64,000 nucleotides of DNA from the NCBI GenBank assembly GCA_017535785.1, contig JAFXTN010000027.1, forward strand, positions 1 to 64,000. Reading direction: 5' to 3'. Made by a program: the position numbers and the translations under genes. Shown piece after piece: positions 1-64,000 of the stretch (position 1 is its first letter; every line of letters begins with the position of its first letter). The stretch comes from Butyrivibrio sp. (GTDB lineage Bacteria; Bacillota; Clostridia; Lachnospirales; Lachnospiraceae). The notes beneath the pieces are model-generated. The model did no database searches. It saw nothing but the letters and a program-made list of their open reading frames with translations, and was not told the origin of the DNA.

Positions 1-141
1 AACTGACTTCTGAAGGTCGATGATGTGGATTCCGTTTCTCTCTGTGAAGATGTAAGGAGCCATTTTAGGGTTCCATCTTCTTGTCTGGTGTCCGAAATGT
101 ACACCTGCCTCAAGTAACTGTTTCATTGATACAACGCTCAT
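1..141 (-). CDS. rpsB: 30S ribosomal protein S2, N-terminal part (runs off the window)
   Basis: This is a component of the small ribosomal subunit. The visible 47 residues begin [20 protein letters not shown] and contain the conserved S2 opening ([19 protein letters not shown]) and the later [11 protein letters not shown] stretch, which identifies the family without doubt. The ATG at 141 is preceded by a GGAGG ribosome binding site. The 3' part lies outside the window. In Bacillus subtilis rpsB also follows the fla/che operon, so the position supports the call. Confidence 0.97.
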
Positions 142-191
142 GATATTACCTCCGTTTGGTTAAATTCTTCCGCACACCCTTGGCCGTTAAT

Positions 192-217
192 CCGCATAAG
201 CGCGTTATCAGATGCGG
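192..217 (-). promoter_or_regulatory. Hairpin in the rpsB 5' leader
   Basis: A CCGCAT/ATGCGG inverted repeat with a 14-nt loop lies about 50 nt upstream of the rpsB start, inside a roughly 170-nt leader between the preceding terminator and rpsB. Ribosomal protein genes are often autoregulated through such leaders. I do not recognise a catalogued leader family here, and no clear promoter was found in this stretch. The regulatory role is inference. Confidence 0.3.
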
Positions 218-310
218 TGGCTCTCTTTAGATCACTCTCATAATCATGGTCGTGACACCGAAAAGAGAAACAGATATGCGTGTTTACTTGTTTACACCGT
301 GATCAGGGCA

Positions 311-361
311 TAAAAATCCCGCAAATCAACAGCTTTTTCATATTAGCACATAATTTGCGGG
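311..361 (-). terminator. Terminator at the end of the fla/che operon
   Basis: On the minus strand CCCGCAAAT pairs with ATTTGCGGG across a loop of about 26 nt and is followed by ATTTTTA. It lies between the stop of the YceG-like gene and the rpsB leader, where the long operon would be expected to end. The loop is longer than usual, so termination efficiency is uncertain. Confidence 0.6.
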
Positions 362-384
362 AATGCAACACTATATTAACGTAT

Positions 385-1188
385 TTATCTGGTAATTATC
401 GACGCTATATCCTCGTAAGTGGCTCCGGCGGGAATATTTTTGGTCCCGGAACGTATGATCCTGTCTTTTCTGCTGTCTACAAGATACTTGTTAAAAGAAA
501 CAGCGTCATCGATCACTCCTTCATTCTGGAGTATCCTTGCAACCGCATCGGAACTCATTCCTCCGGGGATATTGATCGTTTTGGCTTCTTTGGAAACCGC
601 ATTTTCAGATTGAGGAGCCTTGGCTTCTTCCGAAGGAGCATCATTTTGGGCTGATTCTTCTTTCTTGGGTTCCTCTTCCTTCTTTGGTTCTTCTTCCTTT
701 TTGGAAGTATCTTCTTTTTTATTTAGATCTGTGTTATTGGAATTATCTGACTTTGATTCCGCTTTAGCCTGAGTAGCTTTGGCTTCATCTTTTTTAGAAG
801 CATCGGATACGACATCCGATTTACCTGTTGAGCTTACAGCGGAAGAACTCTTTTCTTCTTCCTTAGGAGCTTCCGCTTTCGGCGTATCCACTTTTGAAAT
901 CGGCGAACTGGATAGAGTGACTGCTTCGTCGTTTTCTTTAGATATTTCTTTTCCTTCTTCAGATACTTCCGTATCGGATGAAGAAGAATCGTCTTTATTA
1001 TCAATGCTGTTGTCCTCATTTGAATAATCGGATAGAACGCCGCCTTGGACCATTCCCAGTTTTTTGGCTCTTTCTATTACTTCGGCATCGCTTATGGTCG
1101 TTTTTCTTCCGCCAAGTGCGAAGCCCATGATAAGAGCCGTAAGAATGACGCCTATACCGATTCCCCTAAGGTAATACTTAAGTTTCAT
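385..1188 (-). CDS. Membrane-anchored protein with C-terminal YceG-like domain
   Basis: The protein has 267 residues. An N-terminal transmembrane segment (about residues 8-27) is followed by a very long acidic/lysine-rich low-complexity linker (about 50-200, with repeated KKEEEPKKEE). The last 60 residues (NIPGGMSSDAVARILQNEGV onward, ending in IPAGATYEDIASIIT) match the LysM-like subdomain of the YceG/MltG lytic transglycosylase family. The catalytic MltG domain is absent, so it is unlikely to be an enzyme. It may bind peptidoglycan or serve as a wall-side anchor. The ATG has AAGGA upstream. It is the last gene of the flagellar operon, 13 nt after the DUF6115 gene. Its function is unknown. 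Confidence 0.75.
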   Translation of the reverse strand: MKLKYYLRGIGIGVILTALIMGFALGGRKTTISDAEVIERAKKLGMVQGGVLSDYSNEDNSIDNKDDSSSSDTEVSEEGKEISKENDEAVTLSSSPISKVDTPKAEAPKEEEKSSSAVSSTGKSDVVSDASKKDEAKATQAKAESKSDNSNNTDLNKKEDTSKKEEEPKKEEEPKKEESAQNDAPSEEAKAPQSENAVSKEAKTINIPGGMSSDAVARILQNEGVIDDAVSFNKYLVDSRKDRIIRSGTKNIPAGATYEDIASIITR

Positions 1189-1201
1189 CTACTCTTATCC
1201 T

Positions 1202-2095
1202 TTACTTAACCTTTCTGTGTTTATTGGAAAGATCTATAACTAGCTTAACTTCACCGATTCCAAGTCCAAGCTCTCTGGCTATGACCATATTGGATTTACC
1301 GGCTTTATGCATCTCAAGGATCTGCCTGTTCTGAGAAATAGGATCGTTGGCTGTGAGCTCGCGCATATTCTTGTCGGGATTAACGCTTCTGCTCTCAACT
1401 CTAACCGCTTCGGTTATCGGAACGACCTTGGCATTGGAATGAGCATTGGGTGTTTCCTGCTCGGTATCTTTATCCTGTTTCTTCTCTTCATTGCCTATGA
1501 TATGAAGACTTGAAGCCTCTTCAGGTTTGATGACCTGTGGCTTGATATCTTCGATCTTAGGTTCAGGCTCAACTACTTTGGTCTCAATAGGTTTGGGCTC
1601 GATCGGCTTGGGAGCATCATCAACCGGTTTGTTCTTAAGAGAATTGGAAGCTTCCTGTGCTTCCTTGACTGTAGCCTCTGCATCCCTAACAGCCTGCTTG
1701 GCTTCATCTGCTTTCTTGGTAACTTCCGAAACCACGCTCGTAAGATTTTTATGCTTGTCATTAAGCATATCGTACATAAACATGACCTCATCGTGATTCT
1801 TGTGGATATCACTGATGACGGTATCGGAATATTCGTTTATTGCGGATAATTTTTCATTGGAAATGCGTTCCATGGCACGCTCTGTTCTGCCAATGGAATC
1901 TTCGACGGTATCATCGACCATGTTCTCGATCGTCTCTTTTTGTCCTTGGACTTCACGACGAACAAGCTCACGAATCTCTCTTTCCATGAGCTCTTTATCT
2001 TCTTCATCGATCTCTTTACTTACAGGAAGAAGATACCCCAGTATTATTGCGGCAAATCCCGCAATTATGAGAACAATCTCGGTAATACTTATCAT
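1202..2095 (-). CDS. DUF6115 flagellar-operon protein (SwrB-like position)
   Basis: The protein has 297 residues from the ATG at 2095. This start has a GGGG motif just upstream, whereas the longer TTG frame from 2119 has no better site. Layout: one N-terminal transmembrane helix (ISITEIVLIIAGFAAIILGY), a charged coiled coil (about 25-145), a proline/lysine-rich linker, and a C-terminal helix-turn-helix-like block (ILEMHKAGKSNMVIARELGL). This matches the clostridial DUF6115 family. Gene place and architecture (N-terminal anchor, cytoplasmic C-terminus, just after sigD) resemble B. subtilis SwrB, which promotes basal-body export activation. Functional equivalence is inference. A good sigma-A-type promoter lies directly upstream. 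Confidence 0.75.
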   Translation of the reverse strand: MISITEIVLIIAGFAAIILGYLLPVSKEIDEEDKELMEREIRELVRREVQGQKETIENMVDDTVEDSIGRTERAMERISNEKLSAINEYSDTVISDIHKNHDEVMFMYDMLNDKHKNLTSVVSEVTKKADEAKQAVRDAEATVKEAQEASNSLKNKPVDDAPKPIEPKPIETKVVEPEPKIEDIKPQVIKPEEASSLHIIGNEEKKQDKDTEQETPNAHSNAKVVPITEAVRVESRSVNPDKNMRELTANDPISQNRQILEMHKAGKSNMVIARELGLGIGEVKLVIDLSNKHRKVK

Positions 2096-2143
2096 TGACG
2101 CCCCAAACTCAACTTTCAACTCAATAGATTTTTAAACTATTTT

Positions 2144-2172
2144 ATTATAATATAGATAATTCAAATCTTCAA
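2144..2172 (-). promoter_or_regulatory. Sigma-A-type promoter before the DUF6115 gene
   Basis: On the minus strand TTGAAG and TATAAT are separated by exactly 17 nt. The -35 overlaps the stop codon of the preceding small gene. It lies about 50 nt upstream of the DUF6115 start, so the last two genes could be expressed apart from the main operon. No experimental support. Confidence 0.6.
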
Positions 2173-2556
2173 ATCAAAACCTGAGGAAATATGAAGGTCT
2201 ACGGCTTTTCCATGCTTATCAAGCATATGTTCACCGATTTTTTCCATCTTCTCGACAGAAAGCTGACGTTCAAAGAGCATGTTCTTTTCATTTCTCTCTT
2301 CACGTCCTTTTTTACGGTTCTTACCACCGTCTCCCGCATATTCGTTGCTGCCCTTCCCCTGGGCATCAGCCTGAACTTCGGGACCGCTTACGTCATCCTT
2401 TTGAATGACTGAATTTTTCTGATTGTCGACTTCTTCATTAAACTGTGTCTGGAAATTCTGCCTATCCATCATTGGTCTTGAATCTTCAGCTGCTTTTACG
2501 GCAGAGACTTCATTGGACGCAGCGATTACTCCGAAGTCTATTCTGTTGATCGACAT
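2161..2556 (-). CDS. Small hydrophilic flagellar-operon protein of unknown function
   Basis: The protein has 131 residues from the ATG at 2556, which has AGGAAGG upstream (the GTG three codons earlier overlaps that site). It is highly charged, with a basic middle (KNRKKGREERNEK) and no membrane segment or signal peptide. Only weak features are visible: an N-terminal NRIDFGVI stretch and a C-terminal helix around SVEKMEKIGEHMLDKHGKAV. I do not recognise a family. It sits between fapA and the DUF6115 gene and has a sigma-D-type promoter immediately upstream, which suggests late expression with motility genes. It could be a small chaperone or a regulator, but nothing in the sequence decides this. 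Confidence 0.6.
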   Translation of the reverse strand: MSINRIDFGVIAASNEVSAVKAAEDSRPMMDRQNFQTQFNEEVDNQKNSVIQKDDVSGPEVQADAQGKGSNEYAGDGGKNRKKGREERNEKNMLFERQLSVEKMEKIGEHMLDKHGKAVDLHISSGFDLKI

Positions 2557-2609
2557 GTTAGTCACCTTCCTTTTGCGCTAAAAATAATTAATCTGCTCCT
2601 ATATCTTAT

Positions 2610-2637
2610 ATATCGGCTCAAATAGGAGCTAATCTTA
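2610..2637 (-). promoter_or_regulatory. Putative sigma-D (FliA) promoter before the small gene
   Basis: The minus strand carries TAAG, 16 nt, then GCCGATAT. The -10 element is a perfect match to the known sigma-28/sigma-D consensus and the -35 matches three of four positions of TAAA. It overlaps the last codons of fapA and lies about 54 nt upstream of the small gene's ATG. Confidence 0.5.
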
Positions 2638-4195
2638 CATCTCCTTCCTTAACAACAAATCTGCTGTATTGTACCGGTTTTTTTACGATCATTGACAATT
2701 CACCGATATTTACGGTAGTACCGGGATAAGCGGTTCCTTCAACGATCACCTGTGCATCCTTAGCCTCGGCAAGTTTAGCCATAAGATTTGCGTACTCATC
2801 GGAATCATCCTGGATTTCCTGAGTGAGGATTTTATTCATTTCAATTAATTTTTTGGCACTTTCAACCTGTTGAGGATTAAATTTAACGCCGGCCTTCAAC
2901 ATTTTGGTAAAGCCTTCTATGGTTGGCTTTATACTTTCCATCTTTTTCTGTGAATCGGCGATATTTTTCTGTAATTCTTTCAACCTTTGCTTGATCTGCG
3001 GATCGGCACCGACTTCAATTATAGTATTGGCTCCCATTTCGGAACCGAGGACCTTGGCGGTTATCTTATCAGCCGCACTAACTCTTCCGCCCGCGATGAA
3101 TCCTCTTCTTCCGGTTACATTGATCTCCGTTCCGGAAGAGACGTTGGAATGAAGGATCGATTCACTTGTGATTCCTCCATGTGCTGTCACCGTCGCATTC
3201 TCAATGAATTTGGTGACAACATTGCCGCCTGCGGATATATTTCCGCCGGCCTTGGCACCGCATTCAAGGATGATATCTGCACCGGCTTCAAGCTTAGCTC
3301 CTTCAACAATACCTCTTACATGTATGTTTCCGCCGGCCTTTACACTGAAATTGGTAGCTATAACACCGTTTACCTCGACACTGCCTTCATAATCGATATT
3401 TCCGGTAGAAACATCGACATTTTCAAGAGTAAGGACATCCGAAACAGTGATCCTTCCTTCTTTTACAGTAACATGTCCCGCTGTTGCCGCGGTCAATGTG
3501 AGTTTATCCTCTGACAAAACGGTATTCTTACCTGCCTTGATGTATGTAGCTTTAACGGCAGCCGGCTTTATTGCTTCTCCAAACACTGTTGTACCGGGAG
3601 TTCCGAGAACTTCCGGATGCAGAGTTGCAAGTAGATCGCCCGCCTGCACATTATTTATGAAATTCAAATGGAAATAGTCAACGCTTCCGTCTTCACGAAG
3701 CGTAGGTTTTGCTCTTAAGTTAGCATTAAAATGAAGTTCTACGCTGGCGTTTTTACCCTGAACAACATCCTGCCCTTTAGCAACAAGGATATCTTTACAA
3801 TACTCTCTGTTTTCAAAGAACTTATGTATTTCATCCGTAAGGATTCCGAATTTATACTTTCTGTATGCAAGTGTATCCAGGAATTCCTTCTCAGTCATGA
3901 GTTCTCCACCTTCAGTCGGGGGAATAAAAAATGCCGTGACGCTCATACGGTCGTTGGGAACGTAGAATTTGACATACTCTCTTTCGGGCAAAATTTGTGC
4001 GTTATTGATCAAAACAACGTTTCCGTCGGCATTGGCCACAGCTTCATTTAGTACTGTAAGATCATATTCTATTTTTTTGTCCTCAAGGTAATCACGGACA
4101 TCAGTAAAATTTAAAGCGTCCCCTCCGTCAGTAGGTGCAAATACTTTAATCCCGGTACCCTTAGGTGTGATAACAAGCTGGAAGTAACCGTTCAT
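2618..4195 (-). CDS. FapA family polymerising protein (DUF342)
   Basis: The protein has 525 residues. The middle carries the glycine-rich parallel beta-helix typical of FapA/DUF342, with repeats such as AGGNIHVRGIVEGAKLEAGA and AGGNISAGGNVVTKFIENA, followed by a coiled coil (about 405-475) and a short beta-rich C-terminus. Proteins of this family occur in flagellar gene clusters of clostridia and in Vibrio, where FapA affects polar flagellation. The precise role here is unknown. The ATG has GGGG upstream. It follows sigD by 34 nt and is presumably co-transcribed with it. Confidence 0.85.
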   Translation of the reverse strand: MNGYFQLVITPKGTGIKVFAPTDGGDALNFTDVRDYLEDKKIEYDLTVLNEAVANADGNVVLINNAQILPEREYVKFYVPNDRMSVTAFFIPPTEGGELMTEKEFLDTLAYRKYKFGILTDEIHKFFENREYCKDILVAKGQDVVQGKNASVELHFNANLRAKPTLREDGSVDYFHLNFINNVQAGDLLATLHPEVLGTPGTTVFGEAIKPAAVKATYIKAGKNTVLSEDKLTLTAATAGHVTVKEGRITVSDVLTLENVDVSTGNIDYEGSVEVNGVIATNFSVKAGGNIHVRGIVEGAKLEAGADIILECGAKAGGNISAGGNVVTKFIENATVTAHGGITSESILHSNVSSGTEINVTGRRGFIAGGRVSAADKITAKVLGSEMGANTIIEVGADPQIKQRLKELQKNIADSQKKMESIKPTIEGFTKMLKAGVKFNPQQVESAKKLIEMNKILTQEIQDDSDEYANLMAKLAEAKDAQVIVEGTAYPGTTVNIGELSMIVKKPVQYSRFVVKEGDVRLAPI

Positions 4196-4229
4196 ATCAA
4201 TAATCCCCTTTATACATAGATATTTCTTT

Positions 4230-5003
4230 TTATCTCGAGTTAGTTACTAATCCAAGATAATTGCCCAATTTTTCCCTCATTTTCTGTAAAGCCTTTGTAT
4301 GCAGCTGTGATACTCTTGATTCTGATACTTCAAGTACTTCACTTATCTCCTTAAGTGTCAGCTCTTCATAGTAATACAGCAATATGACCTTCTTTTCTTT
4401 TTCCGTAAGAAGTTCCAATGATTCAGCCAGCATCTTCTTAAGCTCTTCTTTTTCAACAGCTTCTTCGGGCTTAGTAAAGCCGGATGCGTGATTGTTGGAA
4501 TCTTCAGGAATATCGGCGCCTGAATCCATAAATTCATTAAGGGAAACAACGCCTGTAACCTTCATCTGATTCTGCCAGTTCTGGTATTCGTCCTCTGAAA
4601 TATCCATCTTGGCAGCGATCTCTGCATCGGTAGCGACATGTCCGCTGTCCTTCTCAATCTCTCTGATAGCGGCCTCGATCTTCTTCTGTCTCTGTCTGAT
4701 GGTACGCGGTATCCAGTCCATCTTTCTGATCTGATCGAGAATTGCACCTCTTATACGAAGGCTTGCATAAGTTTCAAACTTAACATCCTTCATAAGATCA
4801 AATTTGTCGATCGCATCGATAAGTCCGAAAATACCGTAACCTACGAGATCGTCATACTCAACGTTAAATCCGAGATACATGCTGAGTCTACCCGCTACAA
4901 GCTTAACAAGAGGAGCATACTCTAAAATGAGCTGCTCTCTTACTTCAGCGGATTTAGTCTTTCCATATTCTGTCCATAATTTATTCTTGCCTGCTTCGTC
5001 CAT
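4230..5003 (-). CDS. sigD: RNA polymerase sigma factor for motility genes (sigma-D/FliA)
   Basis: The protein has 257 residues, the normal length for FliA/WhiG-type factors. Region 2 is clear (YDDLVGYGIFGLIDAIDKFD, then FETYASLRIRGAILDQIRKMDWIPR), region 3 follows (about 105-150), and region 4 carries the helix-turn-helix TLKEISEVLEVSESRVSQLH. It directs late flagellar and chemotaxis transcription, usually opposed by FlgM, which is not in this window. Three sigma-D-like promoters in the window (30.2, 9.2 and 2.6 kb) are candidate targets. It lies downstream of cheD and a small membrane protein gene, as sigD follows cheD in B. subtilis. Confidence 0.95.
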   Translation of the reverse strand: MDEAGKNKLWTEYGKTKSAEVREQLILEYAPLVKLVAGRLSMYLGFNVEYDDLVGYGIFGLIDAIDKFDLMKDVKFETYASLRIRGAILDQIRKMDWIPRTIRQRQKKIEAAIREIEKDSGHVATDAEIAAKMDISEDEYQNWQNQMKVTGVVSLNEFMDSGADIPEDSNNHASGFTKPEEAVEKEELKKMLAESLELLTEKEKKVILLYYYEELTLKEISEVLEVSESRVSQLHTKALQKMREKLGNYLGLVTNSR

Positions 5004-5023
5004 GTACCAGATCCCCGAATGTT

Positions 5024-5362
5024 TTATTCAAGAATGTCGTGGATTTCCATTGAATCCGACTCTTCTTGTCCTTCAATACTTTCCTCTTCTTCGGGATTTT
5101 CCTCCTCAAGAAGTTTTTCTTCTTCGGCTTGTAATGCTAAAGCCTTCTCCCTATTAACGTCCATAAATCTCATTATCATCTTTTCGAAGATAAGAGCTAT
5201 CGCCACAAATAAAACTACGCAGCATAGGACTATTAAAAGCCATTCACGCAATGGATAGTGCTTAAAGTAAGTAAACAATGCAATTATCGCAGTCGCAGAA
5301 AGCACTATCAGCGGCGTGATGATCTTTTTATTGAATTTCTTTAAATCTTCAGTTTCATTCAT
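5024..5362 (-). CDS. Small two-helix membrane protein between cheD and sigD
   Basis: The protein has 112 residues. Two transmembrane helices (about 15-33, IITPLIVLSATAIIALFTY, and 40-60) are followed by a cytoplasmic, strongly acidic tail rich in Glu (EEENPEEEESIEGQEESDS). Its start overlaps the cheD stop by 4 nt (ATGA), indicating translational coupling, and sigD begins 20 nt after its stop. I do not recognise a named family. Co-expression with chemotaxis and sigma genes suggests a motility-related role, but no enzymatic motif is visible. Confidence 0.65.
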   Translation of the reverse strand: MNETEDLKKFNKKIITPLIVLSATAIIALFTYFKHYPLREWLLIVLCCVVLFVAIALIFEKMIMRFMDVNREKALALQAEEEKLLEEENPEEEESIEGQEESDSMEIHDILE

Positions 5363-5844
5363 ATAACTTTCTCAGGCTTTCCAACAGCTCTGATAATATA
5401 ATCCCCATTCTCAGGATAAAAAATGACCGTTCTTCCGTATGAATCGCCGGTGTCCTGTGCAAGAACCGGTATATTAAGCTCTTTTAACTTCTTAAGCGAA
5501 GCGGCTACATTTCTGTCTCCGACTCGCATCGTCGCATTTTGGGATTGGAACGCAAACATCTGTGCTCCGCCGGCAATTTTGGCAACGAGCCTTGTTTTAT
5601 TTCCTCCCTTTGCAACGATCTGATCAACGAGCTCTTGTATTCCGGTATCTGCAAATTTAGGTATATTAGAGTTGTTCTTTATTTCAGTTGAATCCGGCAA
5701 CATTACGTGCGCCAAGCCACCTATCTTAGTGACGGGGTCCCTTATTGCAATCCCTACGCAGGACCCAAGCCCCAAAGTGGTTATTCCGTCGGGGCTTACG
5801 CAAATGTTCAGATCGGCCATACCAACCTTAATAATCTGACTCAT
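5359..5844 (-). CDS. cheD: Chemoreceptor glutamine deamidase CheD
   Basis: CheD deamidates receptor glutamines and interacts with CheC in the Bacillus-type adaptation system. The protein has 161 residues, the usual length. The active-site Cys29 is in LGLGSCVGIAI and the catalytic His46 in GGLAHVMLPDS. The downstream AKIAGGAQMF block is also typical. It follows cheC by 14 nt and its 3' end overlaps the next gene. The presence of both cheC and cheD indicates Bacillus-like adaptation rather than the enterobacterial CheZ system. Confidence 0.96.
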   Translation of the reverse strand: MSQIIKVGMADLNICVSPDGITTLGLGSCVGIAIRDPVTKIGGLAHVMLPDSTEIKNNSNIPKFADTGIQELVDQIVAKGGNKTRLVAKIAGGAQMFAFQSQNATMRVGDRNVAASLKKLKELNIPVLAQDTGDSYGRTVIFYPENGDYIIRAVGKPEKVI

Positions 5845-5858
5845 ATAAGACCCCTTCG

Positions 5859-6491
5859 TTAATTTGAGATATCTCCCATTCCAAGTGAAGAGAGAATTTT
5901 ACTGTAACCGTCAATATCGGGTAAAAGAATAAAATAACCGCTTAATTTGAGCTCATCAAAGAACTGCGTCTCGATCAGTAGGATCTTATCTCCCATCATG
6001 CCGAACTGAATTGCCGGAACACTCAAGATAGCCGCCGCCATATCAATGGCAACATAAGGAATAGACGGTATGAGCTTAAGGTTCGTCATCATCGATAACG
6101 AATTGAGATAAGAACCTGTAATGATATTTCCGACCTCTTTAAGAGCGGACATCTCAACCTCATCAAATTCCTCATCTTCCGATTTGGGACCTGTTCCCAT
6201 AAGTTTATCTACAAGATGTCTCGCAGCCTGCTTACCCAGAAGGAACATGATACTTCCGTCGATATCACCGTTAAGGGCAAGGTAAATTCCTGCCATGATC
6301 TTTTCGGCTCCGCCCATCAGATCACCAACATCCTTGAAATCAAGTAGTCTTACCTGTGGTACACACATATCGACTTTTGTTCCTATCATCTGCGCAAGCG
6401 CCGTCGTGGCATTACCTGCACCAATATTACCCAGTTCCTTAAGTACATCAAAATACTGGCTGGATAAATTGTCCAGATTCATCTCTCCCAT
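5859..6491 (-). CDS. cheC: CheY-P phosphatase CheC
   Basis: The protein has 210 residues. The two pseudo-symmetrical CheC/CheX/FliY active-site helices are both present: ELGNIGAGNATTALAQ near residue 19 and ALKEVGNIITGSYLNSL near 115, each keeping the E-x-x-N pair needed for CheY-P hydrolysis. CheC forms a complex with CheD. It lies between cheW and cheD in the expected order. The operon itself lacks cheY, so its substrate must be encoded elsewhere. Confidence 0.96.
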   Translation of the reverse strand: MGEMNLDNLSSQYFDVLKELGNIGAGNATTALAQMIGTKVDMCVPQVRLLDFKDVGDLMGGAEKIMAGIYLALNGDIDGSIMFLLGKQAARHLVDKLMGTGPKSEDEEFDEVEMSALKEVGNIITGSYLNSLSMMTNLKLIPSIPYVAIDMAAAILSVPAIQFGMMGDKILLIETQFFDELKLSGYFILLPDIDGYSKILSSLGMGDISN

Positions 6492-6505
6492 ATTACGTCC
6501 TCCGC

Positions 6506-7000
6506 TTAACTTGCATTAGATGTTTTTTCTTTTACTTCTTTCTCGGAAACAACGGCATCAAGATCGAGGATTGAAACCAATCCACCGTCATAGTGTCCTA
6601 CACCGCTGACAAATGTGGCATTGGCTTTGCCCTTCTTGTCATCGTAACGAACCTTTTCAATATTCTTGGAATCAAGTGTAAGAACCTGATTAACCTGATC
6701 TACGATAATTCCTACAAGATCGCCGGCCTCTGTCTTAAGAATAATGATACGGCTCTTGTCAGTGATCACATCCTCTTCAAGTCCCATCTTCATACGAATA
6801 CTCATAACGGGAACGATCTCGCCTCGGATATTGATAACACCTTTAAGGAAATCATCAACCTTAGGCACGCGGGTGATCTGCTGCATTCTAACAATATTGT
6901 CTATGAATTTGATATTGATTCCGTAGAACTCATCATCAATCTTAATAACTATATACTGAATAAGTTCTCCAACATCAGTAGTCTCTCTAAGTTCATTCAT
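6506..7000 (-). CDS. cheW: Chemotaxis coupling protein CheW
   Basis: The protein has 164 residues and is a single CheW beta-barrel domain that links receptors to CheA. Typical blocks are visible: YIVIKIDDEFYGINI, ITRVPKVDDFLKGVINIRGE and VGIIVDQVNQVL. The C-terminal tail is short and charged. It lies 36 nt downstream of cheA and 14 nt upstream of cheC, consistent with one transcription unit. Confidence 0.96.
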   Translation of the reverse strand: MNELRETTDVGELIQYIVIKIDDEFYGINIKFIDNIVRMQQITRVPKVDDFLKGVINIRGEIVPVMSIRMKMGLEEDVITDKSRIIILKTEAGDLVGIIVDQVNQVLTLDSKNIEKVRYDDKKGKANATFVSGVGHYDGGLVSILDLDAVVSEKEVKEKTSNAS

Positions 7001-7036
7001 ATCGATTCATCCTTTCCTCGTAATATCAAACTACGA

Positions 7037-9148
7037 TCAGAAAATTGAATTAGTATCAAGAATAAGAGCTATCTCACCATCACCAAGGATAGTTGCGCCG
7101 CTTATAAGCTTGCACTTATTGGTGTACTTGCCGAGCGGCTTGATAACGATCTCTTGCTGACCCATGAGATCATCGATAACAAGTCCGACCTGCTGGTCAC
7201 CCTTCCTTGCGATAACAACAACCATGTCATCCTCGGGAGCCTTGGTAGATGCTGTGTCAAGAACTTCGTTAAGTCTTACTATAGGAGTAACACTTCCTCT
7301 TAAGTTGATAACCTCTCTGTTTTCAACAAGCTTAAGATCTGCGGGAGATACATCCTCAATACTCTGGATAGAATCAAGAGGAATAGCATATTTCTCTTCT
7401 CCGACGATGACCATGAGAGCCTGAATGATAGCAAGTGTAAGAGGTAATCTGATAACCCATGTGGATCCTTCTCCAAGTTTGGTCTTAACAGATACTTCAC
7501 CGGAGAGAGACTCAACCTTTGACTTAACAACGTCAAGTCCTACACCTCTTCCTGAGATCTCGGAAACCTGCTTAGCAGTTGAGAATCCGGGATGGAAAAG
7601 AAGTTCAACACACTGTTTATCAGTCAAAAGAGCTGCCTGCTCAGCAGAAACAACACCCTTTTCAATAGCTTTGTTCTTAACGGCCTCAGCATCAATACCG
7701 TTACCGTCATCACCAACCTCGATAACAACGCTGTTACCATCCTGGAAAGCGTGTAAGAAGATCTGACCAACTTCAGGCTTGCCTCTTTCTGCACGGACTG
7801 CAGCAGGCTCAATACCATGATCGGCACTGTTTCTGATAAGATGCATCAAAGGATCACCGATCTCATCAACCACAGTTCTATCCATCTCGGTATCTTCACC
7901 GGTCATTGTAAGTTCCATCTTCTTGCCGAGAGTCTTGTTAAGGTCTCTGATCATACGAGGGAATTTCTGGAGAACGCTCTCAATAGGAACCATTCGAACT
8001 TTCATGACTGATTCATGAAGGTTGGTCGTAACGCTCTCAAGATATTCAATCTGTTCATTTACATTTCCGTTACTTACGCCTGAAGAATTGGCAGCGGATA
8101 TAAGTGAGTTCTTAGCAATGATAAGCTCACTTACAAGGTTCATAAGAACATCGAGTTTTTCGATATCTACACGAACTGTTCTGTTAACCACAGGCTTGCC
8201 GACAGGTTTTTTAGCGCCGCCGGCTGCAGGTGCGGGAGCAGGTGTATTAACTGCTGCGGGAGCAGGTGAACTTGCAGAAGGTGCTGCTGCAGGTGAAGGC
8301 TCAGAAGAAGCTTCTTCTTTGTCATCTGTGCCTTTTGCTCCGTTGATATCGAAATCACCGATATCACAACCCTCAACCTCTGAAACGGATTTAACTATTT
8401 CTTCAATCTTTTCTTTAGGCTCATCAGAAATAAGAACGAGACTGAAAGAAAAGTCGAATTTCTCATCTTCTATATCCTGTGTATTAGGCTCGGATACGAC
8501 GATCTCGCCGACATCTTCAAGTCCCTTGAATACAAGGAAGCCTCTTGCAGCCTTCAAAATACAGGATTCCATGATATGTACGGTGATACCGTAAACATTT
8601 TTACCCTGATTCTTTGCTTCTTCAAGTGTTGATCTTGCAGAAGAATCAAGACGTATAGCTCTGTAATCAGATGCGGGATCGGAACCGGGTTCGGCAACAT
8701 CCTGTGCGGGAGCATCCGAAGGAGCTGAATCTGCAGCGGGAGCAGCATCACCTGATCCTCCGAGAGTACCGTTTCTGATATCTCCGAGAGCTTTTATAAT
8801 GTTCTGGTGTTCCTCCGTACCTTCGTCCTGATTCTCGGTAATGTTGTCCACATAACCCTGAATCGCATCAAGACACTGAAGCAAGATATCGATCATCTCA
8901 GATTTGATCTTGATCTTGCCGGCACGAACGTCAGAGAAAACATCCTCCATGTCATGCGTAAGGTTCTGCATTCTTGTATAGCCCATAGTTCCGGCCATAC
9001 CCTTCATGGAGTGAGCGGATCTGAATATCTCATTGATACAATCCTCATTCTCAGGATCCTGCTCAAGAGTCATAATGTTATCGTTGAGTGACTGAAGGTG
9101 CTCCTTTGCTTCGTCAAGAAAGACACTTAGATACTGGGAAACATCCAT
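7037..9148 (-). CDS. cheA: Chemotaxis histidine kinase CheA
   Basis: The protein has 703 residues in five domains. P1 carries the phosphorylatable His46 (FRSAHSMKGMAGTMGY); P2, which docks response regulators, covers about 160-265; then comes an Ala/Pro/Ser linker; P3 dimerisation starts near 325; P4 kinase has an N box (LIRNSADHGIEP), G1 (VGDDGNGID) and G2 (GRGVGLDVV); P5 is the CheW-like domain. It phosphorylates CheY and CheB in response to receptors. A sigma-D-type promoter and a perfect inverted repeat lie in the 135-nt gap upstream, so cheA may be boosted separately from the upstream part of the operon. Confidence 0.97.
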   Translation of the reverse strand: MDVSQYLSVFLDEAKEHLQSLNDNIMTLEQDPENEDCINEIFRSAHSMKGMAGTMGYTRMQNLTHDMEDVFSDVRAGKIKIKSEMIDILLQCLDAIQGYVDNITENQDEGTEEHQNIIKALGDIRNGTLGGSGDAAPAADSAPSDAPAQDVAEPGSDPASDYRAIRLDSSARSTLEEAKNQGKNVYGITVHIMESCILKAARGFLVFKGLEDVGEIVVSEPNTQDIEDEKFDFSFSLVLISDEPKEKIEEIVKSVSEVEGCDIGDFDINGAKGTDDKEEASSEPSPAAAPSASSPAPAAVNTPAPAPAAGGAKKPVGKPVVNRTVRVDIEKLDVLMNLVSELIIAKNSLISAANSSGVSNGNVNEQIEYLESVTTNLHESVMKVRMVPIESVLQKFPRMIRDLNKTLGKKMELTMTGEDTEMDRTVVDEIGDPLMHLIRNSADHGIEPAAVRAERGKPEVGQIFLHAFQDGNSVVIEVGDDGNGIDAEAVKNKAIEKGVVSAEQAALLTDKQCVELLFHPGFSTAKQVSEISGRGVGLDVVKSKVESLSGEVSVKTKLGEGSTWVIRLPLTLAIIQALMVIVGEEKYAIPLDSIQSIEDVSPADLKLVENREVINLRGSVTPIVRLNEVLDTASTKAPEDDMVVVIARKGDQQVGLVIDDLMGQQEIVIKPLGKYTNKCKLISGATILGDGEIALILDTNSIF

Positions 9149-9179
9149 AACCTATTTACCTCCGTTAAAAGTGATAGTT

Positions 9180-9213
9180 ACAAAAGTATAATCTAATTAT
9201 CGCATACTTTTGT
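9180..9213 (-). repeat. Perfect 10-bp inverted repeat in the cheA leader
   Basis: ACAAAAGTAT and ATACTTTTGT flank a 14-nt spacer, about 32 nt upstream of the cheA start and just downstream of the sigma-D-like promoter. No run of T follows, so it is not a normal terminator. It could be an mRNA stem near the start site or a dyad operator. Confidence 0.5.
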
Positions 9214-9218
9214 GCATT

Positions 9219-9246
9219 TTATCGGCTTTTTGAACGGGGTAAATTA
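9219..9246 (-). promoter_or_regulatory. Putative sigma-D promoter upstream of cheA
   Basis: The minus strand carries TAAT, 16 nt, then GCCGATAA. The -10 is a perfect FliA-type element and the -35 fits three of four positions. It lies in the unusually long gap between cheB and cheA and would drive cheA-cheW-cheC-cheD-sigD, giving positive feedback on sigD. Confidence 0.5.
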
Positions 9247-9283
9247 AAACTTTTATAAACGGAAGCTAAAAAGAATATTAACC

Positions 9284-10354
9284 CTAGTTCACGCCGACAT
9301 TCATTATGATTTCCTGGGCTACGTCATCAAGTTTTACGACCTGATCGACGAGTCCGGCAACAGCTACTGCTTTGGGCATTCCGTAAACGGTACAGGTACT
9401 TTCCTCCTGTCCGATCACGTGAACTTTTTTCTTGGATTTTAGATTCTTGATCCCTTCCGTGCCGTCGGCTCCCATTCCTGTGAGAACCACACAGCATACT
9501 TCGTCGTAATCCGAATCCATCAGTGATTCATACATAAAGTTGGCGCAAGGTCTTACGCCTTCTCTTGTGGGTCCGTCCACATAATGTATGACACTTCTTG
9601 GACCGTTTTTAACTATATGCATATGTTTACCGCCTCTTGAAATATAGACGGTACCAACTTCCAAAACATCTCCTTCGGCAGCTTCCTTTACTCTTACTTC
9701 TGAAAGAGAGTCAAGTCTTTCGGCAAGTGATGCCGTAAAGCCTTCAGGCATATGCTGCACCAATACGATCGGTGTCTTTATATTCTTTGGAAGTTTGGGT
9801 ATTACGCTCTGAAGTGCACGAGGTCCACCGGTTGAGCTTGCGATGGCAACGATTCTGTTACCGGTGATCTTTGAGGCTGATTTAGTAACCAGTTCAACGA
9901 CCTTGCGTGATTCCTTGACCTCTTCAAACGAGAATACCTTGTTTGTGATAGGTGCTCTACTGTCTGCGACAGCCGCAAGTGTATCTATGAAATGTTTACT
10001 GAATTCATCGCCTTTACATTCAGATGCTCTGTCAGGTTTGTGTACAAAGTCTAAGGCTCCGAGGTCAAGACAGTCGAGTGTGACCTTCGCACCTTCTTTG
10101 GTATCGGTGCTGGCCATCATGATCTTAGCCTTGATTCCAAGCTTATTGAGCTCTTTTAGCATCGTGATTCCGTCCATTCTGGGCATGTTAATATCAAGTA
10201 CTACGGCATCATACGAATTTTTCTTAAGAAGCTCAAGTCCTTCGACTCCGTCACGGGCCTTGTCAGCCACCTGGAATCTTGAATCTGAATTAATGATATC
10301 ACTAAGAACCGTTCTCATGAGTGCAGAGTCATCAATTAACAAAATTTTTTTCAT
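9284..10354 (-). CDS. cheB: Chemotaxis methylesterase/response regulator CheB
   Basis: The protein has 356 residues. The N-terminal receiver domain has Asp8-Asp9 and the phosphoacceptor Asp54 (VVLDINMPRMDG). The C-terminal methylesterase has Ser174 in IASSTGGPRAL, His201 in VQHMPEGF and the Asp in MGADGTEG, completing the Ser-His-Asp triad. It removes methyl groups from receptors during adaptation. It begins 2 nt after the PilZ gene. The CheR methyltransferase is not encoded in the window. Confidence 0.96.
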   Translation of the reverse strand: MKKILLIDDSALMRTVLSDIINSDSRFQVADKARDGVEGLELLKKNSYDAVVLDINMPRMDGITMLKELNKLGIKAKIMMASTDTKEGAKVTLDCLDLGALDFVHKPDRASECKGDEFSKHFIDTLAAVADSRAPITNKVFSFEEVKESRKVVELVTKSASKITGNRIVAIASSTGGPRALQSVIPKLPKNIKTPIVLVQHMPEGFTASLAERLDSLSEVRVKEAAEGDVLEVGTVYISRGGKHMHIVKNGPRSVIHYVDGPTREGVRPCANFMYESLMDSDYDEVCCVVLTGMGADGTEGIKNLKSKKKVHVIGQEESTCTVYGMPKAVAVAGLVDQVVKLDDVAQEIIMNVGVN

Positions 10355-10356
10355 AA

Positions 10357-11082
10357 TTATGTTTGCTTCTTTCTGATTTTTCGTTCTTCTTCGAAGATAA
10401 AATGGATAATATCTTCTCTGGAAGTCTCATCAATATAAACATATTGGATACGATGTTCAAAAAGTCCCGGTCTGTTTTCAAGTTCTTGAACCTTCAGGAT
10501 ACTGCAAATCATCTCATATTCTTTATCATTTACGTTTCCGGGTAAACGATATGAGCAATAGATCATACTGCCTTCATCATATTTGAAGTTGGATACAAAC
10601 CTAAGTCCGCCTCCGCTTATATCTACTACCACGCTTCTCTGAAGCTGCTTTTTGTCGTTACTTACTAGGAAACTGCGATTATTTTCAAACGCCTCAAGCT
10701 CTTCCTTGGAGCAAAGCCTTGATTTGAGCTCTAACGCGCAACTGAATCTGTAATACTCTCGTCTTTGAAGCTTCTGAAGCTGGCTCGTCAGATCAAGTAC
10801 AAGAATATACATGTTGTCGCTTCTGTATCTGTCTACAATCCTCGAATAGCACTGGAAAAGTCCCCTTGGACTGTAGAAGCAAAGACTGTATTCTCCGTCG
10901 ACGGGAAGAAGGACGAGTTTACCTTTTTCGTAAGGCATCAGAACCTCGATCCTGTCATCCGAAGTGACGTCCATTATTTTACTCATGTAGATATGCCTTG
11001 TCCGCATATCCTCGTCCATCCAGATCTTTCCGGTGGCCTTTAATTCAACCCTGTTTCCGGGTGAAATGTAATCCGTAAGCAT
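10357..11082 (-). CDS. PilZ-domain c-di-GMP flagellar brake protein (YcgR-like)
   Basis: The protein has 241 residues. An N-terminal YcgR-type beta-barrel (about 1-105) precedes a PilZ domain with both c-di-GMP binding signatures: RREYYR (RxxxR) near 108 and DISGGGLRF near 155. Such proteins bind c-di-GMP and slow or reverse the flagellar motor. In B. subtilis YcgR is encoded elsewhere, so its place between flhG and cheB is a lineage feature. A diguanylate cyclase gene lies at 41.3-42.4 kb. Confidence 0.92.
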   Translation of the reverse strand: MLTDYISPGNRVELKATGKIWMDEDMRTRHIYMSKIMDVTSDDRIEVLMPYEKGKLVLLPVDGEYSLCFYSPRGLFQCYSRIVDRYRSDNMYILVLDLTSQLQKLQRREYYRFSCALELKSRLCSKEELEAFENNRSFLVSNDKKQLQRSVVVDISGGGLRFVSNFKYDEGSMIYCSYRLPGNVNDKEYEMICSILKVQELENRPGLFEHRIQYVYIDETSREDIIHFIFEEERKIRKKQT

Positions 11083-11125
11083 AAATGCCTGTAATCTCCA
11101 TTCTGAATTCTATTATGTAAAAAAG

Positions 11126-12049
11126 TTAGTTTATCACCTTAGCTTCTGTTGCTGCTCCCTGAGTGCTGGATAGCTTTCTTCCTGTAATGATATGTGAAAA
11201 GAAAGCAGCCATACCTCTTTGCTTTACTTCAGCATATTCTCCGGGATTCATGAGCTGATTTGCAATATTCTCAAATGCTTTAACCGATTTGGCATTGGGA
11301 TATTGCAAAGAAACCGGCGATTGCTGCATAACACTTCTGGCAAGATACTGATCCTGCGGGATTGCACCCATATATGTCAGCGGAAGCTTTAAATACCTGG
11401 CAACTACAGCATTAAGCTTATTAAATAGCTGTTGCCCTTCATCGTCCGAAGATACTCTGTTCGATACAACTTTTACTTTGGTATTCTCTCTTGAAAACCT
11501 CGGAGATTGATTAAGTGCTTTTAAAAGAGAATACGAATCCGTTATCGATGTCGGCTCCGGCGTTGTAACTACGATGATCTCTCCGCTTGCCACAAGAAAT
11601 TCCATTACTGCATCGGAAATACCGGCTCCGGTATCTATTATTATTATATCAGCTATAGCGTCCAACTCGGCAAGATTAACGATAATATACACAAGATAAT
11701 CTCTGCTTAGGTTATACATACCGGAAATACCTGAACCTCCGGATATAAATCCTACTCCTTCAGGTCCCCAAGTAATGATATCCTTGATGTTCTTACCTTG
11801 ATAAATAAGATCGCAGAGATTATGCTTAGGAACCGTGCCGAACATGATCTCTATATTAGCAAGCCCAAAGTCCGCATCGAGTATGATGACTCTTTTGCCC
11901 ATCTTACGAAACTGAACTGCGAGATTTATGGAAACATTGGATTTACCAACGCCACCCTTACCGCTTGTGACGGTAATTATCCTCGCCAATGGCCTCTGGG
12001 GTTTATTGGAATTTTTTATGATATTTCTTAATTGCTGCGCCTGATCCAT
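11126..12049 (-). CDS. flhG: Flagellum number/placement ATPase FlhG (MinD/ParA family)
   Basis: The protein has 307 residues from the ATG at 12049, which has GGGGAAAG upstream. A longer frame into flhF exists but lacks such a site. The N-terminus MDQAQQLR is the DQAxxLR motif by which FlhG stimulates FlhF GTPase. Next come the deviant Walker A (TSGKGGVGKSNVSINLA), the switch DADFGLANIEIM and DTGAGIS. There is no C-terminal DNA-binding domain. It works with FlhF to set flagellar number and position. It follows flhF by 25 nt. Confidence 0.95.
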   Translation of the reverse strand: MDQAQQLRNIIKNSNKPQRPLARIITVTSGKGGVGKSNVSINLAVQFRKMGKRVIILDADFGLANIEIMFGTVPKHNLCDLIYQGKNIKDIITWGPEGVGFISGGSGISGMYNLSRDYLVYIIVNLAELDAIADIIIIDTGAGISDAVMEFLVASGEIIVVTTPEPTSITDSYSLLKALNQSPRFSRENTKVKVVSNRVSSDDEGQQLFNKLNAVVARYLKLPLTYMGAIPQDQYLARSVMQQSPVSLQYPNAKSVKAFENIANQLMNPGEYAEVKQRGMAAFFSHIITGRKLSSTQGAATEAKVIN

Positions 12050-12074
12050 AATGCTTTCCCCGAATTTTCTTTGG

Positions 12075-13319
12075 TTAACTCTTTCCTCCCAGAAGGTTCT
12101 TGACGATCCTTTGAGCATCAAATACAGCTATATCATCAGGAACGTTCTGACCGTTTGTGATATATGCGATCGGTGCGCCAGTGTGCATCCTTATATTGTA
12201 AAGATTGCCCTTTGCACCGGTTTCATCCATCTTGGTAAAGATAAGCTTATAAGCAACCATCTCCGAATAAGCATCTGCAATCTCAATAAGATCGCGATAC
12301 TTGGTAGTTGCTGATAAAACAAGGAAATTCTCACACTCCATGACATCTTCGAGGCATCTTATAAAGCTCTCGACATCCTTCTTGAGCTCTTCGTTCTTGA
12401 GAGAATGTCCTGCTGTGTCGACCATGATATAGTCATAGTCCTTGAAATCCTCGGCTGCCTGCTTCATTTCTTCAACCGAATAGATAACTCTGAAAGGTAT
12501 CTCAAGGATCGATGCATATGTGCGAAGCTGTTCCGCGGCAGCGATCCTGTATGTATCTACAGTCAAAAGAGCTACCTTCTTCTTTTTGGTAACACTCAGT
12601 TCGGACGCAAGCTTTGCTATCGTAGTAGTCTTTCCGACACCTGTTGGTCCGATGAATATCTCGGCTCTAGGACCCTCTTTTTCGGTATCAATGGGTTCAG
12701 ACTTACCGAATTTAAGGACCATCTTTTGATATACGTTTGCAAGCGCAAAATCAAAAGGAAGTCCGGGCTTGCTGACCTTTTCAACCTCGTCCGTAAGCTG
12801 ATTTACGTAGATCTCATCAACTTCATTTTCTATAAGAGTATTATATAACAATTTGATAAAAGAGAGTGTCTCCTCGGATATGTCGTTGCCGTCTGCATTG
12901 ATCTGAGACTTCTTGTTATCTGATGCAGTCTTCTTTTCCTCGGAAGGCTCTTCCTTCTCGTTCTTAAGGATATTCTTTTCAAGAAGAGAACTCAGATTAT
13001 CGAGCTTTTCCTCGATAGCACTGTTATCTTCTTTTATCTCACGAACTTTGGTCGCTGTAGCCGTTGCAGAAACAACGGTATCGCGCTGAGCGATATCACG
13101 CGATGTACTTTTTTGCGGAGAATATGTCTTTACGACCGGTTTCTCCTGCTCCTCCTCAAGCGCAACAGTCACTTCGATCTTCTGACTCTGAAAAAGAGAT
13201 AAGATCCCTTTCTTTTTAAGAGGTCTGACATTCATCACTACGATGTTCGGTCCGAGCTCTTTTTTTGCCTCCTCAACTGCTTCGCTTTCAGTTTTTCCAA
13301 CATACTTTTTGATAATCAT
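12075..13319 (-). CDS. flhF: Flagellar biosynthesis GTPase FlhF (SRP family)
   Basis: The protein has 414 residues. It has a basic N-terminal domain (MIIKKYVGKTESEAVEEAKK), a low-complexity linker, then an N-G GTPase of the SRP type: G1 GPTGVGKTTTIAKLA, G2/G3 with VDTYRIAAAEQL and DTAGHS, G4 TKMDETG. FlhF marks the site of flagellar assembly and is controlled by FlhG. It begins 1 nt after flhA, as in Bacillus. Confidence 0.96.
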   Translation of the reverse strand: MIIKKYVGKTESEAVEEAKKELGPNIVVMNVRPLKKKGILSLFQSQKIEVTVALEEEQEKPVVKTYSPQKSTSRDIAQRDTVVSATATATKVREIKEDNSAIEEKLDNLSSLLEKNILKNEKEEPSEEKKTASDNKKSQINADGNDISEETLSFIKLLYNTLIENEVDEIYVNQLTDEVEKVSKPGLPFDFALANVYQKMVLKFGKSEPIDTEKEGPRAEIFIGPTGVGKTTTIAKLASELSVTKKKKVALLTVDTYRIAAAEQLRTYASILEIPFRVIYSVEEMKQAAEDFKDYDYIMVDTAGHSLKNEELKKDVESFIRCLEDVMECENFLVLSATTKYRDLIEIADAYSEMVAYKLIFTKMDETGAKGNLYNIRMHTGAPIAYITNGQNVPDDIAVFDAQRIVKNLLGGKS

Positions 13320-13320
13320 A

Positions 13321-15378
13321 TTATGCCGTTACCATCCCCACAGATTGTAATTCAATGTTTGCCTCAACTTCGTTATAAGAAATCACCACAAGATCCTTGT
13401 AGTAATCTTCCGTCATCTTCTTAAAATACATGCGCACAATAGGTGACGCCATGATAATAGCTTGTTTGCCGGCATCCTCAAGCTTCTTAACCTGCTCGCC
13501 GACAGATGCGAGAATAGACTTTGTCCGAGCCGGATCGAGTGTAAGATAAGCACCTGTTTCTGTCTGCTTTACACTGTTCATGATCTCCTGCTCGATCTTG
13601 GGATCAAGCGTCACGACGCTTGTAGTCTCTCCCGGCATAAAGAACTTGTTTGATATCGCCCTCTTAAGACTCTGACGAACATATTCCGTAAGGATATCGG
13701 GATCGTGTGTTGAGGGTGCAAAATCAGCAAGCGTCTCAAAAATAGTTACAAGATCTCTGATAGATATGCCTTCTTTAAGGAGATTCTGAAGTACCTTCTC
13801 GATCTCACCAAGGCTCATAAGCTTAGGAACAAGCTCTTCAACAAGAGCAGCATTGCTCTCCTTGAGATTATCGATAAGATTCTGAACATCCTGTCTGGTC
13901 ATAAGCTCAGAAATATGCTCTCTGATAATCTCAGTTAAGTGCGTAGCGATAATAGACGGCGGATCGACTACGGTGTAGCCAAGACTCTCCGCCCTTTCTC
14001 TCTGGCCCTCCGTGATCCATATTGCAGGAAGGTGGAAGGAAGGCTCAAATGTAGGAATACCGGTGATCTCATCTTCTACGTGACCGGGATTCATGGCCAT
14101 GTAGTGGTCAAAAAGGATTTCTCCGTCACTCACCTGTATACCTTTAATTTTAATGATATATTGATTAGGATTCAACTGAATATTATCTCGAAGACGAATA
14201 ATCGGCACAACGGTACCAAGTTCCAAGGCTACCTGTCGTCTGATCATAACAACTCGGTCAAGAAGATCTCCGCCCTGATTAACATCGGCGAGCGGAATGA
14301 TTCCGTAACCAAACTCAAGCTCGATAGGATCAACCTGAAGCAAGCTAGTGACATTTTCAGGCTGCCTGATCTCTTCGGCCTGCTGTTCTTCGGGAGTCGC
14401 AACCTCTCCTTCCGTAGCAACCTCTTCAATTGTCTGGCTTGTAACTCTTCCAAGGAAGATAAAGCCGGCGCCAAACGTAACATAAAGGATAGTCGGCAAA
14501 GGTGAAAGGATACCGAGTCCTGCGATAACACCACCTACAAGATACAAAGTCTTGGGCATACCAAACAATTGATTGATGAGCACATGACCAAAGTCCGCTT
14601 CCTTCGAACCCTTGGTAACAAGAATACCTGTAGACATAGAAATCATGAGTGAAGGAATAGAACTTACAAGACCATCACCCATGGTAAGTATTGAATATGT
14701 ATTAATGGCAGTATTTACATCCATGCCCATTCTGATAACGCCCATAGCGATACCGCCAAGGAGGTTGACCGCAGTGATGATAAGACCCGCAGTTGCATCT
14801 CCCTTAACGTACTTGGTAGCACCGTCCATGGCTCCGAAAAAGCTTGCTTCATCTTGGATCTTCTGTCTTCTGTTCTTGGCCTCTTCATCTGAGATGGCAC
14901 CGGTATTAAGATCCGCATCAATAGCCATCTGCTTACCGGGCATAGCATCCAATGTGAAACGAGCCGATACTTCAGCTACACGCTCTGAACCTTTGTTGAT
15001 GACCATGAGCTGAACGATGATAAGAATGATATAGATAATAGCTCCGACGATAAGGTCACCGCCGCCGACGAAGGAACCGAATACTTCAATAACCTTACCT
15101 GCACTTCCCTGTGTAAGGATAAGTCTTGTCGACGACACGTTCAGAGCAATTCTGAATATGGTCGTGAAAAGAAGTATCGTAGGGAAGAAAGACATATCGA
15201 GAACGTCCTGGGCAAACATAGCGGTAAACATGATCACAAAGGACATTGACATATCAAAAGCAAGCAGTATGTCCAAGATAGTATCGGAAAGAGGAATGAT
15301 GAGCATTACTACAGCTGCGACGATATAGAGCGCAAGACCGTAGTCATATACTCTGTTCATCAGCTTTTTGGTATCCAT
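13321..15378 (-). CDS. flhA: Flagellar type III export gate protein FlhA
   Basis: The protein has 685 residues, the usual length. About eight N-terminal transmembrane helices (20-315) are followed by the large cytoplasmic export-gate domain. The highly conserved FHIPEP-family loop is recognisable (SARFTLDAMPGKQMAIDADL, then GAISDEEAKNRR). It forms the nonameric ring that receives export substrates and chaperones. It follows flhB by 47 nt. Confidence 0.97.
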   Translation of the reverse strand: MDTKKLMNRVYDYGLALYIVAAVVMLIIPLSDTILDILLAFDMSMSFVIMFTAMFAQDVLDMSFFPTILLFTTIFRIALNVSSTRLILTQGSAGKVIEVFGSFVGGGDLIVGAIIYIILIIVQLMVINKGSERVAEVSARFTLDAMPGKQMAIDADLNTGAISDEEAKNRRQKIQDEASFFGAMDGATKYVKGDATAGLIITAVNLLGGIAMGVIRMGMDVNTAINTYSILTMGDGLVSSIPSLMISMSTGILVTKGSKEADFGHVLINQLFGMPKTLYLVGGVIAGLGILSPLPTILYVTFGAGFIFLGRVTSQTIEEVATEGEVATPEEQQAEEIRQPENVTSLLQVDPIELEFGYGIIPLADVNQGGDLLDRVVMIRRQVALELGTVVPIIRLRDNIQLNPNQYIIKIKGIQVSDGEILFDHYMAMNPGHVEDEITGIPTFEPSFHLPAIWITEGQRERAESLGYTVVDPPSIIATHLTEIIREHISELMTRQDVQNLIDNLKESNAALVEELVPKLMSLGEIEKVLQNLLKEGISIRDLVTIFETLADFAPSTHDPDILTEYVRQSLKRAISNKFFMPGETTSVVTLDPKIEQEIMNSVKQTETGAYLTLDPARTKSILASVGEQVKKLEDAGKQAIIMASPIVRMYFKKMTEDYYKDLVVISYNEVEANIELQSVGMVTA

Positions 15379-15425
15379 GCTTCATCCTCCTTTCCGTAAA
15401 ATTTTCGTTTGAACAATTATTTATA

Positions 15426-16583
15426 TCAGATCTTGCCTTTTAGGTGATATACATAAGCAAGAACTTCGGCAACAGCCTTATATAACTCAGGCGGGACCAT
15501 CTCTCCGACTTCGACGTTTGTATAAAGCATACGAGCCAAAGGCTTATTTTCAACGATCTCAACGTCGTTCTCTTTAGCAAGCTCTTTTATCTTCTGCGCA
15601 ACATAGTCCGCACCCTTAGCAACAACAATCGGTGCATCGGCCTCTTCGGCATCATATTTGATGGCAACAGCAAAATGCGTCGGGTTCGTGATAACGACAT
15701 CAGCCTGCGGGATAGAATGCATCATACGTCTTCTCGATGCTTCCATCATCCTACGCTTCTGCGCTGACTTAACCTCGGGACTTCCTTCTGAATTCTTGAA
15801 TTCGTCCTTTACTTCCTGCTTGGTCATCATCATATCTTTTCTAAATTTGCGCTTCTGATAGATGAGATCCGCAAAAGCAATGACCATATATGCAACAGCA
15901 ACCCTTGTTCCGAGATCAAAGATCAGATTACCCATCAATCCGATCGCGCTCTTTAAAGGAATATCGTACAAAAGAAACAGCGATTCGGTCCTTGCTTTAA
16001 AGAATGTATAGATGACAATGGCCATAAGTCCAAGTTTGAGTAATGACTTGGCGAGCTCAAAGAGCTTTCTTGTTGAAAAGATCTTTTTCATGCCCGATAC
16101 GGGATTTAATTTGGAGAGCTTTGGCTGCAACGGCTTAGTAGTTGGCTTATAACCAACCTGAACATAGTCGCAGATAAAAGCCACCAAAAATCCTATACCG
16201 AAAAAAGGCGCACATAAGATCAAAAGCTGCAGCATCGCATTTCTTACGATAGCACTGAGCGTTGCAACGGGAATGAATCCGTCATAAGTCCTTGCCACAT
16301 TTGGGATGTCATTATAAACTCGCTCAAACATCCTATGGAAATTAGTACCCATTATCGAGTAAAAGAGCCTTAAAATAATAAAAAGTGCAAGCAAACTAAA
16401 GGCTGTCGCAATCTCTTGGCTCTTTGCGACCTGGCCTTCTTTTCTTGCATCATCAAGCTTCTTCGCCGTAGGCTCTTCGGTCTTTTCCGCACCGTTTGCG
16501 TCCTCGGCAAAAAACTGAAGATCATATGCGATTAAGAGCGGCTCGTAATCCGGAATATCAGCCGCTTTGCATACTGTAAACAA
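15426..16583 (-). CDS. flhB: Flagellar export switch protein FlhB
   Basis: The protein is up to 385 residues. The conserved N-terminus is LQFFAEDANGAEKTEEPTAK, four transmembrane helices follow, and the autocleavage motif NPTH is in VVITNPTHFAVAIKYD. FlhB sets the switch from hook to filament export together with FliK. The reading frame has no ATG before the conserved region. The TTG at 16583, inside the fliR 3' end, is the best visible start, with GGAG about 13 nt upstream, so the exact start is uncertain. Confidence 0.93.
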   Translation of the reverse strand: MFTVCKAADIPDYEPLLIAYDLQFFAEDANGAEKTEEPTAKKLDDARKEGQVAKSQEIATAFSLLALFIILRLFYSIMGTNFHRMFERVYNDIPNVARTYDGFIPVATLSAIVRNAMLQLLILCAPFFGIGFLVAFICDYVQVGYKPTTKPLQPKLSKLNPVSGMKKIFSTRKLFELAKSLLKLGLMAIVIYTFFKARTESLFLLYDIPLKSAIGLMGNLIFDLGTRVAVAYMVIAFADLIYQKRKFRKDMMMTKQEVKDEFKNSEGSPEVKSAQKRRMMEASRRRMMHSIPQADVVITNPTHFAVAIKYDAEEADAPIVVAKGADYVAQKIKELAKENDVEIVENKPLARMLYTNVEVGEMVPPELYKAVAEVLAYVYHLKGKI

Positions 16584-17343
16584 AGTTATGCATCAGCTCC
16601 TTCATGTTTATAAAAATGAAATTGGAAGCATCTCCAAGCATTGAAACCGTTATAAACATGACCATAAGACCGATAACGATCTTGATCTGAATACCGACCG
16701 AGAACATGTTCATCTGCGGCGATACCTTAGCAAGGACACCCAAAACAACATTAGTTATAAACGTAATGATGAAAATAGGTAGAGCTATTCTAAAACCGAT
16801 AACAATGTAGTCCCTAAGAAACAGCACGATGGAATTGAGCATCCTATCCGTGTGTATGACCGCACCGTTTATCGGTATCAGAGTAAAAGTATCAACAAGG
16901 GCGCTTAAAATAAAACGATACATACCCGATAACAAAAGAGCTACCGTAAGCACCTGGGAATACAGCGATCCGGTTATAGTAACCTGCTGATTAGTTGCCG
17001 GATCAAAAAGATTGACCATCGAAAGGCCGATCTGCATATCAACGATCTGACCCGCGAAATTAACTATCATCTCGCAAAGCTGAACGGCATATCCAACCAG
17101 AAAGCCTGTCACAACTTCTTTTAACACGATCACAGTGTATCCGATTATCGTGTTGTAATTAGGCGCATAAAACGGAACCGCACCGTAAACAAGTATCGAA
17201 AGCATGATCCCGAAACCCACCTTAACAAGGTTCGGAGTCTGTCTGCCTCCAAAGAACGGACATACAAATATAAAGCTTGTAATCCTTGTAAGTATCAAAA
17301 GAAAAACTTCAAGGTCGCCGTAGCTAAAAGAATAATCGATCAT
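16558..17343 (-). CDS. fliR: Flagellar export gate protein FliR
   Basis: The protein has 261 residues with six predicted transmembrane helices and family blocks such as RITSFIFVCPFFGGRQTPN near the N-terminus and MQIGLSMVNLFDPATNQQVT in the middle. With FliP and FliQ it builds the export gate core. Its last codons overlap the start of flhB, suggesting translational coupling. The order fliP-fliQ-fliR-flhB-flhA is the conserved one. Confidence 0.95.
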   Translation of the reverse strand: MIDYSFSYGDLEVFLLILTRITSFIFVCPFFGGRQTPNLVKVGFGIMLSILVYGAVPFYAPNYNTIIGYTVIVLKEVVTGFLVGYAVQLCEMIVNFAGQIVDMQIGLSMVNLFDPATNQQVTITGSLYSQVLTVALLLSGMYRFILSALVDTFTLIPINGAVIHTDRMLNSIVLFLRDYIVIGFRIALPIFIITFITNVVLGVLAKVSPQMNMFSVGIQIKIVIGLMVMFITVSMLGDASNFIFINMKELMHNFVYSMQSG

Positions 17344-17359
17344 CTGCTTATCCTATCAT

Positions 17360-17632
17360 CTAGCGAACATATTGCGAAAAATCAGACCAAAGATTAGTAA
17401 TATATCCGGAAAGCTCAGTGAGCATCCAGTTACCGATCAACATGATCATGACAAATACGCCTATTACCTTAGGTACAAAGGTAAGCGTCTGCTCCTGGAT
17501 CGAAGTAACGGTCTGGAAAATCGAAATTACAAGACCGATTATCATTGAAGTAAGAAGTACCGGAAGAGACATCTTGATAACAAGAAAAAGTGCTCCGTTG
17601 ATAATGGTATTAATATCCGACATTGTGATCAT
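17360..17632 (-). CDS. fliQ: Flagellar export gate protein FliQ
   Basis: The protein has 90 residues with two transmembrane helices, and includes the typical VISIFQTVTSIQEQTLTFVP stretch. Four copies pack around the FliP-FliR gate. The first ATG at 17632 is preceded by AAGGAGGAG at good spacing, so it is preferred over the in-frame ATG three codons later. It lies between fliP and fliR with short gaps. Confidence 0.96.
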   Translation of the reverse strand: MITMSDINTIINGALFLVIKMSLPVLLTSMIIGLVISIFQTVTSIQEQTLTFVPKVIGVFVMIMLIGNWMLTELSGYITNLWSDFSQYVR

Positions 17633-17661
17633 TTAAGTCTCCTCCTTTCCAAACAATAGTG

Positions 17662-18606
17662 CTAATAAAACGACTTAACCAGGTTACCTATGATAAGACT
17701 CCAACCGTCTGCAAGAACAAACAAAAGGATCTTAAACGGCATAGAAATGGTTGTGGGCGGTAACATCATCATACCCATACTCATAAGTACCGAAGCCACG
17801 ACCATATCAATAACAATAAACGGTACATATATCAGGAAGCCTATGATAAAGGCTGTTCTAAGCTCACTTACAATAAAACTCGGGATAAGAACAACATTGG
17901 GTATACTCTCAAGCTCTCCGTCCCATTCAATATGGTCGATCTCCATAAACAGCTTAACGTCCTTGGTCTGAGTCTGTCCGTACATAAACTCTCTGAAAGG
18001 ACCCATGGCTTTATCTATGAACTCCTTCTGATCCATCTCCGCATTCTCAAAAGGTATTACCGCTTCGTTATATACCTCTGTGAGAGTCGGCTGCATGATA
18101 AACAAAGTCATAAACAAAGCAATACCGATCATTACGATATTAGGCGGAGACGTCTGCGTACCGATCGCCGTTCTCGTGAAATGAAGCGCGATAACGATTC
18201 TTGTAAATGAGGTCATCATTACAAGAAGTGTCGGCGCAAGCGAAAGCAGCGTCAGAGTTATAAGTATCCTCAAGGCGCCGTTAAGTGAACCGTTACCATT
18301 GTCGTATGTAACCGTAACGGTATTGGCTATATTCAATTTCTTTAGATCATCAGGATCTTCAGAAGTACCGGGATCAGTGATATTGGTTCTCTCATGCTGT
18401 GTTCCGGTAAGATTGGAATCTCTGTCGGTCGTAGGGTCCGTCGGCGTAGTGCTATCGACAACATTGGCCGTAGCATGCGCATTTAAAGGAATTGCCATAC
18501 CGAGGAAACCAGACATGCACAGAGTAAGAGTGACACAAAGAAGGCATTTTTTGAATTGTGCCATAAGATATTTATTGTTTTTTATATCTCCCCACTTAAT
18601 TCTCAT
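17662..18606 (-). CDS. fliP: Flagellar export gate protein FliP
   Basis: The protein has 314 residues. A cleavable-looking hydrophobic N-terminus (about 20-48) is followed by a Ser/Thr/Asp-rich linker (about 50-90) longer than in many FliP, and then the four-helix core: TLTLLSLAPTLLVMMTSFTR and the C-terminal GMMMLPPTTISMPFKILLFV. The core carries the conserved methionine cluster. It forms the pentameric export channel. The start is 2 nt after fliO, so translation is probably coupled. Confidence 0.95.
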   Translation of the reverse strand: MRIKWGDIKNNKYLMAQFKKCLLCVTLTLCMSGFLGMAIPLNAHATANVVDSTTPTDPTTDRDSNLTGTQHERTNITDPGTSEDPDDLKKLNIANTVTVTYDNGNGSLNGALRILITLTLLSLAPTLLVMMTSFTRIVIALHFTRTAIGTQTSPPNIVMIGIALFMTLFIMQPTLTEVYNEAVIPFENAEMDQKEFIDKAMGPFREFMYGQTQTKDVKLFMEIDHIEWDGELESIPNVVLIPSFIVSELRTAFIIGFLIYVPFIVIDMVVASVLMSMGMMMLPPTTISMPFKILLFVLADGWSLIIGNLVKSFY

Positions 18607-18608
18607 AA

Positions 18609-18947
18609 TTACTTCTTAATCTCGCCCTTTATTTTTTCAAGAACATCTTTAAAGCTCATATTATTTTCAGGTTCCTCTTTTATCAAAAGAGAATCCTTCG
18701 AAACTTCGCACAAAGCGGTGATCTCGTCTTTACCGACACCGATGGCCATATATTTGTCGCCTATTCTGACGATCTGAACATATTTGGTTGCAGATATCCT
18801 TGAAGTCTCGATAACTTCAATATTGCACCCTATGCTCTTTGTCTTTTGATACCCTGCCATCCACTTGGTCACATAATATGTAAGTGCCAAGATTCCGACA
18901 AAGATAATGAGTATCACGATAAATTGTAAATATGAATCACCGGACAT
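18609..18947 (-). CDS. fliO: Flagellar biosynthesis protein FliO
   Basis: The protein has 112 residues. One N-terminal transmembrane helix (about 8-28) is followed by a small beta domain with the typical IEVIETSRISATKYVQIVRI segment. FliO helps assemble the FliP ring and is poorly conserved, so the call relies on both this segment and its place directly before fliP. Only 20 nt separate it from fliY, where Bacillus and many clostridia have cheY. Confidence 0.88.
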   Translation of the reverse strand: MSGDSYLQFIVILIIFVGILALTYYVTKWMAGYQKTKSIGCNIEVIETSRISATKYVQIVRIGDKYMAIGVGKDEITALCEVSKDSLLIKEEPENNMSFKDVLEKIKGEIKK

Positions 18948-18967
18948 ACCGCTTTCTCCGAAAATTA

Positions 18968-20200
18968 TTACTGAACAATCTCTGTAACTCTGACACCAAA
19001 GCTCTCTTCAATAACTACAACTTCGCCCTTGGCAACAAACTTACCGTTTACAAGAACATCTACCGGTTCGCCGGCAACCTTATCAAGCTCAATGATCGTA
19101 CCGGGCGCAAAATCAAGGATATCCGAAATAGGCTTAGCAGTTCTTCCGAGCTCAACCGTAACTTCCAAGGGAACATCTTTGATGATACCGATATTCTCTC
19201 CGCCCGCCATGATCGTAGTTCCGCCTGCAAAAGTCTGGAACTGTGCGGGTTGAATATTCATATTCATCATCTGAGGAGCCATCTGCATCTGAGGCATAGG
19301 CATACCCATCTGAGGCATTCCCATCTGAGGCATAGGCTGAGGTGCACCCATCTGTGAAGGATCCGGAGCTGCAGGTGCAGGTGCCGGAGCGGGCGCGGGA
19401 GCAGGTGCAGGTGCCGGAGCAGCTTCTGCTTCAGCGTTTTGCTCACCGGAAGTCTTATTCTCAGCTGTAATTACAGTATCCTTTAATTCCTTAGCAAATT
19501 CTACGGGATAAAGCTGCATAAGTGTGGAATCAACAAGCTCTCCAACCTGCATCTTAAATGATATCTTTACAAAAGTTCCCGTAAGGAAATCAGCGATATC
19601 AGACGGATCGTCATTGATCATATCAAGAACGGTCGCTGACGGAGGGCTGATATCAACCTTTTGATTGATCATTGTAGAAAGCGATGTAGCAGCAGCACCC
19701 ATCATCTGGTTCATTGCTTCGGAAATCGCCGAAAGCTGAAGTTCGCCGATCTCGCCTTCTATATTGGTACCATCTCCTCCCATCATGAGGTCGGTGATGA
19801 CCATAACATCATGCTCTTTAAGAATGAGGATGTTAGTTCCGTCCAGTCCCTGTGTGTACTTGATCTGAATAAATACACAAGGCCTCTCATAGTTGTTTAT
19901 TACATTTTCCCAATTAGCAAGCTCAACCTGAGGAGTTGTGATATTAACCTTTTGATTGACCAGGGAATAGAGTGTCGTAGCGGACGAACCCATGCTGATA
20001 TTGGCCACCTCGCCAATAGCATCTTTTTCCGAATCGGTAAGGAGCGATTCGTCGATATCTCCGCTTCCAACAGCCTGCGCAGAAGCAGCAGGTTCCGGAG
20101 CAGCATCCGCAGCGTCTGCAGCGGGAGCATCACCGCCGGCCGATGTATCCATACCGGACAATAAAGCATTTATTTCATCTTGAGATAACATTCCATCCAT
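18968..20200 (-). CDS. fliY: Flagellar motor switch phosphatase FliY (CheC-FliN fusion)
   Basis: The protein has 410 residues. It has the N-terminal CheY-P binding peptide (MLSQDEINALLSGMD), a CheC-like domain with both catalytic helices (DAIGEVANISMGSSATTL and SAISEAMNQMMGAAATSL, each with E-x-x-N), a long Ala/Pro repeat and Met/Gln/Pro-rich linker (about 245-325), and a C-terminal FliN/SpoA domain (ending in GKFVAKGEVVVIEESFGVRV). FliY is both part of the C-ring and the main CheY-P phosphatase. It begins 4 nt after fliM. Confidence 0.95.
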   Translation of the reverse strand: MDGMLSQDEINALLSGMDTSAGGDAPAADAADAAPEPAASAQAVGSGDIDESLLTDSEKDAIGEVANISMGSSATTLYSLVNQKVNITTPQVELANWENVINNYERPCVFIQIKYTQGLDGTNILILKEHDVMVITDLMMGGDGTNIEGEIGELQLSAISEAMNQMMGAAATSLSTMINQKVDISPPSATVLDMINDDPSDIADFLTGTFVKISFKMQVGELVDSTLMQLYPVEFAKELKDTVITAENKTSGEQNAEAEAAPAPAPAPAPAPAPAPAAPDPSQMGAPQPMPQMGMPQMGMPMPQMQMAPQMMNMNIQPAQFQTFAGGTTIMAGGENIGIIKDVPLEVTVELGRTAKPISDILDFAPGTIIELDKVAGEPVDVLVNGKFVAKGEVVVIEESFGVRVTEIVQ

Positions 20201-20204
20201 GCTC

Positions 20205-21188
20205 CTACTCTTCCTCCTCTCTTACGACCGACGTGATCCTGACGGCGTATTTATCTTTAGTCGTACCGGGTAATGCCGTAAATTTATATAGATTACCGAC
20301 ATATACCTGCATATCTGTATTTACTCTGTTATCAAGTCTTATAATGTCTCCTGCCTGCAGATGAACAAAATCATTTACAGAGACATTGCATCTACCGAGA
20401 ACTGCCTTAACGGGAACATCCACATGCTTGACCATAGCCTCGATATATTCATCAAAACTCTCGTCCGTGTTCTTCTGCATAGTAGAAAACCAGAACTTGG
20501 TATTCAGCTTGTCCATAACACTCTCAAGTGTGAAGTACGGAAGACAGACATTCATAAGTCCTTCTGTATCTCCGATCTTGATGTTGAGAGTTACGATAGC
20601 GATCATGTCTGTAGGTGAGATAACCTGAGCAAACTGAGGATTGGTCTCAATCCTCTCCATGACCGGATTGATCGAAACTACATTCTGCCATGGCTCAACC
20701 ATTAGCTGCATGCAGATAGTAACAAGCTTTTCAATAAGTGGCATCTCAATATCGGTGAACGGACGGGGCCTATCCAAGGTTCCTCCGCTACCTCCAAGCA
20801 TTCTGTCGATAAAAGAAAAACCTATATTGGCCTGCAACTCCAAAATGATATTCCCCTGTAAAGGTAAGAAGCTTATAACTCCCAAGATTACAGGATTGGA
20901 AAGGGCGTTGCTAAACTCCGAATATGTAACGGTCTCAGAATTGGCTACCGTAACCACTACATTCTTTCGAAGATATAAAGGCAATGTGGTGGATAATAAT
21001 CTTCCGTAGTGTTCGTAGATCATTTCCAAGGTCCTAAGGTGTTCCTTGGAGAACTTGGCAGGTCGTTTAAAGTCGTAATCCTTGACTTTCTTCTCGTCCT
21101 GCGCTTGCATTTGATCTACATCAAGTTCACCGCTGTTAAGTGCTGCCAACAGACCATCTATTTCATTTTGTGACAGTACTTCACTCAA
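20205..21188 (-). CDS. fliM: Flagellar motor switch protein FliM
   Basis: The protein has 327 residues. The N-terminal EIDGLL peptide binds CheY-P; the middle CheC-like domain carries the FliG-contacting GGSGG loop (MLGGSGGTLDRPRPFTDIE); the C-terminal SpoA domain ends the protein. It forms the C-ring wall that switches rotation. It follows fliL by 46 nt and precedes fliY. Confidence 0.97.
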   Translation of the reverse strand: MSEVLSQNEIDGLLAALNSGELDVDQMQAQDEKKVKDYDFKRPAKFSKEHLRTLEMIYEHYGRLLSTTLPLYLRKNVVVTVANSETVTYSEFSNALSNPVILGVISFLPLQGNIILELQANIGFSFIDRMLGGSGGTLDRPRPFTDIEMPLIEKLVTICMQLMVEPWQNVVSINPVMERIETNPQFAQVISPTDMIAIVTLNIKIGDTEGLMNVCLPYFTLESVMDKLNTKFWFSTMQKNTDESFDEYIEAMVKHVDVPVKAVLGRCNVSVNDFVHLQAGDIIRLDNRVNTDMQVYVGNLYKFTALPGTTKDKYAVRITSVVREEEE

Positions 21189-21234
21189 ATTGGTTCTCCT
21201 TCCTCTGACTTAGTAAAACAAGTTCAGATGATAA

Positions 21235-21774
21235 TTAGTTATACAAAACGCTGCTGAATGTCACGTCATAAATAAATGCCGAACCGTAAAGTGTCTGAAC
21301 ACCTTCAAGGATCTCTTCTCTTGCAGTCTGTGTATCAGCCTGAAGCTCTTCCATTGAATATTTGGAAAGAACATTGGTTATCTGAGACTTTACAAGCTCT
21401 CTTGTTCCGGCAAGCTGTTCACTTGAACCGTAGTTCGCATAATCAGGGCTTGCGGTATTCATTGAAAATACAACTTCAACAACCATATAATGTGATTTTC
21501 CGTCGGCACCGGGCTTAAGATTGATCGTAAGCTTGTCCTGTCCGGTAAAACCAAAGGTTGCTATATTGGCAACTTCAACAACTCCGGAGTTGTCTGCGGA
21601 AAAACCTCCGCCTGCTCCTCCACTTGCTTCAAGCTCAAGAGACGCAGCTATATCTGAAATAAGCTTTGCTGTCTGTGAATTGGTTGTCATAACGGAAAGA
21701 AGCATAAATCCCGTCATAGCGATATTAACAACCAACAGAGCCAAGATGATGATCGATAATAGATTCTTTTTCAT
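21235..21774 (-). CDS. fliL: Flagellar stator-associated protein FliL
   Basis: The protein has 179 residues. One N-terminal transmembrane helix (about 5-28) is followed by an extracytoplasmic FliL domain (VEVANIATFGFTGQDKLTIN; later YMVVEVVFSMN and the C-terminal TREEILEGVQ). FliL forms rings around the stators and supports torque. It lies between motB and fliM, as expected for a stator-linked gene. Confidence 0.92.
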   Translation of the reverse strand: MKKNLLSIIILALLVVNIAMTGFMLLSVMTTNSQTAKLISDIAASLELEASGGAGGGFSADNSGVVEVANIATFGFTGQDKLTINLKPGADGKSHYMVVEVVFSMNTASPDYANYGSSEQLAGTRELVKSQITNVLSKYSMEELQADTQTAREEILEGVQTLYGSAFIYDVTFSSVLYN

Positions 21775-21796
21775 ATGGAATTGATCCCCCTCTTTG

Positions 21797-22629
21797 TTAA
21801 TATGATGAACTAAGTGGATTATAGATCTTAATCTCTACTCTTCTGTTACGGGCACGTCCTTCATCAGTTGAGTTGTCTGCGATAGGATTATATTCTCCTC
21901 GACCCGTATGTATGAGATTGGCCGGGTCAAGATTGGTATTCTCACAAAGATAATAGAATACCGAAAGAGCTCTTCCCGAACTAAGCTCATCATTATTGGA
22001 ATACTTACCGCCCGAAGTCATTGGAACATTGTCGGTATGACCTTCTATCTCGATCGTTCCTCCGGCGTAAGTTCAAGTATCTGTCCAAGCTTATCAATAA
22101 CAGGGATGGCATCTTCTTTAAGATAAGTCTTACCTGAATCAAAAAGAATGGAACCCTGGATCGTAAGCTGTACATACTGGCTTGTGTAGTTAAGATCGAC
22201 GTCATTCTGGATCTGTTCTTCTTCCAGTGCCTTCTCAATCTCTTCGGCAAGCTCCATGGAAGCTTCAAGCTGTTCCTCTTCTGCGGCTTCAAGAAGTGCA
22301 TCCTCATCCATATCTCCGATGTTAGCCTCTTCCTGATCGGAATCATCTCCGCTCTGCGCAAGACCCATAGAGGTTATATAACTCGAAAGCTCTGTGAGCT
22401 GTGAAACACCGTCTCCTATAAGAGCACCTTGACCTATTGCCATTTCACCGCCTTGGAAGATTCCGAATGCGGTACTAAACGAAGCGGCAACCTCTTCGAA
22501 CTTTGCGGCATCCATGGTTGACATGGAGAACAACAAAACGAAGAAGCACAAAAGAAGATTCATAAGATCGCCGAAGGTCGCGGTCCAGGCCGGTGCGCCG
22601 GGTTTTACTTCTTCTGCTTTCTTTGCCAT
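21797..22629 (-). pseudogene. motB: Stator protein MotB, interrupted by a single-base frameshift
   Basis: Frame 1 (22629 to 22045) encodes 194 residues with the transmembrane proton-path helix (FGDLMNLLLCFFVLLFSM, critical Asp21), an acidic periplasmic linker and the start of the OmpA-like domain, then stops after ELTPEERSR. The -1 frame continues at once with TIEIEGHTDNVPMTSGG, the hallmark peptidoglycan-binding motif, and runs to 21797. One G missing from a GGG run near 22059-22062 explains this exactly; restored, MotB would be 277 residues. As read, the product lacks peptidoglycan anchoring and motility would fail. A sequencing error or phase variation are the alternatives. Confidence 0.9.
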
Positions 22630-23438
22630 TACTCAGCTCCTCCCTCATTAGAACCACCGCCGTTATCAGCCTCATAAGCTGCTCTGTCAGCGGGTGAAAG
22701 GAATGATTTAAGCTTCTCTTCGGTAACACGTGGGTTCTCACCTGCCTGAATGGAAAGGAGACCCTCTATAACGATACTCTTTGACATATACTCTGCATTA
22801 CTTCTTGCCTTAAGCTTTCCCGATGCAGGGAAGCAGAACCAGTTGGCAAGAACTGAACCGTAAAGTGTTGTGATAAGAGCGGTCGCCATTGAAGGACCGA
22901 TCTTAGAAGCATCACTCATATCGTTAAGCATGTTAACAAGTCCGATAAGGGTACCGATCATACCCCAGGCAGGACCCTGTGCAGCGATGTCTTCAAACAC
23001 AGAATAATTACTTTTATGTCTATCCGCCATGGAATCGATTTCAGCCTCAAGGATACTCTTAACAAGCTCCGGTTCAGTACCGTCGACGATAAGCATTACG
23101 CCCTTTTTCATGAAAGGATCGTCGAGAGCACCCGCAGCTTCTTCAAGAGCAAGAAGACCTTCTTTTCTGGCTGTATTGGAAAGATCGATGATCTGCTTGA
23201 TGACACCCTTGGTGTCACTTGCACTCACCTTAAAGATCATAAGATAACTTTTTAAAGCCCCAACATATTCAGGGATACTTCTGGATGCCAGAACCGCCAT
23301 GTTGGAACCTCCGATCGTAATAAGAACGGAAGGAAGATCCACAAAGTTTCCGACAGTTGAGATTCCACCTGATGTGATAATACCTACCAACATCAGAACA
23401 ACACCCATTATTACACCGACAATTGACGCAATATCCAC
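22629..23438 (-). CDS. motA: Stator protein MotA
   Basis: The protein has 269 residues with four transmembrane helices (two near 5-50, two near 150-205) and the cytoplasmic loop that contacts FliG (about 60-145, with DPFMKKGVMLIVDGTEPELV). Family blocks include GPAWGMIGTLIGLVNMLNDM. It forms the proton-driven stator with MotB, whose start overlaps the motA stop (TAATG). In B. subtilis motAB lies outside the fla/che operon; here it lies between flbD and fliL. Confidence 0.95.
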   Translation of the reverse strand: MDIASIVGVIMGVVLMLVGIITSGGISTVGNFVDLPSVLITIGGSNMAVLASRSIPEYVGALKSYLMIFKVSASDTKGVIKQIIDLSNTARKEGLLALEEAAGALDDPFMKKGVMLIVDGTEPELVKSILEAEIDSMADRHKSNYSVFEDIAAQGPAWGMIGTLIGLVNMLNDMSDASKIGPSMATALITTLYGSVLANWFCFPASGKLKARSNAEYMSKSIVIEGLLSIQAGENPRVTEEKLKSFLSPADRAAYEADNGGGSNEGGAE

Positions 23439-23465
23439 AGCATTTACCCCTCATCTGAAAAAAAT

Positions 23466-23645
23466 TTAATGTCCACCGTTGATCTTAGTGTATATCTCTT
23501 CAAGCTTCTCTTTTACAAGAAGCTTACGTCCGGTCGTAAGAATGATCACAGTATCCGGATTGGCCTCAACACTTTCTATGGCTGCCGGATTGATAAGTAT
23601 CTTTCTCGTATCAAGTTTGGTAAGCTCGATGATACTTGTATTCAT
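23466..23645 (-). CDS. flbD: Flagellar protein FlbD (small)
   Basis: The protein has only 59 residues. It begins MNTSIIELTKLDTRKILIN and continues with PAAIESVEANPDTVIILTTG and RKLLVKEKLEEIYTKI, the standard FlbD/YlzI layout in Firmicutes. The same small gene follows flgE in B. subtilis. Its role is not established. It lies 27 nt before motA and is the first gene after a long non-coding gap, so its transcript probably starts within that gap. Confidence 0.9.
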   Translation of the reverse strand: MNTSIIELTKLDTRKILINPAAIESVEANPDTVIILTTGRKLLVKEKLEEIYTKINGGH

Positions 23646-23661
23646 AGCGCCTTTCGCAATA

Positions 23662-23931
23662 AAATTTCATTTTTTATGAAATTCCTGAATGGAAATTGAA
23701 ATTTTATTTCCAGATACATATATTTTACCACTTTTCGCTCTCAAAATCTCGCATTTACGTTTATTCAGAGGGCTGTTTTGAACAAAAATTTCATTTTTGC
23801 ATAAAAATAATGAAATTTTATTTTATATCTTTGTTATTTCGTGTCCTATTAACGGTTACTTATAAAAAGACATAGTACAACATATTGTGGTATTTTATAT
23901 ATTGTAGCACATTTTTTGGTGTAGTACAGCA
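23662..23931 (-). promoter_or_regulatory. Non-coding control region before flbD-motAB (repeats and candidate promoter)
   Basis: The 411 nt between flgE and flbD hold no gene. A minus-strand extended -10 (TGCTACAAT, hexamer at 23901-23906) lies 17 nt from a weak -35 (CTGTAC). Two near-identical 11-mers, GTAGTACAGCA (23921-23931, covering the -35) and ATAGTACAACA (23872-23882), flank the -10. Further down the leader, AAATTTCAT-type elements recur: 23662-23670, reversed at 23776-style spacing in 23676-23683, and as 11-bp inverted arms 23785-23795 / 23809-23819. This looks like a regulated promoter for the second half of the operon. The function is inferred. Confidence 0.45.
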
Positions 23932-23943
23932 TTAATTTAAGAA

Positions 23944-23965
23944 AGAATGTCGCAAACGACATTCT
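23944..23965. repeat. Perfect 9-bp stem-loop
   Basis: AGAATGTCG and CGACATTCT flank a four-base loop. It lies between the strong terminator behind flgE and the candidate flbD promoter. On the minus strand it is followed by TTCTTAAATTAA, so it could act as a second weak terminator. No other role is evident. Confidence 0.5.
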
Positions 23966-23992
23966 CGTGCCAAGCTAGGATGCCCTGTTACA

Positions 23993-24030
23993 CAAAAAAG
24001 TCCCCACCTCCGACAGAAAGGTGGGGACTT
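23993..24030 (-). terminator. Strong intrinsic terminator after flgE, inside the fla/che operon
   Basis: On the minus strand AGTCCCCACCT pairs perfectly with AGGTGGGGACT over a 9-nt loop and is followed by a run of six T. It lies 27 nt past the flgE stop. It would end or strongly reduce transcription from the flgB promoter and so divides the operon into a rod/hook half and a stator/switch/export/chemotaxis half. Confidence 0.85.
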
Positions 24031-24056
24031 TATAACTTTGCCTTATAGTTTAATTA

Positions 24057-27000
24057 TTATCTCTTAAGATTTGTAAGTTCCTCAAGAAGTGTATCAGATA
24101 CTGTGATGATACGGCTGTTAGCCTGGAATCCACGCTGTGTTGTGATCATCTCAGTAAACTGTGATGAAAGGTCTACGTTTGACATCTCGAGTACGCCGGT
24201 ATTCATGTAACCACCGTCAGTTGTGATATCCTGGATTGTAGCCTCACCTGAGTTAAGAGTTGAAGCATAGAGGTTATCACCTTCCTTGGAAAGACCTGAT
24301 GCATTAGCAAACTCAGCTGTTGCGATCTGTCCAAGAAGCTTAGTCTGACCGTTTGAATAGTTAGCAAAGATACGTCCGTCTGTACTTACGTTGACACCGT
24401 TCATCTCACCAACTGCACGTCCTGTGTTAAGTGATGAAATATCACCCTTTGTTGCTTTGATTGTTGAAGAACCGTTAGTGTTGTAGTTTGTAAGTGTAGT
24501 AAAGTCAACAGAGATTGTATATGCTCTCTCAAGCTCAGCAGCATTGTTGGGAGATGCCTGGAAACCAAATGCCTCAAGTCCGGGATATCCCTGACCGAAT
24601 GTGATGTTAACCTTAGCATTCTTATCATTGTCTGCTGAAAGGATAGATCCGTCATCAGCGTTGAACTTAAGCTGAATTGTGTGATTACCTGTTGTAAGTG
24701 TGATCTGTCCGTATGTTGAAGAACCTGCTGTATTATCAATTGTATATGTTCCGTCAGTTCCGTAAGCTCTTGCCATCTCGTCGGTTATTCCGTATACCTT
24801 GCTGAGAACGCCTGCATACTTTCCGCCGGATGCATCTGTTGTGCTGGCCTTTTCAAGAAGATCTGCGATTTTTCCAGTTGTAGGAACATCAACATAAGCT
24901 TTGCTTGTCTTATATCTGAACTTACCGTCACCTGTTGATTCGAACATACCCTGTCCGGAATACTCACCTACAAGAGGATTGGCATTTCCGTTCTCGTAAT
25001 GAGAGATCTTAATGCCGCCTGTCTTCTTATCGATTGACAATGTGTACTCAACACCGTCTGTGAGGCTGCTAACATCAATTCCGAATACGTTGCTGATAAA
25101 GTCAGCGTTCATGTTATCTGACGCAGTATCCTTAGTAACTGTTTTCTCAAGCTTATCCTCAGGAACGAAGTATGATTTTCCGTATGTATCTACGCTTGTA
25201 TATACATATGCGGGAGTTTTTGTTGTAAATGTTGCTGTATTAGGTGATGCACTTACAGCAGCCTTGTTCTCATAAGATACTCCTGCTGAAGGATAATCAG
25301 TTGTAACTTCATTAGTAACCTTATAGTTTAAAACAAATCCGGGTGTTCCTGTAATTTCTGTACATATAATATTTATATCTGAAACTCCGGTCAATCCATT
25401 AAGTTCACCATCTATAAGACCAAGAATTTGATTTGCTGCTTCGATTGCATCAGAAGTATAGTTTCCATCCGCAGGATCTTCAGCAGCTATAAGGGCAATC
25501 TCTTCACGGGTTACTGCTCCGGAAGCAGTTGTGCCCCAACCATTATTAAAAGCTGAACCTAAGTCCGTAAGTCCCTGTGTGTTTAATGTGGAGTCGCCCT
25601 GAATTGATTTCGGAGTAGCATCAGTTGTCTGATTCTCTGTCAGTTTTAATTTAAGCTTACCATCGGTATATGTATACTTAAGTTCGCCTGTTCCTGTATA
25701 TCCATCAATTGCATCAATTAATGAATTACCATTTGCATCTTTGAAGAACTCCATCTGCGCCTTCGCCTCAGGAGTAATTGTATTATCAGCTGAAGCTGTA
25801 ATATTGGTTGTCTTCTTGTAGATGTTTAATTTTCCGCCTGCAGTCATCTCATATCTGTATTCATCACCGTAAGTCTGATTTATTCCAAAAACATCTGAAA
25901 GAAGGTCTGCAGTAAGCTCTTTTGCCTCAGGTGGAACTGCTGTAGGAACCTTATAAGCTACATTTCCGTCAATCTGTGTGTAATACTTAACAGTCTCATT
26001 GGGAGTTCTGAAATCAATATTGACAAACTTGGTTGTGTTAAATCCTACATTAGCATCTGATGAATCAGGGCTGGGGAAGTCAGACATTACGCTTCTGATA
26101 GTAAGCTCTCCGGTTGAATCGATAGTGTACTGTGCTGTCTCCCATCCTTCCTGGTACTGAGCTTTAATAGCATCATCAGATAAGCCGTATGCATTTGCCA
26201 AAAGGTTTGCATAAGGAGAAGATCCTGCTGTCTCTGCAGACATAAGGTTCTTAAGGCTTCCTGTTGCGGGAACATTGTCAAACTTAACATCACCGTCAGC
26301 TTTGTTGATCGTGATATGAGCTGAATCTGTTCCTGAAATGATGCTGTAGTTAGGCTCTGTCTTTGAAGGAGCAGATGATCTCTGTGCGCCTTCTGTGTTT
26401 CCGAATGTGATCTGGCTCATGAGATCGTATTTATTTTCGTTTTCATTGATAGACTTTCCGTTAGAATCAATGATATCTGTAAGGGTAAGTGCATACATAT
26501 GCTCGTCTTCAGGCTTTGTATCCTTAAGAACGAACTTACCTGTATAGAGATAACCCTTATTATCATAAAACTCAAGAGTGATTGTCTTTCCGTCATCAGA
26601 CTGGATGTTTGTATCTCTTGCATCAATATTCTGGCTGAAAAGAGCTGATGTTGTTGAAGCAGGTGCATATGTATAGTTAGCAGCACTCATGATCTGAAGG
26701 CTTGTAAGAGTTCCCTTGTTGATTGTGATCTCACCAGTCTCACGATCTTCTTTTGCTGCCCAACCCTGAACGAGATATCCGTTAGACTGCATTGCAAGGT
26801 TACCTGCACCATCTACATAGAAAGAACCGTCTCTTGTGTAAAGGTTCTGTGTTCCGTTATTTACAACAAAGAAAGACTCACCTGTGATCATGATATCAAA
26901 GGGGTTGTTTGTTGTCTGTGTAGCGCCCTGCGCTGTGATTGCTGTATTGATCGCACCGGATTTAGCTCCGAGACCGATCTGGCGAGCATTTACACCACCC

Positions 27001-27176
27001 TTAGTCTCAGTTGCGCCTGAAGCTGACTGTGTTGTCTGATACATAAGATCAGAGAAAGTAATAGACTGAGATTTGAAAGATGTTGTGTTAACGTTGGCGA
27101 TATTGTTACCAATAACGTCCATTTTGGTCTGGTGGGTCTTAAGTCCGGCAACACCGGAATACAAAGATCTCATCAT
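24057..27176 (-). CDS. flgE: Flagellar hook protein FlgE, unusually large
   Basis: The protein has 1039 residues, over twice the 400-450 usual for FlgE. The conserved ends are intact: residues 1-45 (MRSLYSGVAGLKTHQTKMDV, IGNNIANVNTTSFK) and the last 45 (NVDLSSQFTEMITTQRGFQA), which form the D0 coiled coil, with D1 sequences at 90-140 and 905-1000. The extra mass (about 290-850) includes two duplicated modules: type X at 300-363 and 760-830 (each with VPxTG... then YGL/ITD) and type Y at 397-511 and 655-757 (each with VFGI then G.L.I). It builds the hook. A GGAGG site precedes the start, and a 152-nt leader precedes that. Confidence 0.95.
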   Translation of the reverse strand: MMRSLYSGVAGLKTHQTKMDVIGNNIANVNTTSFKSQSITFSDLMYQTTQSASGATETKGGVNARQIGLGAKSGAINTAITAQGATQTTNNPFDIMITGESFFVVNNGTQNLYTRDGSFYVDGAGNLAMQSNGYLVQGWAAKEDRETGEITINKGTLTSLQIMSAANYTYAPASTTSALFSQNIDARDTNIQSDDGKTITLEFYDNKGYLYTGKFVLKDTKPEDEHMYALTLTDIIDSNGKSINENENKYDLMSQITFGNTEGAQRSSAPSKTEPNYSIISGTDSAHITINKADGDVKFDNVPATGSLKNLMSAETAGSSPYANLLANAYGLSDDAIKAQYQEGWETAQYTIDSTGELTIRSVMSDFPSPDSSDANVGFNTTKFVNIDFRTPNETVKYYTQIDGNVAYKVPTAVPPEAKELTADLLSDVFGINQTYGDEYRYEMTAGGKLNIYKKTTNITASADNTITPEAKAQMEFFKDANGNSLIDAIDGYTGTGELKYTYTDGKLKLKLTENQTTDATPKSIQGDSTLNTQGLTDLGSAFNNGWGTTASGAVTREEIALIAAEDPADGNYTSDAIEAANQILGLIDGELNGLTGVSDINIICTEITGTPGFVLNYKVTNEVTTDYPSAGVSYENKAAVSASPNTATFTTKTPAYVYTSVDTYGKSYFVPEDKLEKTVTKDTASDNMNADFISNVFGIDVSSLTDGVEYTLSIDKKTGGIKISHYENGNANPLVGEYSGQGMFESTGDGKFRYKTSKAYVDVPTTGKIADLLEKASTTDASGGKYAGVLSKVYGITDEMARAYGTDGTYTIDNTAGSSTYGQITLTTGNHTIQLKFNADDGSILSADNDKNAKVNITFGQGYPGLEAFGFQASPNNAAELERAYTISVDFTTLTNYNTNGSSTIKATKGDISSLNTGRAVGEMNGVNVSTDGRIFANYSNGQTKLLGQIATAEFANASGLSKEGDNLYASTLNSGEATIQDITTDGGYMNTGVLEMSNVDLSSQFTEMITTQRGFQANSRIITVSDTLLEELTNLKR

Positions 27177-27328
27177 AAGGCAAAGTCCTCCATCATAAAT
27201 AAAAAGTTATTAAATTGGATTTCGGACGGATGCTTTGTGATATTCAGATGCTTCCTTCTGTCGGTCGGGAAGCTAAGATTTCCTGACGGTATGGCACTTC
27301 AGGCTCATTACCGCTTCGGTCCAATCCA
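27177..27328 (-). other. Leader between the TIGR02530 gene and flgE with two small hairpins
   Basis: No gene is visible in these 152 nt. On the minus strand two short stems occur, CCTGA/TCAGG and GCTTCC/GGAAGC, upstream of the flgE ribosome binding site. Gaps elsewhere in this half of the operon are usually below 30 nt, so the length is notable. A TATAAT overlaps the stop of the upstream gene but has no matching -35. Confidence 0.3.
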
Positions 27329-27754
27329 TTATACTATCACTGCACCGTCTATGTTAGTAAAAACGTTGTTCTTATTTTCTGTCTGATCCATTGCTGTCAC
27401 TACCGTGTTATTTGGAACATTCACTATAAACGCAAGCTCATCAACAAGAATAAGTGATTCCTTGATGCCTTTCTCTCCGGCCTCTATCTTGCCCTGATTA
27501 AGTCTCTGCATCTGTTCCTTGGAAAGCTCGATGTTTCTGTCGTTAAGTCTGTTTACGGCATGCTTAGAAAACTTAAGGTCCTCCGTGCTATAACTTTTAT
27601 CGGCAGATTCCTTAACTTTATTTAGAACAGATGCAAAAGAATTTTCACCTGCGGGAATATTTTGTTTATTCTTATCATCTTTGGGGAGATTTCCGGTCAA
27701 GTACTGGTCTTGAACCTGCCCTATGGATAAGAACTGACGATTATCCATCATCAT
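27329..27754 (-). CDS. Flagellar operon protein, TIGR02530 family
   Basis: The protein has 141 residues. The family core is clear: LKFSKHAVNRLNDRNIELSK, then EKGIKESLILVDELAFIVNV and the final NTVVTAMDQTENKNNVFTNI. It is found between flgD and flgE in many Firmicutes; the role is unknown, though a hook-assembly function is likely from context. The N-terminal 45 residues are variable. GGAGG precedes the start, which has three consecutive ATG codons, so the exact initiator is ambiguous by one or two residues. Confidence 0.88.
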   Translation of the reverse strand: MMMDNRQFLSIGQVQDQYLTGNLPKDDKNKQNIPAGENSFASVLNKVKESADKSYSTEDLKFSKHAVNRLNDRNIELSKEQMQRLNQGKIEAGEKGIKESLILVDELAFIVNVPNNTVVTAMDQTENKNNVFTNIDGAVIV

Positions 27755-27776
27755 GGTTTATTCCTCCGCTTTTAAA

Positions 27777-28658
27777 TCATTTTTTCGGCACAGTTCTGTG
27801 CGTATCTCCTCTGAGGTCATCGATCTTGTTAACATACAACTGAAGAGCTGACTTATAATCATCTTCAACAACCTGCTTTGTAGCAGAATCAAGTGCCATG
27901 TAGTAGCTGTAAAGATTGTCGATCTTCTCACCATGCTCTTCAAGAGTAACATCATCTCCGCTGCTCGGGAGGCTCTTAACGCCCTCTTCAAAACTTCCAA
28001 GTGCTTCGTTAAGCTCATCAACTCTCTTTTTGTACTGTGTAAGAGCTGTCACATAATCCTTATCAATGAAGTTCTTGGTCTTATCATCAAGATTATTGTA
28101 GTAATCATACATTGTAAGGATCTTTTCGCCGTGCTCACCAAGACTTACAAGATCGAGAGTTGTAGGAAGCGAATCGATGTTTTTCTGAAGATCTTCAACA
28201 ACCTTCAAAGAATTTACATAGTCGCTGTTAAGCACCTCAGTGACATCGTCAATGCTGTAGTTGTTTCCGTTGATTGAAAGATATGCCTTATTACCGCTGT
28301 AGGTAACCATATCAACAACACCCTGGATCTCTGATGTCTTACCCGTTTCAGCATTGACCTGCTTAATGGTAACTGTCTTACCAACCATCTCTGATGCTCT
28401 TGAAAGGCTCATGGCATTGGCCATATTATTAAGCTGCTCAACCTGAGTAAATGTCGCATACTGTGAAATATACTCAGTATTGGATGTAGGCTCCATAGGA
28501 TCCTGATACTTCATCTGAGCTACAAGGATCTTAAGAAAAGAGTCCTTGTCATAGCCTTCAGCGGTGTTCATATCCTTAGAAGCTTTTTTTGTATCAAGAT
28601 TTTCGATCTTACCATCCTTGATAACGGCACTTACTGGATTAATATTGTTATCTGCCAT
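27777..28658 (-). CDS. flgD: Flagellar hook cap/assembly protein FlgD with C-terminal helical repeats
   Basis: The protein has 293 residues. The N-terminal FlgD scaffold signature is strong (FLKILVAQMKYQDPMEPTSN, EYISQYATFTQVEQLNNM), followed by the beta part (about 90-140). The last 130 residues are two copies of a 55-residue helical unit (162-216 and 228-282), both with SLP...L.EHGEKI..., Y.YY..L and DY..AL..Y. Such units resemble three-helix spacer repeats in Firmicute surface proteins and are not part of ordinary FlgD. It caps the growing hook. It follows fliK by 26 nt. Confidence 0.93.
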   Translation of the reverse strand: MADNNINPVSAVIKDGKIENLDTKKASKDMNTAEGYDKDSFLKILVAQMKYQDPMEPTSNTEYISQYATFTQVEQLNNMANAMSLSRASEMVGKTVTIKQVNAETGKTSEIQGVVDMVTYSGNKAYLSINGNNYSIDDVTEVLNSDYVNSLKVVEDLQKNIDSLPTTLDLVSLGEHGEKILTMYDYYNNLDDKTKNFIDKDYVTALTQYKKRVDELNEALGSFEEGVKSLPSSGDDVTLEEHGEKIDNLYSYYMALDSATKQVVEDDYKSALQLYVNKIDDLRGDTHRTVPKK

Positions 28659-28684
28659 AATACCCTCTTTCTATAAGCTTAAGC

Positions 28685-30169
28685 TTATGCACTGAAATCT
28701 ACGGTATTTCCGTTCATAGCCATCATCTGAGCTTGAAGCTTTTCTTCTTCCTCGAGGCCCTCATCGATATCTTTTATCTCTGAGAGATTGATCCTGCGAA
28801 GGCTCTTTTTATTCTTGGGATCTTCTCCCTGAGCTTCCTTCTGGTTTCCACCGTCGAGATTCTGCTCAAATCCGTGGCTTGCAATTGTTACTTCAACGCT
28901 TGTGACTTTGATGCCCTTCTCTTCGAACTTCTGCTGCAGCATTACCAGCTGACTCTCAACCGCTTCCTTTACGATCTCGTTCTGTGCTGCAAACTTTGCT
29001 ACGATTCCGTCCTTGGTGCTTGTAAGATGAACGCTTACGTTACCAAGACTTGCCGGGTGAAGGGAAAGTTCCATTGATGTGACGTCTTCCTTGGCTGTAA
29101 CGGTGATCTTCTCCGTTATCTGTCTTATAACGTTCTCCATCTGTGCTCTCTGCTCAAACACTTCTGTGTTTATCGCATCAAATTCACCTGTTATAGTGTC
29201 CGTGACATTCTTAATGAAGTTATTAAAGAAAGTCTCCGGTGTTGCCTGCTTATTCAGGCTGCCATCATTATTATGTTTGTCTGTTTCATGGGAAATTTCG
29301 ATGGGCTTAAAGTCGTGATCCACATCCTCTTCATAAGTTACTTTTGCAGTTTCCTTATTCTGAGTTCTAAATAAGACTTCGTTGTCTTCTTCCGGCTCTT
29401 CTTCCGTGATCGGAACTGTCAAAGCTTTGGGATCCTTTTCGTTTTCACCCTTTAATTTTTCAGAAAATTCCTCATGAGTAATGCCAATAGCCTCTTTAAA
29501 ATCTTCCTCAGTCAAGTCGAACTCATTCATAAGCTCGCTTCCCATACTATCTACATCCTCTATGAGGTCCTGCAAAGATGTGTATAGGTCTGAGTCTGTA
29601 ATAAGATCAAGGGCTGTTTCGTTAGAAGTCGATGTCATAAGCACTTGCTGTATGTTGCTCGGAATAAGCATATCCGCTGCTGTAAGTCCAAGTATCTGCA
29701 TTGCGTTTATGATATCTTCTTCAGACATTTCAAGCTTTTCTGCCATCTCTGAGATGATCTTTTTGCCATCTTCATTGATAGCTTCCTGCAGCTCTTTTGA
29801 AGCCTCCTTGCCATGTACTCCGTTATCCGCTTCCTTAACTACGTCTGTAGTCTCTTCTGTAGTATCTGTGTTAAGGTTTTTCTCGTTCACACCGTTTGTC
29901 TTATCGACATTTTCAGGTGCAAAAGAGCTTTCTTTAGACTGTGCGGATACATCCTTTGTATCCTTCTGAAGCTTGCCAAAGTTATTGGCGTTATCATTGG
30001 TTTTGGTGTTTAAAACAGTCTCGGAAACCTTTCCCAGGATGTTATCAAAACCGGCGCCTTTTTGGGCTGCTCCCTGTCTAATTTCGGATAATGCGGAAAC
30101 ATTTTCGGCTGCAGTGCTCTGTGCCATGATCGGCATCACGCTGTTTATAGCGGTTGCTGCACTGCTCAT
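28685..30169 (-). CDS. fliK: Flagellar hook-length control protein FliK
   Basis: The protein has 494 residues from the ATG at 30169, which has GGAAGGAGG upstream; the longer GTG frame at 30220 overlaps that site. A long, acidic, disordered N-terminal ruler region is followed by the C-terminal Flg_hook domain (MELSLHPASLGNVSVHLTST, KEAVESQLVMLQQKFEEKGI) that binds FlhB. It measures hook length and triggers the export switch. It is first in a group (fliK-flgD-TIGR02530-flgE) behind a near-consensus sigma-D promoter. Confidence 0.93.
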   Translation of the reverse strand: MSSAATAINSVMPIMAQSTAAENVSALSEIRQGAAQKGAGFDNILGKVSETVLNTKTNDNANNFGKLQKDTKDVSAQSKESSFAPENVDKTNGVNEKNLNTDTTEETTDVVKEADNGVHGKEASKELQEAINEDGKKIISEMAEKLEMSEEDIINAMQILGLTAADMLIPSNIQQVLMTSTSNETALDLITDSDLYTSLQDLIEDVDSMGSELMNEFDLTEEDFKEAIGITHEEFSEKLKGENEKDPKALTVPITEEEPEEDNEVLFRTQNKETAKVTYEEDVDHDFKPIEISHETDKHNNDGSLNKQATPETFFNNFIKNVTDTITGEFDAINTEVFEQRAQMENVIRQITEKITVTAKEDVTSMELSLHPASLGNVSVHLTSTKDGIVAKFAAQNEIVKEAVESQLVMLQQKFEEKGIKVTSVEVTIASHGFEQNLDGGNQKEAQGEDPKNKKSLRRINLSEIKDIDEGLEEEEKLQAQMMAMNGNTVDFSA

Positions 30170-30231
30170 TAAATGTCCTCCTTCCGATATTAACTTTTGT
30201 GCATAAACATACTTATACACTTTCAGTTTTT

Positions 30232-30258
30232 ATATCGGAGTATTTAATCTAAACTTTA
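30232..30258 (-). promoter_or_regulatory. Near-consensus sigma-D (FliA) promoter before fliK
   Basis: The minus strand reads TAAAGTTT, 11 nt, then TCCGATAT; that is TAAA with a 15-nt spacer. Only the first base of the -10 (T instead of G) and its final base vary from the enteric consensus TAAAGTTT-N11-GCCGATAA. It lies in the 116-nt gap between the MotE-like gene and fliK and would drive fliK through flgE. Confidence 0.75.
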
Positions 30259-30285
30259 GCAAAAAACCAAACTTTTTTAGGAAAA

Positions 30286-31242
30286 TTATCCGGTGACTCT
30301 GGTGGATTTTTTCTCTAAAGCATTAGGCTCGAGAAGCTGTGTAAGTTTAGCTGCATTCGGTTTTTCCATCTGTGCGAGGATATCTCCTCTGTTTTCGACG
30401 CTCATCTGAGCCAAAATACGAGCTACAAGCTGGATCTGGTTCTCTGCGACCATCTCATCAAAGATCTTCGCAGCCTGCTTAGCTTTCATTCCGGAATATG
30501 TCGTAGCAAAAGCCTTAATGGCAGCCTCGTCGAGGTCACCCTGTTTGATCTCTTTGTAAATGCGCTCAGCATCGTCGGGATTAATAGTCTCATACCACTT
30601 TGCATAAGCTTCAGGTGAAGGCGCATTCTCGCCGTTTACCATCTCTTCATAGAACTGCTTACGCTGTTCATAGAACATTTTCTGCTGTGTCTCGAAAGGC
30701 TGAAGCCTTGCTACCTCAGTTTCGAGCCTTTCTATAGTTGATGCATAGCTGCTGTTAAGCTCCATTTCATCCTGAAGAGCCTTTTCCAATCTCTTTATAT
30801 AAGCATTGGCCTGTTCAAGCGTGGTTATAGAATCGGCATCCTCTACCGAGATATCGGTCGTTGCCGAATCAGGAAGAGAAACAACGGTCACATCATCATC
30901 TCTAAGAGCCTCATCGGGCAAAATAAGATTAAGATACGGAACATCTTTGATAAGCGGAGCCAAAACATCGGTGCCAAAATTACCTACATTGAGCTTTATA
31001 AGGAGTCCCATGATGGCAAGCCAAATAAGAATGATCAGAAAAGTAATGACCAAAGTAGCAAGTCCGCCGGCATCATCACCGCTTAAGTCGGCAGCTCTGT
31101 CCGCAAATTCTTTTTCTTTTACTCTTTGCTCTTTTCTCTGCTCACGTAGCTGTTTTCTGTATTCTTTTTTATCAGCCTTAAGCTTGGCTTTTGCCGCTTT
31201 TGGATCTTCAAACGGCGGCATCAGTAAATTGGTATCTGCCAT
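30286..31242 (-). CDS. MotE/YlxF-like protein with MgtE-type N domain
   Basis: The protein has 318 residues. A very basic cytoplasmic N-terminus (20-50, KKEYRKQLREQRKEQRVKEK) precedes one transmembrane helix (about 60-82), a coiled coil (about 140-205) and a C-terminal MgtE-intracellular-N-like helical domain (GMKAKQAAKIFDEMVAENQI, LVARILAQMSVENRGDILAQ). Proteins of this plan lie between fliJ and fliK in Firmicutes (YlxF) and resemble MotE, a stator chaperone. The role is inferred from family and place. It ends 117 nt before fliK. Confidence 0.85.
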   Translation of the reverse strand: MADTNLLMPPFEDPKAAKAKLKADKKEYRKQLREQRKEQRVKEKEFADRAADLSGDDAGGLATLVITFLIILIWLAIMGLLIKLNVGNFGTDVLAPLIKDVPYLNLILPDEALRDDDVTVVSLPDSATTDISVEDADSITTLEQANAYIKRLEKALQDEMELNSSYASTIERLETEVARLQPFETQQKMFYEQRKQFYEEMVNGENAPSPEAYAKWYETINPDDAERIYKEIKQGDLDEAAIKAFATTYSGMKAKQAAKIFDEMVAENQIQLVARILAQMSVENRGDILAQMEKPNAAKLTQLLEPNALEKKSTRVTG

Positions 31243-31244
31243 GA

Positions 31245-31703
31245 TCAGTTATTCTCCTGTAGTCTCTGCCCGTAAGTAAAACTGCTTCTCTGGTCGTTTT
31301 CCTTGGCTTCTTCCTGCTTTTCTTCCTCGAGATATTCGGCATAAGCTCTTTCTCTCAAGGTTTCCTGCATCTTTCTCTCCTGGATGGCACGTGTAAGCTT
31401 AACACGCACCTTCTCAACTTCCGCTTCGTGCTGCTGCACGATCTTATACTGCGAAGCGATCATTACATCCATCTGCGCAGTCGCATATTGATTATCCAGA
31501 ATATCTTGAAGAGGAAGCGTCTCTTTATTTCGAAGCTCCTCCGCTTCAGCAAGATAATTCTCTTTTCTTTGAATATATTCATCCAGAATATCATATTGCT
31601 TGTTAAGCTCGGCCTGGGCAGCCGCAAACTCCATTTTGATCTGCCCCTCGGTCTTTTGCTTGATATTCAGGACGCTTTGCATTCTATAGACAAATCTCGC
31701 CAT
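31245..31703 (-). CDS. fliJ: Flagellar export chaperone FliJ
   Basis: The protein has 152 residues, almost entirely coiled coil, beginning MARFVYRMQSVLNIKQKTEG, the typical FliJ opening. It acts as the central stalk of the FliI ATPase and links it to FlhA. It lies directly after fliI (20 nt) and before the MotE-like gene (2 nt). Confidence 0.92.
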   Translation of the reverse strand: MARFVYRMQSVLNIKQKTEGQIKMEFAAAQAELNKQYDILDEYIQRKENYLAEAEELRNKETLPLQDILDNQYATAQMDVMIASQYKIVQQHEAEVEKVRVKLTRAIQERKMQETLRERAYAEYLEEEKQEEAKENDQRSSFTYGQRLQENN

Positions 31704-31723
31704 AATCTAACACTTTATATAAA

Positions 31724-33088
31724 TCAATCAGCAAAAATGCTTAAAAGCATTTCCCTTATCTGTTCAAAAGAAAATTTCTCATCCGTTTCCTGCATAAGGA
31801 ACTCGTTTACACGCTCGATCTTGGAAACGGCATAATCAATATTCTTGTTTGCACCTGCTCTGTATGCACCGATATTTATAAGATCCTCGGCGTCATTGTA
31901 AGTAGCAAGGACGTTTTTAAGCTTTCCTGCGGCCTTTTTGTGCTCAGGATCCGCGATAGCGGACATACATCTTGAAATACTTGCAAGAACATCGATAGCC
32001 GGATAATGGTTCTTTTGCGCAAGCTTTCTGTTAAGAACGATATGTCCGTCCAAAATACCTCTGGCCGTATCCGTTATGGGCTCATTCATATCATCACCGT
32101 CTACAAGAACGGTATAAAGACCTGTAATTGAGCCGCTTCTGGATCTGCCTGCTCTCTCAAGGAGCTTGGGCATCTCAGCATATACACTCGGTGGATATCC
32201 TCTTGATACCGGAGGTTCTCCGCTGGCAAGTCCTATCTCACGCTGCGCCATAGAGAAACGGGTAAGTGAGTCCATCATAAGGAGCACGTCTTTGCCCTTA
32301 TCTCTGAAATATTCCGCAATTGAAGTAGCGGTCTTGGCAGCTTTAAGTCTCTCAAGAGCAGGTTTGTCGGAGGTGGCACATACTACTATGGACCTCTTCA
32401 TACCTTCTTCGCCCATATCTCTCTCGATAAATTCTCTAACTTCCCTTCCACGCTCTCCGATAAGCGCGATAACATTTATATCAGCCTGGGTATTTCTTGC
32501 GAACATACCAAGCAGTGTACTTTTTCCTACACCGGAACCGGCAAATATTCCGATACGCTGGCCCTTTCCGACTGTGAGAAGTCCGTCAACAGCCTTAACT
32601 CCGAGCGAAAGGACATCAGAAATCGGGTCTCTTGTCATAGGATCCGGCGGCTGGTTCTCAACAGAATAGGCAACACCGCCCTCAAGCGCAGTTCCTTTAC
32701 CAAAGCTAGTTCCGTCAATCCTTCCAAGTCCATCGAGAGTCTTACCAAGAAGTCCCTCTCCAACGTTAACTCTAAGCGGAGAATCGGTATTCTCAACGAT
32801 ACTACCGTTACCGATACCGCTGGTATTCTCATAAGGCATGAGCTGAACATGATTGTCCTTAAATCCTACAACTTCAGCCATTGCAGGTCTTTCAACATGT
32901 TCAGTCGCGGATTCATTGTCTTTTTTCTTGGGATATATAAGACAGATGTCGCCAAGCTTAGCATCGGGACCCGCAGATTCGATAGTAAGACCGATAACGT
33001 TGACGACCTTGCCCCTCATGCGATAGAAGGGCGCGTTCTGCATCTTTTTATATTTTGAAAAATCAATAGACGATGTAAGCATAGGCAT
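31724..33088 (-). CDS. fliI: Flagellum-specific ATPase FliI
   Basis: The protein has 454 residues, homologous to F-type ATPase beta subunits. The Walker A is GSGVGKSTLLG, the Walker B lies in VLLMMDSLTRF, and the family stretch AGRSRSGSITGLYTVLVDGD is present. It energises substrate unfolding and delivery at the export gate with FliH and FliJ. It lies 9 nt after fliH. Confidence 0.97.
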   Translation of the reverse strand: MPMLTSSIDFSKYKKMQNAPFYRMRGKVVNVIGLTIESAGPDAKLGDICLIYPKKKDNESATEHVERPAMAEVVGFKDNHVQLMPYENTSGIGNGSIVENTDSPLRVNVGEGLLGKTLDGLGRIDGTSFGKGTALEGGVAYSVENQPPDPMTRDPISDVLSLGVKAVDGLLTVGKGQRIGIFAGSGVGKSTLLGMFARNTQADINVIALIGERGREVREFIERDMGEEGMKRSIVVCATSDKPALERLKAAKTATSIAEYFRDKGKDVLLMMDSLTRFSMAQREIGLASGEPPVSRGYPPSVYAEMPKLLERAGRSRSGSITGLYTVLVDGDDMNEPITDTARGILDGHIVLNRKLAQKNHYPAIDVLASISRCMSAIADPEHKKAAGKLKNVLATYNDAEDLINIGAYRAGANKNIDYAVSKIERVNEFLMQETDEKFSFEQIREMLLSIFAD

Positions 33089-33097
33089 TTCCTTCTT

Positions 33098-33973
33098 TTA
33101 TCTTTTCTTTCTGTCAAAAGAAAGAAGCTTCAGCTTCCTTGATATTTCTTTAAGCTCAACACCAAGACTGCAGTCAAACACACCACTGTCAGACTCGATC
33201 ATACACTCGTTTTCTTTCAAAAGAGGATCTTCAATGATCTCCATTGTTGTCGTAGGAGAAGTTATGCACGCATCAAGAGTCTCTTTCTGCTCCATTATCT
33301 CGTCATAATCATCCGAAGAAACATGAACTATCAGGTCGTTACCCGGCTCAATACGTCCGAGAGTACTCTTTAAAAGATGTAAGATAATGCCCTTATCCTC
33401 TCGAAGATCGATGGCGAATACATGCTCATAGATCTGAGTAAGGACATCAACCATCTCGGGTTCAAGCTCATCAACTATCTGCTGGTATTCCTTTTCAAGA
33501 TCCTGCCTGTGCTCTTCCGCCTCCTGCTTTATTGCTTCGGCTGCGGCAACACCTTCACTGTAACCGGCATTATAGCCTTCAGTGCGGCCCTCTTCTATTG
33601 CCTGATTTCTGATATTCTCAGCCTGCGCGTTGGCATTTTCGATGATCATATCAGCCTGCTCCTGAGCCTGCTGAAGCTTAAGATCGATCTCCGCCTGCAT
33701 AGCCTCCATATCAAATTGAGGGTCAGGAAAAGATGCCACCATGCTCTGATCTTCAGTAAGCTGAGATAGCTGGTCCATATCTATTCCGGGAGTGAATTCA
33801 TCAGAAGCGCCTTCTTCCTCATAGCCCTCTTCCGAGACCATCTGGGCTCTCTGGCGTTTGATCTCCTGTTCCTGGTATTCTTCTATTTTTTTGTTGGCAA
33901 GTTCGTTATTGTCAATTATGCGAGCTTCACCTTGGTCAAAGCTGACATAACCGGCCTTAAAAAGATTAGACAA
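33098..33973 (-). CDS. fliH: Flagellar export stator protein FliH
   Basis: The protein has 291 residues. The N-terminal half is charged and variable; a Glu/Gln/Ala-rich coiled coil (about 95-165, with IIENANAQAENIRNQAIEEG and GYNAGYSEGVAAAEAI) leads into the C-terminal FliH/V-ATPase E-subunit-like domain that binds FliI. It regulates FliI and anchors it to the C-ring. Its start overlaps the fliG 3' end by 8 nt, so the two are probably translationally coupled. Confidence 0.9.
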   Translation of the reverse strand: MSNLFKAGYVSFDQGEARIIDNNELANKKIEEYQEQEIKRQRAQMVSEEGYEEEGASDEFTPGIDMDQLSQLTEDQSMVASFPDPQFDMEAMQAEIDLKLQQAQEQADMIIENANAQAENIRNQAIEEGRTEGYNAGYSEGVAAAEAIKQEAEEHRQDLEKEYQQIVDELEPEMVDVLTQIYEHVFAIDLREDKGIILHLLKSTLGRIEPGNDLIVHVSSDDYDEIMEQKETLDACITSPTTTMEIIEDPLLKENECMIESDSGVFDCSLGVELKEISRKLKLLSFDRKKR

Positions 33974-35000
33974 CTAGCTCATCACCTCCGCCTCTGGAGA
34001 TTACGATCTCGCCGGAATCTTCAAGCTTTCTGATTACATTAACGATCTTCTGCTGAGCCTCTTCAACATCCTTCATACGAACAGGGCCCATGAAATCCAT
34101 ATCCTCACGGATCATAGCTGCAAGACGCTTGGACAGGTTGTTAAAGATAGCATTCTGAACCTGTTCTGTAGCACCCTTACAAGCAAGCGCAAGGTCACTG
34201 TTCTCAACTTCACGCAGCACTCTCTGAATAGAACGGTCGTCGAGAAGGAGAACGTCCTCGAATACGAACATCTTCTTTCTGATCTCGTCGGCAAGCTCGG
34301 GCTCTTCGATCTCGAGAGTCTCCATGATATGCTTTTCTGTTGCACGATCTACAGTGTTCAAGATCTCTACAACAGCGTCTACGCCACCGATGATGGTGTA
34401 ATCCTGATTTACCAAAGAAGATAGCTTTGATTCCAACACTTTTTCCACTTCCTTTATGGTATCCGGACTTGTTCTGTCCATGGTCGCAATTCTCTTGGCA
34501 ACATCAGCCTGCCTGTCGGGAGGAAGTGCCGAAAGAATAAGTGAACTGTGTGAAGGTGACATGTATGACAAAATAAGAGCGATAGTCTGCGGATGCTCGT
34601 CCTGAATAAAGGTAAGTATCTGAGACGGCTCGGTCTTTCTGATAAACTCGAACGGCTTAACCTGAAGTGAAGCTGTGAGCTTACTGATAACGTCAAGGGC
34701 TTTATCTTCACCGAGGGCTTTTTCAAGAAGCTCTTTAGCGTAGTTGATACCACCTTCCGCAATATACTGCTGTGCAAGGCAGACACCGTAGAACTCTTCG
34801 AGGATTGCCTCCTTGATCTGCGAAGTTACGCTTCTTGTATTGGCAATCTCAAGAGTAAGCTCTTCAATCTCCTCTTCCTTGAGATGTTTGAATATGGCGG
34901 ATGACTTCTCGGGGCCTAAAGCAATGAGAAGTATTGCCGCTTTTTGTGTGCCGGTAAAATCCGCGGTGAGCGGATTGGTTCCCTTCATCCCAGCGTCCAT
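33966..35000 (-). CDS. fliG: Flagellar motor switch protein FliG
   Basis: The protein has 344 residues, the normal length. The N domain (KAAILLIALGPEKSSAIFKH) binds FliF, the middle has the EHPQTIALILSYM motif that binds FliM, and the C-terminal domain holds the torque-helix charges (VLLLDDRSIQRVLREVENSD). It transmits stator torque and switching. It follows fliF by 55 nt. Confidence 0.97.
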   Translation of the reverse strand: MDAGMKGTNPLTADFTGTQKAAILLIALGPEKSSAIFKHLKEEEIEELTLEIANTRSVTSQIKEAILEEFYGVCLAQQYIAEGGINYAKELLEKALGEDKALDVISKLTASLQVKPFEFIRKTEPSQILTFIQDEHPQTIALILSYMSPSHSSLILSALPPDRQADVAKRIATMDRTSPDTIKEVEKVLESKLSSLVNQDYTIIGGVDAVVEILNTVDRATEKHIMETLEIEEPELADEIRKKMFVFEDVLLLDDRSIQRVLREVENSDLALACKGATEQVQNAIFNNLSKRLAAMIREDMDFMGPVRMKDVEEAQQKIVNVIRKLEDSGEIVISRGGGDELVV

Positions 35001-35055
35001 AATTCTACCTCTTGAAATTATATTTGGTAATAAATAACACTATCTGTTAAAACGA

Positions 35056-36672
35056 TCAGCCAAAATCTTCATTCAGCCAGTTGCGAAGAAGTGTCGCAAC
35101 GGCTTCTGGATTCTCATCAACAAACTTATCGATAAGCCTCTTGGTCTCGGATCCCGTATCGATCTCGATATCCTCAAGAACCTCCTCGGGCTGTGACTCA
35201 AGCAAAGACTCAACAGAAAGAGGCTCGGGTTCAGGCTCTTCCTCTGTCTTTCTTGCTGTCCACATGCTTCTGAGGATGATAAATGCAAGGAGTCCGAGAA
35301 TGATAAGGATCATCACGATCTGAAGTACATCTGTAAGTGTGATCCTCGATCCTGTTCTATCGAAGAATACATACTCGTTATAAGCAGCCATCGCAACGTT
35401 CTCAGGGCTGATTCCCGTAGCCTTGGATACAACATTCACCATATCTTCGGGCACTTCAGAAGGAATAGGCTCCTTGTTGGCGATCTTATACTCGTTCCAT
35501 GTCATGTTCTCGTTCTCGGAAGGATTATAATCTTCCTCTTTCATGACAATATAGTTTATAGCCGTAACTGAGATCGATGAATCCGAATACTTGATCTCGC
35601 CCGGCTGATTGGTCCTTGTTGTGATCTTCTCGTTAGGAAGATAATCTCTTGATTCCTCGTTGATATTGGAGCTTGAATTGTTATTATCCTGAGTTACATA
35701 TGTAGTCTCATCATCGGCATTGGTATCCGTTCCGGGAATACCGCTTATACCGTTGATATTCTCAGCCGTATAGATATCCTCATGACTGAGCACACCCTGA
35801 GTCTGATCTTCTGCAGGAGTATATGTGTGATCAACTGTCTCTTCATGAGAAAAATCCATCACAAGATTACTTGCGACCTCTATATCATCGTAAAGCTTGG
35901 TCCCAAGTAATACCTTCTTAACTTCATTTTTAACGAGCTGCTCCGCTTTTGCTTTCACAGAGAGCTGAGTGCTTGCCATACCGGAAGTTGTTGTATCTTC
36001 GTCTCCGGAAAAGAGCATATTGCCGTTGGTATCAAGTATGACAATATTCTGTGTATTGTCATTGCCGATGGCTTTGGCAACAGCCTTGGCAAGAAATGCT
36101 GCGTTATCCTCAGAAAACTCCGCTCCTTCAGCAAGCTCCAAGAGTATGCTGGCTGAAGCCTGCTCTTTATTTCCGATAAGTGTTCCGTCGTTATCGGGAA
36201 TATGGAGGTTTACGTTTGCACTCTTTATAGCACTGAATTTCTGAATAAAGTCAGATTCAAGTCTACTCTCAAGGTAGAGAACATATTTCTTTTGTTTGTC
36301 TGATTCCGTCGTTGAAAAGCTACCGTTTGTGACATTATCGATACTGTATGCGTATGACTGAATATCATTGGCACCGAGCAAAAGATTGGCATTGGCCTGG
36401 TCCTTCTTGAGGACTTTGAATTCCAATCCATCGTCGGAAATTTTGTAATTAATGGAGTTTGAATCAAGAAGTTCCTTGATCTCAGAAGCTTCTTTCGTAG
36501 AATTGGCGGTAGCCAAAGGAATATATTGTGGCTGATTTAATACGGAAACCGTGATTATAATGGTCAGTAATATAACAGAAGCCGCCCCAACAACGAGTGT
36601 TTTCTGTTTAGCAGTAAATTGGTTCCACCAGTCGAGAATTTTCTGCCACAAGGCTTTAAGTCTGTCAGCCAT
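35056..36672 (-). CDS. fliF: Flagellar MS-ring protein FliF
   Basis: The protein has 538 residues. Two transmembrane helices (about 22-45 and 440-462) flank the periplasmic ring-building motifs, recognisable at the start (YIPLATANSTKEASEIKELL) and in RLESDFIQKFSAIKSANVNL; the C-terminus (LIDKFVDENPEAVATLLRNW) binds FliG. It forms the MS ring, the assembly base of the flagellum. It follows fliE by 43 nt. Confidence 0.97.
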   Translation of the reverse strand: MADRLKALWQKILDWWNQFTAKQKTLVVGAASVILLTIIITVSVLNQPQYIPLATANSTKEASEIKELLDSNSINYKISDDGLEFKVLKKDQANANLLLGANDIQSYAYSIDNVTNGSFSTTESDKQKKYVLYLESRLESDFIQKFSAIKSANVNLHIPDNDGTLIGNKEQASASILLELAEGAEFSEDNAAFLAKAVAKAIGNDNTQNIVILDTNGNMLFSGDEDTTTSGMASTQLSVKAKAEQLVKNEVKKVLLGTKLYDDIEVASNLVMDFSHEETVDHTYTPAEDQTQGVLSHEDIYTAENINGISGIPGTDTNADDETTYVTQDNNNSSSNINEESRDYLPNEKITTRTNQPGEIKYSDSSISVTAINYIVMKEEDYNPSENENMTWNEYKIANKEPIPSEVPEDMVNVVSKATGISPENVAMAAYNEYVFFDRTGSRITLTDVLQIVMILIILGLLAFIILRSMWTARKTEEEPEPEPLSVESLLESQPEEVLEDIEIDTGSETKRLIDKFVDENPEAVATLLRNWLNEDFG

Positions 36673-36715
36673 GTATTCTCCCTCCCCAAAAAAACTAAAA
36701 ATAGATCAGTACAGA

Positions 36716-37060
36716 TCAGATCTGCATCTGAGTAAGCTCTCTGTATGCTGAAAGAGCTCTGTCTCTAATGGCAGTTGTATATTGAAGTGCCATCTGAGCT
36801 TTCTGAAGCGCTATCGAAAGATCGTGAGTGTTGTCGGTCTGACCGAGCGCCCATTTGATCTCTTCATTCTCAGCGTCAGATAAATACGCATTGGTTGTAT
36901 GAATATTTTCTACAGCCTTATCAAAGAAAACGGAAAAAGCCTGCTCGTTTCCCTTTTGGTCGTCTCCGAGCACATTATATACTCTGCTGTTAAGCTTCTC
37001 AGCATTTCTGATAACAGGTGACGATACGTTTCTAAGCTGTGAAATATCAAGTGATGCCAT
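36716..37060 (-). CDS. fliE: Flagellar hook-basal body protein FliE
   Basis: The protein has 114 residues. The C-terminal half (DLSIALQKAQMALQYTTAIR) carries the FliE signature that joins the MS ring to the rod. The ATG has AGGATAT nearby. It is third in the operon, after flgB and flgC, in the standard Gram-positive order. Confidence 0.95.
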   Translation of the reverse strand: MASLDISQLRNVSSPVIRNAEKLNSRVYNVLGDDQKGNEQAFSVFFDKAVENIHTTNAYLSDAENEEIKWALGQTDNTHDLSIALQKAQMALQYTTAIRDRALSAYRELTQMQI

Positions 37061-37100
37061 ATAAATATCCTCCCAAATAAGAAATCATCAAAAACACTTA

Positions 37101-37547
37101 TCAGCCCTGTCCGAGCTCAAGGCCTTTGGTCGCAATATTCTTACTTGCATTGAATGCTGTAGCATTGGCCTCATAAGAACGGCTTGCGTCTATGAGGTTA
37201 GTCATCTCGGTAACGGTATTTACATTGGGATAAGTAACATAACCGTTCTCATCAGCATCAGGATGTGAAGGATCATAAACAATGTTCATCTGTGTCCATG
37301 TATCATCCTGAACCTTGGTAACCTTAACACCTCTTCCGGAATAATGATCCATCTTTTCATTAAGGATCCTTGAAAAAGGTGTCTGAGAACCCTTCTCGGC
37401 GAAAGTAACAACCTTTCTCACATAAGGGCTTCCGTTCTTGGTTCTTGTTGTATTGGCATTGGCGATATTCTCAGAGATTATGTCCATACGGAATCTCTCA
37501 GCCGTCATACCTGATGAATTTATATTAAAAGAATCAAATATACTCAT
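37101..37547 (-). CDS. flgC: Flagellar proximal rod protein FlgC
   Basis: The protein has 148 residues. It begins MSIFDSFNINSSGMTAERFR and includes the rod signature IISENIANANTTRTKNG; the C-terminus has the second rod/hook coiled coil (MTNLIDASRSYEANATAFNA). It follows flgB by 14 nt. It is a normal-length, intact rod component. Confidence 0.97.
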   Translation of the reverse strand: MSIFDSFNINSSGMTAERFRMDIISENIANANTTRTKNGSPYVRKVVTFAEKGSQTPFSRILNEKMDHYSGRGVKVTKVQDDTWTQMNIVYDPSHPDADENGYVTYPNVNTVTEMTNLIDASRSYEANATAFNASKNIATKGLELGQG

Positions 37548-37561
37548 ACTCTATACCTCCG

Positions 37562-37957
37562 TTATGAAGACTTAGTAACCATCTGAAGGTTCTTGAACTC
37601 AGCGCTAAGGCCCTGCATAAGTCCCTGGTACTTAAGCTGGTTGGCTGCAAGAGTTACATTCTCGGTATCTATATCGACATTATTACCGTCGGTTCTGTAT
37701 GAAAAATTGGAATAATCATTGATAACTCTGGGCTTAAGGTGTTTTTCCTTAAGATCGGCCACCTTCTGATCCATGGATCTGTACTTGGAATGTCCGAGTG
37801 CTCTCTCAAGCTCAGCCTCAAAGTTAAGATCCTGTCTCTTGTATCCCGGAGTGTTAACATTAGCAATATTATTGGCCAGTACTTCATTTCTTGTCCATGA
37901 AGCATCTGCCGCTTTGTCCAGCACATTGATGTAATCAAAAACGTTGCTGTTGATCAT
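37562..37957 (-). CDS. flgB: Flagellar proximal rod protein FlgB
   Basis: The protein has 131 residues from the ATG at 37957, chosen over the in-frame ATG ten codons upstream because GAGGAGGGTGG lies directly before it. The rod signature NEVLANNIANVNTPGYKRQD and a C-terminal FlgB helix are present. It is the first gene of the fla/che operon. A sigma-A-type promoter is about 70 nt upstream, and codY with its own terminator precedes that. Confidence 0.97.
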   Translation of the reverse strand: MINSNVFDYINVLDKAADASWTRNEVLANNIANVNTPGYKRQDLNFEAELERALGHSKYRSMDQKVADLKEKHLKPRVINDYSNFSYRTDGNNVDIDTENVTLAANQLKYQGLMQGLSAEFKNLQMVTKSS

Positions 37958-38025
37958 ATCCACCCTCCTCGATACCAAAAAGCGCACTTATAAAAAGATA
38001 CACTTTTCGTATCATACTTATATTT

Positions 38026-38054
38026 ATAATAGAATTATTTTGAGCAAAATACAA
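38026..38054 (-). promoter_or_regulatory. Main promoter of the fla/che operon
   Basis: The minus strand has TTGTAT and TATTAT separated by exactly 17 nt, in the 149-nt AT-rich space between the codY terminator and flgB. No sigma-D-like element is present here, which fits an early operon read by the housekeeping sigma factor. Confidence 0.65.
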
Positions 38055-38106
38055 GCAAAATATACTTTATATTGTGCTCTATAAAAAAATAAACTACTAA
38101 ATATAT

Positions 38107-38140
38107 AAAAAGGATTTATCAAAAACGATAAATCCTTTCA
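38107..38140 (-). terminator. Terminator after codY
   Basis: On the minus strand AAAGGATTTATC pairs with GATAAATCCTTT over a 6-nt loop and is followed by a short T tract. It lies 25 nt past the codY stop and separates codY from the flagellar promoter. Confidence 0.8.
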
Positions 38141-38164
38141 TCTAAATCCATCCTGTTATTCGGT

Positions 38165-38944
38165 TTACATTTCCTGTTTAAGCTTCTTTATCTCAGAGAA
38201 AACAACGTCATTGGTAACTTTGATGTATGTTCCCTTCATTCCTGAAGATCTCGATTCTATAACGCCGGCGCTCTCAAACTTACGGAGCGCATTGACGATA
38301 ACGCTTCTTGTTATGCCGACTCTGTCAGCGATCTTACTAGCAACAAGAACGCCCTCCATTCCGTCAAGCTCATCAAAGATATGGATGATAGCCTGCATTT
38401 CGGAAAAAGAAAGAGTGCTGATCGCCGATTTTACAACCGCAAGCTTTCTGTTCTCTTCAGCATTCTCTTCATTGACCGCTCTGAGCATCTCAAGTCCGAC
38501 AACGGTCGTTCCGTATTCGCAAAGAATGATGTCATCAATATCATACGGAGCCTTGGTCTTATAAATAAATAACGTTCCAAGTCTTTCTCCCGCGATCTCA
38601 ATGGGAGTGATTATCGCCTGAAACTTTGATGTGTCAATTCCCTCAAAACCCAGCGTCTCAAGATTTACGTTTTCCTTTGTGGAAAGGATCGTAAGAAGTC
38701 TCTCGTTAAGCATAGGGTCTATGAATTCTCCGACTGTTGCAGCAAGCATCTTACTAAGCGATTCAACGCCGGCACTCTCGCCGATACCGAGAACCTTACC
38801 TTTCTTGCTGATAACAAACATACTCGATGACAAAATGTCGCACAACACTCTGCAGATATCATTGAATACGACCTTTCCGGAATTGCTATTATGTAATAGT
38901 TTACCAATCTTACGGGTCTTATCCAAAAGTTGAACACTACTCAT
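38165..38944 (-). CDS. codY: GTP- and branched-chain-amino-acid-sensing repressor CodY
   Basis: The protein has 259 residues, the usual length. The N-terminal GAF domain begins LLDKTRKIGKLLHNSNSG. The C-terminal winged helix-turn-helix is highly conserved (ASKIADRVGITRSVIVNALR, KFESAGVIESRSSGMKGTYI). It represses nutrient-limitation genes, typically including ilv and flagellar genes, when GTP and branched-chain amino acids are plentiful. The relA, ilv and leu genes in this window are therefore functionally connected to it. The ATG has AGGAG upstream. Confidence 0.98.
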   Translation of the reverse strand: MSSVQLLDKTRKIGKLLHNSNSGKVVFNDICRVLCDILSSSMFVISKKGKVLGIGESAGVESLSKMLAATVGEFIDPMLNERLLTILSTKENVNLETLGFEGIDTSKFQAIITPIEIAGERLGTLFIYKTKAPYDIDDIILCEYGTTVVGLEMLRAVNEENAEENRKLAVVKSAISTLSFSEMQAIIHIFDELDGMEGVLVASKIADRVGITRSVIVNALRKFESAGVIESRSSGMKGTYIKVTNDVVFSEIKKLKQEM

Positions 38945-38961
38945 TAAAATATCTCCTTTTG

Positions 38962-38988
38962 TTGTCCAAATAGCGACAATTTATTATA
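38962..38988 (-). promoter_or_regulatory. Candidate codY promoter -10 and dyad
   Basis: A minus-strand TATAAT (38983-38988) lies about 40 nt upstream of the codY start. Its -35 region is weak. Between it and the start codon a TTGTC/GACAA inverted repeat (38962-38979, 8-nt spacer) lies near the expected transcription start and could be an operator. Confidence 0.35.
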
Positions 38989-39010
38989 TACACTATTGTA
39001 ATCATATCAT

Positions 39011-39044
39011 AAAAAAATAGGCGCTTCAAACCGCAAAGCGCCTA
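39011..39044 (-). terminator. Terminator after topA
   Basis: On the minus strand TAGGCGCTT pairs with AAGCGCCTA (loop 9 nt) and is followed by TTTTTTTA. It lies about 50 nt past the topA stop and upstream of codY. Confidence 0.85.
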
Positions 39045-39094
39045 CAATTATGAAAAAAAGCTAAAGTTTTCTAAAAATTCAATCAAATTATCAG

Positions 39095-41200
39095 TTATTT
39101 CTTTTCATCTTCCTTGGAGCAGATAAATCCGCAATCCTGATTGCTGCAAACAAGCTTATTGCTCTTAGCAACCATGAGGCTTCCGCACTTAGGACATTTC
39201 TTGTCAACAGGTCTTGCCCATGACATGAAGTCACACTCCGGATTATCGATACATCCGTAGAAAATACGGCCTTTTCTGGTACGCTTCATTACGATGTCTT
39301 TGCCGCACTTAGGGCACTTAACACCGATCTTCTCGTAGTAAGGCTTGGTGTTCTTGCACTCAGGGAATCCGGGGCAAGCAAGGAACTTACCGTGAGGTCC
39401 GTACTTGATGACGAGGTTTCTTCCGCACATCTCACAGATCTCATCAGTAACCTCATCCTGTACCTGTATCTTCTCCATCTCTTTCTCAGCTGCGCTTACA
39501 GCCTCTTCAAGATCAGGGTAGAAATTCTTGATAACGGTCTTCCACTTAACATCACCTTCGGCTATTCCGTCGAGGAGTGCCTCCATGTTGGAAGTGAAGT
39601 TAACGTCGACGATTTGAGGGAATGCATCCATCATCATCTTGTTAACAGCCTGTCCGAGCTCTGTTATATAAAGGCTCTTGTTTTCCTTGGTGATATAGTG
39701 TCTCGCCATGATTGTTGAGATAGTCGGAGCATAGGTAGATGGTCTTCCTATTCCGAGAGCCTCAAGGTCATGTACGAGTGAAGCCTCTGTGTAATGAGGA
39801 GCCGGCTGTGTGAAGTGCTGATCTGACTCAAATGAATCAAATGTAAGCTTGGAATCGGCACTTAGATTGGAACTGATAACGTTCTTCTCGATCTGATCCT
39901 CATCATCTGTATATACATTTAAGAATCCGTCAAATACTGTCTTGGATGCAGCAAGTGTGAAACGGTGCTCTCCTGCATCGATCTTAACAGAAGTAGTCTC
40001 ATACTTGGCAGCAGCCATGCGGCTTGCCATGAATCTTCTCCAGATAAGCTGATAAAGTCTGAACTGATCCCTTGAAAGGAAATACTTGACCTTAACAGGT
40101 GTCTTATCGACGTATGTAGGTCTGATGGCTTCGTGCGCATCCTGGATCTTAACATCCTTTTTCTTGGATACGGATCCGTCAGCAAGGTACTTATCTCCGA
40201 AGTTATCCTTGATATAAGCATTGGCAGCAGATACTGCTTCATCGGATACTCTGGTCGAATCTGTTCTCAAATATGTGATAAGACCAACGGTTCCTTCACT
40301 TCCAAGATCAATTCCTTCATAGAGCTGCTGAGCAACTCTCATAGTCTTCTGAGTAGAGAAATTTAGCGCTTTGGAAGCTTCCTGCTGAAGTGTAGAAGTT
40401 GTAAAAGGAAGCGGAGCCTTCTTGGTCCTCTCGCCGGTCTTGATATCGGCAACCTTATAGCTCTTGCCCTTCAAAGAAGCGCAAATAGCATCAAGCTCTT
40501 CCTTGTTCTCAATATCCTTCTTCTCATTGCCCTTACCGTAATAATGAGCAACGATGGGTTTCTTCTCTCCCGCAATATCAAGTTTTACATCAAGTGTCCA
40601 ATATTCCTTAGGAATAAAAGAATCGATCTCTTCTTCTCTGTCTGCGATGATCCTAAGAGCAACTGACTGTACTCTTCCGGCAGAAAGACCTCTTTTGATC
40701 TTGGACCACAAAAGCGGAGAAATGCTGTAACCAACCATTCTGTCAAGGACACGCCTTGCCTGCTGGGCATCAACAAGATTCATGTCGATGTCTCTCGGAT
40801 GTTTCATAGCTTCTTTTACCGCATTTTTGGTGATCTCATTGAATGTGACTCTCTGGATCTTAGCCTCGCCCTCTTTCAACTTAAGAGCTGAGATAAGATG
40901 CCAGGAAATAGCTTCTCCTTCACGGTCAGGGTCGGTTGCGAGATACACTTTGTCAGCTTTCTTAACCTGCTTTCTAAGTGCCGCAAGTACGTCTCCTTTC
41001 CCGCGGATCGTAATATACTTGGGCTCGAAATCGTGCTCGATATCAACGCCCATCTGACTCCTCGGAAGATCTCTGACATGTCCGTTGCTCGCAGCAACTT
41101 CATATCCCGAGCCGAGGAATTTCTTTATAGCCTTAACTTTTGTCGGTGACTCAACAATAAGAAGTGAATTTTTCTTGGTAGTCGGTTTCTTACTTGCCAT
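39095..41200 (-). CDS. topA: DNA topoisomerase I
   Basis: The protein has 701 residues. An N-terminal TOPRIM domain (LLIVESPTKVKAIKKFLGSG, ATDPDREGEAISWHL) is followed by the catalytic domain with the active-site tyrosine in GLITYLRTDSTRVS. The C-terminus has three zinc-ribbon repeats with CxxC...C..C patterns starting at CEMCGRNL, CPKCGKDI and CPKCGSLM. It relaxes negative supercoils. In B. subtilis topA also lies upstream of codY, though the trmFO-xerC-clpQY genes found there between the two are absent here. Confidence 0.98.
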   Translation of the reverse strand: MASKKPTTKKNSLLIVESPTKVKAIKKFLGSGYEVAASNGHVRDLPRSQMGVDIEHDFEPKYITIRGKGDVLAALRKQVKKADKVYLATDPDREGEAISWHLISALKLKEGEAKIQRVTFNEITKNAVKEAMKHPRDIDMNLVDAQQARRVLDRMVGYSISPLLWSKIKRGLSAGRVQSVALRIIADREEEIDSFIPKEYWTLDVKLDIAGEKKPIVAHYYGKGNEKKDIENKEELDAICASLKGKSYKVADIKTGERTKKAPLPFTTSTLQQEASKALNFSTQKTMRVAQQLYEGIDLGSEGTVGLITYLRTDSTRVSDEAVSAANAYIKDNFGDKYLADGSVSKKKDVKIQDAHEAIRPTYVDKTPVKVKYFLSRDQFRLYQLIWRRFMASRMAAAKYETTSVKIDAGEHRFTLAASKTVFDGFLNVYTDDEDQIEKNVISSNLSADSKLTFDSFESDQHFTQPAPHYTEASLVHDLEALGIGRPSTYAPTISTIMARHYITKENKSLYITELGQAVNKMMMDAFPQIVDVNFTSNMEALLDGIAEGDVKWKTVIKNFYPDLEEAVSAAEKEMEKIQVQDEVTDEICEMCGRNLVIKYGPHGKFLACPGFPECKNTKPYYEKIGVKCPKCGKDIVMKRTRKGRIFYGCIDNPECDFMSWARPVDKKCPKCGSLMVAKSNKLVCSNQDCGFICSKEDEKK

Positions 41201-41244
41201 TACTGTAATACTGCCCCTTCATAAAAATTTTACTCACGTTCTTA

Positions 41245-41273
41245 TTAATATACATTTTTAAACTTTTCGTCAA
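41245..41273 (-). promoter_or_regulatory. Promoter of topA
   Basis: The minus strand has TTGACG and TATTAA separated by 17 nt, about 45 nt upstream of the topA ATG, in the 93-nt gap after the GGDEF gene. AAGGGG lies upstream of the start codon. Confidence 0.65.
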
Positions 41274-41293
41274 CCCTAAAATTTTTGCACGCT

Positions 41294-42442
41294 TTAAAGC
41301 CCTGCAGCCAAATGATGTCTTGTCTTTTCTTCATACATCATTCTGTCCGCATGATCTATGAAGTCTTTGATCTGCATCTTGCTGTTGCGCTTATAGGTTG
41401 CAATACCTGTACTTACGGAAAGATCCATCTCTCCCTTGTTGCTCCATTCGATAAGAGCGACTCTGTCCTTAATGCTGTCAACGCGTTCTTTTAATATCCT
41501 CTCATCGGAGATAGATGTAACGACACAGAACTCATCTCCGCCGAATCTTCCAACGACCGCATCATCCTCAAATGTATCTTTCAGGATATTGGCAATAGCG
41601 GATAAAACCTCATCTCCCGCTCTGTGTCCGAATCTGTCGTTGATAAGCTTGAAATAATCGATATCGACCATGATAGCCGAAAACGACTTGAACACACTCT
41701 CACTGACTGCTTTCTTGAGCGCCTTATCGATACCTCTTCTGTTAACGACGCCTGTAAGATAATCCATATTGACATCGCATCTTTGCACATAGATAAACAC
41801 TATAAGGAAAGCAAACACAGTTGCCGCATAGGCAAAGTTAATACCGGAAATGATAAACTGAGAGATCACGCCTATTCCAACTATAATAGGAAGCGCAAGC
41901 AGCGGTGTTCTGTACACTGATATGATCGCATTCCTGTAATATATGATATAAGCAAGGATACAGAAACAGCTCACAGCATGGAAAAAGAGCCTTACGTAGA
42001 AAAACTCCCCTCTGTGGTATCCGGCAAGGTCAAAATAATAGAACCAATTAAGCTTAAAAAATGTGGAAAGTGTGATAACTACAAGATTACTGATAGCATA
42101 AACCTTAACGGGCAATATAAAAAAGCCGCTAAGGTCATCAATCAGCTCGTCTTTCTTAACGAAACAATCAATATAGTTGATTGCGAAAAGAAATCCGAAG
42201 GGATCAAGTGCGAAGATAACGTATGTGGCAAATTTAGAAAAGCCTGTAAACGAAGTGCCCACAAGCGCTACAATGTCAATAAGAGCAGAGGCAAGTACAA
42301 GTACTGCCAAGATTCCTATCAACCTTGTGAAACTAAGATTAGATCTGGATTTTCTATCATTTTCCTGAAAGACAAGAAGCATCATTGCCAAAGAAAACGT
42401 GTAGACATTAATTACCAAATCCCCTAAACTAGCCATATTCAT
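41294..42442 (-). CDS. Membrane-bound diguanylate cyclase (GGDEF)
   Basis: The protein has 382 residues from the ATG at 42442, which has GGGG seven bases upstream (the longer TTG frame overlaps this site). Six to seven predicted transmembrane helices (about 10-220) resemble an integral membrane sensor. The C-terminal GGDEF domain starts near 228 with DYLTGVVNRRGIDKAL and has the intact active site GRFGGDEFCVV and the metal-binding MVDIDYFKLINDRFGH. It should make c-di-GMP. No inhibitory RxxD site is evident just before GGDEF. The PilZ protein of the fla operon is a plausible effector. Confidence 0.92.
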   Translation of the reverse strand: MNMASLGDLVINVYTFSLAMMLLVFQENDRKSRSNLSFTRLIGILAVLVLASALIDIVALVGTSFTGFSKFATYVIFALDPFGFLFAINYIDCFVKKDELIDDLSGFFILPVKVYAISNLVVITLSTFFKLNWFYYFDLAGYHRGEFFYVRLFFHAVSCFCILAYIIYYRNAIISVYRTPLLALPIIVGIGVISQFIISGINFAYAATVFAFLIVFIYVQRCDVNMDYLTGVVNRRGIDKALKKAVSESVFKSFSAIMVDIDYFKLINDRFGHRAGDEVLSAIANILKDTFEDDAVVGRFGGDEFCVVTSISDERILKERVDSIKDRVALIEWSNKGEMDLSVSTGIATYKRNSKMQIKDFIDHADRMMYEEKTRHHLAAGL

Positions 42443-42560
42443 ACAGTTACCCCACAATCATATGAATATCAAATCAATCCTTCTCCCTAGCTAAATAAAC
42501 CCATACCCTTTTTTACTACGAAGCGAAAAAAAATTCAAGATGTATTTTTACTTTATGCAA

Positions 42561-42600
42561 ATAAAGCCACCAGACCCCTTGGGGGTCAAGTGGACTTTTT
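42561..42600. terminator. Hairpin terminator between hypB and the GGDEF gene
   Basis: CCAC..GACCCC and GGGGTC..GTGG form a strong interrupted stem with a 3-nt loop. T-rich tracts lie on both sides (TTTTT on the plus strand, CTTTATTT on the minus strand). On the minus strand it would end the hemZ-hypB transcript. Confidence 0.7.
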
Positions 42601-42660
42601 GCCTGATTTATAAAAATTGTATAAACAAAACCGCTTGCTATCTATAATTTCCGCAAAGCC

Positions 42661-43329
42661 TTATCTGATGCTCTCTTCGATGTTTTCAGACAACCACTTT
42701 GCCCATTCTTCCATGCCTTCACCTGTCTTTGCACAGATGGGAATGATCTTAGCCTTAGGATTTCTCATAAGAATGTTCTCTTTGCATTTCTCAAGATCAA
42801 AATCAAAATAAGGCATTACGTCAATCTTATTTATAAGAACAACATCGCAGATCGAAAACATAAGCGGATACTTAAGAGGCTTGTCATGTCCCTCGGGAAC
42901 CGAGAGGATCATTGCGTTCTTGGTGCTTCCCGTATCAAACTCAGCAGGGCAAACAAGATTTCCGACATTCTCAAGAACTGCGAAATCCACATCTTCAACC
43001 CCGAGCTCTTTTACGCCCTGTCTTGTCATATCTGCATCAAGATGGCACATTCCGCCTGTATGCAGCTGAATAGACTTTACTCCGCACTCCGCGATCTTGA
43101 TCGCATCGAGGTCGGAATCAATATCAGCCTCCATTACACCGATCCTGTACTTATCCTTTAAAAGCTCGATCGTTCTTGTAAGAGTTGTTGTCTTTCCGGA
43201 TCCAGGTGATGACATAAGATTCAAAAGAAAGGTCTTACTCTCTTTAAGCTCCTTTCTAAGCTTATCCGCATCGAGATCGTTGTTGTCCAAAATACTTCTT
43301 TTTACTTCTACTACACGTACGTTTCCCAT
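42661..43329 (-). CDS. hypB: Hydrogenase/nickel maturation GTPase HypB
   Basis: The protein has 222 residues. The Walker A is LMSSPGSGKTTTLTRT, metal site GGMCHLDADM (Cys/His at the dimer interface), Walker B-like VLENVGNLVCPAEFD, and G4 INKIDVMPYF. The N-terminal poly-His or CxxCGC nickel-storage region of some HypB is missing. HypB delivers nickel to [NiFe]-hydrogenase. No hypA, hypC-F or hydrogenase gene is in the window, so the client is unknown. It lies 11 nt after hemZ and is probably co-transcribed. Confidence 0.93.
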   Translation of the reverse strand: MGNVRVVEVKRSILDNNDLDADKLRKELKESKTFLLNLMSSPGSGKTTTLTRTIELLKDKYRIGVMEADIDSDLDAIKIAECGVKSIQLHTGGMCHLDADMTRQGVKELGVEDVDFAVLENVGNLVCPAEFDTGSTKNAMILSVPEGHDKPLKYPLMFSICDVVLINKIDVMPYFDFDLEKCKENILMRNPKAKIIPICAKTGEGMEEWAKWLSENIEESIR

Positions 43330-43340
43330 GATGTCTCCTT

Positions 43341-44753
43341 TTATGAAAATAATTGTCTTTTTCTCTCTATCATCTCATCTATCTGTTCCATGTAGAGCTT
43401 GATATCTTTAACATTATCGCATCTCTCTATCCTGCCGTCGTACCCGTAAACTCTTTTGGTCACGGTCCCGGCTCCAAGAGCAACGATAGACTGAACCTCT
43501 TCATTTATAAGGATATTGTAGATCCCGGCCTTACCTTTTCTTGCATAGCCAGTATTCTCGTAATTGCCGCTGATGTTTTTCTGACGATACAGATAATAGG
43601 GCAAAAGACCCATCTGCTCCGCGCCATCCGATGCTTCCTTCATCATTTTGCTCATTACAAGCGCTTCATCCTCTTCTCCGTGAAGTACGTTGCCTTTCTT
43701 TTCGGCATCCGCCTTTCTTTCCATAAGGATCTCCGCGAGCTTGGAACCTCTCTTGATCGCAAGTGAATGAACCGTAAGATCGTCCGGATCTAATTTCTTT
43801 ATCTCAGACATTGTATATGCAACATCTTCATCCGTTTCACCCGGAAGTCCAAGGATGATATCCATATTGATATTATCAAAGCCCTCTTCCCTTGCCAAGT
43901 TAAACGCATCCACAAGCTCTTTTACCGTATGTCTTCTACCTATCAGCTCCAAGGTCTCATCCTTCATGGACTGAGGATTCACCGATATCCTGGTGACACC
44001 CATCCTCTTCATGACTTTGAGCTTATCCCGTGTTATGGAATCAGGACGTCCCGATTCTACCGTTAGCTCTTTTACCTTGGAAACATCAAGCTTATCGCAG
44101 ACATAAGATAAAAGTCTCTCGAGCTGATGAGGCTCAAGCGTTGTAGGCGTTCCGCCTCCGATATAAATGGTATCAAGAGTCTTGTTCTTAAAATTTTCAG
44201 CCACATAATCAATCTCTTTTTCAAGGCAGGAAAGATAATCGTCAACTATATTGGAATATGCGCCGATCGGATATGCCGTAAACGAACAATACAGGCATCT
44301 TGTCGGACAGAACGGAATGCCGATGTAAAGGCTGTATCCGTTTTCATAATCAATATCCTTAAGAATCTCTTTCTCTCTGTGTGCGATCAGAAGACTAAGC
44401 TCTATCTTCTCATCGCTGACAAAATATGTGTCCTTCATGTAGCTACGAACTTCATCGTCAGTGTAGCCTTCATCCAAAAGATTCATCACGATCCTTGTGG
44501 GTCTGATTCCGGTGAGATTCCCCCAAGGGAGCTCTTTTCCGGTTTCTTTGGATAAAAGCTTATAAACATTTCTCTTAAGCTCATTCTTATCTACGTTTAC
44601 ATCGATGTTATAGATGATCTCATCACCGGTGGAATCCTCGAACAATCCTGATTCCGACGGGATCACCTTCACATCTTCTTTTGGAAAAAAAGCTTTAAAA
44701 AGAGAATGTATATCGTATGAATATTTATCTTCGGAAATAAAAACTTTTATCAT
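43341..44753 (-). CDS. hemZ: Coproporphyrinogen dehydrogenase HemZ (radical SAM)
   Basis: The protein has 470 residues from the ATG at 44753, with AAGG upstream. An N-terminal region of about 150 residues typical of HemZ precedes the radical SAM domain with the cluster-binding CPTRCLYCSF, then YIGGGTPTTLEPHQLERLLS and later DIILGLPGETDEDV. Members of this family oxidise coproporphyrinogen III without oxygen, but related radical SAM proteins act differently, so the substrate is by homology only. A weakly placed extended -10 lies just upstream. Confidence 0.88.
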   Translation of the reverse strand: MIKVFISEDKYSYDIHSLFKAFFPKEDVKVIPSESGLFEDSTGDEIIYNIDVNVDKNELKRNVYKLLSKETGKELPWGNLTGIRPTRIVMNLLDEGYTDDEVRSYMKDTYFVSDEKIELSLLIAHREKEILKDIDYENGYSLYIGIPFCPTRCLYCSFTAYPIGAYSNIVDDYLSCLEKEIDYVAENFKNKTLDTIYIGGGTPTTLEPHQLERLLSYVCDKLDVSKVKELTVESGRPDSITRDKLKVMKRMGVTRISVNPQSMKDETLELIGRRHTVKELVDAFNLAREEGFDNINMDIILGLPGETDEDVAYTMSEIKKLDPDDLTVHSLAIKRGSKLAEILMERKADAEKKGNVLHGEEDEALVMSKMMKEASDGAEQMGLLPYYLYRQKNISGNYENTGYARKGKAGIYNILINEEVQSIVALGAGTVTKRVYGYDGRIERCDNVKDIKLYMEQIDEMIERKRQLFS

Positions 44754-44791
44754 CAACAGCACCTTTTTACTAAGAAAAATATACCCAAAAG

Positions 44792-44797
44792 ATTATA
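44792..44797 (-). promoter_or_regulatory. Extended -10 element before hemZ
   Basis: The minus strand reads TGTTATAAT (TGnTATAAT), about 40 nt upstream of the hemZ ATG and directly downstream of the terminator of the previous transcript. The -35 position falls in that terminator and is not conserved. Confidence 0.5.
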
Positions 44798-44803
44798 ACA
44801 CAT

Positions 44804-44830
44804 AAAAAAGAGCCGTAAATGGCTCTTTTT
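44804..44830. terminator. Terminator after the lysozyme-like gene
   Basis: AAAAAGAGCC and GGCTCTTTTT form a stem with a 6-nt loop and have A and T runs on both sides. It lies 12 nt past the minus-strand stop of the lysozyme-like gene and before hemZ. Confidence 0.85.
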
Positions 44831-44841
44831 CAGTGTATATA

Positions 44842-45981
44842 TTATTTAGAAGTTGTAAATCCTTTTACAACCTTCTGATAAGTTTCATTCTGTGCCTTGT
44901 CCGAACTTGTCTGTCCGTCGATCACATTGTTAAACTTGCTGTACTGAAGTGAATAGAATGCTGCATAAGAATATGCGCCTTCAGCAGTATCAGGGAAGTT
45001 GTACTCAGAATTCTTAACCGAATTAAGCATAACCTTTCTGACATTCTTATAATTATGATTCCACTCATAGAGCATAAAGTTAAGCTGACCATCTAAGCTC
45101 TCGGGATCCATTTTATTGCTCTTGCAAAACTTAACAAGCTGAGCATATCTGGTTTCATCCCAAAGGCAGATACCCTTTCTTGTACCATAATTATCATCGG
45201 CTACAGCTTTGGGATCGTAACCGGTATCAAATTCAATTGAAGCCATGATACCTGCAATTGCTGCCTTATTCTTGATACCAACTGTATTTACAAGGAAGTT
45301 GTAAACATGCTGCTCGTTAGACTCATTCACCTGAACTGATGATTCCTGAGTCGATGAATCCTGTGATGCACTGCTTGCAGCAGGTGCCGCTGCTGTCTGA
45401 GCTGAAAGCTCCTTTATTCTTGGATAAAAATAATCTCTCGCTCTTGCACCCTCGTCGTTTCCGTCAAAAGCACATAATACGTACTGGTTGCGAAGATATG
45501 TACCAAAGCACTCCGCTCCGTCTGCGCTGTCAGGGAAATTATAATCCTTATTCCAAGGTGTATTATGCATACATCTGTTTACGTTGGTAAAGTCTGTCTC
45601 CCACTCGTTCTTGATAAAACGAAGCTGACCTTCAAAGCTCTTCCAGTCAAAATTATTTTTCTCGCAGAACTTCTTAAGCTTCTTTAATCTCTTGCCTGTC
45701 CAAAGGCAAAGGCCGTATCTTTCTTCCCCTGTTTCTCCGTCAACTGCGACCATTTCGGGATCAAATTCCGAATCCTGTTCGATGATCGCTGTAATTCCTG
45801 CGATCGCTGCATCGTTTTGTATTCCGCATTCATTTTTCATGAAATTATAGATCTGTTCCTCAGGTGTATTTCCGGGCATAGCAGCATATGTCGGAATGCA
45901 CGATGCTACAATAATCGATAATGCAGCGAAAGTACTGATTACTGCTCTGATAAAATTATTTACTTTCGTACTTTTTAACAT
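44842..45981 (-). CDS. Secreted protein with two phage-tail-lysozyme-type domains
   Basis: The protein has 379 residues from the ATG at 45981; AAAGGGAG lies 7 nt upstream, while the upstream in-frame ATG has no site. A signal peptide ends near residue 34 (SCIPTYAA). Two homologous domains follow (about 38-190 and 223-372), each with IAGI...IIEQD/SIEFD, xxxCLW, FxGQLxFxxxEW and NFPDxAxGA. They resemble the phage tail lysozyme family (Phage_lysozyme2). At the usual catalytic Glu (I-x-Q-E-S) both domains have Asp (D70 and D252), so activity is doubtful. A Ser/Ala linker separates the domains. It stands alone with its own promoter and terminator. Confidence 0.8.
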   Translation of the reverse strand: MLKSTKVNNFIRAVISTFAALSIIVASCIPTYAAMPGNTPEEQIYNFMKNECGIQNDAAIAGITAIIEQDSEFDPEMVAVDGETGEERYGLCLWTGKRLKKLKKFCEKNNFDWKSFEGQLRFIKNEWETDFTNVNRCMHNTPWNKDYNFPDSADGAECFGTYLRNQYVLCAFDGNDEGARARDYFYPRIKELSAQTAAAPAASSASQDSSTQESSVQVNESNEQHVYNFLVNTVGIKNKAAIAGIMASIEFDTGYDPKAVADDNYGTRKGICLWDETRYAQLVKFCKSNKMDPESLDGQLNFMLYEWNHNYKNVRKVMLNSVKNSEYNFPDTAEGAYSYAAFYSLQYSKFNNVIDGQTSSDKAQNETYQKVVKGFTTSK

Positions 45982-46063
45982 ACTGTTTCTCCCTTTCATT
46001 TTGTATAAGCGTTTTATGTGTTTTATGTGTAATTATCTTCTGTCTTATTTATCTGTCTGTTTT

Positions 46064-46093
46064 ATATTACATTATACTTAACATATTGTCAAA
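46064..46093 (-). promoter_or_regulatory. Promoter of the lysozyme-like gene
   Basis: The minus strand has a perfect TTGACA, an 18-nt spacer and TAATAT. The transcript would have an untranslated leader of about 75 nt containing direct repeats of TTTTATGTG-type sequence. It is among the best -35 matches in the window. Confidence 0.7.
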
Positions 46094-46122
46094 TATTTTT
46101 AATTTGTATCCTCATCGCAATA

Positions 46123-46150
46123 AAAAAAGGCTGAAAAACAGCCTTTTTAT
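46123..46150. terminator. Terminator after the metallo-hydrolase gene
   Basis: AAAAAGGCTG and CAGCCTTTTT form a stem with a 5-nt loop, flanked by A/T runs. It lies 14 nt past the minus-strand stop of the metallo-beta-lactamase-fold gene and ends the apt-relA transcript. Confidence 0.87.
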
Positions 46151-46163
46151 CGTATAGAAATAT

Positions 46164-46817
46164 TTAAAAAAATGGATTGTATTCTTTCTCGTGACCTATC
46201 GTTGTCATTTCACCGTGACCCGGATATACATAAGTCTCATCGGGAAGTACAAACAATCTTTCCTGAACGGATCTTATAAGCTCACTTGTTGAGCTCGTAG
46301 GGAAATCGGTCCTTCCGACAGATTCCTCAAAAAGAGTATCTCCACTGATAAGGATATCTGCATCTTCGAAATAGAAACAATATCCTCCGGAAGTATGCCC
46401 CGGTGTGGCGATAAGCTTGCAGGAAAGCCCCGCAGCTTCAATGATATCACCGTCTTTATATAAAATATCGGGAGTCACACACATATTCATTCCGTAATAA
46501 TTGGAAAGATTCAAATGAGGATCCTTGCAGATAGCCTGTTCCTTCTCATAGCATCCGACCTTAGCACCGGTAAGTTCTTTTAATTCTTCCACTCCACCGA
46601 TGTGATCGAAATGACCATGAGTTAAAAGTATCAGATCGACAACAAAATCTTTTTCGGAAAGATAATCGTAGATATTCTTGCCTTTATCGCCCGGATCGAA
46701 GCATATAACATGCTTCTTGCCGTTCTCATCTGTATTTTCGGGATCAAAAACAAAATAAAAGTTGGTAGCAACCATTCCAAGTGTCAGTAATCCGACACTC
46801 AATTTCCTTTTTGCCAT
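46164..46817 (-). CDS. Metallo-beta-lactamase-fold hydrolase (glyoxalase II-like)
   Basis: The protein has 217 residues. Metal ligands are all visible: THGHFDH (HxHxDH), PGHTSGG, ISGDTLF and the final His in YPGHGEMTTIGHEK. The pattern is that of small hydroxyacylglutathione-hydrolase-like enzymes common downstream of relA in clostridia. The true substrate is not known; glutathione is often missing in such anaerobes. Its ATG overlaps the relA stop (TGATG), so it is translationally coupled to relA. Confidence 0.9.
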   Translation of the reverse strand: MAKRKLSVGLLTLGMVATNFYFVFDPENTDENGKKHVICFDPGDKGKNIYDYLSEKDFVVDLILLTHGHFDHIGGVEELKELTGAKVGCYEKEQAICKDPHLNLSNYYGMNMCVTPDILYKDGDIIEAAGLSCKLIATPGHTSGGYCFYFEDADILISGDTLFEESVGRTDFPTSSTSELIRSVQERLFVLPDETYVYPGHGEMTTIGHEKEYNPFF

Positions 46818-49096
46818 CAGCCTGTTGTCCTTTCAATGTCAATAACGCTGTCGATCTGTCTGATCTTATCAACGATAGTTCTAAGCTGTTCTCTAGAGCT
46901 TACACGGAAGGATGTCTCCATTGTAGCAAGCCCCTGTTTGCTTGTCCTTGTATTCATAGAGATGATATCGATATCTTTCTCCGTAAGAGCTCTTGAAATA
47001 TCAGCAAGAAGTCCGCTTCTGTTATTAGCGAATATCTTGATCGTAGCAGCGTACTGTCCGCTTCCTGTTGAATCGGACTGCCATCTTGCCTCGATAAGCC
47101 TTGTTCTGTCCTCTTCCTGCATCTTGATCACATTGACGCAGTCCTTTCTGTGAATCGATACACCTCTTCCTCTTGTAACAAATCCGCATATCTCATCACC
47201 GGGAACGGGATTACAGCACTTAGAAAATCTAACGGCAACATCGTGAACGCCTTTTACTATGATAGCATTGTCAGAACCGGAAACCTGAGGCGTGACATTG
47301 GATTCCGCAACAGCTGCAAGGACTTCTTCATCTGTGATATTGCGCTTGTGCTCTTTTTCACCGAGTTCAAGCATCTTATTGATGATCTGTCCTTCCTTAA
47401 GTCCGCCGTGTCCGACAGCAGCAAGAACAGCATTCCAGTCATGGAAGCCGTATTTTCTAATAACAATATTCTGGAATTCAGGTTTGGAAATCGCAAAAAG
47501 ATCTATTCCCTTGCTTCGACAGTACTCAATAAGCAGTTCTCTACCCTTGGCAATATTCTCTTCTTTTAATTCGTGCCTGAACCACTGATTTATCTTATTC
47601 TTGGTAGATGTGGCCTTTGCAATGGCAAGCCAGTCTCTGCTCGGGCCTCTTGAATTCTGGCTGGTGATAACCTCAACTCGGTCGCCGTTTTGGATCTTGT
47701 AATCGATCGGCACGAGTTTACCGTTAACTTTGGCACCTATCATCTTGTTACCGACAGCACTGTGGACACTGTAAGCAAAATCGATAGGCGTAGAACCTGC
47801 GGGCAGGTTTTTAACTTCTCCCGTAGGGGTGAAACAATAAACATCCTCTGAGAAAAGGTTAAGGTCACTCTTAAGGAGATTCATGAACTCCTGGTTGTCA
47901 GACATGTCCTGTTGCCATTCCAAGATCTGACGAAGCCAGATAAGCTTCTCTTCTTCTCCGTTTTCGGCCTTTTTACCGTCGGATGCTTCCTTATATTTCC
48001 AATGGGCAGCGATACCGTATTCAGCAGCCCTATGCATGTCATAGGTACGTATCTGGATCTCGAAAGGCTGACCGGTCTGTCCGATAAGCGTCGTATGAAG
48101 AGACTGATACATATTGGGCTTGGGCATGGCAATATAATCCTTAAACCTTCCCGGAATAGGCTTATACATCTCATGAATGACACCAAGAGCCGCATAACAG
48201 TCTTTTACCGTCGCAACAATGATCCTTATAGCAAAAAGATCGTATATCTGATCGAGAGTCTTGTTCTGATTGCGCATCTTCTTATATATACTGAAGAAGT
48301 GCTTGACTCTACCGTTGACATCGCCTATTATGCCTGCTTCGGCGATAGCTTTTCTGACATTGGTACAGATATCCTCAACGTATTTCTCTCTCTCGCTCTT
48401 TCTGACAGAAACCTTTTCAACAAGGTCATAATATACATCAGGCTTGAGATATTTAAGTGATAAATCATCAAGCTCAACCTTGATACGGCTGATACCAAGT
48501 CTTCCCGCAATGGGAGAATAAATATCAAGAGTCTCCTGCGCGATCCTGGACTGTTTCTCAGGAGGCATATGAGCAAGAGTTCTCATATTATGAAGTCTGT
48601 CGGCAAGCTTAATAAGGATAACTCGAATATCCTTTGCCATAGCAAGGAACATCTTACGAAGGTTCTGAGCCTGCATGTCAAGCTGTTCCTGAGTCTTATT
48701 CGCATTATCCGTAGAAAGCTGCAAAGCAGTAAGTTTGGTAACACCGTCAACAAGTAATGCTACATCCGCGCCAAACTCCTCTTCGATCTCTTCCTTGGTA
48801 TAAATGGTATCTTCCACTACATCATGGAGAAGACCGGCAGCTATAGTCTCTTTATCCATTTCGAGGTCAGCAAGGATTATGGCAACACAAAGAGGGTGAA
48901 TGATATACGGTTCACCCGATTTGCGTAACTGGTCCTTGTGAGCTTCAGCCGCCGTCTTATATGCTTTTTCTATGAGTGAAATATCATCGGAAGGATGGTA
49001 CTTTTTGACCCTCTCGATAAGACCGACATAGAGTTTATCGGGCGACTGAAATTCCTCAATGGCTTCAATTTTTCCGTCATCGAAGTCCTGCGGCAT
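46817..49096 (-). CDS. relA: Bifunctional (p)ppGpp synthetase/hydrolase (Rel)
   Basis: The protein has 759 residues with all domains of long RSH proteins: HD hydrolase (AGLLHDVVEDT, KLADRLHNMRTL), synthetase (FKDYIAMPKPNMYQSLHTTL), TGS (FTPTGEVKNLPAGSTPIDFA), zinc-finger-like (CCNPVPGDEICGF and HRKDC) and ACT at the C-terminus. It sets the stringent response and, through GTP, CodY activity. It follows apt by 5 nt, the same pairing as in B. subtilis. Confidence 0.98.
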   Translation of the reverse strand: MPQDFDDGKIEAIEEFQSPDKLYVGLIERVKKYHPSDDISLIEKAYKTAAEAHKDQLRKSGEPYIIHPLCVAIILADLEMDKETIAAGLLHDVVEDTIYTKEEIEEEFGADVALLVDGVTKLTALQLSTDNANKTQEQLDMQAQNLRKMFLAMAKDIRVILIKLADRLHNMRTLAHMPPEKQSRIAQETLDIYSPIAGRLGISRIKVELDDLSLKYLKPDVYYDLVEKVSVRKSEREKYVEDICTNVRKAIAEAGIIGDVNGRVKHFFSIYKKMRNQNKTLDQIYDLFAIRIIVATVKDCYAALGVIHEMYKPIPGRFKDYIAMPKPNMYQSLHTTLIGQTGQPFEIQIRTYDMHRAAEYGIAAHWKYKEASDGKKAENGEEEKLIWLRQILEWQQDMSDNQEFMNLLKSDLNLFSEDVYCFTPTGEVKNLPAGSTPIDFAYSVHSAVGNKMIGAKVNGKLVPIDYKIQNGDRVEVITSQNSRGPSRDWLAIAKATSTKNKINQWFRHELKEENIAKGRELLIEYCRSKGIDLFAISKPEFQNIVIRKYGFHDWNAVLAAVGHGGLKEGQIINKMLELGEKEHKRNITDEEVLAAVAESNVTPQVSGSDNAIIVKGVHDVAVRFSKCCNPVPGDEICGFVTRGRGVSIHRKDCVNVIKMQEEDRTRLIEARWQSDSTGSGQYAATIKIFANNRSGLLADISRALTEKDIDIISMNTRTSKQGLATMETSFRVSSREQLRTIVDKIRQIDSVIDIERTTG

Positions 49097-49101
49097 TTAC
49101 A

Positions 49102-49626
49102 TTACTTCCCTTCGTAGCTTATTGCAGCATCAAGTCTGTACTTACTGATTCTTTCTCTTCCTTTGAGTCCCTTAAGTTCCATGAGAACAAGAACTCCGGC
49201 AACCTCTCCGCCAAGCATCTCAACGAGCTTGATCATTGCCTCTATTGTTCCGCCTGTAGCCATGAGGTCATCTACAAGAAGAACCTTCTGGCCGGGCTTG
49301 ATAGCATCTTTGTGAAGCTCGAGGATTGCCTTGCCATACTCAAGATCGTATTCAACCTCGATAGTCTCGCAAGGAAGCTTACCCTTCTTACGAACGGGAA
49401 CAAGAGCTTTTCCTCTGTTGTATGCAATGGGTGCGCTAAAGATAAAGCCTCTGGATTCCGCACCAAGAACAACGTCAAAATCCAAATCCTTTACCATGTC
49501 CTGCATTTTGTCGATAGCAAGTTTGAATCCGTCGGGATCCTGCAATACTGATGTAATGTCCCTAAACATGATTCCTTCCTCGGGAAAATTAGGAATGGTT
49601 CTAACGTAATCTTTCAAATCTTTCAT
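49102..49626 (-). CDS. apt: Adenine phosphoribosyltransferase
   Basis: The protein has 174 residues from the ATG at 49626, with AGAGG upstream. The longer frame starting at 49671 adds 15 residues without a site. The PRPP-binding motif is VLLVDDLMATGGTIEAM, the N-terminus has YVRTIPNFPEEGIMFRDIT, and VLGAESRGFIF is the second signature. It salvages adenine to AMP. It is first in the apt-relA-hydrolase operon. Confidence 0.97.
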   Translation of the reverse strand: MKDLKDYVRTIPNFPEEGIMFRDITSVLQDPDGFKLAIDKMQDMVKDLDFDVVLGAESRGFIFSAPIAYNRGKALVPVRKKGKLPCETIEVEYDLEYGKAILELHKDAIKPGQKVLLVDDLMATGGTIEAMIKLVEMLGGEVAGVLVLMELKGLKGRERISKYRLDAAISYEGK

Positions 49627-49690
49627 AATGAAAATCCTCTCTACCTTGTGCATTACGCACCGGCAATACAAAATATTATTTCAGCATATT

Positions 49691-49696
49691 ATTATA
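49691..49696 (-). promoter_or_regulatory. Extended -10 of the apt-relA promoter
   Basis: The minus strand reads TGATATAAT (TGnTATAAT), about 65 nt upstream of the apt ATG. The -35 (TTCAAA-like) is weak. It is back to back with the tRNA-Thr promoter, whose -35 starts about 45 nt away. Confidence 0.5.
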
Positions 49697-49739
49697 TCAC
49701 AATATGACTGCATTTGAATAATTATATTTCCAAATTCTC

Positions 49740-49768
49740 TTGTCAAATGGGCATCCTGAATGTATAAT
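49740..49768 (+). promoter_or_regulatory. Promoter of the tRNA-Thr gene
   Basis: The plus strand has TTGTCA, a 17-nt spacer and a perfect TATAAT, ending 28 nt upstream of the tRNA 5' end. The short leader contains GTGCCACGCTAGGAG, a sequence partly shared with the region at 23.97 kb. Confidence 0.8.
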
Positions 49769-49796
49769 CATTTTTGTGCCACGCTAGGAGCGGTAT

Positions 49797-49869
49797 GCTG
49801 GAATAGCGCAGTTGGTAGCGCAACTGATTCGTAATCAGTAGGTCGAGGGTTCAAGTCCCTTTTCCAGCT
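49797..49869 (+). tRNA. tRNA-Thr (anticodon CGT)
   Basis: The 73-nt gene folds into a full cloverleaf: acceptor GCTGGAA/TTCCAGC with discriminator T, D arm with GCGCAGTTGGTAGCGC, anticodon stem ACTGA/TCAGT with loop TTCGTAA (anticodon CGT, reading ACG), and T arm GAGGG-TTCAAGT-CCCTT. The CCA end is not encoded. It is the only plus-strand gene, with its own promoter and a terminator. Confidence 0.95.
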
Positions 49870-49885
49870 TTTTATTTGTCAAAAG

Positions 49886-49925
49886 AAAGAACGGCTTTGC
49901 TTTACGCATTGCCGTTCTTTTTGTT
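49886..49925. terminator. Bidirectional terminator between tRNA-Thr and the GlgB-like gene
   Basis: AAAGAACGGC pairs perfectly with GCCGTTCTTT over a 15-nt loop. On the plus strand it is followed by TTGTTTT and ends the tRNA transcript. On the minus strand it starts right after the GlgB-like stop codon and is followed by CTTTTG, so it can end that convergent transcript as well. Confidence 0.85.
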
Positions 49926-52361
49926 TTATTTCTTCTTAGTATTAGACCTTTTATTTGCGCGAGGCTTCTTGGAAATGCTCTTTATCGCTTCTTTTGAAAC
50001 AATGTTAAAGATGCGCTCTTCCTCGATCTTCGCATACTTTTCTTCTATAGCCTTTTCCTCATTGGCAAGTTCCTCTTCATACTTCTTCTTAAGTTCAGCA
50101 AGCAGCCTCTGTTCTTCTTCACTCTGCTTCTCCTTAAGAGCCGAAAGCTTTTCGTTTCTCTCTTTTTCCTTCTTGAGCTCCTCTTCTTCCTTGATGGATC
50201 TAATCTTCTTCTCCTGCTGCGTATAAGGAGTAAACGAGAAGATCGCAAGCGATACGGGCGCAAGCTTTATATTTACAGAGTAGTCTCTGCCGTCCGCCTC
50301 TTTTCTCTTGGCTTCGATCTTGCCTTCGTTAAGGAGGCCCGATCCGCCGTAGCTCACATCATCGCTGTTAAAGATCTCATTGTATCTTCCGTCCGTGATG
50401 ACTCCGATATCATATTCTCTCTCGATTCCCGCCATATTGGCTACGACCAGAAGTATCTCTTTCTCATCGGCACTCTTTCGGACAAAAGAGATCATGCAGT
50501 CATCCGCAGCCATATTATTTATCCACTCAAAGCCGCCCTCAACACTGTCGAGCTGATGAAGAGCATCATGTTCTCTGTAAAGAGAATTGAGCTTTGAAAG
50601 CATATTTTCAACAAATACGGACTGATCAACCGTAAGCGCATCCGGTTCCATGTAGATGTGCTTCCTTCCGGGATGCACCATCATAAAGCTAAGCGCAAGC
50701 CTTAGATTCGCCATCTTCTGATTGGAATCGCCGGGCATAAGATAATACAGGCCTTCAAGACCTTTTTCCAGTTCCTCATGCGTAAAGCTCAAAACAAATC
50801 GCTCAGTATAGCTGTAGATTATGCTAAACGTAAGCTCATCGTGATGTCCCGATCTAAAAAGAGGATCGTTTTGCATATAAGACAGGAAATCTCTGGTCCA
50901 TCCGTTATTCCATTTATAATCAAATCCAAGTCCGCCGTCATCTATGCTGTCAGTGACCTGAGGCCAGCACGCAGTCTCTTTTGTGATCATAAACACGCCG
51001 GGATCTGCCTTGTGAACACTGCTCGTAAGCTGCTTAAGAAACTCGAGCGCTTCAAGGTTCTCATTTCCGCCATAGATGTTCGGCATCCACTCGCCGGGCT
51101 TTCTGTCGTAGTCAAGGTAAAGGATCCTGGAGATATCAGAGATCCTAAGGCCGTCGACATGATAGATCTCTATCCAGAAAAGAGCATTCGATACAAGGAA
51201 GTTCGTGACCTCTTTTCTTCCGTAATCAAAGATGAGATCACCTGACTTGGGATGTATACCTACCCTTGGATCTTCATATTCATATAAGGTCTTTCCGTCA
51301 AAATCGCTCAGTCCGCAAGAAGCCTTGGGAAAGAATGTCGGAACCCAGTCAAGAATGACTCTGATACCGTTCTCATGCATAGTATTTACAAAGCCCATGA
51401 ACTCCTCAGGCTTTCCGTTCGCATCATCAAGCGCAAAGAAATCAAGGATATGATAAAAATGCTCGGGAATATGCTTCATTACAGGCATAAGTTCAACCGT
51501 GTCAAAGCCATGATCTTTTACATAGCTTAAGATATCCTGAGTGATCTCTTCGATAGTAGTCTTATACTCGTGCCTCTCTGCAAACGCGTCAAGTGAAAGC
51601 TCGCAGATAGAAAGAGCTCCCTCATCCTTATCAAACTTCCTTCTCTCGGCGATCCATTTTTCATCAGTCCATTTAAATGGCGCAAACTTATTTATAACGG
51701 ATATAACTCCGTTTTCGCCCTTGGACTTTGTTGCGTATGGATCGGGTCTTTTATAGATATGACCGCTTCTTGTCTTAACTTCAAACTGATAGCCGTCATC
51801 TACCTTAGCACCGGGAACAAATATCTCGAAGATCCCGATGGGATCAAGTCTGTGCATCTGGCACATCCTGCCGTCCCAATTATTGAAATCTCCTATAACG
51901 CTGACTCTGGCAGCAGAAGGAGCCCATACCGCGAACTGCGTGCCGGCAACGCCACCACGCTTCATGGGATGAGCTCCTAATTTTTCATAGATACGGTAAT
52001 GTATACCGCTTCCGAACTTTATAAAATCCTCTCGGTCCATCTTAGGTCCGAAGGAATATGGATCGATTACAGTTTCTTCATTATCGTTTTCATCTGTGAT
52101 AATGAATTTGTATCTCAATTTGTCGACATAAGGAACGATAGCTGCAAAAAAGCCGGCTTCATCCGCAAGTTCCATCTCATAAGCCTTCTTGTTATTCTCA
52201 ACAAGAACACTTACAGATTTGGCATTCGGATAAAAAGCCTGAACAAGATAGTTCGACCCAACCTTGTGTGCTCCGAGGATTCTGTGTGGATCGTCTCCAT
52301 CAGAATAAATGATCTCCTCAATCTCCGGCCAGTTCATCATCTTGTACAGTCTGTTATTCAC
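49926..52361 (-). CDS. GlgB-family protein with a replaced active site (predicted pseudoenzyme)
   Basis: The protein has 811 residues from the GTG at 52361 with GGAGGGG upstream; no ATG fits as well. Two N-terminal CBM48-type domains (about 10-110 and 125-215) and a GH13 barrel align well with glycogen branching enzyme (MPGDSNQKMANLR, GEWMPNIYGGNENLEALEFL). Catalytic residues are lost: region I His to Phe343, nucleophile Asp to Ser408 (DGLRISDIS), acid/base Glu to Lys461 (MITKETACWP), third Asp to Glu529 (FTHEE), and MGNEF is replaced. The GYQPTGLYAP loop is shortened. A Lys/Glu coiled-coil tail (about 713-811) is added. It probably binds glucan without branching it. It is last in the serC-serA-DUF1015 operon. 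Confidence 0.85.
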   Translation of the reverse strand: MNNRLYKMMNWPEIEEIIYSDGDDPHRILGAHKVGSNYLVQAFYPNAKSVSVLVENNKKAYEMELADEAGFFAAIVPYVDKLRYKFIITDENDNEETVIDPYSFGPKMDREDFIKFGSGIHYRIYEKLGAHPMKRGGVAGTQFAVWAPSAARVSVIGDFNNWDGRMCQMHRLDPIGIFEIFVPGAKVDDGYQFEVKTRSGHIYKRPDPYATKSKGENGVISVINKFAPFKWTDEKWIAERRKFDKDEGALSICELSLDAFAERHEYKTTIEEITQDILSYVKDHGFDTVELMPVMKHIPEHFYHILDFFALDDANGKPEEFMGFVNTMHENGIRVILDWVPTFFPKASCGLSDFDGKTLYEYEDPRVGIHPKSGDLIFDYGRKEVTNFLVSNALFWIEIYHVDGLRISDISRILYLDYDRKPGEWMPNIYGGNENLEALEFLKQLTSSVHKADPGVFMITKETACWPQVTDSIDDGGLGFDYKWNNGWTRDFLSYMQNDPLFRSGHHDELTFSIIYSYTERFVLSFTHEELEKGLEGLYYLMPGDSNQKMANLRLALSFMMVHPGRKHIYMEPDALTVDQSVFVENMLSKLNSLYREHDALHQLDSVEGGFEWINNMAADDCMISFVRKSADEKEILLVVANMAGIEREYDIGVITDGRYNEIFNSDDVSYGGSGLLNEGKIEAKRKEADGRDYSVNIKLAPVSLAIFSFTPYTQQEKKIRSIKEEEELKKEKERNEKLSALKEKQSEEEQRLLAELKKKYEEELANEEKAIEEKYAKIEEERIFNIVSKEAIKSISKKPRANKRSNTKKK

Positions 52362-52401
52362 TATTGTCCCCTCCAAATAAAAAACAATACTTAAATTGTT
52401 G

Positions 52402-53658
52402 TTATTTAGATAATTGTACCATTAATTTCGTGAATAAATATCCACTTAAGAGTTTAGGCTCGAACCAAGTCGACTTCGGAGGCATAAGCCTCTTCTCATC
52501 TGCAACGGCAAAAAGCTCTGAAATAGATGTAGGATACATAGAAAAAGCAAGCTTCATATCTGCATGACATCTGTCTTCAAGTTCTTTGAGCCCTCTGATA
52601 CCGCCAACAAAATCGATTCTCTTATCCGTTCTCGGATCACCGATTCCAAGGATAGGAGAAAGAACTTCATTCTGAAGAACGGAAACATCAAGTCCGTCAA
52701 CCGCATCGCTCTTTAATATATCAGAATGAGCAGTAAGTCTGAACCATTCATCATCGATGAAAAGTCCGAATTCTGCTTTCTTTGCAGGCTTTACAGCCTC
52801 ATTTTCTTTTACGATATCAAACTTCTCTTTGAGCTTTTCAAAGAACTCCTCCTTGGAAAGGCCGTTAAGATCCTTAACTACACGGTTGTAGTCCATGATC
52901 ATAAGCTCATTGTCAGGGAAAAGAACTGAGAGGAAGTAGTCATACTCCTGCTTACCGCGAACCTTTCCTTCATTCTCTTCTCTTTTCTTAAGTCCGACCT
53001 TTACCGCAGATGCGCATCTGTGATGTCCGTCAGCAATATATACGGCATCGATAGTTGCAAAAATACGGCTGATAGTATCAGTCTCTTCCTTGTCATCGAT
53101 TATCCAAACTCTGGACTTTACATCATCTGCCGATACAAAATCGTAAACAGGTTCATCAACCTCTTTTACCTTGCTGATAAGATCTGAGAGCATCTTGTTC
53201 TCTCTGTAGCAAAGGAAAATAGGTCCTGTCTGAGCTTCACATGTATATACATGCTTGATCCTGTCCTCTTCCTTGTCGGCTCTTGTATTTTCGTGCTTCT
53301 TGATAACACCGTTTAAATAGTCATCAATCGAAGCGCAGGCAACTATTCCGGTCTGTGTTCTTCCGTTCATTGTCTGCTCATAGATGTAATAGCACTTTTC
53401 CTCATCCTGCACGAAAACACCACTCTCCATCTGCTCATGGAGCATGTCATGTGCCTTCTGATAAACTTCGGGAGCGTACATATCCTGGTCTTCAGGGAAC
53501 TGTGTCTCCGGTCTGTCTATAGCAAGAAATGATCCGGGATTCTCTTTTACGTACTCAAGAGCCTCTTTTCTGCTAAAAACATCATAGGGAAGAGCCGCAA
53601 CTCTTCCCACTTTTTCTTTTGTCGGTCTGTATGCCTTAAAAGGTCTGATATCCGCCAT
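52402..53658 (-). CDS. DUF1015 family protein
   Basis: The protein has 418 residues, the normal length for the family. The N-terminal signature RPFKAYRPTKEKVGRVAALP and PYDVFSRKEA, central KKHENTRADKEEDR and the ADGHHRCASA motif are all present. Function is not established. ADGHHR recalls the DGxxR motif of ParB/Srx-fold proteins, a superfamily that includes free-serine kinases, and the gene lies 2 nt after serA, so a role in serine metabolism is plausible but inferred. No phosphoserine phosphatase gene is in this operon. Confidence 0.85.
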   Translation of the reverse strand: MADIRPFKAYRPTKEKVGRVAALPYDVFSRKEALEYVKENPGSFLAIDRPETQFPEDQDMYAPEVYQKAHDMLHEQMESGVFVQDEEKCYYIYEQTMNGRTQTGIVACASIDDYLNGVIKKHENTRADKEEDRIKHVYTCEAQTGPIFLCYRENKMLSDLISKVKEVDEPVYDFVSADDVKSRVWIIDDKEETDTISRIFATIDAVYIADGHHRCASAVKVGLKKREENEGKVRGKQEYDYFLSVLFPDNELMIMDYNRVVKDLNGLSKEEFFEKLKEKFDIVKENEAVKPAKKAEFGLFIDDEWFRLTAHSDILKSDAVDGLDVSVLQNEVLSPILGIGDPRTDKRIDFVGGIRGLKELEDRCHADMKLAFSMYPTSISELFAVADEKRLMPPKSTWFEPKLLSGYLFTKLMVQLSK

Positions 53659-53660
53659 AA

Positions 53661-54830
53661 TTATGCTTCTTTCTTTACAACTCTGACTCTGATAACACCG
53701 TCAACTTTAGTAAGCTTCTTAACAAGATCATCAGTGATCTTATCCTCAAGATCAATAAGTGTATATGCATAATCTCCCTTAGACTTGTTAGTCATATCGG
53801 AGATGTTGTAGCCTGCATCACCGAGCGCAGTTGTGAACTGGCTGATCATGTTGGCAACATTCTTATGGAAAATTCCGATTCTGGGACGTGTGCAGATGCC
53901 CATGTCGCAGTTAGGATAGTTAACCGAATTATTGATATTACCGTTCTCAAGATAATCCTTAAGCTCAAGAACTGCCTTAACAGCGCAGTTATCCTCAGAC
54001 TCCTCTGTTGAAGCACCAAGGTGAGGGATAACGATACATCCATCGTGACCTGATGTTGTAGGGTTCGGGAAGTCTGTTACATACTTACGGATCTTGCCTG
54101 AGTTGATGCCTGCAAGAACATCAACTTCGTTGCAAAGGATATCTCTTGCAAGGTTGATGATGATAACACCCTTTTTCATCTTAGCGATAGCTTCAGCATT
54201 GATCATGCCCTTTGTAGAATCAAGAGCAGGAACGTGAACTGTGATGATATCGCACTTTGAATAAATATCATCAACGTTTGTAACGTGCTTAACGTCTGAA
54301 GAAAGTCTCCAAGCAGCATCGATAGAAAGATAAGGATCATATCCGTAAACATCCATACCAAGCTGTCTTGCAGCATTAGCTACTCTTACACCGATAGCTC
54401 CAAGACCGATGATACCAAGCTTCTTACCGAAGATCTCAGTTCCGGCGAATTTCTTTTTGGATTTCTCTGTGAGCTTAGCAATATCAGGATCGCCTGCATT
54501 AGCCTTAACCCACTCTGTTCCGCCGATGATGTCTCTTGATGCGATGAGCATAGCAGCAAGAACCATCTCCTTAACGCCGTTAGCGTTGGCACCGGGTGTG
54601 TTAAATACAACGATACCCTGCTCAGCACACTTATCAAGAGGAATATTGTTAACACCGGCACCAGCTCTTGCGATCGCAAGAAGGTTGTCGGAAAACTCCA
54701 TCTCAAGCATATTGGCACTTCTTACGAGGATACCTTCTGCATCATCAACATTATCAACTACCTGATACTCATCAGTGAAATTATTAAGACCGATCTTAGC
54801 AATCGGGTTCATGCATTTATACTTGTACAT
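53661..54830 (-). CDS. serA: D-3-phosphoglycerate dehydrogenase
   Basis: The protein has 389 residues. The NAD-binding motif is GIIGLGAIGVRVANAA, catalytic residues are in INLARDILCNEVDV (Arg) and VIPHLGASTEESEDN (His with Glu). A C-terminal ACT domain (about 318-389) may bind serine. It makes 3-phosphohydroxypyruvate, the first step of serine synthesis. Its ATG overlaps the serC stop (TAATG), with AAGGAG upstream. Confidence 0.96.
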   Translation of the reverse strand: MYKYKCMNPIAKIGLNNFTDEYQVVDNVDDAEGILVRSANMLEMEFSDNLLAIARAGAGVNNIPLDKCAEQGIVVFNTPGANANGVKEMVLAAMLIASRDIIGGTEWVKANAGDPDIAKLTEKSKKKFAGTEIFGKKLGIIGLGAIGVRVANAARQLGMDVYGYDPYLSIDAAWRLSSDVKHVTNVDDIYSKCDIITVHVPALDSTKGMINAEAIAKMKKGVIIINLARDILCNEVDVLAGINSGKIRKYVTDFPNPTTSGHDGCIVIPHLGASTEESEDNCAVKAVLELKDYLENGNINNSVNYPNCDMGICTRPRIGIFHKNVANMISQFTTALGDAGYNISDMTNKSKGDYAYTLIDLEDKITDDLVKKLTKVDGVIRVRVVKKEA

Positions 54831-55912
54831 TATGAATTCTCCTTCTCAAACTTAGCCATGAATTCTACGAGCTTCTGAACGCCCTCGATAGGCATTGCGT
54901 TGTAGATACTTGCTCTCATACCGCCAACAGTTCTGTGTCCCTTAAGGCTTACAAAGCCGGCAGCTGTTGCTTCCTTGATGAACTTAGCATTGAGCTCTTC
55001 GCTGTCTGTTACGAAAGGAACGTTCATAAGTGATCTGTCCTCAGGTCTTACTGTGCCCTTGAACATCTTGCTCTGATCGAGATAATCATAAAGAACCTTA
55101 GCCTTAGCCTCGTTTCTCTTCTTCATCTCCTCAAGTCCGCCCTGCTTCTTGAGCCACTTGAACACAAGACCGCACATGTAGATGCTCCAGCAGTTAGGTG
55201 TGTTGTAAAGTGAACCGTTGTCTGCCTGAGTCTTCCACTTGAGCATTGTAGGTGTGTATGCGGGAACATCATCAGTGATGAGATCTTCTCTGATGATAGC
55301 GATAACAAGACCTGCAGGTCCTACGTTCTTCTGAACACCACCGTAGATAACGCCGTACTTTGTTACATCAACGGGCTCTGAAAGGAAGCATGATGAAACG
55401 TCAGAAACAAGGATATGTCCCTTAGTATTGGGAAGAGTCTTGAACTTTGTTCCGTAAATTGTGTTATTCTCGCAGATGTAAACATAGTCAGCATCTTCGG
55501 GAATATCAAGATCTGAGCAATCAGGAATATATGAGAAAGTCTTATCAGCACTTGAAGCAACCTCAACAGCCTCTCCGTACTTCTGAGCCTCCTGATATGC
55601 CTTCTTAGCCCACTGTCCTGTTACGATATATGCAGCCTTGCCGTTCTTCATAAGGTTAAGAGGAACAGCTGCGAACTGCTGGCTTGCGCCACCCTGTAAA
55701 AAGAGAACCTTGTAGTTGTCAGGAATATTCATAAGATCTCTGATATCCTGCTCGGCAGTCTGGATAACCTCATCAAAGGTTTTGGATCTGTGGCTCATCT
55801 CGTTGATAGACATTCCACATCCGTTGTAATCAAGCATCTCTGCAGCAGCCTGCTTCAATACTTCCTCGGGTAACACTGCCGGTCCGGCAGAAAAATTATA
55901 AACTCGTGACAC
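54830..55912 (-). CDS. serC: Phosphoserine aminotransferase
   Basis: The protein has 360 residues. The start is GTG with AGGAGG upstream and the N-terminus VYNFSAGPAVLPEEVLKQAA is diagnostic. The PLP lysine lies in YGGVQKNVGPAGLVI; RTVGGMRASIYNAM is the C-terminal signature. It converts phosphohydroxypyruvate to phosphoserine. It is first in the serC-serA-DUF1015-GlgB-like operon, behind a sigma-A promoter. Confidence 0.97.
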   Translation of the reverse strand: MSRVYNFSAGPAVLPEEVLKQAAAEMLDYNGCGMSINEMSHRSKTFDEVIQTAEQDIRDLMNIPDNYKVLFLQGGASQQFAAVPLNLMKNGKAAYIVTGQWAKKAYQEAQKYGEAVEVASSADKTFSYIPDCSDLDIPEDADYVYICENNTIYGTKFKTLPNTKGHILVSDVSSCFLSEPVDVTKYGVIYGGVQKNVGPAGLVIAIIREDLITDDVPAYTPTMLKWKTQADNGSLYNTPNCWSIYMCGLVFKWLKKQGGLEEMKKRNEAKAKVLYDYLDQSKMFKGTVRPEDRSLMNVPFVTDSEELNAKFIKEATAAGFVSLKGHRTVGGMRASIYNAMPIEGVQKLVEFMAKFEKENS

Positions 55913-55969
55913 TTTTGTATCCTCCTGTGTTTTTATCCTATTAAAGCATTAAAATACCTCAATAATTTT

Positions 55970-55997
55970 ATTCTATACGCAGAAGAAAAAATGTCAA
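55970..55997 (-). promoter_or_regulatory. Promoter of the serine operon
   Basis: The minus strand has a perfect TTGACA, a 16-nt spacer and TAGAAT, about 58 nt upstream of the serC start. The leader is too short for a T-box or a large riboswitch. Confidence 0.7.
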
Positions 55998-56058
55998 TAA
56001 CGTCATTCCATAATCTTTGTTATTTTATTTTTTTGAAACCAATTTTTGTAAAAAAATA

Positions 56059-56087
56059 ATCTGCTCTTTCAAGTTAAAAGAGCAGAT
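56059..56087 (-). terminator. Terminator after the L,D-transpeptidase gene
   Basis: On the minus strand ATCTGCTCTTT pairs with AAAGAGCAGAT over a 7-nt loop, followed by TATTTTTTT. It lies 4 nt past the stop codon and separates the ilv-linked transcript from the serine operon. Confidence 0.87.
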
Positions 56088-56091
56088 CTTT

Positions 56092-57618
56092 TTAATAATA
56101 TAATATTACAGGAGTGCCTTCTGTAGCGACATTCCACAATTGTTCCACCTGATCCAGAGGACAATTAATACATCCGTGAGAGCCATTAATCCTATAAGTT
56201 TCTCCGCCAAATTCGTCCTTAGTTCTCCATGTTGCGTCATGAATTCCGACGCCTTTATTAACACCCAGCCAATAATTTACATAAGAAACATAATCAGTTC
56301 CGCGAAGATAAGTATGATATCTTTTATTATATACATTGAAGAGTCCGGCGGGAGTTCCTCTTCCTCTGTTTACATTACCGGTAACTACAGGCATCTGCAT
56401 GCTGAGCTCACCGTTTACATAGTACGAAAGAAGCTGTTCTCCCATATTAACTTCAATATAAGTATCTCCAAGCTGAGACGGACCGTCGTAAGTTGCAACA
56501 GAATCAAAATAAGTAAGCGGCCTGTTCTCCTCGGCAGATATATCTCCCGACTGATACTTATCTCTTATATAAGCAAATTCGCCGTTAACATCATAAAGGT
56601 TTCCGTTACCTCTGCTTCCGAGATTTACTAAGATACTGCCCTCATGAGTTTCTCTGTATTTGTCCATCAACCGTGCCGTGCTGTGGCTTCTGGCAAGCTC
56701 GTTCAAGGAATCAAATATCTTCTTTTCACTAAGGATCGGATTTCCTGAAGAATCACAGACAAAGCCGTCTATCGCATAAGTCTCTTCTTCTCTGGGAAAA
56801 GCCCGCTCATTACCGCCTATGATAAAGAGTCCGCTCGCAGGGTTTGATGAAGATATCTCTTCAAGCCTCGCTTCCTCGATCTCTCCGCTTGTAACGATCC
56901 AAGATGAAGCAAGAGCAGGACCAAAGCTTATCTGCTCTCCTCCTATCTCATATGTGATGCCGCAAGACTGAAGCTCTCTGATCTTTTCAAAAAGATCCAT
57001 CGTAGCCCTCTGCTGTTCTGTGGCCTCAACTTCTATATAACACCCTTCTGTAGACCCGAGGTCTGCAGTATCGATGAGATGAAGCATGCAATGATATACG
57101 GTATTTACGATCTTTTCTTTATCAGGGACGTCGGTTATACCATTGATAAGAATATAGCCGTTATCTGCCTTTTCAATGGAAACATCATTGCTTCCGATAT
57201 CAGAAAAGATCTCCCAGTCATTCACATAGCCCAGAAGCTTATCTTCATCAAGAGTTACTCTTGGTTCAACTTTTACAACGAGATTTTCAAACAGATTATA
57301 TCCCCAGGCAAAAGGATTCCTGGATTTTATAAAAGAATTGAGTGACTCGGTATAATCCGCCGAAAAATCGACAGAATCCGCACTGATATAAAGCTCGGCT
57401 CCGCCGGCGTCAATAACATTGACTCCGGCGTATCCTTGCTTTGAAATAAGTTCTTTATTAACTGTTTCTACACTCTTTCCTGTACAATACACTCCGTTTA
57501 TCCAACAGCAGCAAGGGAATCCTTCGCTGTAATAGAAAGCAAGAGCAATGTACAAAGCTATAATGGCAAGAAGGTTTATCACCAGCATAAGCCATATTCG
57601 CCTAACTTTTCTCTTCAT
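56092..57618 (-). CDS. L,D-transpeptidase (YkuD) with peptidoglycan-binding domain
   Basis: The protein has 508 residues. A short cytoplasmic basic N-terminus, one transmembrane helix (about 10-32), a long extracellular PG_binding_4-type region, and a C-terminal YkuD catalytic domain from about 390. The active site is intact: His in GVNKGVGIHDATWR and Cys483 in SHGCINCP. It should form 3-3 cross-links in, or attach molecules to, peptidoglycan. It follows ilvB by 30 nt with no visible promoter, so it is probably read through from the ilv genes. Confidence 0.92.
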   Translation of the reverse strand: MKRKVRRIWLMLVINLLAIIALYIALAFYYSEGFPCCCWINGVYCTGKSVETVNKELISKQGYAGVNVIDAGGAELYISADSVDFSADYTESLNSFIKSRNPFAWGYNLFENLVVKVEPRVTLDEDKLLGYVNDWEIFSDIGSNDVSIEKADNGYILINGITDVPDKEKIVNTVYHCMLHLIDTADLGSTEGCYIEVEATEQQRATMDLFEKIRELQSCGITYEIGGEQISFGPALASSWIVTSGEIEEARLEEISSSNPASGLFIIGGNERAFPREEETYAIDGFVCDSSGNPILSEKKIFDSLNELARSHSTARLMDKYRETHEGSILVNLGSRGNGNLYDVNGEFAYIRDKYQSGDISAEENRPLTYFDSVATYDGPSQLGDTYIEVNMGEQLLSYYVNGELSMQMPVVTGNVNRGRGTPAGLFNVYNKRYHTYLRGTDYVSYVNYWLGVNKGVGIHDATWRTKDEFGGETYRINGSHGCINCPLDQVEQLWNVATEGTPVILYY

Positions 57619-57648
57619 CTTTATTCCCCAAACTTAAATGAAGTATTT

Positions 57649-59340
57649 TTAATGATCACTTTTTTTCTTTGCAAGGTCCTTGGCATCGAAAGCTTCACTT
57701 ATAGATGCTCCGGCAGGAACCATCGGAAATACCTTATCATCTTCTTCGATAACACAGTCAATGACAACAGGTACCTTTGAGCTAAGCGCTTTTTTGAGCG
57801 CATCCTCAACTTCCGATTTCTTGGTAACTCTGATGGCCTTGCATCCAAGTGCCTCAGCAACCTTACAATAATCTACTTTATCAGAGAAGACAGTCTGTGA
57901 GTAGTGCTTTTCATAGAAAAGTGTCTGCCACTGTCTTACCATACCAAGTACGCTGTTATTGATGATGATCTCAACTATCGGAATACCATAGCCGGAAGCT
58001 GTAGCAAGCTCGTTCATATTCATTCTGAAGCATCCGTCACCTGTTATGTTTACGCATACCTTATCAGGCATTCCAACCTTGGCTCCAATGCAGGCGCCGA
58101 GACCGTATCCCATTGTTCCGAGTCCTCCGGAAGTAAGGAGGGTTCTGGGATTTCTAAACTTGTAATACTGCGCTGTCCACATCTGATGCTGTCCTACATC
58201 TGTAGATATGATTGCATCGCCCTTTGTGAGCTTATCGAGAGTCTCGATGATATAAGGGCATGTAAGCTTATCCTTCTCATAGCTGAGAGGGAACTGCTTC
58301 TTATAATCATTGATCTTTTCAACCCATTCGGAATGATCCATCTTTTCAAGCTTTGCATTGATATCCGAAAGAACTTCCTTAAGATCTCCAACGATCGAAT
58401 AATTTGTCCTGATATTCTTATTGATCTCTGCAGCATCAATATCTATCTGAAGGATCTTTGCTTTTGAAGCAAATGTCTTGGCATTACCTGTAACTCTGTC
58501 TGAGAATCTTGCTCCGAGCGTTACAAGAAGGTCGCACTCACTGACGCCGAAATTTGCAGCCTTTGTTCCGTGCATACCGATCATGCCGGCATATAACTTA
58601 TCGGTTCCGTCAAAAGCACCTTTACCCATAAGTGTGTCGCATACGGGTGCATTGAACTTCTTTACAAACTCAGCAAGTTCCTTGGACGCACCTGAAATAA
58701 CAGCACCGCCACCTACATAGATAAAAGGACGCTTTGATGCCTTGAGCATCTTAAGAGCAGCATTTATATTTTCATCAGTATAAGACTTCTTGGAAGCTTC
58801 CTTCTTCTCCTGCTTAAGAGGCTTAAAGTCGCAGGTCTTCGCAGTTACATCCTTGGTTATATCAACAAGAACGGGGCCGGGACGACCTGTAGTAGCGATC
58901 TTAAAAGCTTTTCTGAGCGTAGGAGCAAGCTCTTTTATATCCTTTACGATATATCCGTGCTTTGTGATGGGCATTGTGATTCCGGCAATATCTGCCTCCT
59001 GGAATGTATCTTTTCCGAGAAGAGGAAGATTGACGTTACAAGTCACAGCAACCATGGGAACTGAATCCATATAAGCGGTTGCGATACCGGTAACGAGATT
59101 GGTAGCACCGGGGCCACTTGTAGCAAAGCACACTCCGACTTTACCTGTAGCTCTGGCATAACCGTCGGCAGCATGTGCAGCGCCCTGCTCATGAGAAGTT
59201 CTTATATGTAAAAAATCATTCTGCTGTTTGTACAGCTCATCATAAATATTGAGAATGCTTCCTCCGGGATAACCGAAAACAGTATCTACTCCCTGTTCTT
59301 TCAAACATTCCAATACGATCTGTGAACCAGTAAGTTGCAT
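57649..59340 (-). CDS. ilvB: Acetolactate synthase large (catalytic) subunit
   Basis: The protein has 563 residues. It has the catalytic Glu in IRTSHEQGAAHAADGYAR, the central FAD-binding region and the TPP motif GDGCFRMNMNELATASGYGI with NN further on. It makes acetolactate for valine, leucine and isoleucine. The small regulatory subunit gene ilvN, which usually follows ilvB, is not present; an L,D-transpeptidase gene follows instead. It lies 23 nt after ilvD. Confidence 0.96.
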   Translation of the reverse strand: MQLTGSQIVLECLKEQGVDTVFGYPGGSILNIYDELYKQQNDFLHIRTSHEQGAAHAADGYARATGKVGVCFATSGPGATNLVTGIATAYMDSVPMVAVTCNVNLPLLGKDTFQEADIAGITMPITKHGYIVKDIKELAPTLRKAFKIATTGRPGPVLVDITKDVTAKTCDFKPLKQEKKEASKKSYTDENINAALKMLKASKRPFIYVGGGAVISGASKELAEFVKKFNAPVCDTLMGKGAFDGTDKLYAGMIGMHGTKAANFGVSECDLLVTLGARFSDRVTGNAKTFASKAKILQIDIDAAEINKNIRTNYSIVGDLKEVLSDINAKLEKMDHSEWVEKINDYKKQFPLSYEKDKLTCPYIIETLDKLTKGDAIISTDVGQHQMWTAQYYKFRNPRTLLTSGGLGTMGYGLGACIGAKVGMPDKVCVNITGDGCFRMNMNELATASGYGIPIVEIIINNSVLGMVRQWQTLFYEKHYSQTVFSDKVDYCKVAEALGCKAIRVTKKSEVEDALKKALSSKVPVVIDCVIEEDDKVFPMVPAGASISEAFDAKDLAKKKSDH

Positions 59341-59363
59341 TTCTATACCATCCTATTTATTAA

Positions 59364-61046
59364 TTATTTGGAAGTACCGGGAACCTCAAGGATAGCTCCT
59401 CTGTTTCCGCTGGTAACAAGCTCTCTGTATCTTGCAAGATAACCTGTTGTAACCTTAGGCTCTCTGGGCTCCCATTTCTCTTTTCTCTTAGCAAGCTCCT
59501 CATCAGATACCTTAACGTTAAGAGCATTGTTGGGGATATCGATGCTTATGATATCGCCTTCCTCGATAAGAGCAATAGGTCCTCCGACAGCAGCTTCGGG
59601 TGAAACGTGTCCGATCGAAGCACCGCGGCTTGCACCTGAGAATCTTCCGTCTGTGATAAGAGCAACGCTTGAGCCAAGTCCTCTACCTGCAATAGCTGAT
59701 GTAGGATTGAGCATCTCTCTCATTCCGGGGCCGCCCTTAGGTCCCTCATATCTGATAACAACAACGTCTCCGGCAACGATCTTACCTGTAAGGATAGCCT
59801 CAATAGCATCTTCCTCGCAGTCGAATACTCTTGCAGGTCCTTCATGAACCATCATCTCGGGAACAACTGCAGACTTCTTAACGATACCTGTATCGGGAGC
59901 GATGTTACCCTTAAGTACAGCAATTCCGCCTGACTCCATGTAAGGATTCTCGATAGGTCTGATAACCTCGGGATCAAGATTCTTAACTCCCTCAAGGTTC
60001 TCTTTTACAGTCTTTCCTGTAACAGTGAGCGCATCAAGATTGATAAGATCCTTCTTAACAAGCTCAGACATAACAGCAAGAACACCGCCTGCCTCGTTGA
60101 GGTCTTCCATGTAGGTTGCACCAGCGGGAGCAAGGTGGCAAAGGTTAGGAGTTCTGCTTGAAACTTCATTGGCTACTTCCATGTTGATATCAACACCTGC
60201 TTCATGTGCGATAGCAGGAAGATGAAGCATTGTATTTGTAGAGCATCCGAGAGCCATGTCCATAGTCATCGCATTCATGAATGCGTCCTTAGTCATGATA
60301 TCTCTGGGACGGATATTGTTCTTGATAAGGTTCATAACAGCATAGCCGGCATGCTTAGCAAGACGGATCCTTGCTGAATAAACCGCAGGGATAGTTCCGT
60401 TTCCGGGAAGTCCCATACCGATCGCCTCTGTAAGACAGTTCATTGAATTGGCTGTGTACATACCTGAACATGAACCGCATGTAGGACAAGCCTTCTCCTC
60501 AAACTCGCAGAGCTTTTCATTTGTCATCTTGCCGGCAGATACAGATCCGACAGCTTCGAACATAGAAGAAAGAGATGTCTTATGACCATCTACTCTTCCG
60601 GCCATCATAGGTCCGCCTGAAACAAATACTGTAGGGATATTTACTCTTGCAGCAGCCATAAGAAGTCCGGGAACGTTCTTGTCGCAGTTGGGAATGCATA
60701 CCATTCCGTCAAAAGCATGAGCTGTAGCAAGACATTCTGTACTGTCCGCAATAAGATCTCTTGTTACAAGTGAATACTTCATTCCGATATGACCCATAGC
60801 AATACCGTCACAAACAGCAATTGCGGGAACAACAACAGGCATACCACCGGCTTCAGCAACCGCGAGCTTAACAGCCTCAGTGATCTTATCGAGATTCATA
60901 TGACCGGGTACGATCTCATTGTATGAACTTACAATACCGACAAGCGGTCTCTTTCTTTCCTCCTCGGTAAATCCGAGAGCGTTAAACAAGCTTCTGTGAG
61001 GAGCTTGCTGCAAACCTTCCATAACTCTGTCACTATTCATAGCCAT
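59364..61046 (-). CDS. ilvD: Dihydroxy-acid dehydratase
   Basis: The protein has 560 residues from the ATG at 61046, with AAGGAG upstream. The longer frame would overlap the preceding gene. The iron-sulfur cysteines lie in [14 protein letters not shown] and [17 protein letters not shown]; the C-terminus has the family [20 protein letters not shown]. It catalyses the third common step of branched-chain amino acid synthesis. It follows the membrane protein gene by 17 nt. Confidence 0.97.
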
Positions 61047-61063
61047 AACATTTCTCCTTTTTC

Positions 61064-62758
61064 TCACTTGATATATAAAATAAAATTGTCATTTTCATAA
61101 AAAACACGAAGCGTATCCAGATAATCCCAATCAATAGTCTCATAGGTCTGATAGAATTTCCAGAAATCATTGCCGGAATATCCCGGAACAGCCATGTTCT
61201 TATCAAGGATAACACAATCTGCATCACTTACATCAGTCTTTTCGCAGTCTATATCCCATCCGAATTTAAGAAGATACTGCTGATCGCAATCAAGAACAGT
61301 CATATTCTCTCTTTTCGGAACATCCGCAATATAAAGGATGTTAAACACTTCATTTTCTCTTCCGCCGAGCTGCGAGCTGAAAGCGGGATCAAAGAATCTA
61401 AAAATAAATACAAGGACCATAAGTGCCATTGGAATATATACCCCAAGTCCGAAATACCACTTTTCGGTATTTTCCACGGTCTCATTTTCCCGTGTTACTG
61501 AGCTGTCCCAAGCACCTTCAGCCTTCTTTCGATTATAAAGTCTTATCGTGACATTGATAAGTCTTTCCATAACCGTACACACGCATAGCGTTATTATAAA
61601 TCCGAAATAACTGAACACCCTAAGATATGGGAGCTTGCGCTGCAAGACCAGGATTAGTCCAATAAAAAGCACGTTAACGATAACAACGAGATTTATGACC
61701 GTTCTGCTATACTCAAAATGCTTGATACACTCATAAAAAAGACATACCAGACTTATTATGACGATAAGCAGAAGGAGAACTCCTCCCCTCGGTATCATAT
61801 ACTCATAAAAGCTCATGATCCAGCCGGGATATCTCGTCTTAAATTCAAAAAAGCTTACACTCTGAATATATGGCTGAGATAGCATATAATCTATGCCTGT
61901 CTTGGCTGCGGCAAACGGTGCATGAAGGATAACACTTGCATGTGACATTCCAAAGTATGCCGAATTCTCAGCTTTGACCAAGAGATTGGAGCCTATCGCA
62001 AGCCATATGAGCAAATACAGCATAAATGTCGAGACAGCCGCGACAACTCCTGAAATGATAAGGGCTCTCAGCTTTTTAAAATAAATATTATCCTCTATCT
62101 TCTTGTAGACGTTCTTACTTCTGTATGCATTGATGACAAGAAAAAGAACTGCCGATAAGGATACCGGGATCACCCAATATACGCTGCTTGGAACCGTATA
62201 AAGCCCTAGCGTAAGCGCAATTATCAACTTGGCATATGGGAATTTATTGTCCTCTCCGACTCTGCATATATCACCGATAACAAAAATAGAAAGTAAAAAG
62301 CAGGTAGTCGCAAGTGTATAACCTCTTCCCTGTATACTATACTCATTTACAACCTGCATGGCACCGTATAAGCAAACCGCACCAAATGGTATTCCGTGAG
62401 CATAATATCTCTTACATATCCTGTAGACCAGGATAAGATTGGAAACCGCACAAAGGAAAGAAACTCCGCGAAGTCCGATATAGGAATTACCAAAAAGATC
62501 AAGTATCGCTGATAAAACCGAATATCCCACATGGTTATTGGGAAGAGGCCAATGGATCGCCGAATAGATCGGTCCTCTGCTAATAAAAGTATAATAAGTA
62601 TAAAGCTCATCATACTGCGGCGTGATAGCAAACATACGCCAAAGATAATAGACAGCCATACCGATTATATATAAGGTAACCGCTATCGTTTCAGGTTCAT
62701 GCGGCAAAAAATCATATATTCTTTTTTCACTCTTTGCTACAAATGATTCGTTCAGCAA
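61064..62758 (-). CDS. Multi-spanning membrane protein, probable GT-C (family 39-like) glycosyltransferase
   Basis: The protein is up to 564 residues with about ten to twelve transmembrane helices in the first 460 residues and a short extracytoplasmic C-terminal domain. The first external loop has [11 protein letters not shown], then [11 protein letters not shown] and later RGVSFL and [10 protein letters not shown], which recall GT-C/PMT-like lipid-linked sugar transferases. The substrate is unknown. The start is probably the TTG at 62758, preceded by GGGAG, inside the leuB 3' end, so translation is coupled to leuB. It is embedded between leuB and ilvD, an unusual neighbour for such a protein. 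Confidence 0.75.
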
Positions 62759-63836
62759 TAAGATCTCCCATCCGGCTGCATCCTACAAGCTCAAACTTAT
62801 CTTCCTGTCCCTTAGGTAAAAGGTCTACAGTTCTGAAACCGTCCTCAAGAACTTTCTCAACAGCTTTTTCTATGGCATCCGCCTCCTTATCAAGGTTGAA
62901 CGAATACCTGAGCATCATTGCAGCCGATAAAACAGTTGCAATGGGATTGGCAATGTCCTGACCCGCGATATCGGGAGCACTTCCGTGACTGGGCTCGTAG
63001 AGTCCAAAGCTTGTATCATTTAAGGATGCACTTGAAAGCATTCCGATAGATCCTGTGATCATGCTGGCTTCATCCGAAAGAATGTCACCGAACATGTTCT
63101 CTGTAAGAACCACATCAAACTGAGCAGGATTCTTAACAAGCTGCATTGCGCAGTTATCTACAAGCATATGCTCCAAAGTTACATCGGGATAATCCTTTTT
63201 AACTTCCTCAACAACTTTTCTCCAAAGTCTTGATGAATCAAGAACGTTGGCCTTATCGACACTGATAACGCTCTTTCTGCGCTTTCTTGCTACATCAAAA
63301 GCTCTGATAGCTATTCTTCTGATCTCGCTCTCCTTATATGTAAGAGTATCAGTAGCAACAAGCTCGCCATCAACTTCCTTGGTGTTTCTCTCACCGAAAT
63401 AAAGACCGCCGGTAAGCTCTCTCATGATGAGCATATCAAAGCCCTCATCGGCAACAGACTCTTTTAACGGACAAGCGTCCTTGAGCTGAGGATAAAGATA
63501 AGCAGGTCTTAAGTTGGCAAAAAGATTAAGCGCCTTACGAAGCTTAAGAAGTCCTGCCTCGGGGCGAAGCTGAGGCTCAAGCTTGTACCAAGGTGATGTT
63601 GAAGTATTTCCTCCGATAGATCCCATAAGAACGGCATCTGCAGCCTTTGCATCTGCAATGGCCTCATCCGTAAGAGGAACTCCGTGTACATCTATTGAGC
63701 AACCGCCCATCAAAATATCTTTATAATCGATCTCATGGCCATAGGCCTTGCAAACTTTATCGAGGACCTTCTTGGCCTCTGTGACTATCTCGGGTCCAAT
63801 TCCGTCGCCCGGGATACATGTGATGTTTAATTTCAT
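62727..63836 (-). CDS. leuB: 3-isopropylmalate dehydrogenase
   Basis: The protein has 369 residues. Signatures are [20 protein letters not shown] at the start, the substrate arginines in [14 protein letters not shown], and the metal/NAD motif [20 protein letters not shown] followed by [13 protein letters not shown]. It oxidises 3-isopropylmalate in leucine synthesis. The ATG follows AGGGAG. leuA, leuC and leuD are not in the window; the gene upstream is separated by a hairpin and is unidentified. Confidence 0.97.
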
Positions 63837-63879
63837 AATGACTCCCTGATGCTTTAATGTAGTAGATTATTAAATCGTT

Positions 63880-63885
63880 ATTATA
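63880..63885 (-). promoter_or_regulatory. Possible -10 of a leuB promoter
   Basis: A minus-strand TATAAT lies about 45 nt upstream of the leuB ATG, just after the hairpin of the preceding gene. The -35 is not recognisable, so this is weak. Confidence 0.35.
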
Positions 63886-63893
63886 CAACAAAC

Positions 63894-63917
63894 GCCCGAT
63901 TGGCATGCCAATCAGGC
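63894..63917. terminator. Hairpin after the gene at the window edge
   Basis: GCCCGATTGGC and GCCAATCAGGC form an 11-bp stem with one mismatch around a 2-nt centre. The flanking T tract on the minus strand is interrupted (GTTTGTTG). It lies about 20 nt past the stop of the partial upstream gene. It may be a terminator or an operator near the leuB -10. Confidence 0.5.
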
Positions 63918-63936
63918 TTTAAGAATTCGAAAATGA

Positions 63937-64000
63937 TTACTTTTTCTTGGAATCCTTGGCATCTTTGTTGTCAGCCGTAACAGTTGCATCTTCGGGTTTC
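63937..64000 (-). CDS. 3' end of an unidentified gene
   Basis: Only the last 20 codons are visible, ending DNKDAKDSKKK before a TAA. The tail is lysine/aspartate-rich and of low complexity, and gives no family assignment. A leucine gene such as leuC or leuD would fit the context, but the tail does not look like either. Confidence 0.5.
   Translation of the reverse strand, partial: KPEDATVTADNKDAKDSKKK

Follow-up and report, generated by a model that had tools for sequence, protein, structure and literature searches.

A long GlgB of Butyrivibrio has lost the catalytic residues of a glycogen branching enzyme, yet the protein has been kept by selection. The gene lies in a window of 64,000 nucleotides, which is the whole stretch of DNA that was analysed. 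From sequence comparison and from analogy with inactive paralogues of other systems, we put at about 0.5 the probability that its product, hereafter the dead GlgB, is a non-catalytic partner in glycogen storage, glucan-binding and docked to a partner, which was retained after an ancestral loss of branching. A dead active site, selection on the protein, constraint at its ends, an intact paralogue and a glycogen-storing cell together fit such a role. The gene and the parts of its product are located as follows.

49926..52361, minus strand: dead long GlgB of 811 aa with a GTG start, comprising GlgB_N, CBM48, GH13 barrel, C domain and C-terminal helix
52257..52361, minus strand: residues 1-35, the most constrained segment of the dead family in the pairwise identity comparison
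52056..52331, minus strand: GlgB_N domain, residues 11-102 (Pfam PF22019)
51732..51983, minus strand: CBM48, residues 127-210, which contains W162, the equivalent of E. coli site IV W159 (Pfam PF02922)
51333..51335, minus strand: F343 in place of the region I His, E. coli H340 (alignment to E. coli GlgB)
51138..51140, minus strand: S408 in place of the nucleophile Asp, E. coli D405 (same alignment)
50979..50981, minus strand: K461 in place of the acid/base Glu, E. coli E458 (same alignment)
50775..50777, minus strand: E529 in place of the third Asp, E. coli D526 (same alignment)
49998..50219, minus strand: residues 715-788, one continuous predicted helix, Glu/Lys-rich and strongly constrained in the dead family (pLDDT of the modelled blocks drops from 73 to 31)
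49929..49997, minus strand: residues 789-811, a basic Lys-rich tail (sequence)

The GTG start at 52361 is preceded closely on its 5' side by GGAGGGG, the ribosome-binding site of the dead glgB. Pfam domain positions, whose numbering is shifted by 5 against the 816-aa ORF, gave an all-beta C domain and only a partial match to the alpha-amylase barrel (residues 282-346 of the 816-aa ORF). The protein scored above the cut-offs of the NCBIfam GlgB models TIGR01515 (602.6 bits against 463.95) and NF008967 (622.1 against 577) and below that of NF003811 (654.4 against 741). Descent and fold make it a GlgB, but it lacks the residues that define a branching enzyme.

The original prediction had all three catalytic positions changed and the region I His replaced by Phe, and the alignment to E. 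coli GlgB agreed at every residue: S408, K461 and E529 stand exactly where a GH13 GlgB has its catalytic Asp, Glu and Asp, and F343 aligns with H340. We take H340 of the E. coli enzyme to be the region I His and D405, E458 and D526 to be its catalytic residues. Neither this His nor the substrate loops (SWGYQ and MG.EFGQ..EW..LDW) are found in canonical form, and the loop loss that had been foreseen could be resolved into a shortened and altered GYQ region at residue 298 and a deletion, at residue 574, of the loop after MG.EF (E..W..LDW). The further claim of high similarity outside the active site stood in part. Canonical rows have 167 columns with an invariance of 95% or more. Of these, 75 are retained by 90% or more of the 39 dead rows, and another 59 have been lost by the majority of them.

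Canonical GlgBs carry H, D, E and D at the positions of 343, 408, 461 and 529 in 97/97 rows, two of which are duplicates. In the 58 long genes of the genus, position 343 is F in 48, Y in 5, T in 4 and S in 1, never H; position 408 is S in 36, A in 10, P in 8 and T in 4, never D; position 461 is K in 52 and R in 6, never E; and position 529 is E in 53 and D in 5. GH13 chemistry requires the Asp and the Glu, and since both are lost here, the sequence makes branching activity of the dead GlgB very unlikely. That the altered pocket (R406, D409, K/R461, E462 and E/D529) catalyses another reaction instead appears distinctly improbable. R406, D409 and E462 are indeed invariant in all 58 genes and 461 is always basic, as a new chemistry might demand, but R406 and E462 are also found in active GlgBs, position 408 varies freely, H528 is replaced by S, N or K in four of the 58 genes, the substrate loops are shortened or deleted, and a barrel-stabilising salt bridge from K461 to D409 or E529 would account for the pattern. 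One subclade of the dead genes (L074-L079) has R for K at 461, and in four of its six members H528 is S, N or K.

The loss extends over the genus. A scan of 99 relatives detected the long dead gene in 57 of the 60 same-genus genomes; the three genomes without it (G003, G007 and G023) are 60, 72 and 72% complete. Read at the level of residues, all 58 genes of the genus (57 relatives and the window's own) are dead, and their products range from 797 to 866 residues. In a scan of named genomes, which overlaps with the same-genus set, the best 80 of 390 confirmed loci comprised 68 dead genes, titled Butyrivibrio or, in nine cases, Lachnospiraceae bacterium, and 12 canonical genes from Kineothrix alysoides, Acetatifactor, Eisenbergiella, Lachnospiraceae, one Clostridiales bacterium and one uncultured bacterium. 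No dead relative was found outside the genus among 57 rows (25 from the order, 12 named and 20 from the family, the last 32 including two duplicates); the family sample represents 20 of 131 matching other-genus family genomes, drawn from among the highest-ranked matches. A search at the DNA level for the motif TKE[TS][AST]CWP, which is blind to the K-to-R subclade and to independent losses, gave hits in 2 of 397 family genomes, both Butyrivibrio. Orthologues with intact catalytic residues had been named beforehand as evidence that would speak against a pseudoenzyme, and positional orthologues of this kind do technically occur in other genera; they date the loss and do not refute it.

All 39 dead rows formed one clade with support of 1.0 within the long GlgBs of the family (FastTree, 138 rows); the stem of this clade is 0.58 substitutions per site long. 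The crown of the dead clade is 0.69 deep and that of the short Butyrivibrio GlgB 0.32, which suggests, from row sets that differ, that the dead gene evolves about twice as fast. The tree is most simply explained if catalysis was lost once, in the ancestor of Butyrivibrio, and the gene was retained afterwards. Ten genome pairs, the same for both genes and not independent of one another, gave dN/dS values of 0.026-0.046 (dead gene) and 0.019-0.079 (active paralogue) by the Nei-Gojobori method, in frames that include some codons 5' of the start. In several pairs dS is above 1 and hence unreliable; restricted to the four pairs whose dead-gene dS is below 0.8, dN/dS was 0.027-0.040. These values indicate that the dead GlgB is maintained by strong purifying selection across the genus, and the concern that the substitutions might be a strain-specific decay was dispelled by 58 dead genes of 58 with low dN/dS. 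The chance that the gene is a decaying pseudogene, or an artefact of sequencing or assembly, was accordingly judged negligible. The protein does evolve faster than the active paralogue, its barrel is relaxed, and stops were flagged inside the match in some rows of the genus (e.g. G047, G057 and G019). The flagged stops lie at match ends, because the frame, expected to be intact in the window, is open from the N-terminal start motif to the ORF end in all 58 genes; with the dN/dS range, retention throughout the genus and presence in species whose copies are about 50% identical, this ruled the explanation out.

The original prediction also held that the fold appears to be kept. An AlphaFold model built on 23 dead-family sequences returned the GlgB fold (mean pLDDT 78.9, pTM 0.79), with a single helix at residues 715-788, and the predicted structure matched those of GlgB. 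All of the best 50 Foldseek matches listed were branching enzymes; 3k1d gave a TM score of 0.88 by target length and 0.79 by query length, and the matches with the best E-values (Cyanothece) superposed as a whole with TM 0.70-0.75 and an rmsd near 15.8. pLDDT fell below 50 at residues 11-20, 348-364, 419-432 and 780-811, and confidence was low over residues 1-20 and beyond 770, so that neither end is well modelled. The C-terminal helix is at most a candidate coiled coil.

Twelve oligosaccharide sites of E. coli GlgB are described in passages of PMC10254366. W628 of site VI is kept in 39/39 dead rows, W159 of site IV in 33/39, the other six having an aromatic residue or His, and Y275 of site X in 32/39. 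W586 of site I and F294 of site XII, present in 97/97 and 71/97 canonical rows, are deleted in all 39 dead rows, and W544 of site V is kept in none of them and in 24/97 canonical rows. Sites II, III, IX and X (W278), found in 0/97 canonical rows, and site VII, found in 1/97, are uninformative for this reason. The pattern allows glucan binding by the dead GlgB; active GlgBs show little or no variation at the retained tryptophans either, whose role may be structural.

The distribution of constraint along the protein differs between dead and active forms. Entropy was higher in dead than in active family rows for the barrel (1.25 vs 0.72) and CBM48 (0.96 vs 0.70), and lower for residues 1-15 (0.26 vs 0.60), GlgB_N (1.12 vs 1.47), the C domain (1.19 vs 1.34) and the C-terminal helix (1.06 vs 2.18, the largest shift). 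When 102 dead pairs were set against 46 active pairs of equal core identity (60-65%), identity was 92% in dead vs 66% in active pairs over residues 1-35, 51% vs 38% over the rest of GlgB_N, 60% vs 67% in the barrel, 60% vs 46% in the C domain and 60% vs 20% in the C-terminal helix, where the gapped alignment of active rows lowers their figure. Even dead pairs that are 45-50% identical over residues 126-712 averaged 90% identity over residues 1-35. Relative to active relatives, the comparison thus indicates that the barrel has become less constrained and residues 1-35 and the C-terminal helix more so, and that the shift also takes in the rest of GlgB_N and the C domain, beyond the two ends. Conservation of the first 35 codons as a nucleic-acid element was considered and rejected, as identical codons are used at matching residues with a frequency of 0.41 there and 0.44-0.51 elsewhere in the gene; synonymous sites in this segment are unconserved, and selection therefore acts on the protein.

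A Lys-rich C-tail (8 or more Lys among the final 30 residues) occurs in 34/39 dead rows and in 15/21 active short Butyrivibrio rows (L002 and L232-L251), and in none of 19 short GlgBs of other genera, several of which are Lys-rich at the N-terminus. As a signal of a shared partner the tail was given little weight, as 19/32 intact long family GlgBs have it too.

A second intact glgB, which the original prediction had advised looking for, was found in the same genome at C23:135608-137527 (L002). This paralogue is short, without the N-terminal domain, and its catalytic residues, as read from the sequence, are those of an active-type enzyme. The short GlgB is present in at least 58 of the 60 same-genus genomes (G010 and G023, 76 and 72% complete, have none listed) and is canonical in all 25 read in the genus (21 aligned rows and L106-L109). 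Short-type GlgBs are widespread in the family, with matches in 183/200 genomes at E up to 1e-200, a threshold that also admits long ones. The glycogen gene set of the genome is complete, with one GlgA over the cut-off, GlgC adjoining GlgD, two GlgP and one intact GlgB. For B. proteoclasticus B316, glycogen-like inclusions and carbohydrate at 11% of dry mass are recorded in part of the text of PMC2914790. The passages seen of papers on the B316 cytosolic proteome, co-culture expression, comparative genomics and the B. fibrisolvens proteome contain neither 'branching' nor 'glgB'.

Upstream of the dead glgB lie the following features, of which the serine genes had been flagged as an unexplained linkage.

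52362..52401, minus strand: short spacer that separates DUF1015 from the dead glgB and contains an AT-rich hairpin by the ribosome-binding site (folding z -2.9)
52402..53658, minus strand: DUF1015 protein, the upstream neighbour, inherited from the family locus
53661..54830, minus strand: serA-like dehydrogenase (PGDH profile 251 bits, under the cut-off of 454)
54830..55912, minus strand: serC phosphoserine transaminase (profile match)

A 91-base stretch with the hairpin folds better than shuffles of it (2/200 as good), and neither a consensus promoter nor a consensus terminator was found in the 52362-52401 gap. Further neighbours are presumably ilvB, ykuD, apt and relA, labels given by reading the sequences.

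The linkage to serC-serA-DUF1015 is real, but it is inherited, since the family locus holds intact glgB as well. In the intact-glgB family rows (32, of which 30 are distinct), DUF1015 is directly upstream in 27, usually behind serC-serA, and an mscS-like gene is directly downstream, within 600 bases, in 30; at the order level such neighbours occur in 1/25 rows. From these rows, the serC-serA-DUF1015 operon is evidently the family's usual place for the long glgB. A role in serine metabolism deduced from the operon is weakened, as other genera have an intact glgB at the same locus. The DUF1015 protein lies behind serC-serA in many of the genomes, and no paper in the literature covered has both 'DUF1015' and 'serine'. 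The long glgB and the mscS-like gene form a conserved pair in the family rows L179-L211 and in the deep Butyrivibrio loci L057-L072; the mscS-like proteins match NCBIfam MscS models at scores below the cut-offs.

These neighbours do not point to glycogen, which counts against a glycogen role, as do the deletion of sites I and XII, the less constrained barrel and the faster evolution of the dead clade. It is conceivable, if unlikely, that the protein was repurposed away from glycogen as a structural or signalling protein acting through its N-terminal segment and C-terminal helix, for instance in mscS-related turgor or in serine metabolism. Besides the shift of constraint off the barrel, this would suit the position of mscS: 37 of the 49 Butyrivibrio loci with flanks (L032-L080) have DUF1015 upstream, all of the other 12, which lie away from the serine genes, have mscS directly downstream of glgB, and in L058, L064 and L067 the two ORFs share one base. 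The sequences allow a possible glycogen-turgor link in this pairing. The mscS link, however, occurs with intact glgB too and cannot explain the catalytic loss, the window's own genome retains the dead gene without a close relative of this mscS (best match 29% identity), and the site of W628 is kept and that of W159 mostly kept.

Under the preferred reading, a partner role in glycogen storage, the long GlgB at the serC-serA-DUF1015-glgB-mscS locus would have lost branching in the Butyrivibrio ancestor while the short GlgB carried it on, and the dead protein would have been retained as a non-catalytic partner. Surface sites on CBM48 and the C-terminal domain would hold alpha-glucan chains, and the N-terminal segment and long C-terminal helix would dock the protein to itself, to the active GlgB or to a different enzyme of glycogen metabolism. 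In this way it may influence where branches are placed, how the particle is assembled or which enzymes are recruited, in the manner of ISA2 towards ISA1 and of GlgD towards GlgC. Glucan binding, partner binding and the effect on glycogen are what we infer here.

The closest relative is the canonical long GlgB of Lachnospiraceae (e.g. Kineothrix alysoides L180), which usually occupies the same locus and has the same domain order, a long C-terminal extension, in most cases the LYK.MNW N-terminal motif, and about 42-48% identity to the dead GlgB in the rows read. It differs in that every row read (32 from the family, 25 from the order) has the catalytic residues, and in the weak conservation of its C-terminal extension. 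Plant ISA2 is a non-catalytic GH13 paralogue beside an active one that acts via a complex, with glucan-binding sites proposed to matter (PMC12510319, in part). The likeness lies in a non-catalytic GH13 paralogue kept next to an active one, but ISA2 is of the debranching lineage, belongs to plants and has its complex shown, whereas the dead GlgB is known here from its sequence. GlgD of Firmicutes is an inactive paralogue that modulates its active partner GlgC, according to passages of PMC9093745. It shares with the dead GlgB the state of an inactive paralogue, the pathway and the phylum, and it adjoins GlgC in this genome, but it is another enzyme of another fold, with an established hetero-oligomer. 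In chlamydial GlgA-GlgB fusions, the branching-enzyme domain is reported inactive in the sections seen of PMC11046441, where a table also marks one inactive isoform in some archaea; the fusion is a product of gene rearrangement in a defective pathway, unlike the dead GlgB, a separate conserved gene in a complete one. No other precedent for a dead bacterial GlgB was found in the portions of the open-licence literature covered. A more specific and tentative version, drawn from these analogies, is that the protein is the first counterpart of ISA2 among bacterial branching enzymes, a dead subunit devoted to organising the glycogen particle or active GlgB through its N-terminal docking segment and long C-terminal helix, and fixed in the genus ancestor once a second GlgB held the active function.

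In the part of PMC5716241 seen, the only paper found with both 'Butyrivibrio' and 'glgB2', B. hungatei MB2003 has a CBM48-containing glgB2 (bhn_I1458, 824 aa) beside a 663-aa glgB1, and glgB2 is listed as a 1,4-alpha-glucan branching enzyme. By size and domain content, it is probably the counterpart of the dead gene. The dead GlgB passes NCBIfam GlgB models, and its probable counterpart is annotated as a second branching enzyme in a genome paper. Neighbouring genera, which have intact orthologues at this locus, offer a natural before-and-after comparison. If the dead GlgB is a non-catalytic subunit, counts of branching capacity would be wrong throughout a major genus of the rumen, and a regulator of the ISA2/GlgD type would be added to the architecture of bacterial glycogen.
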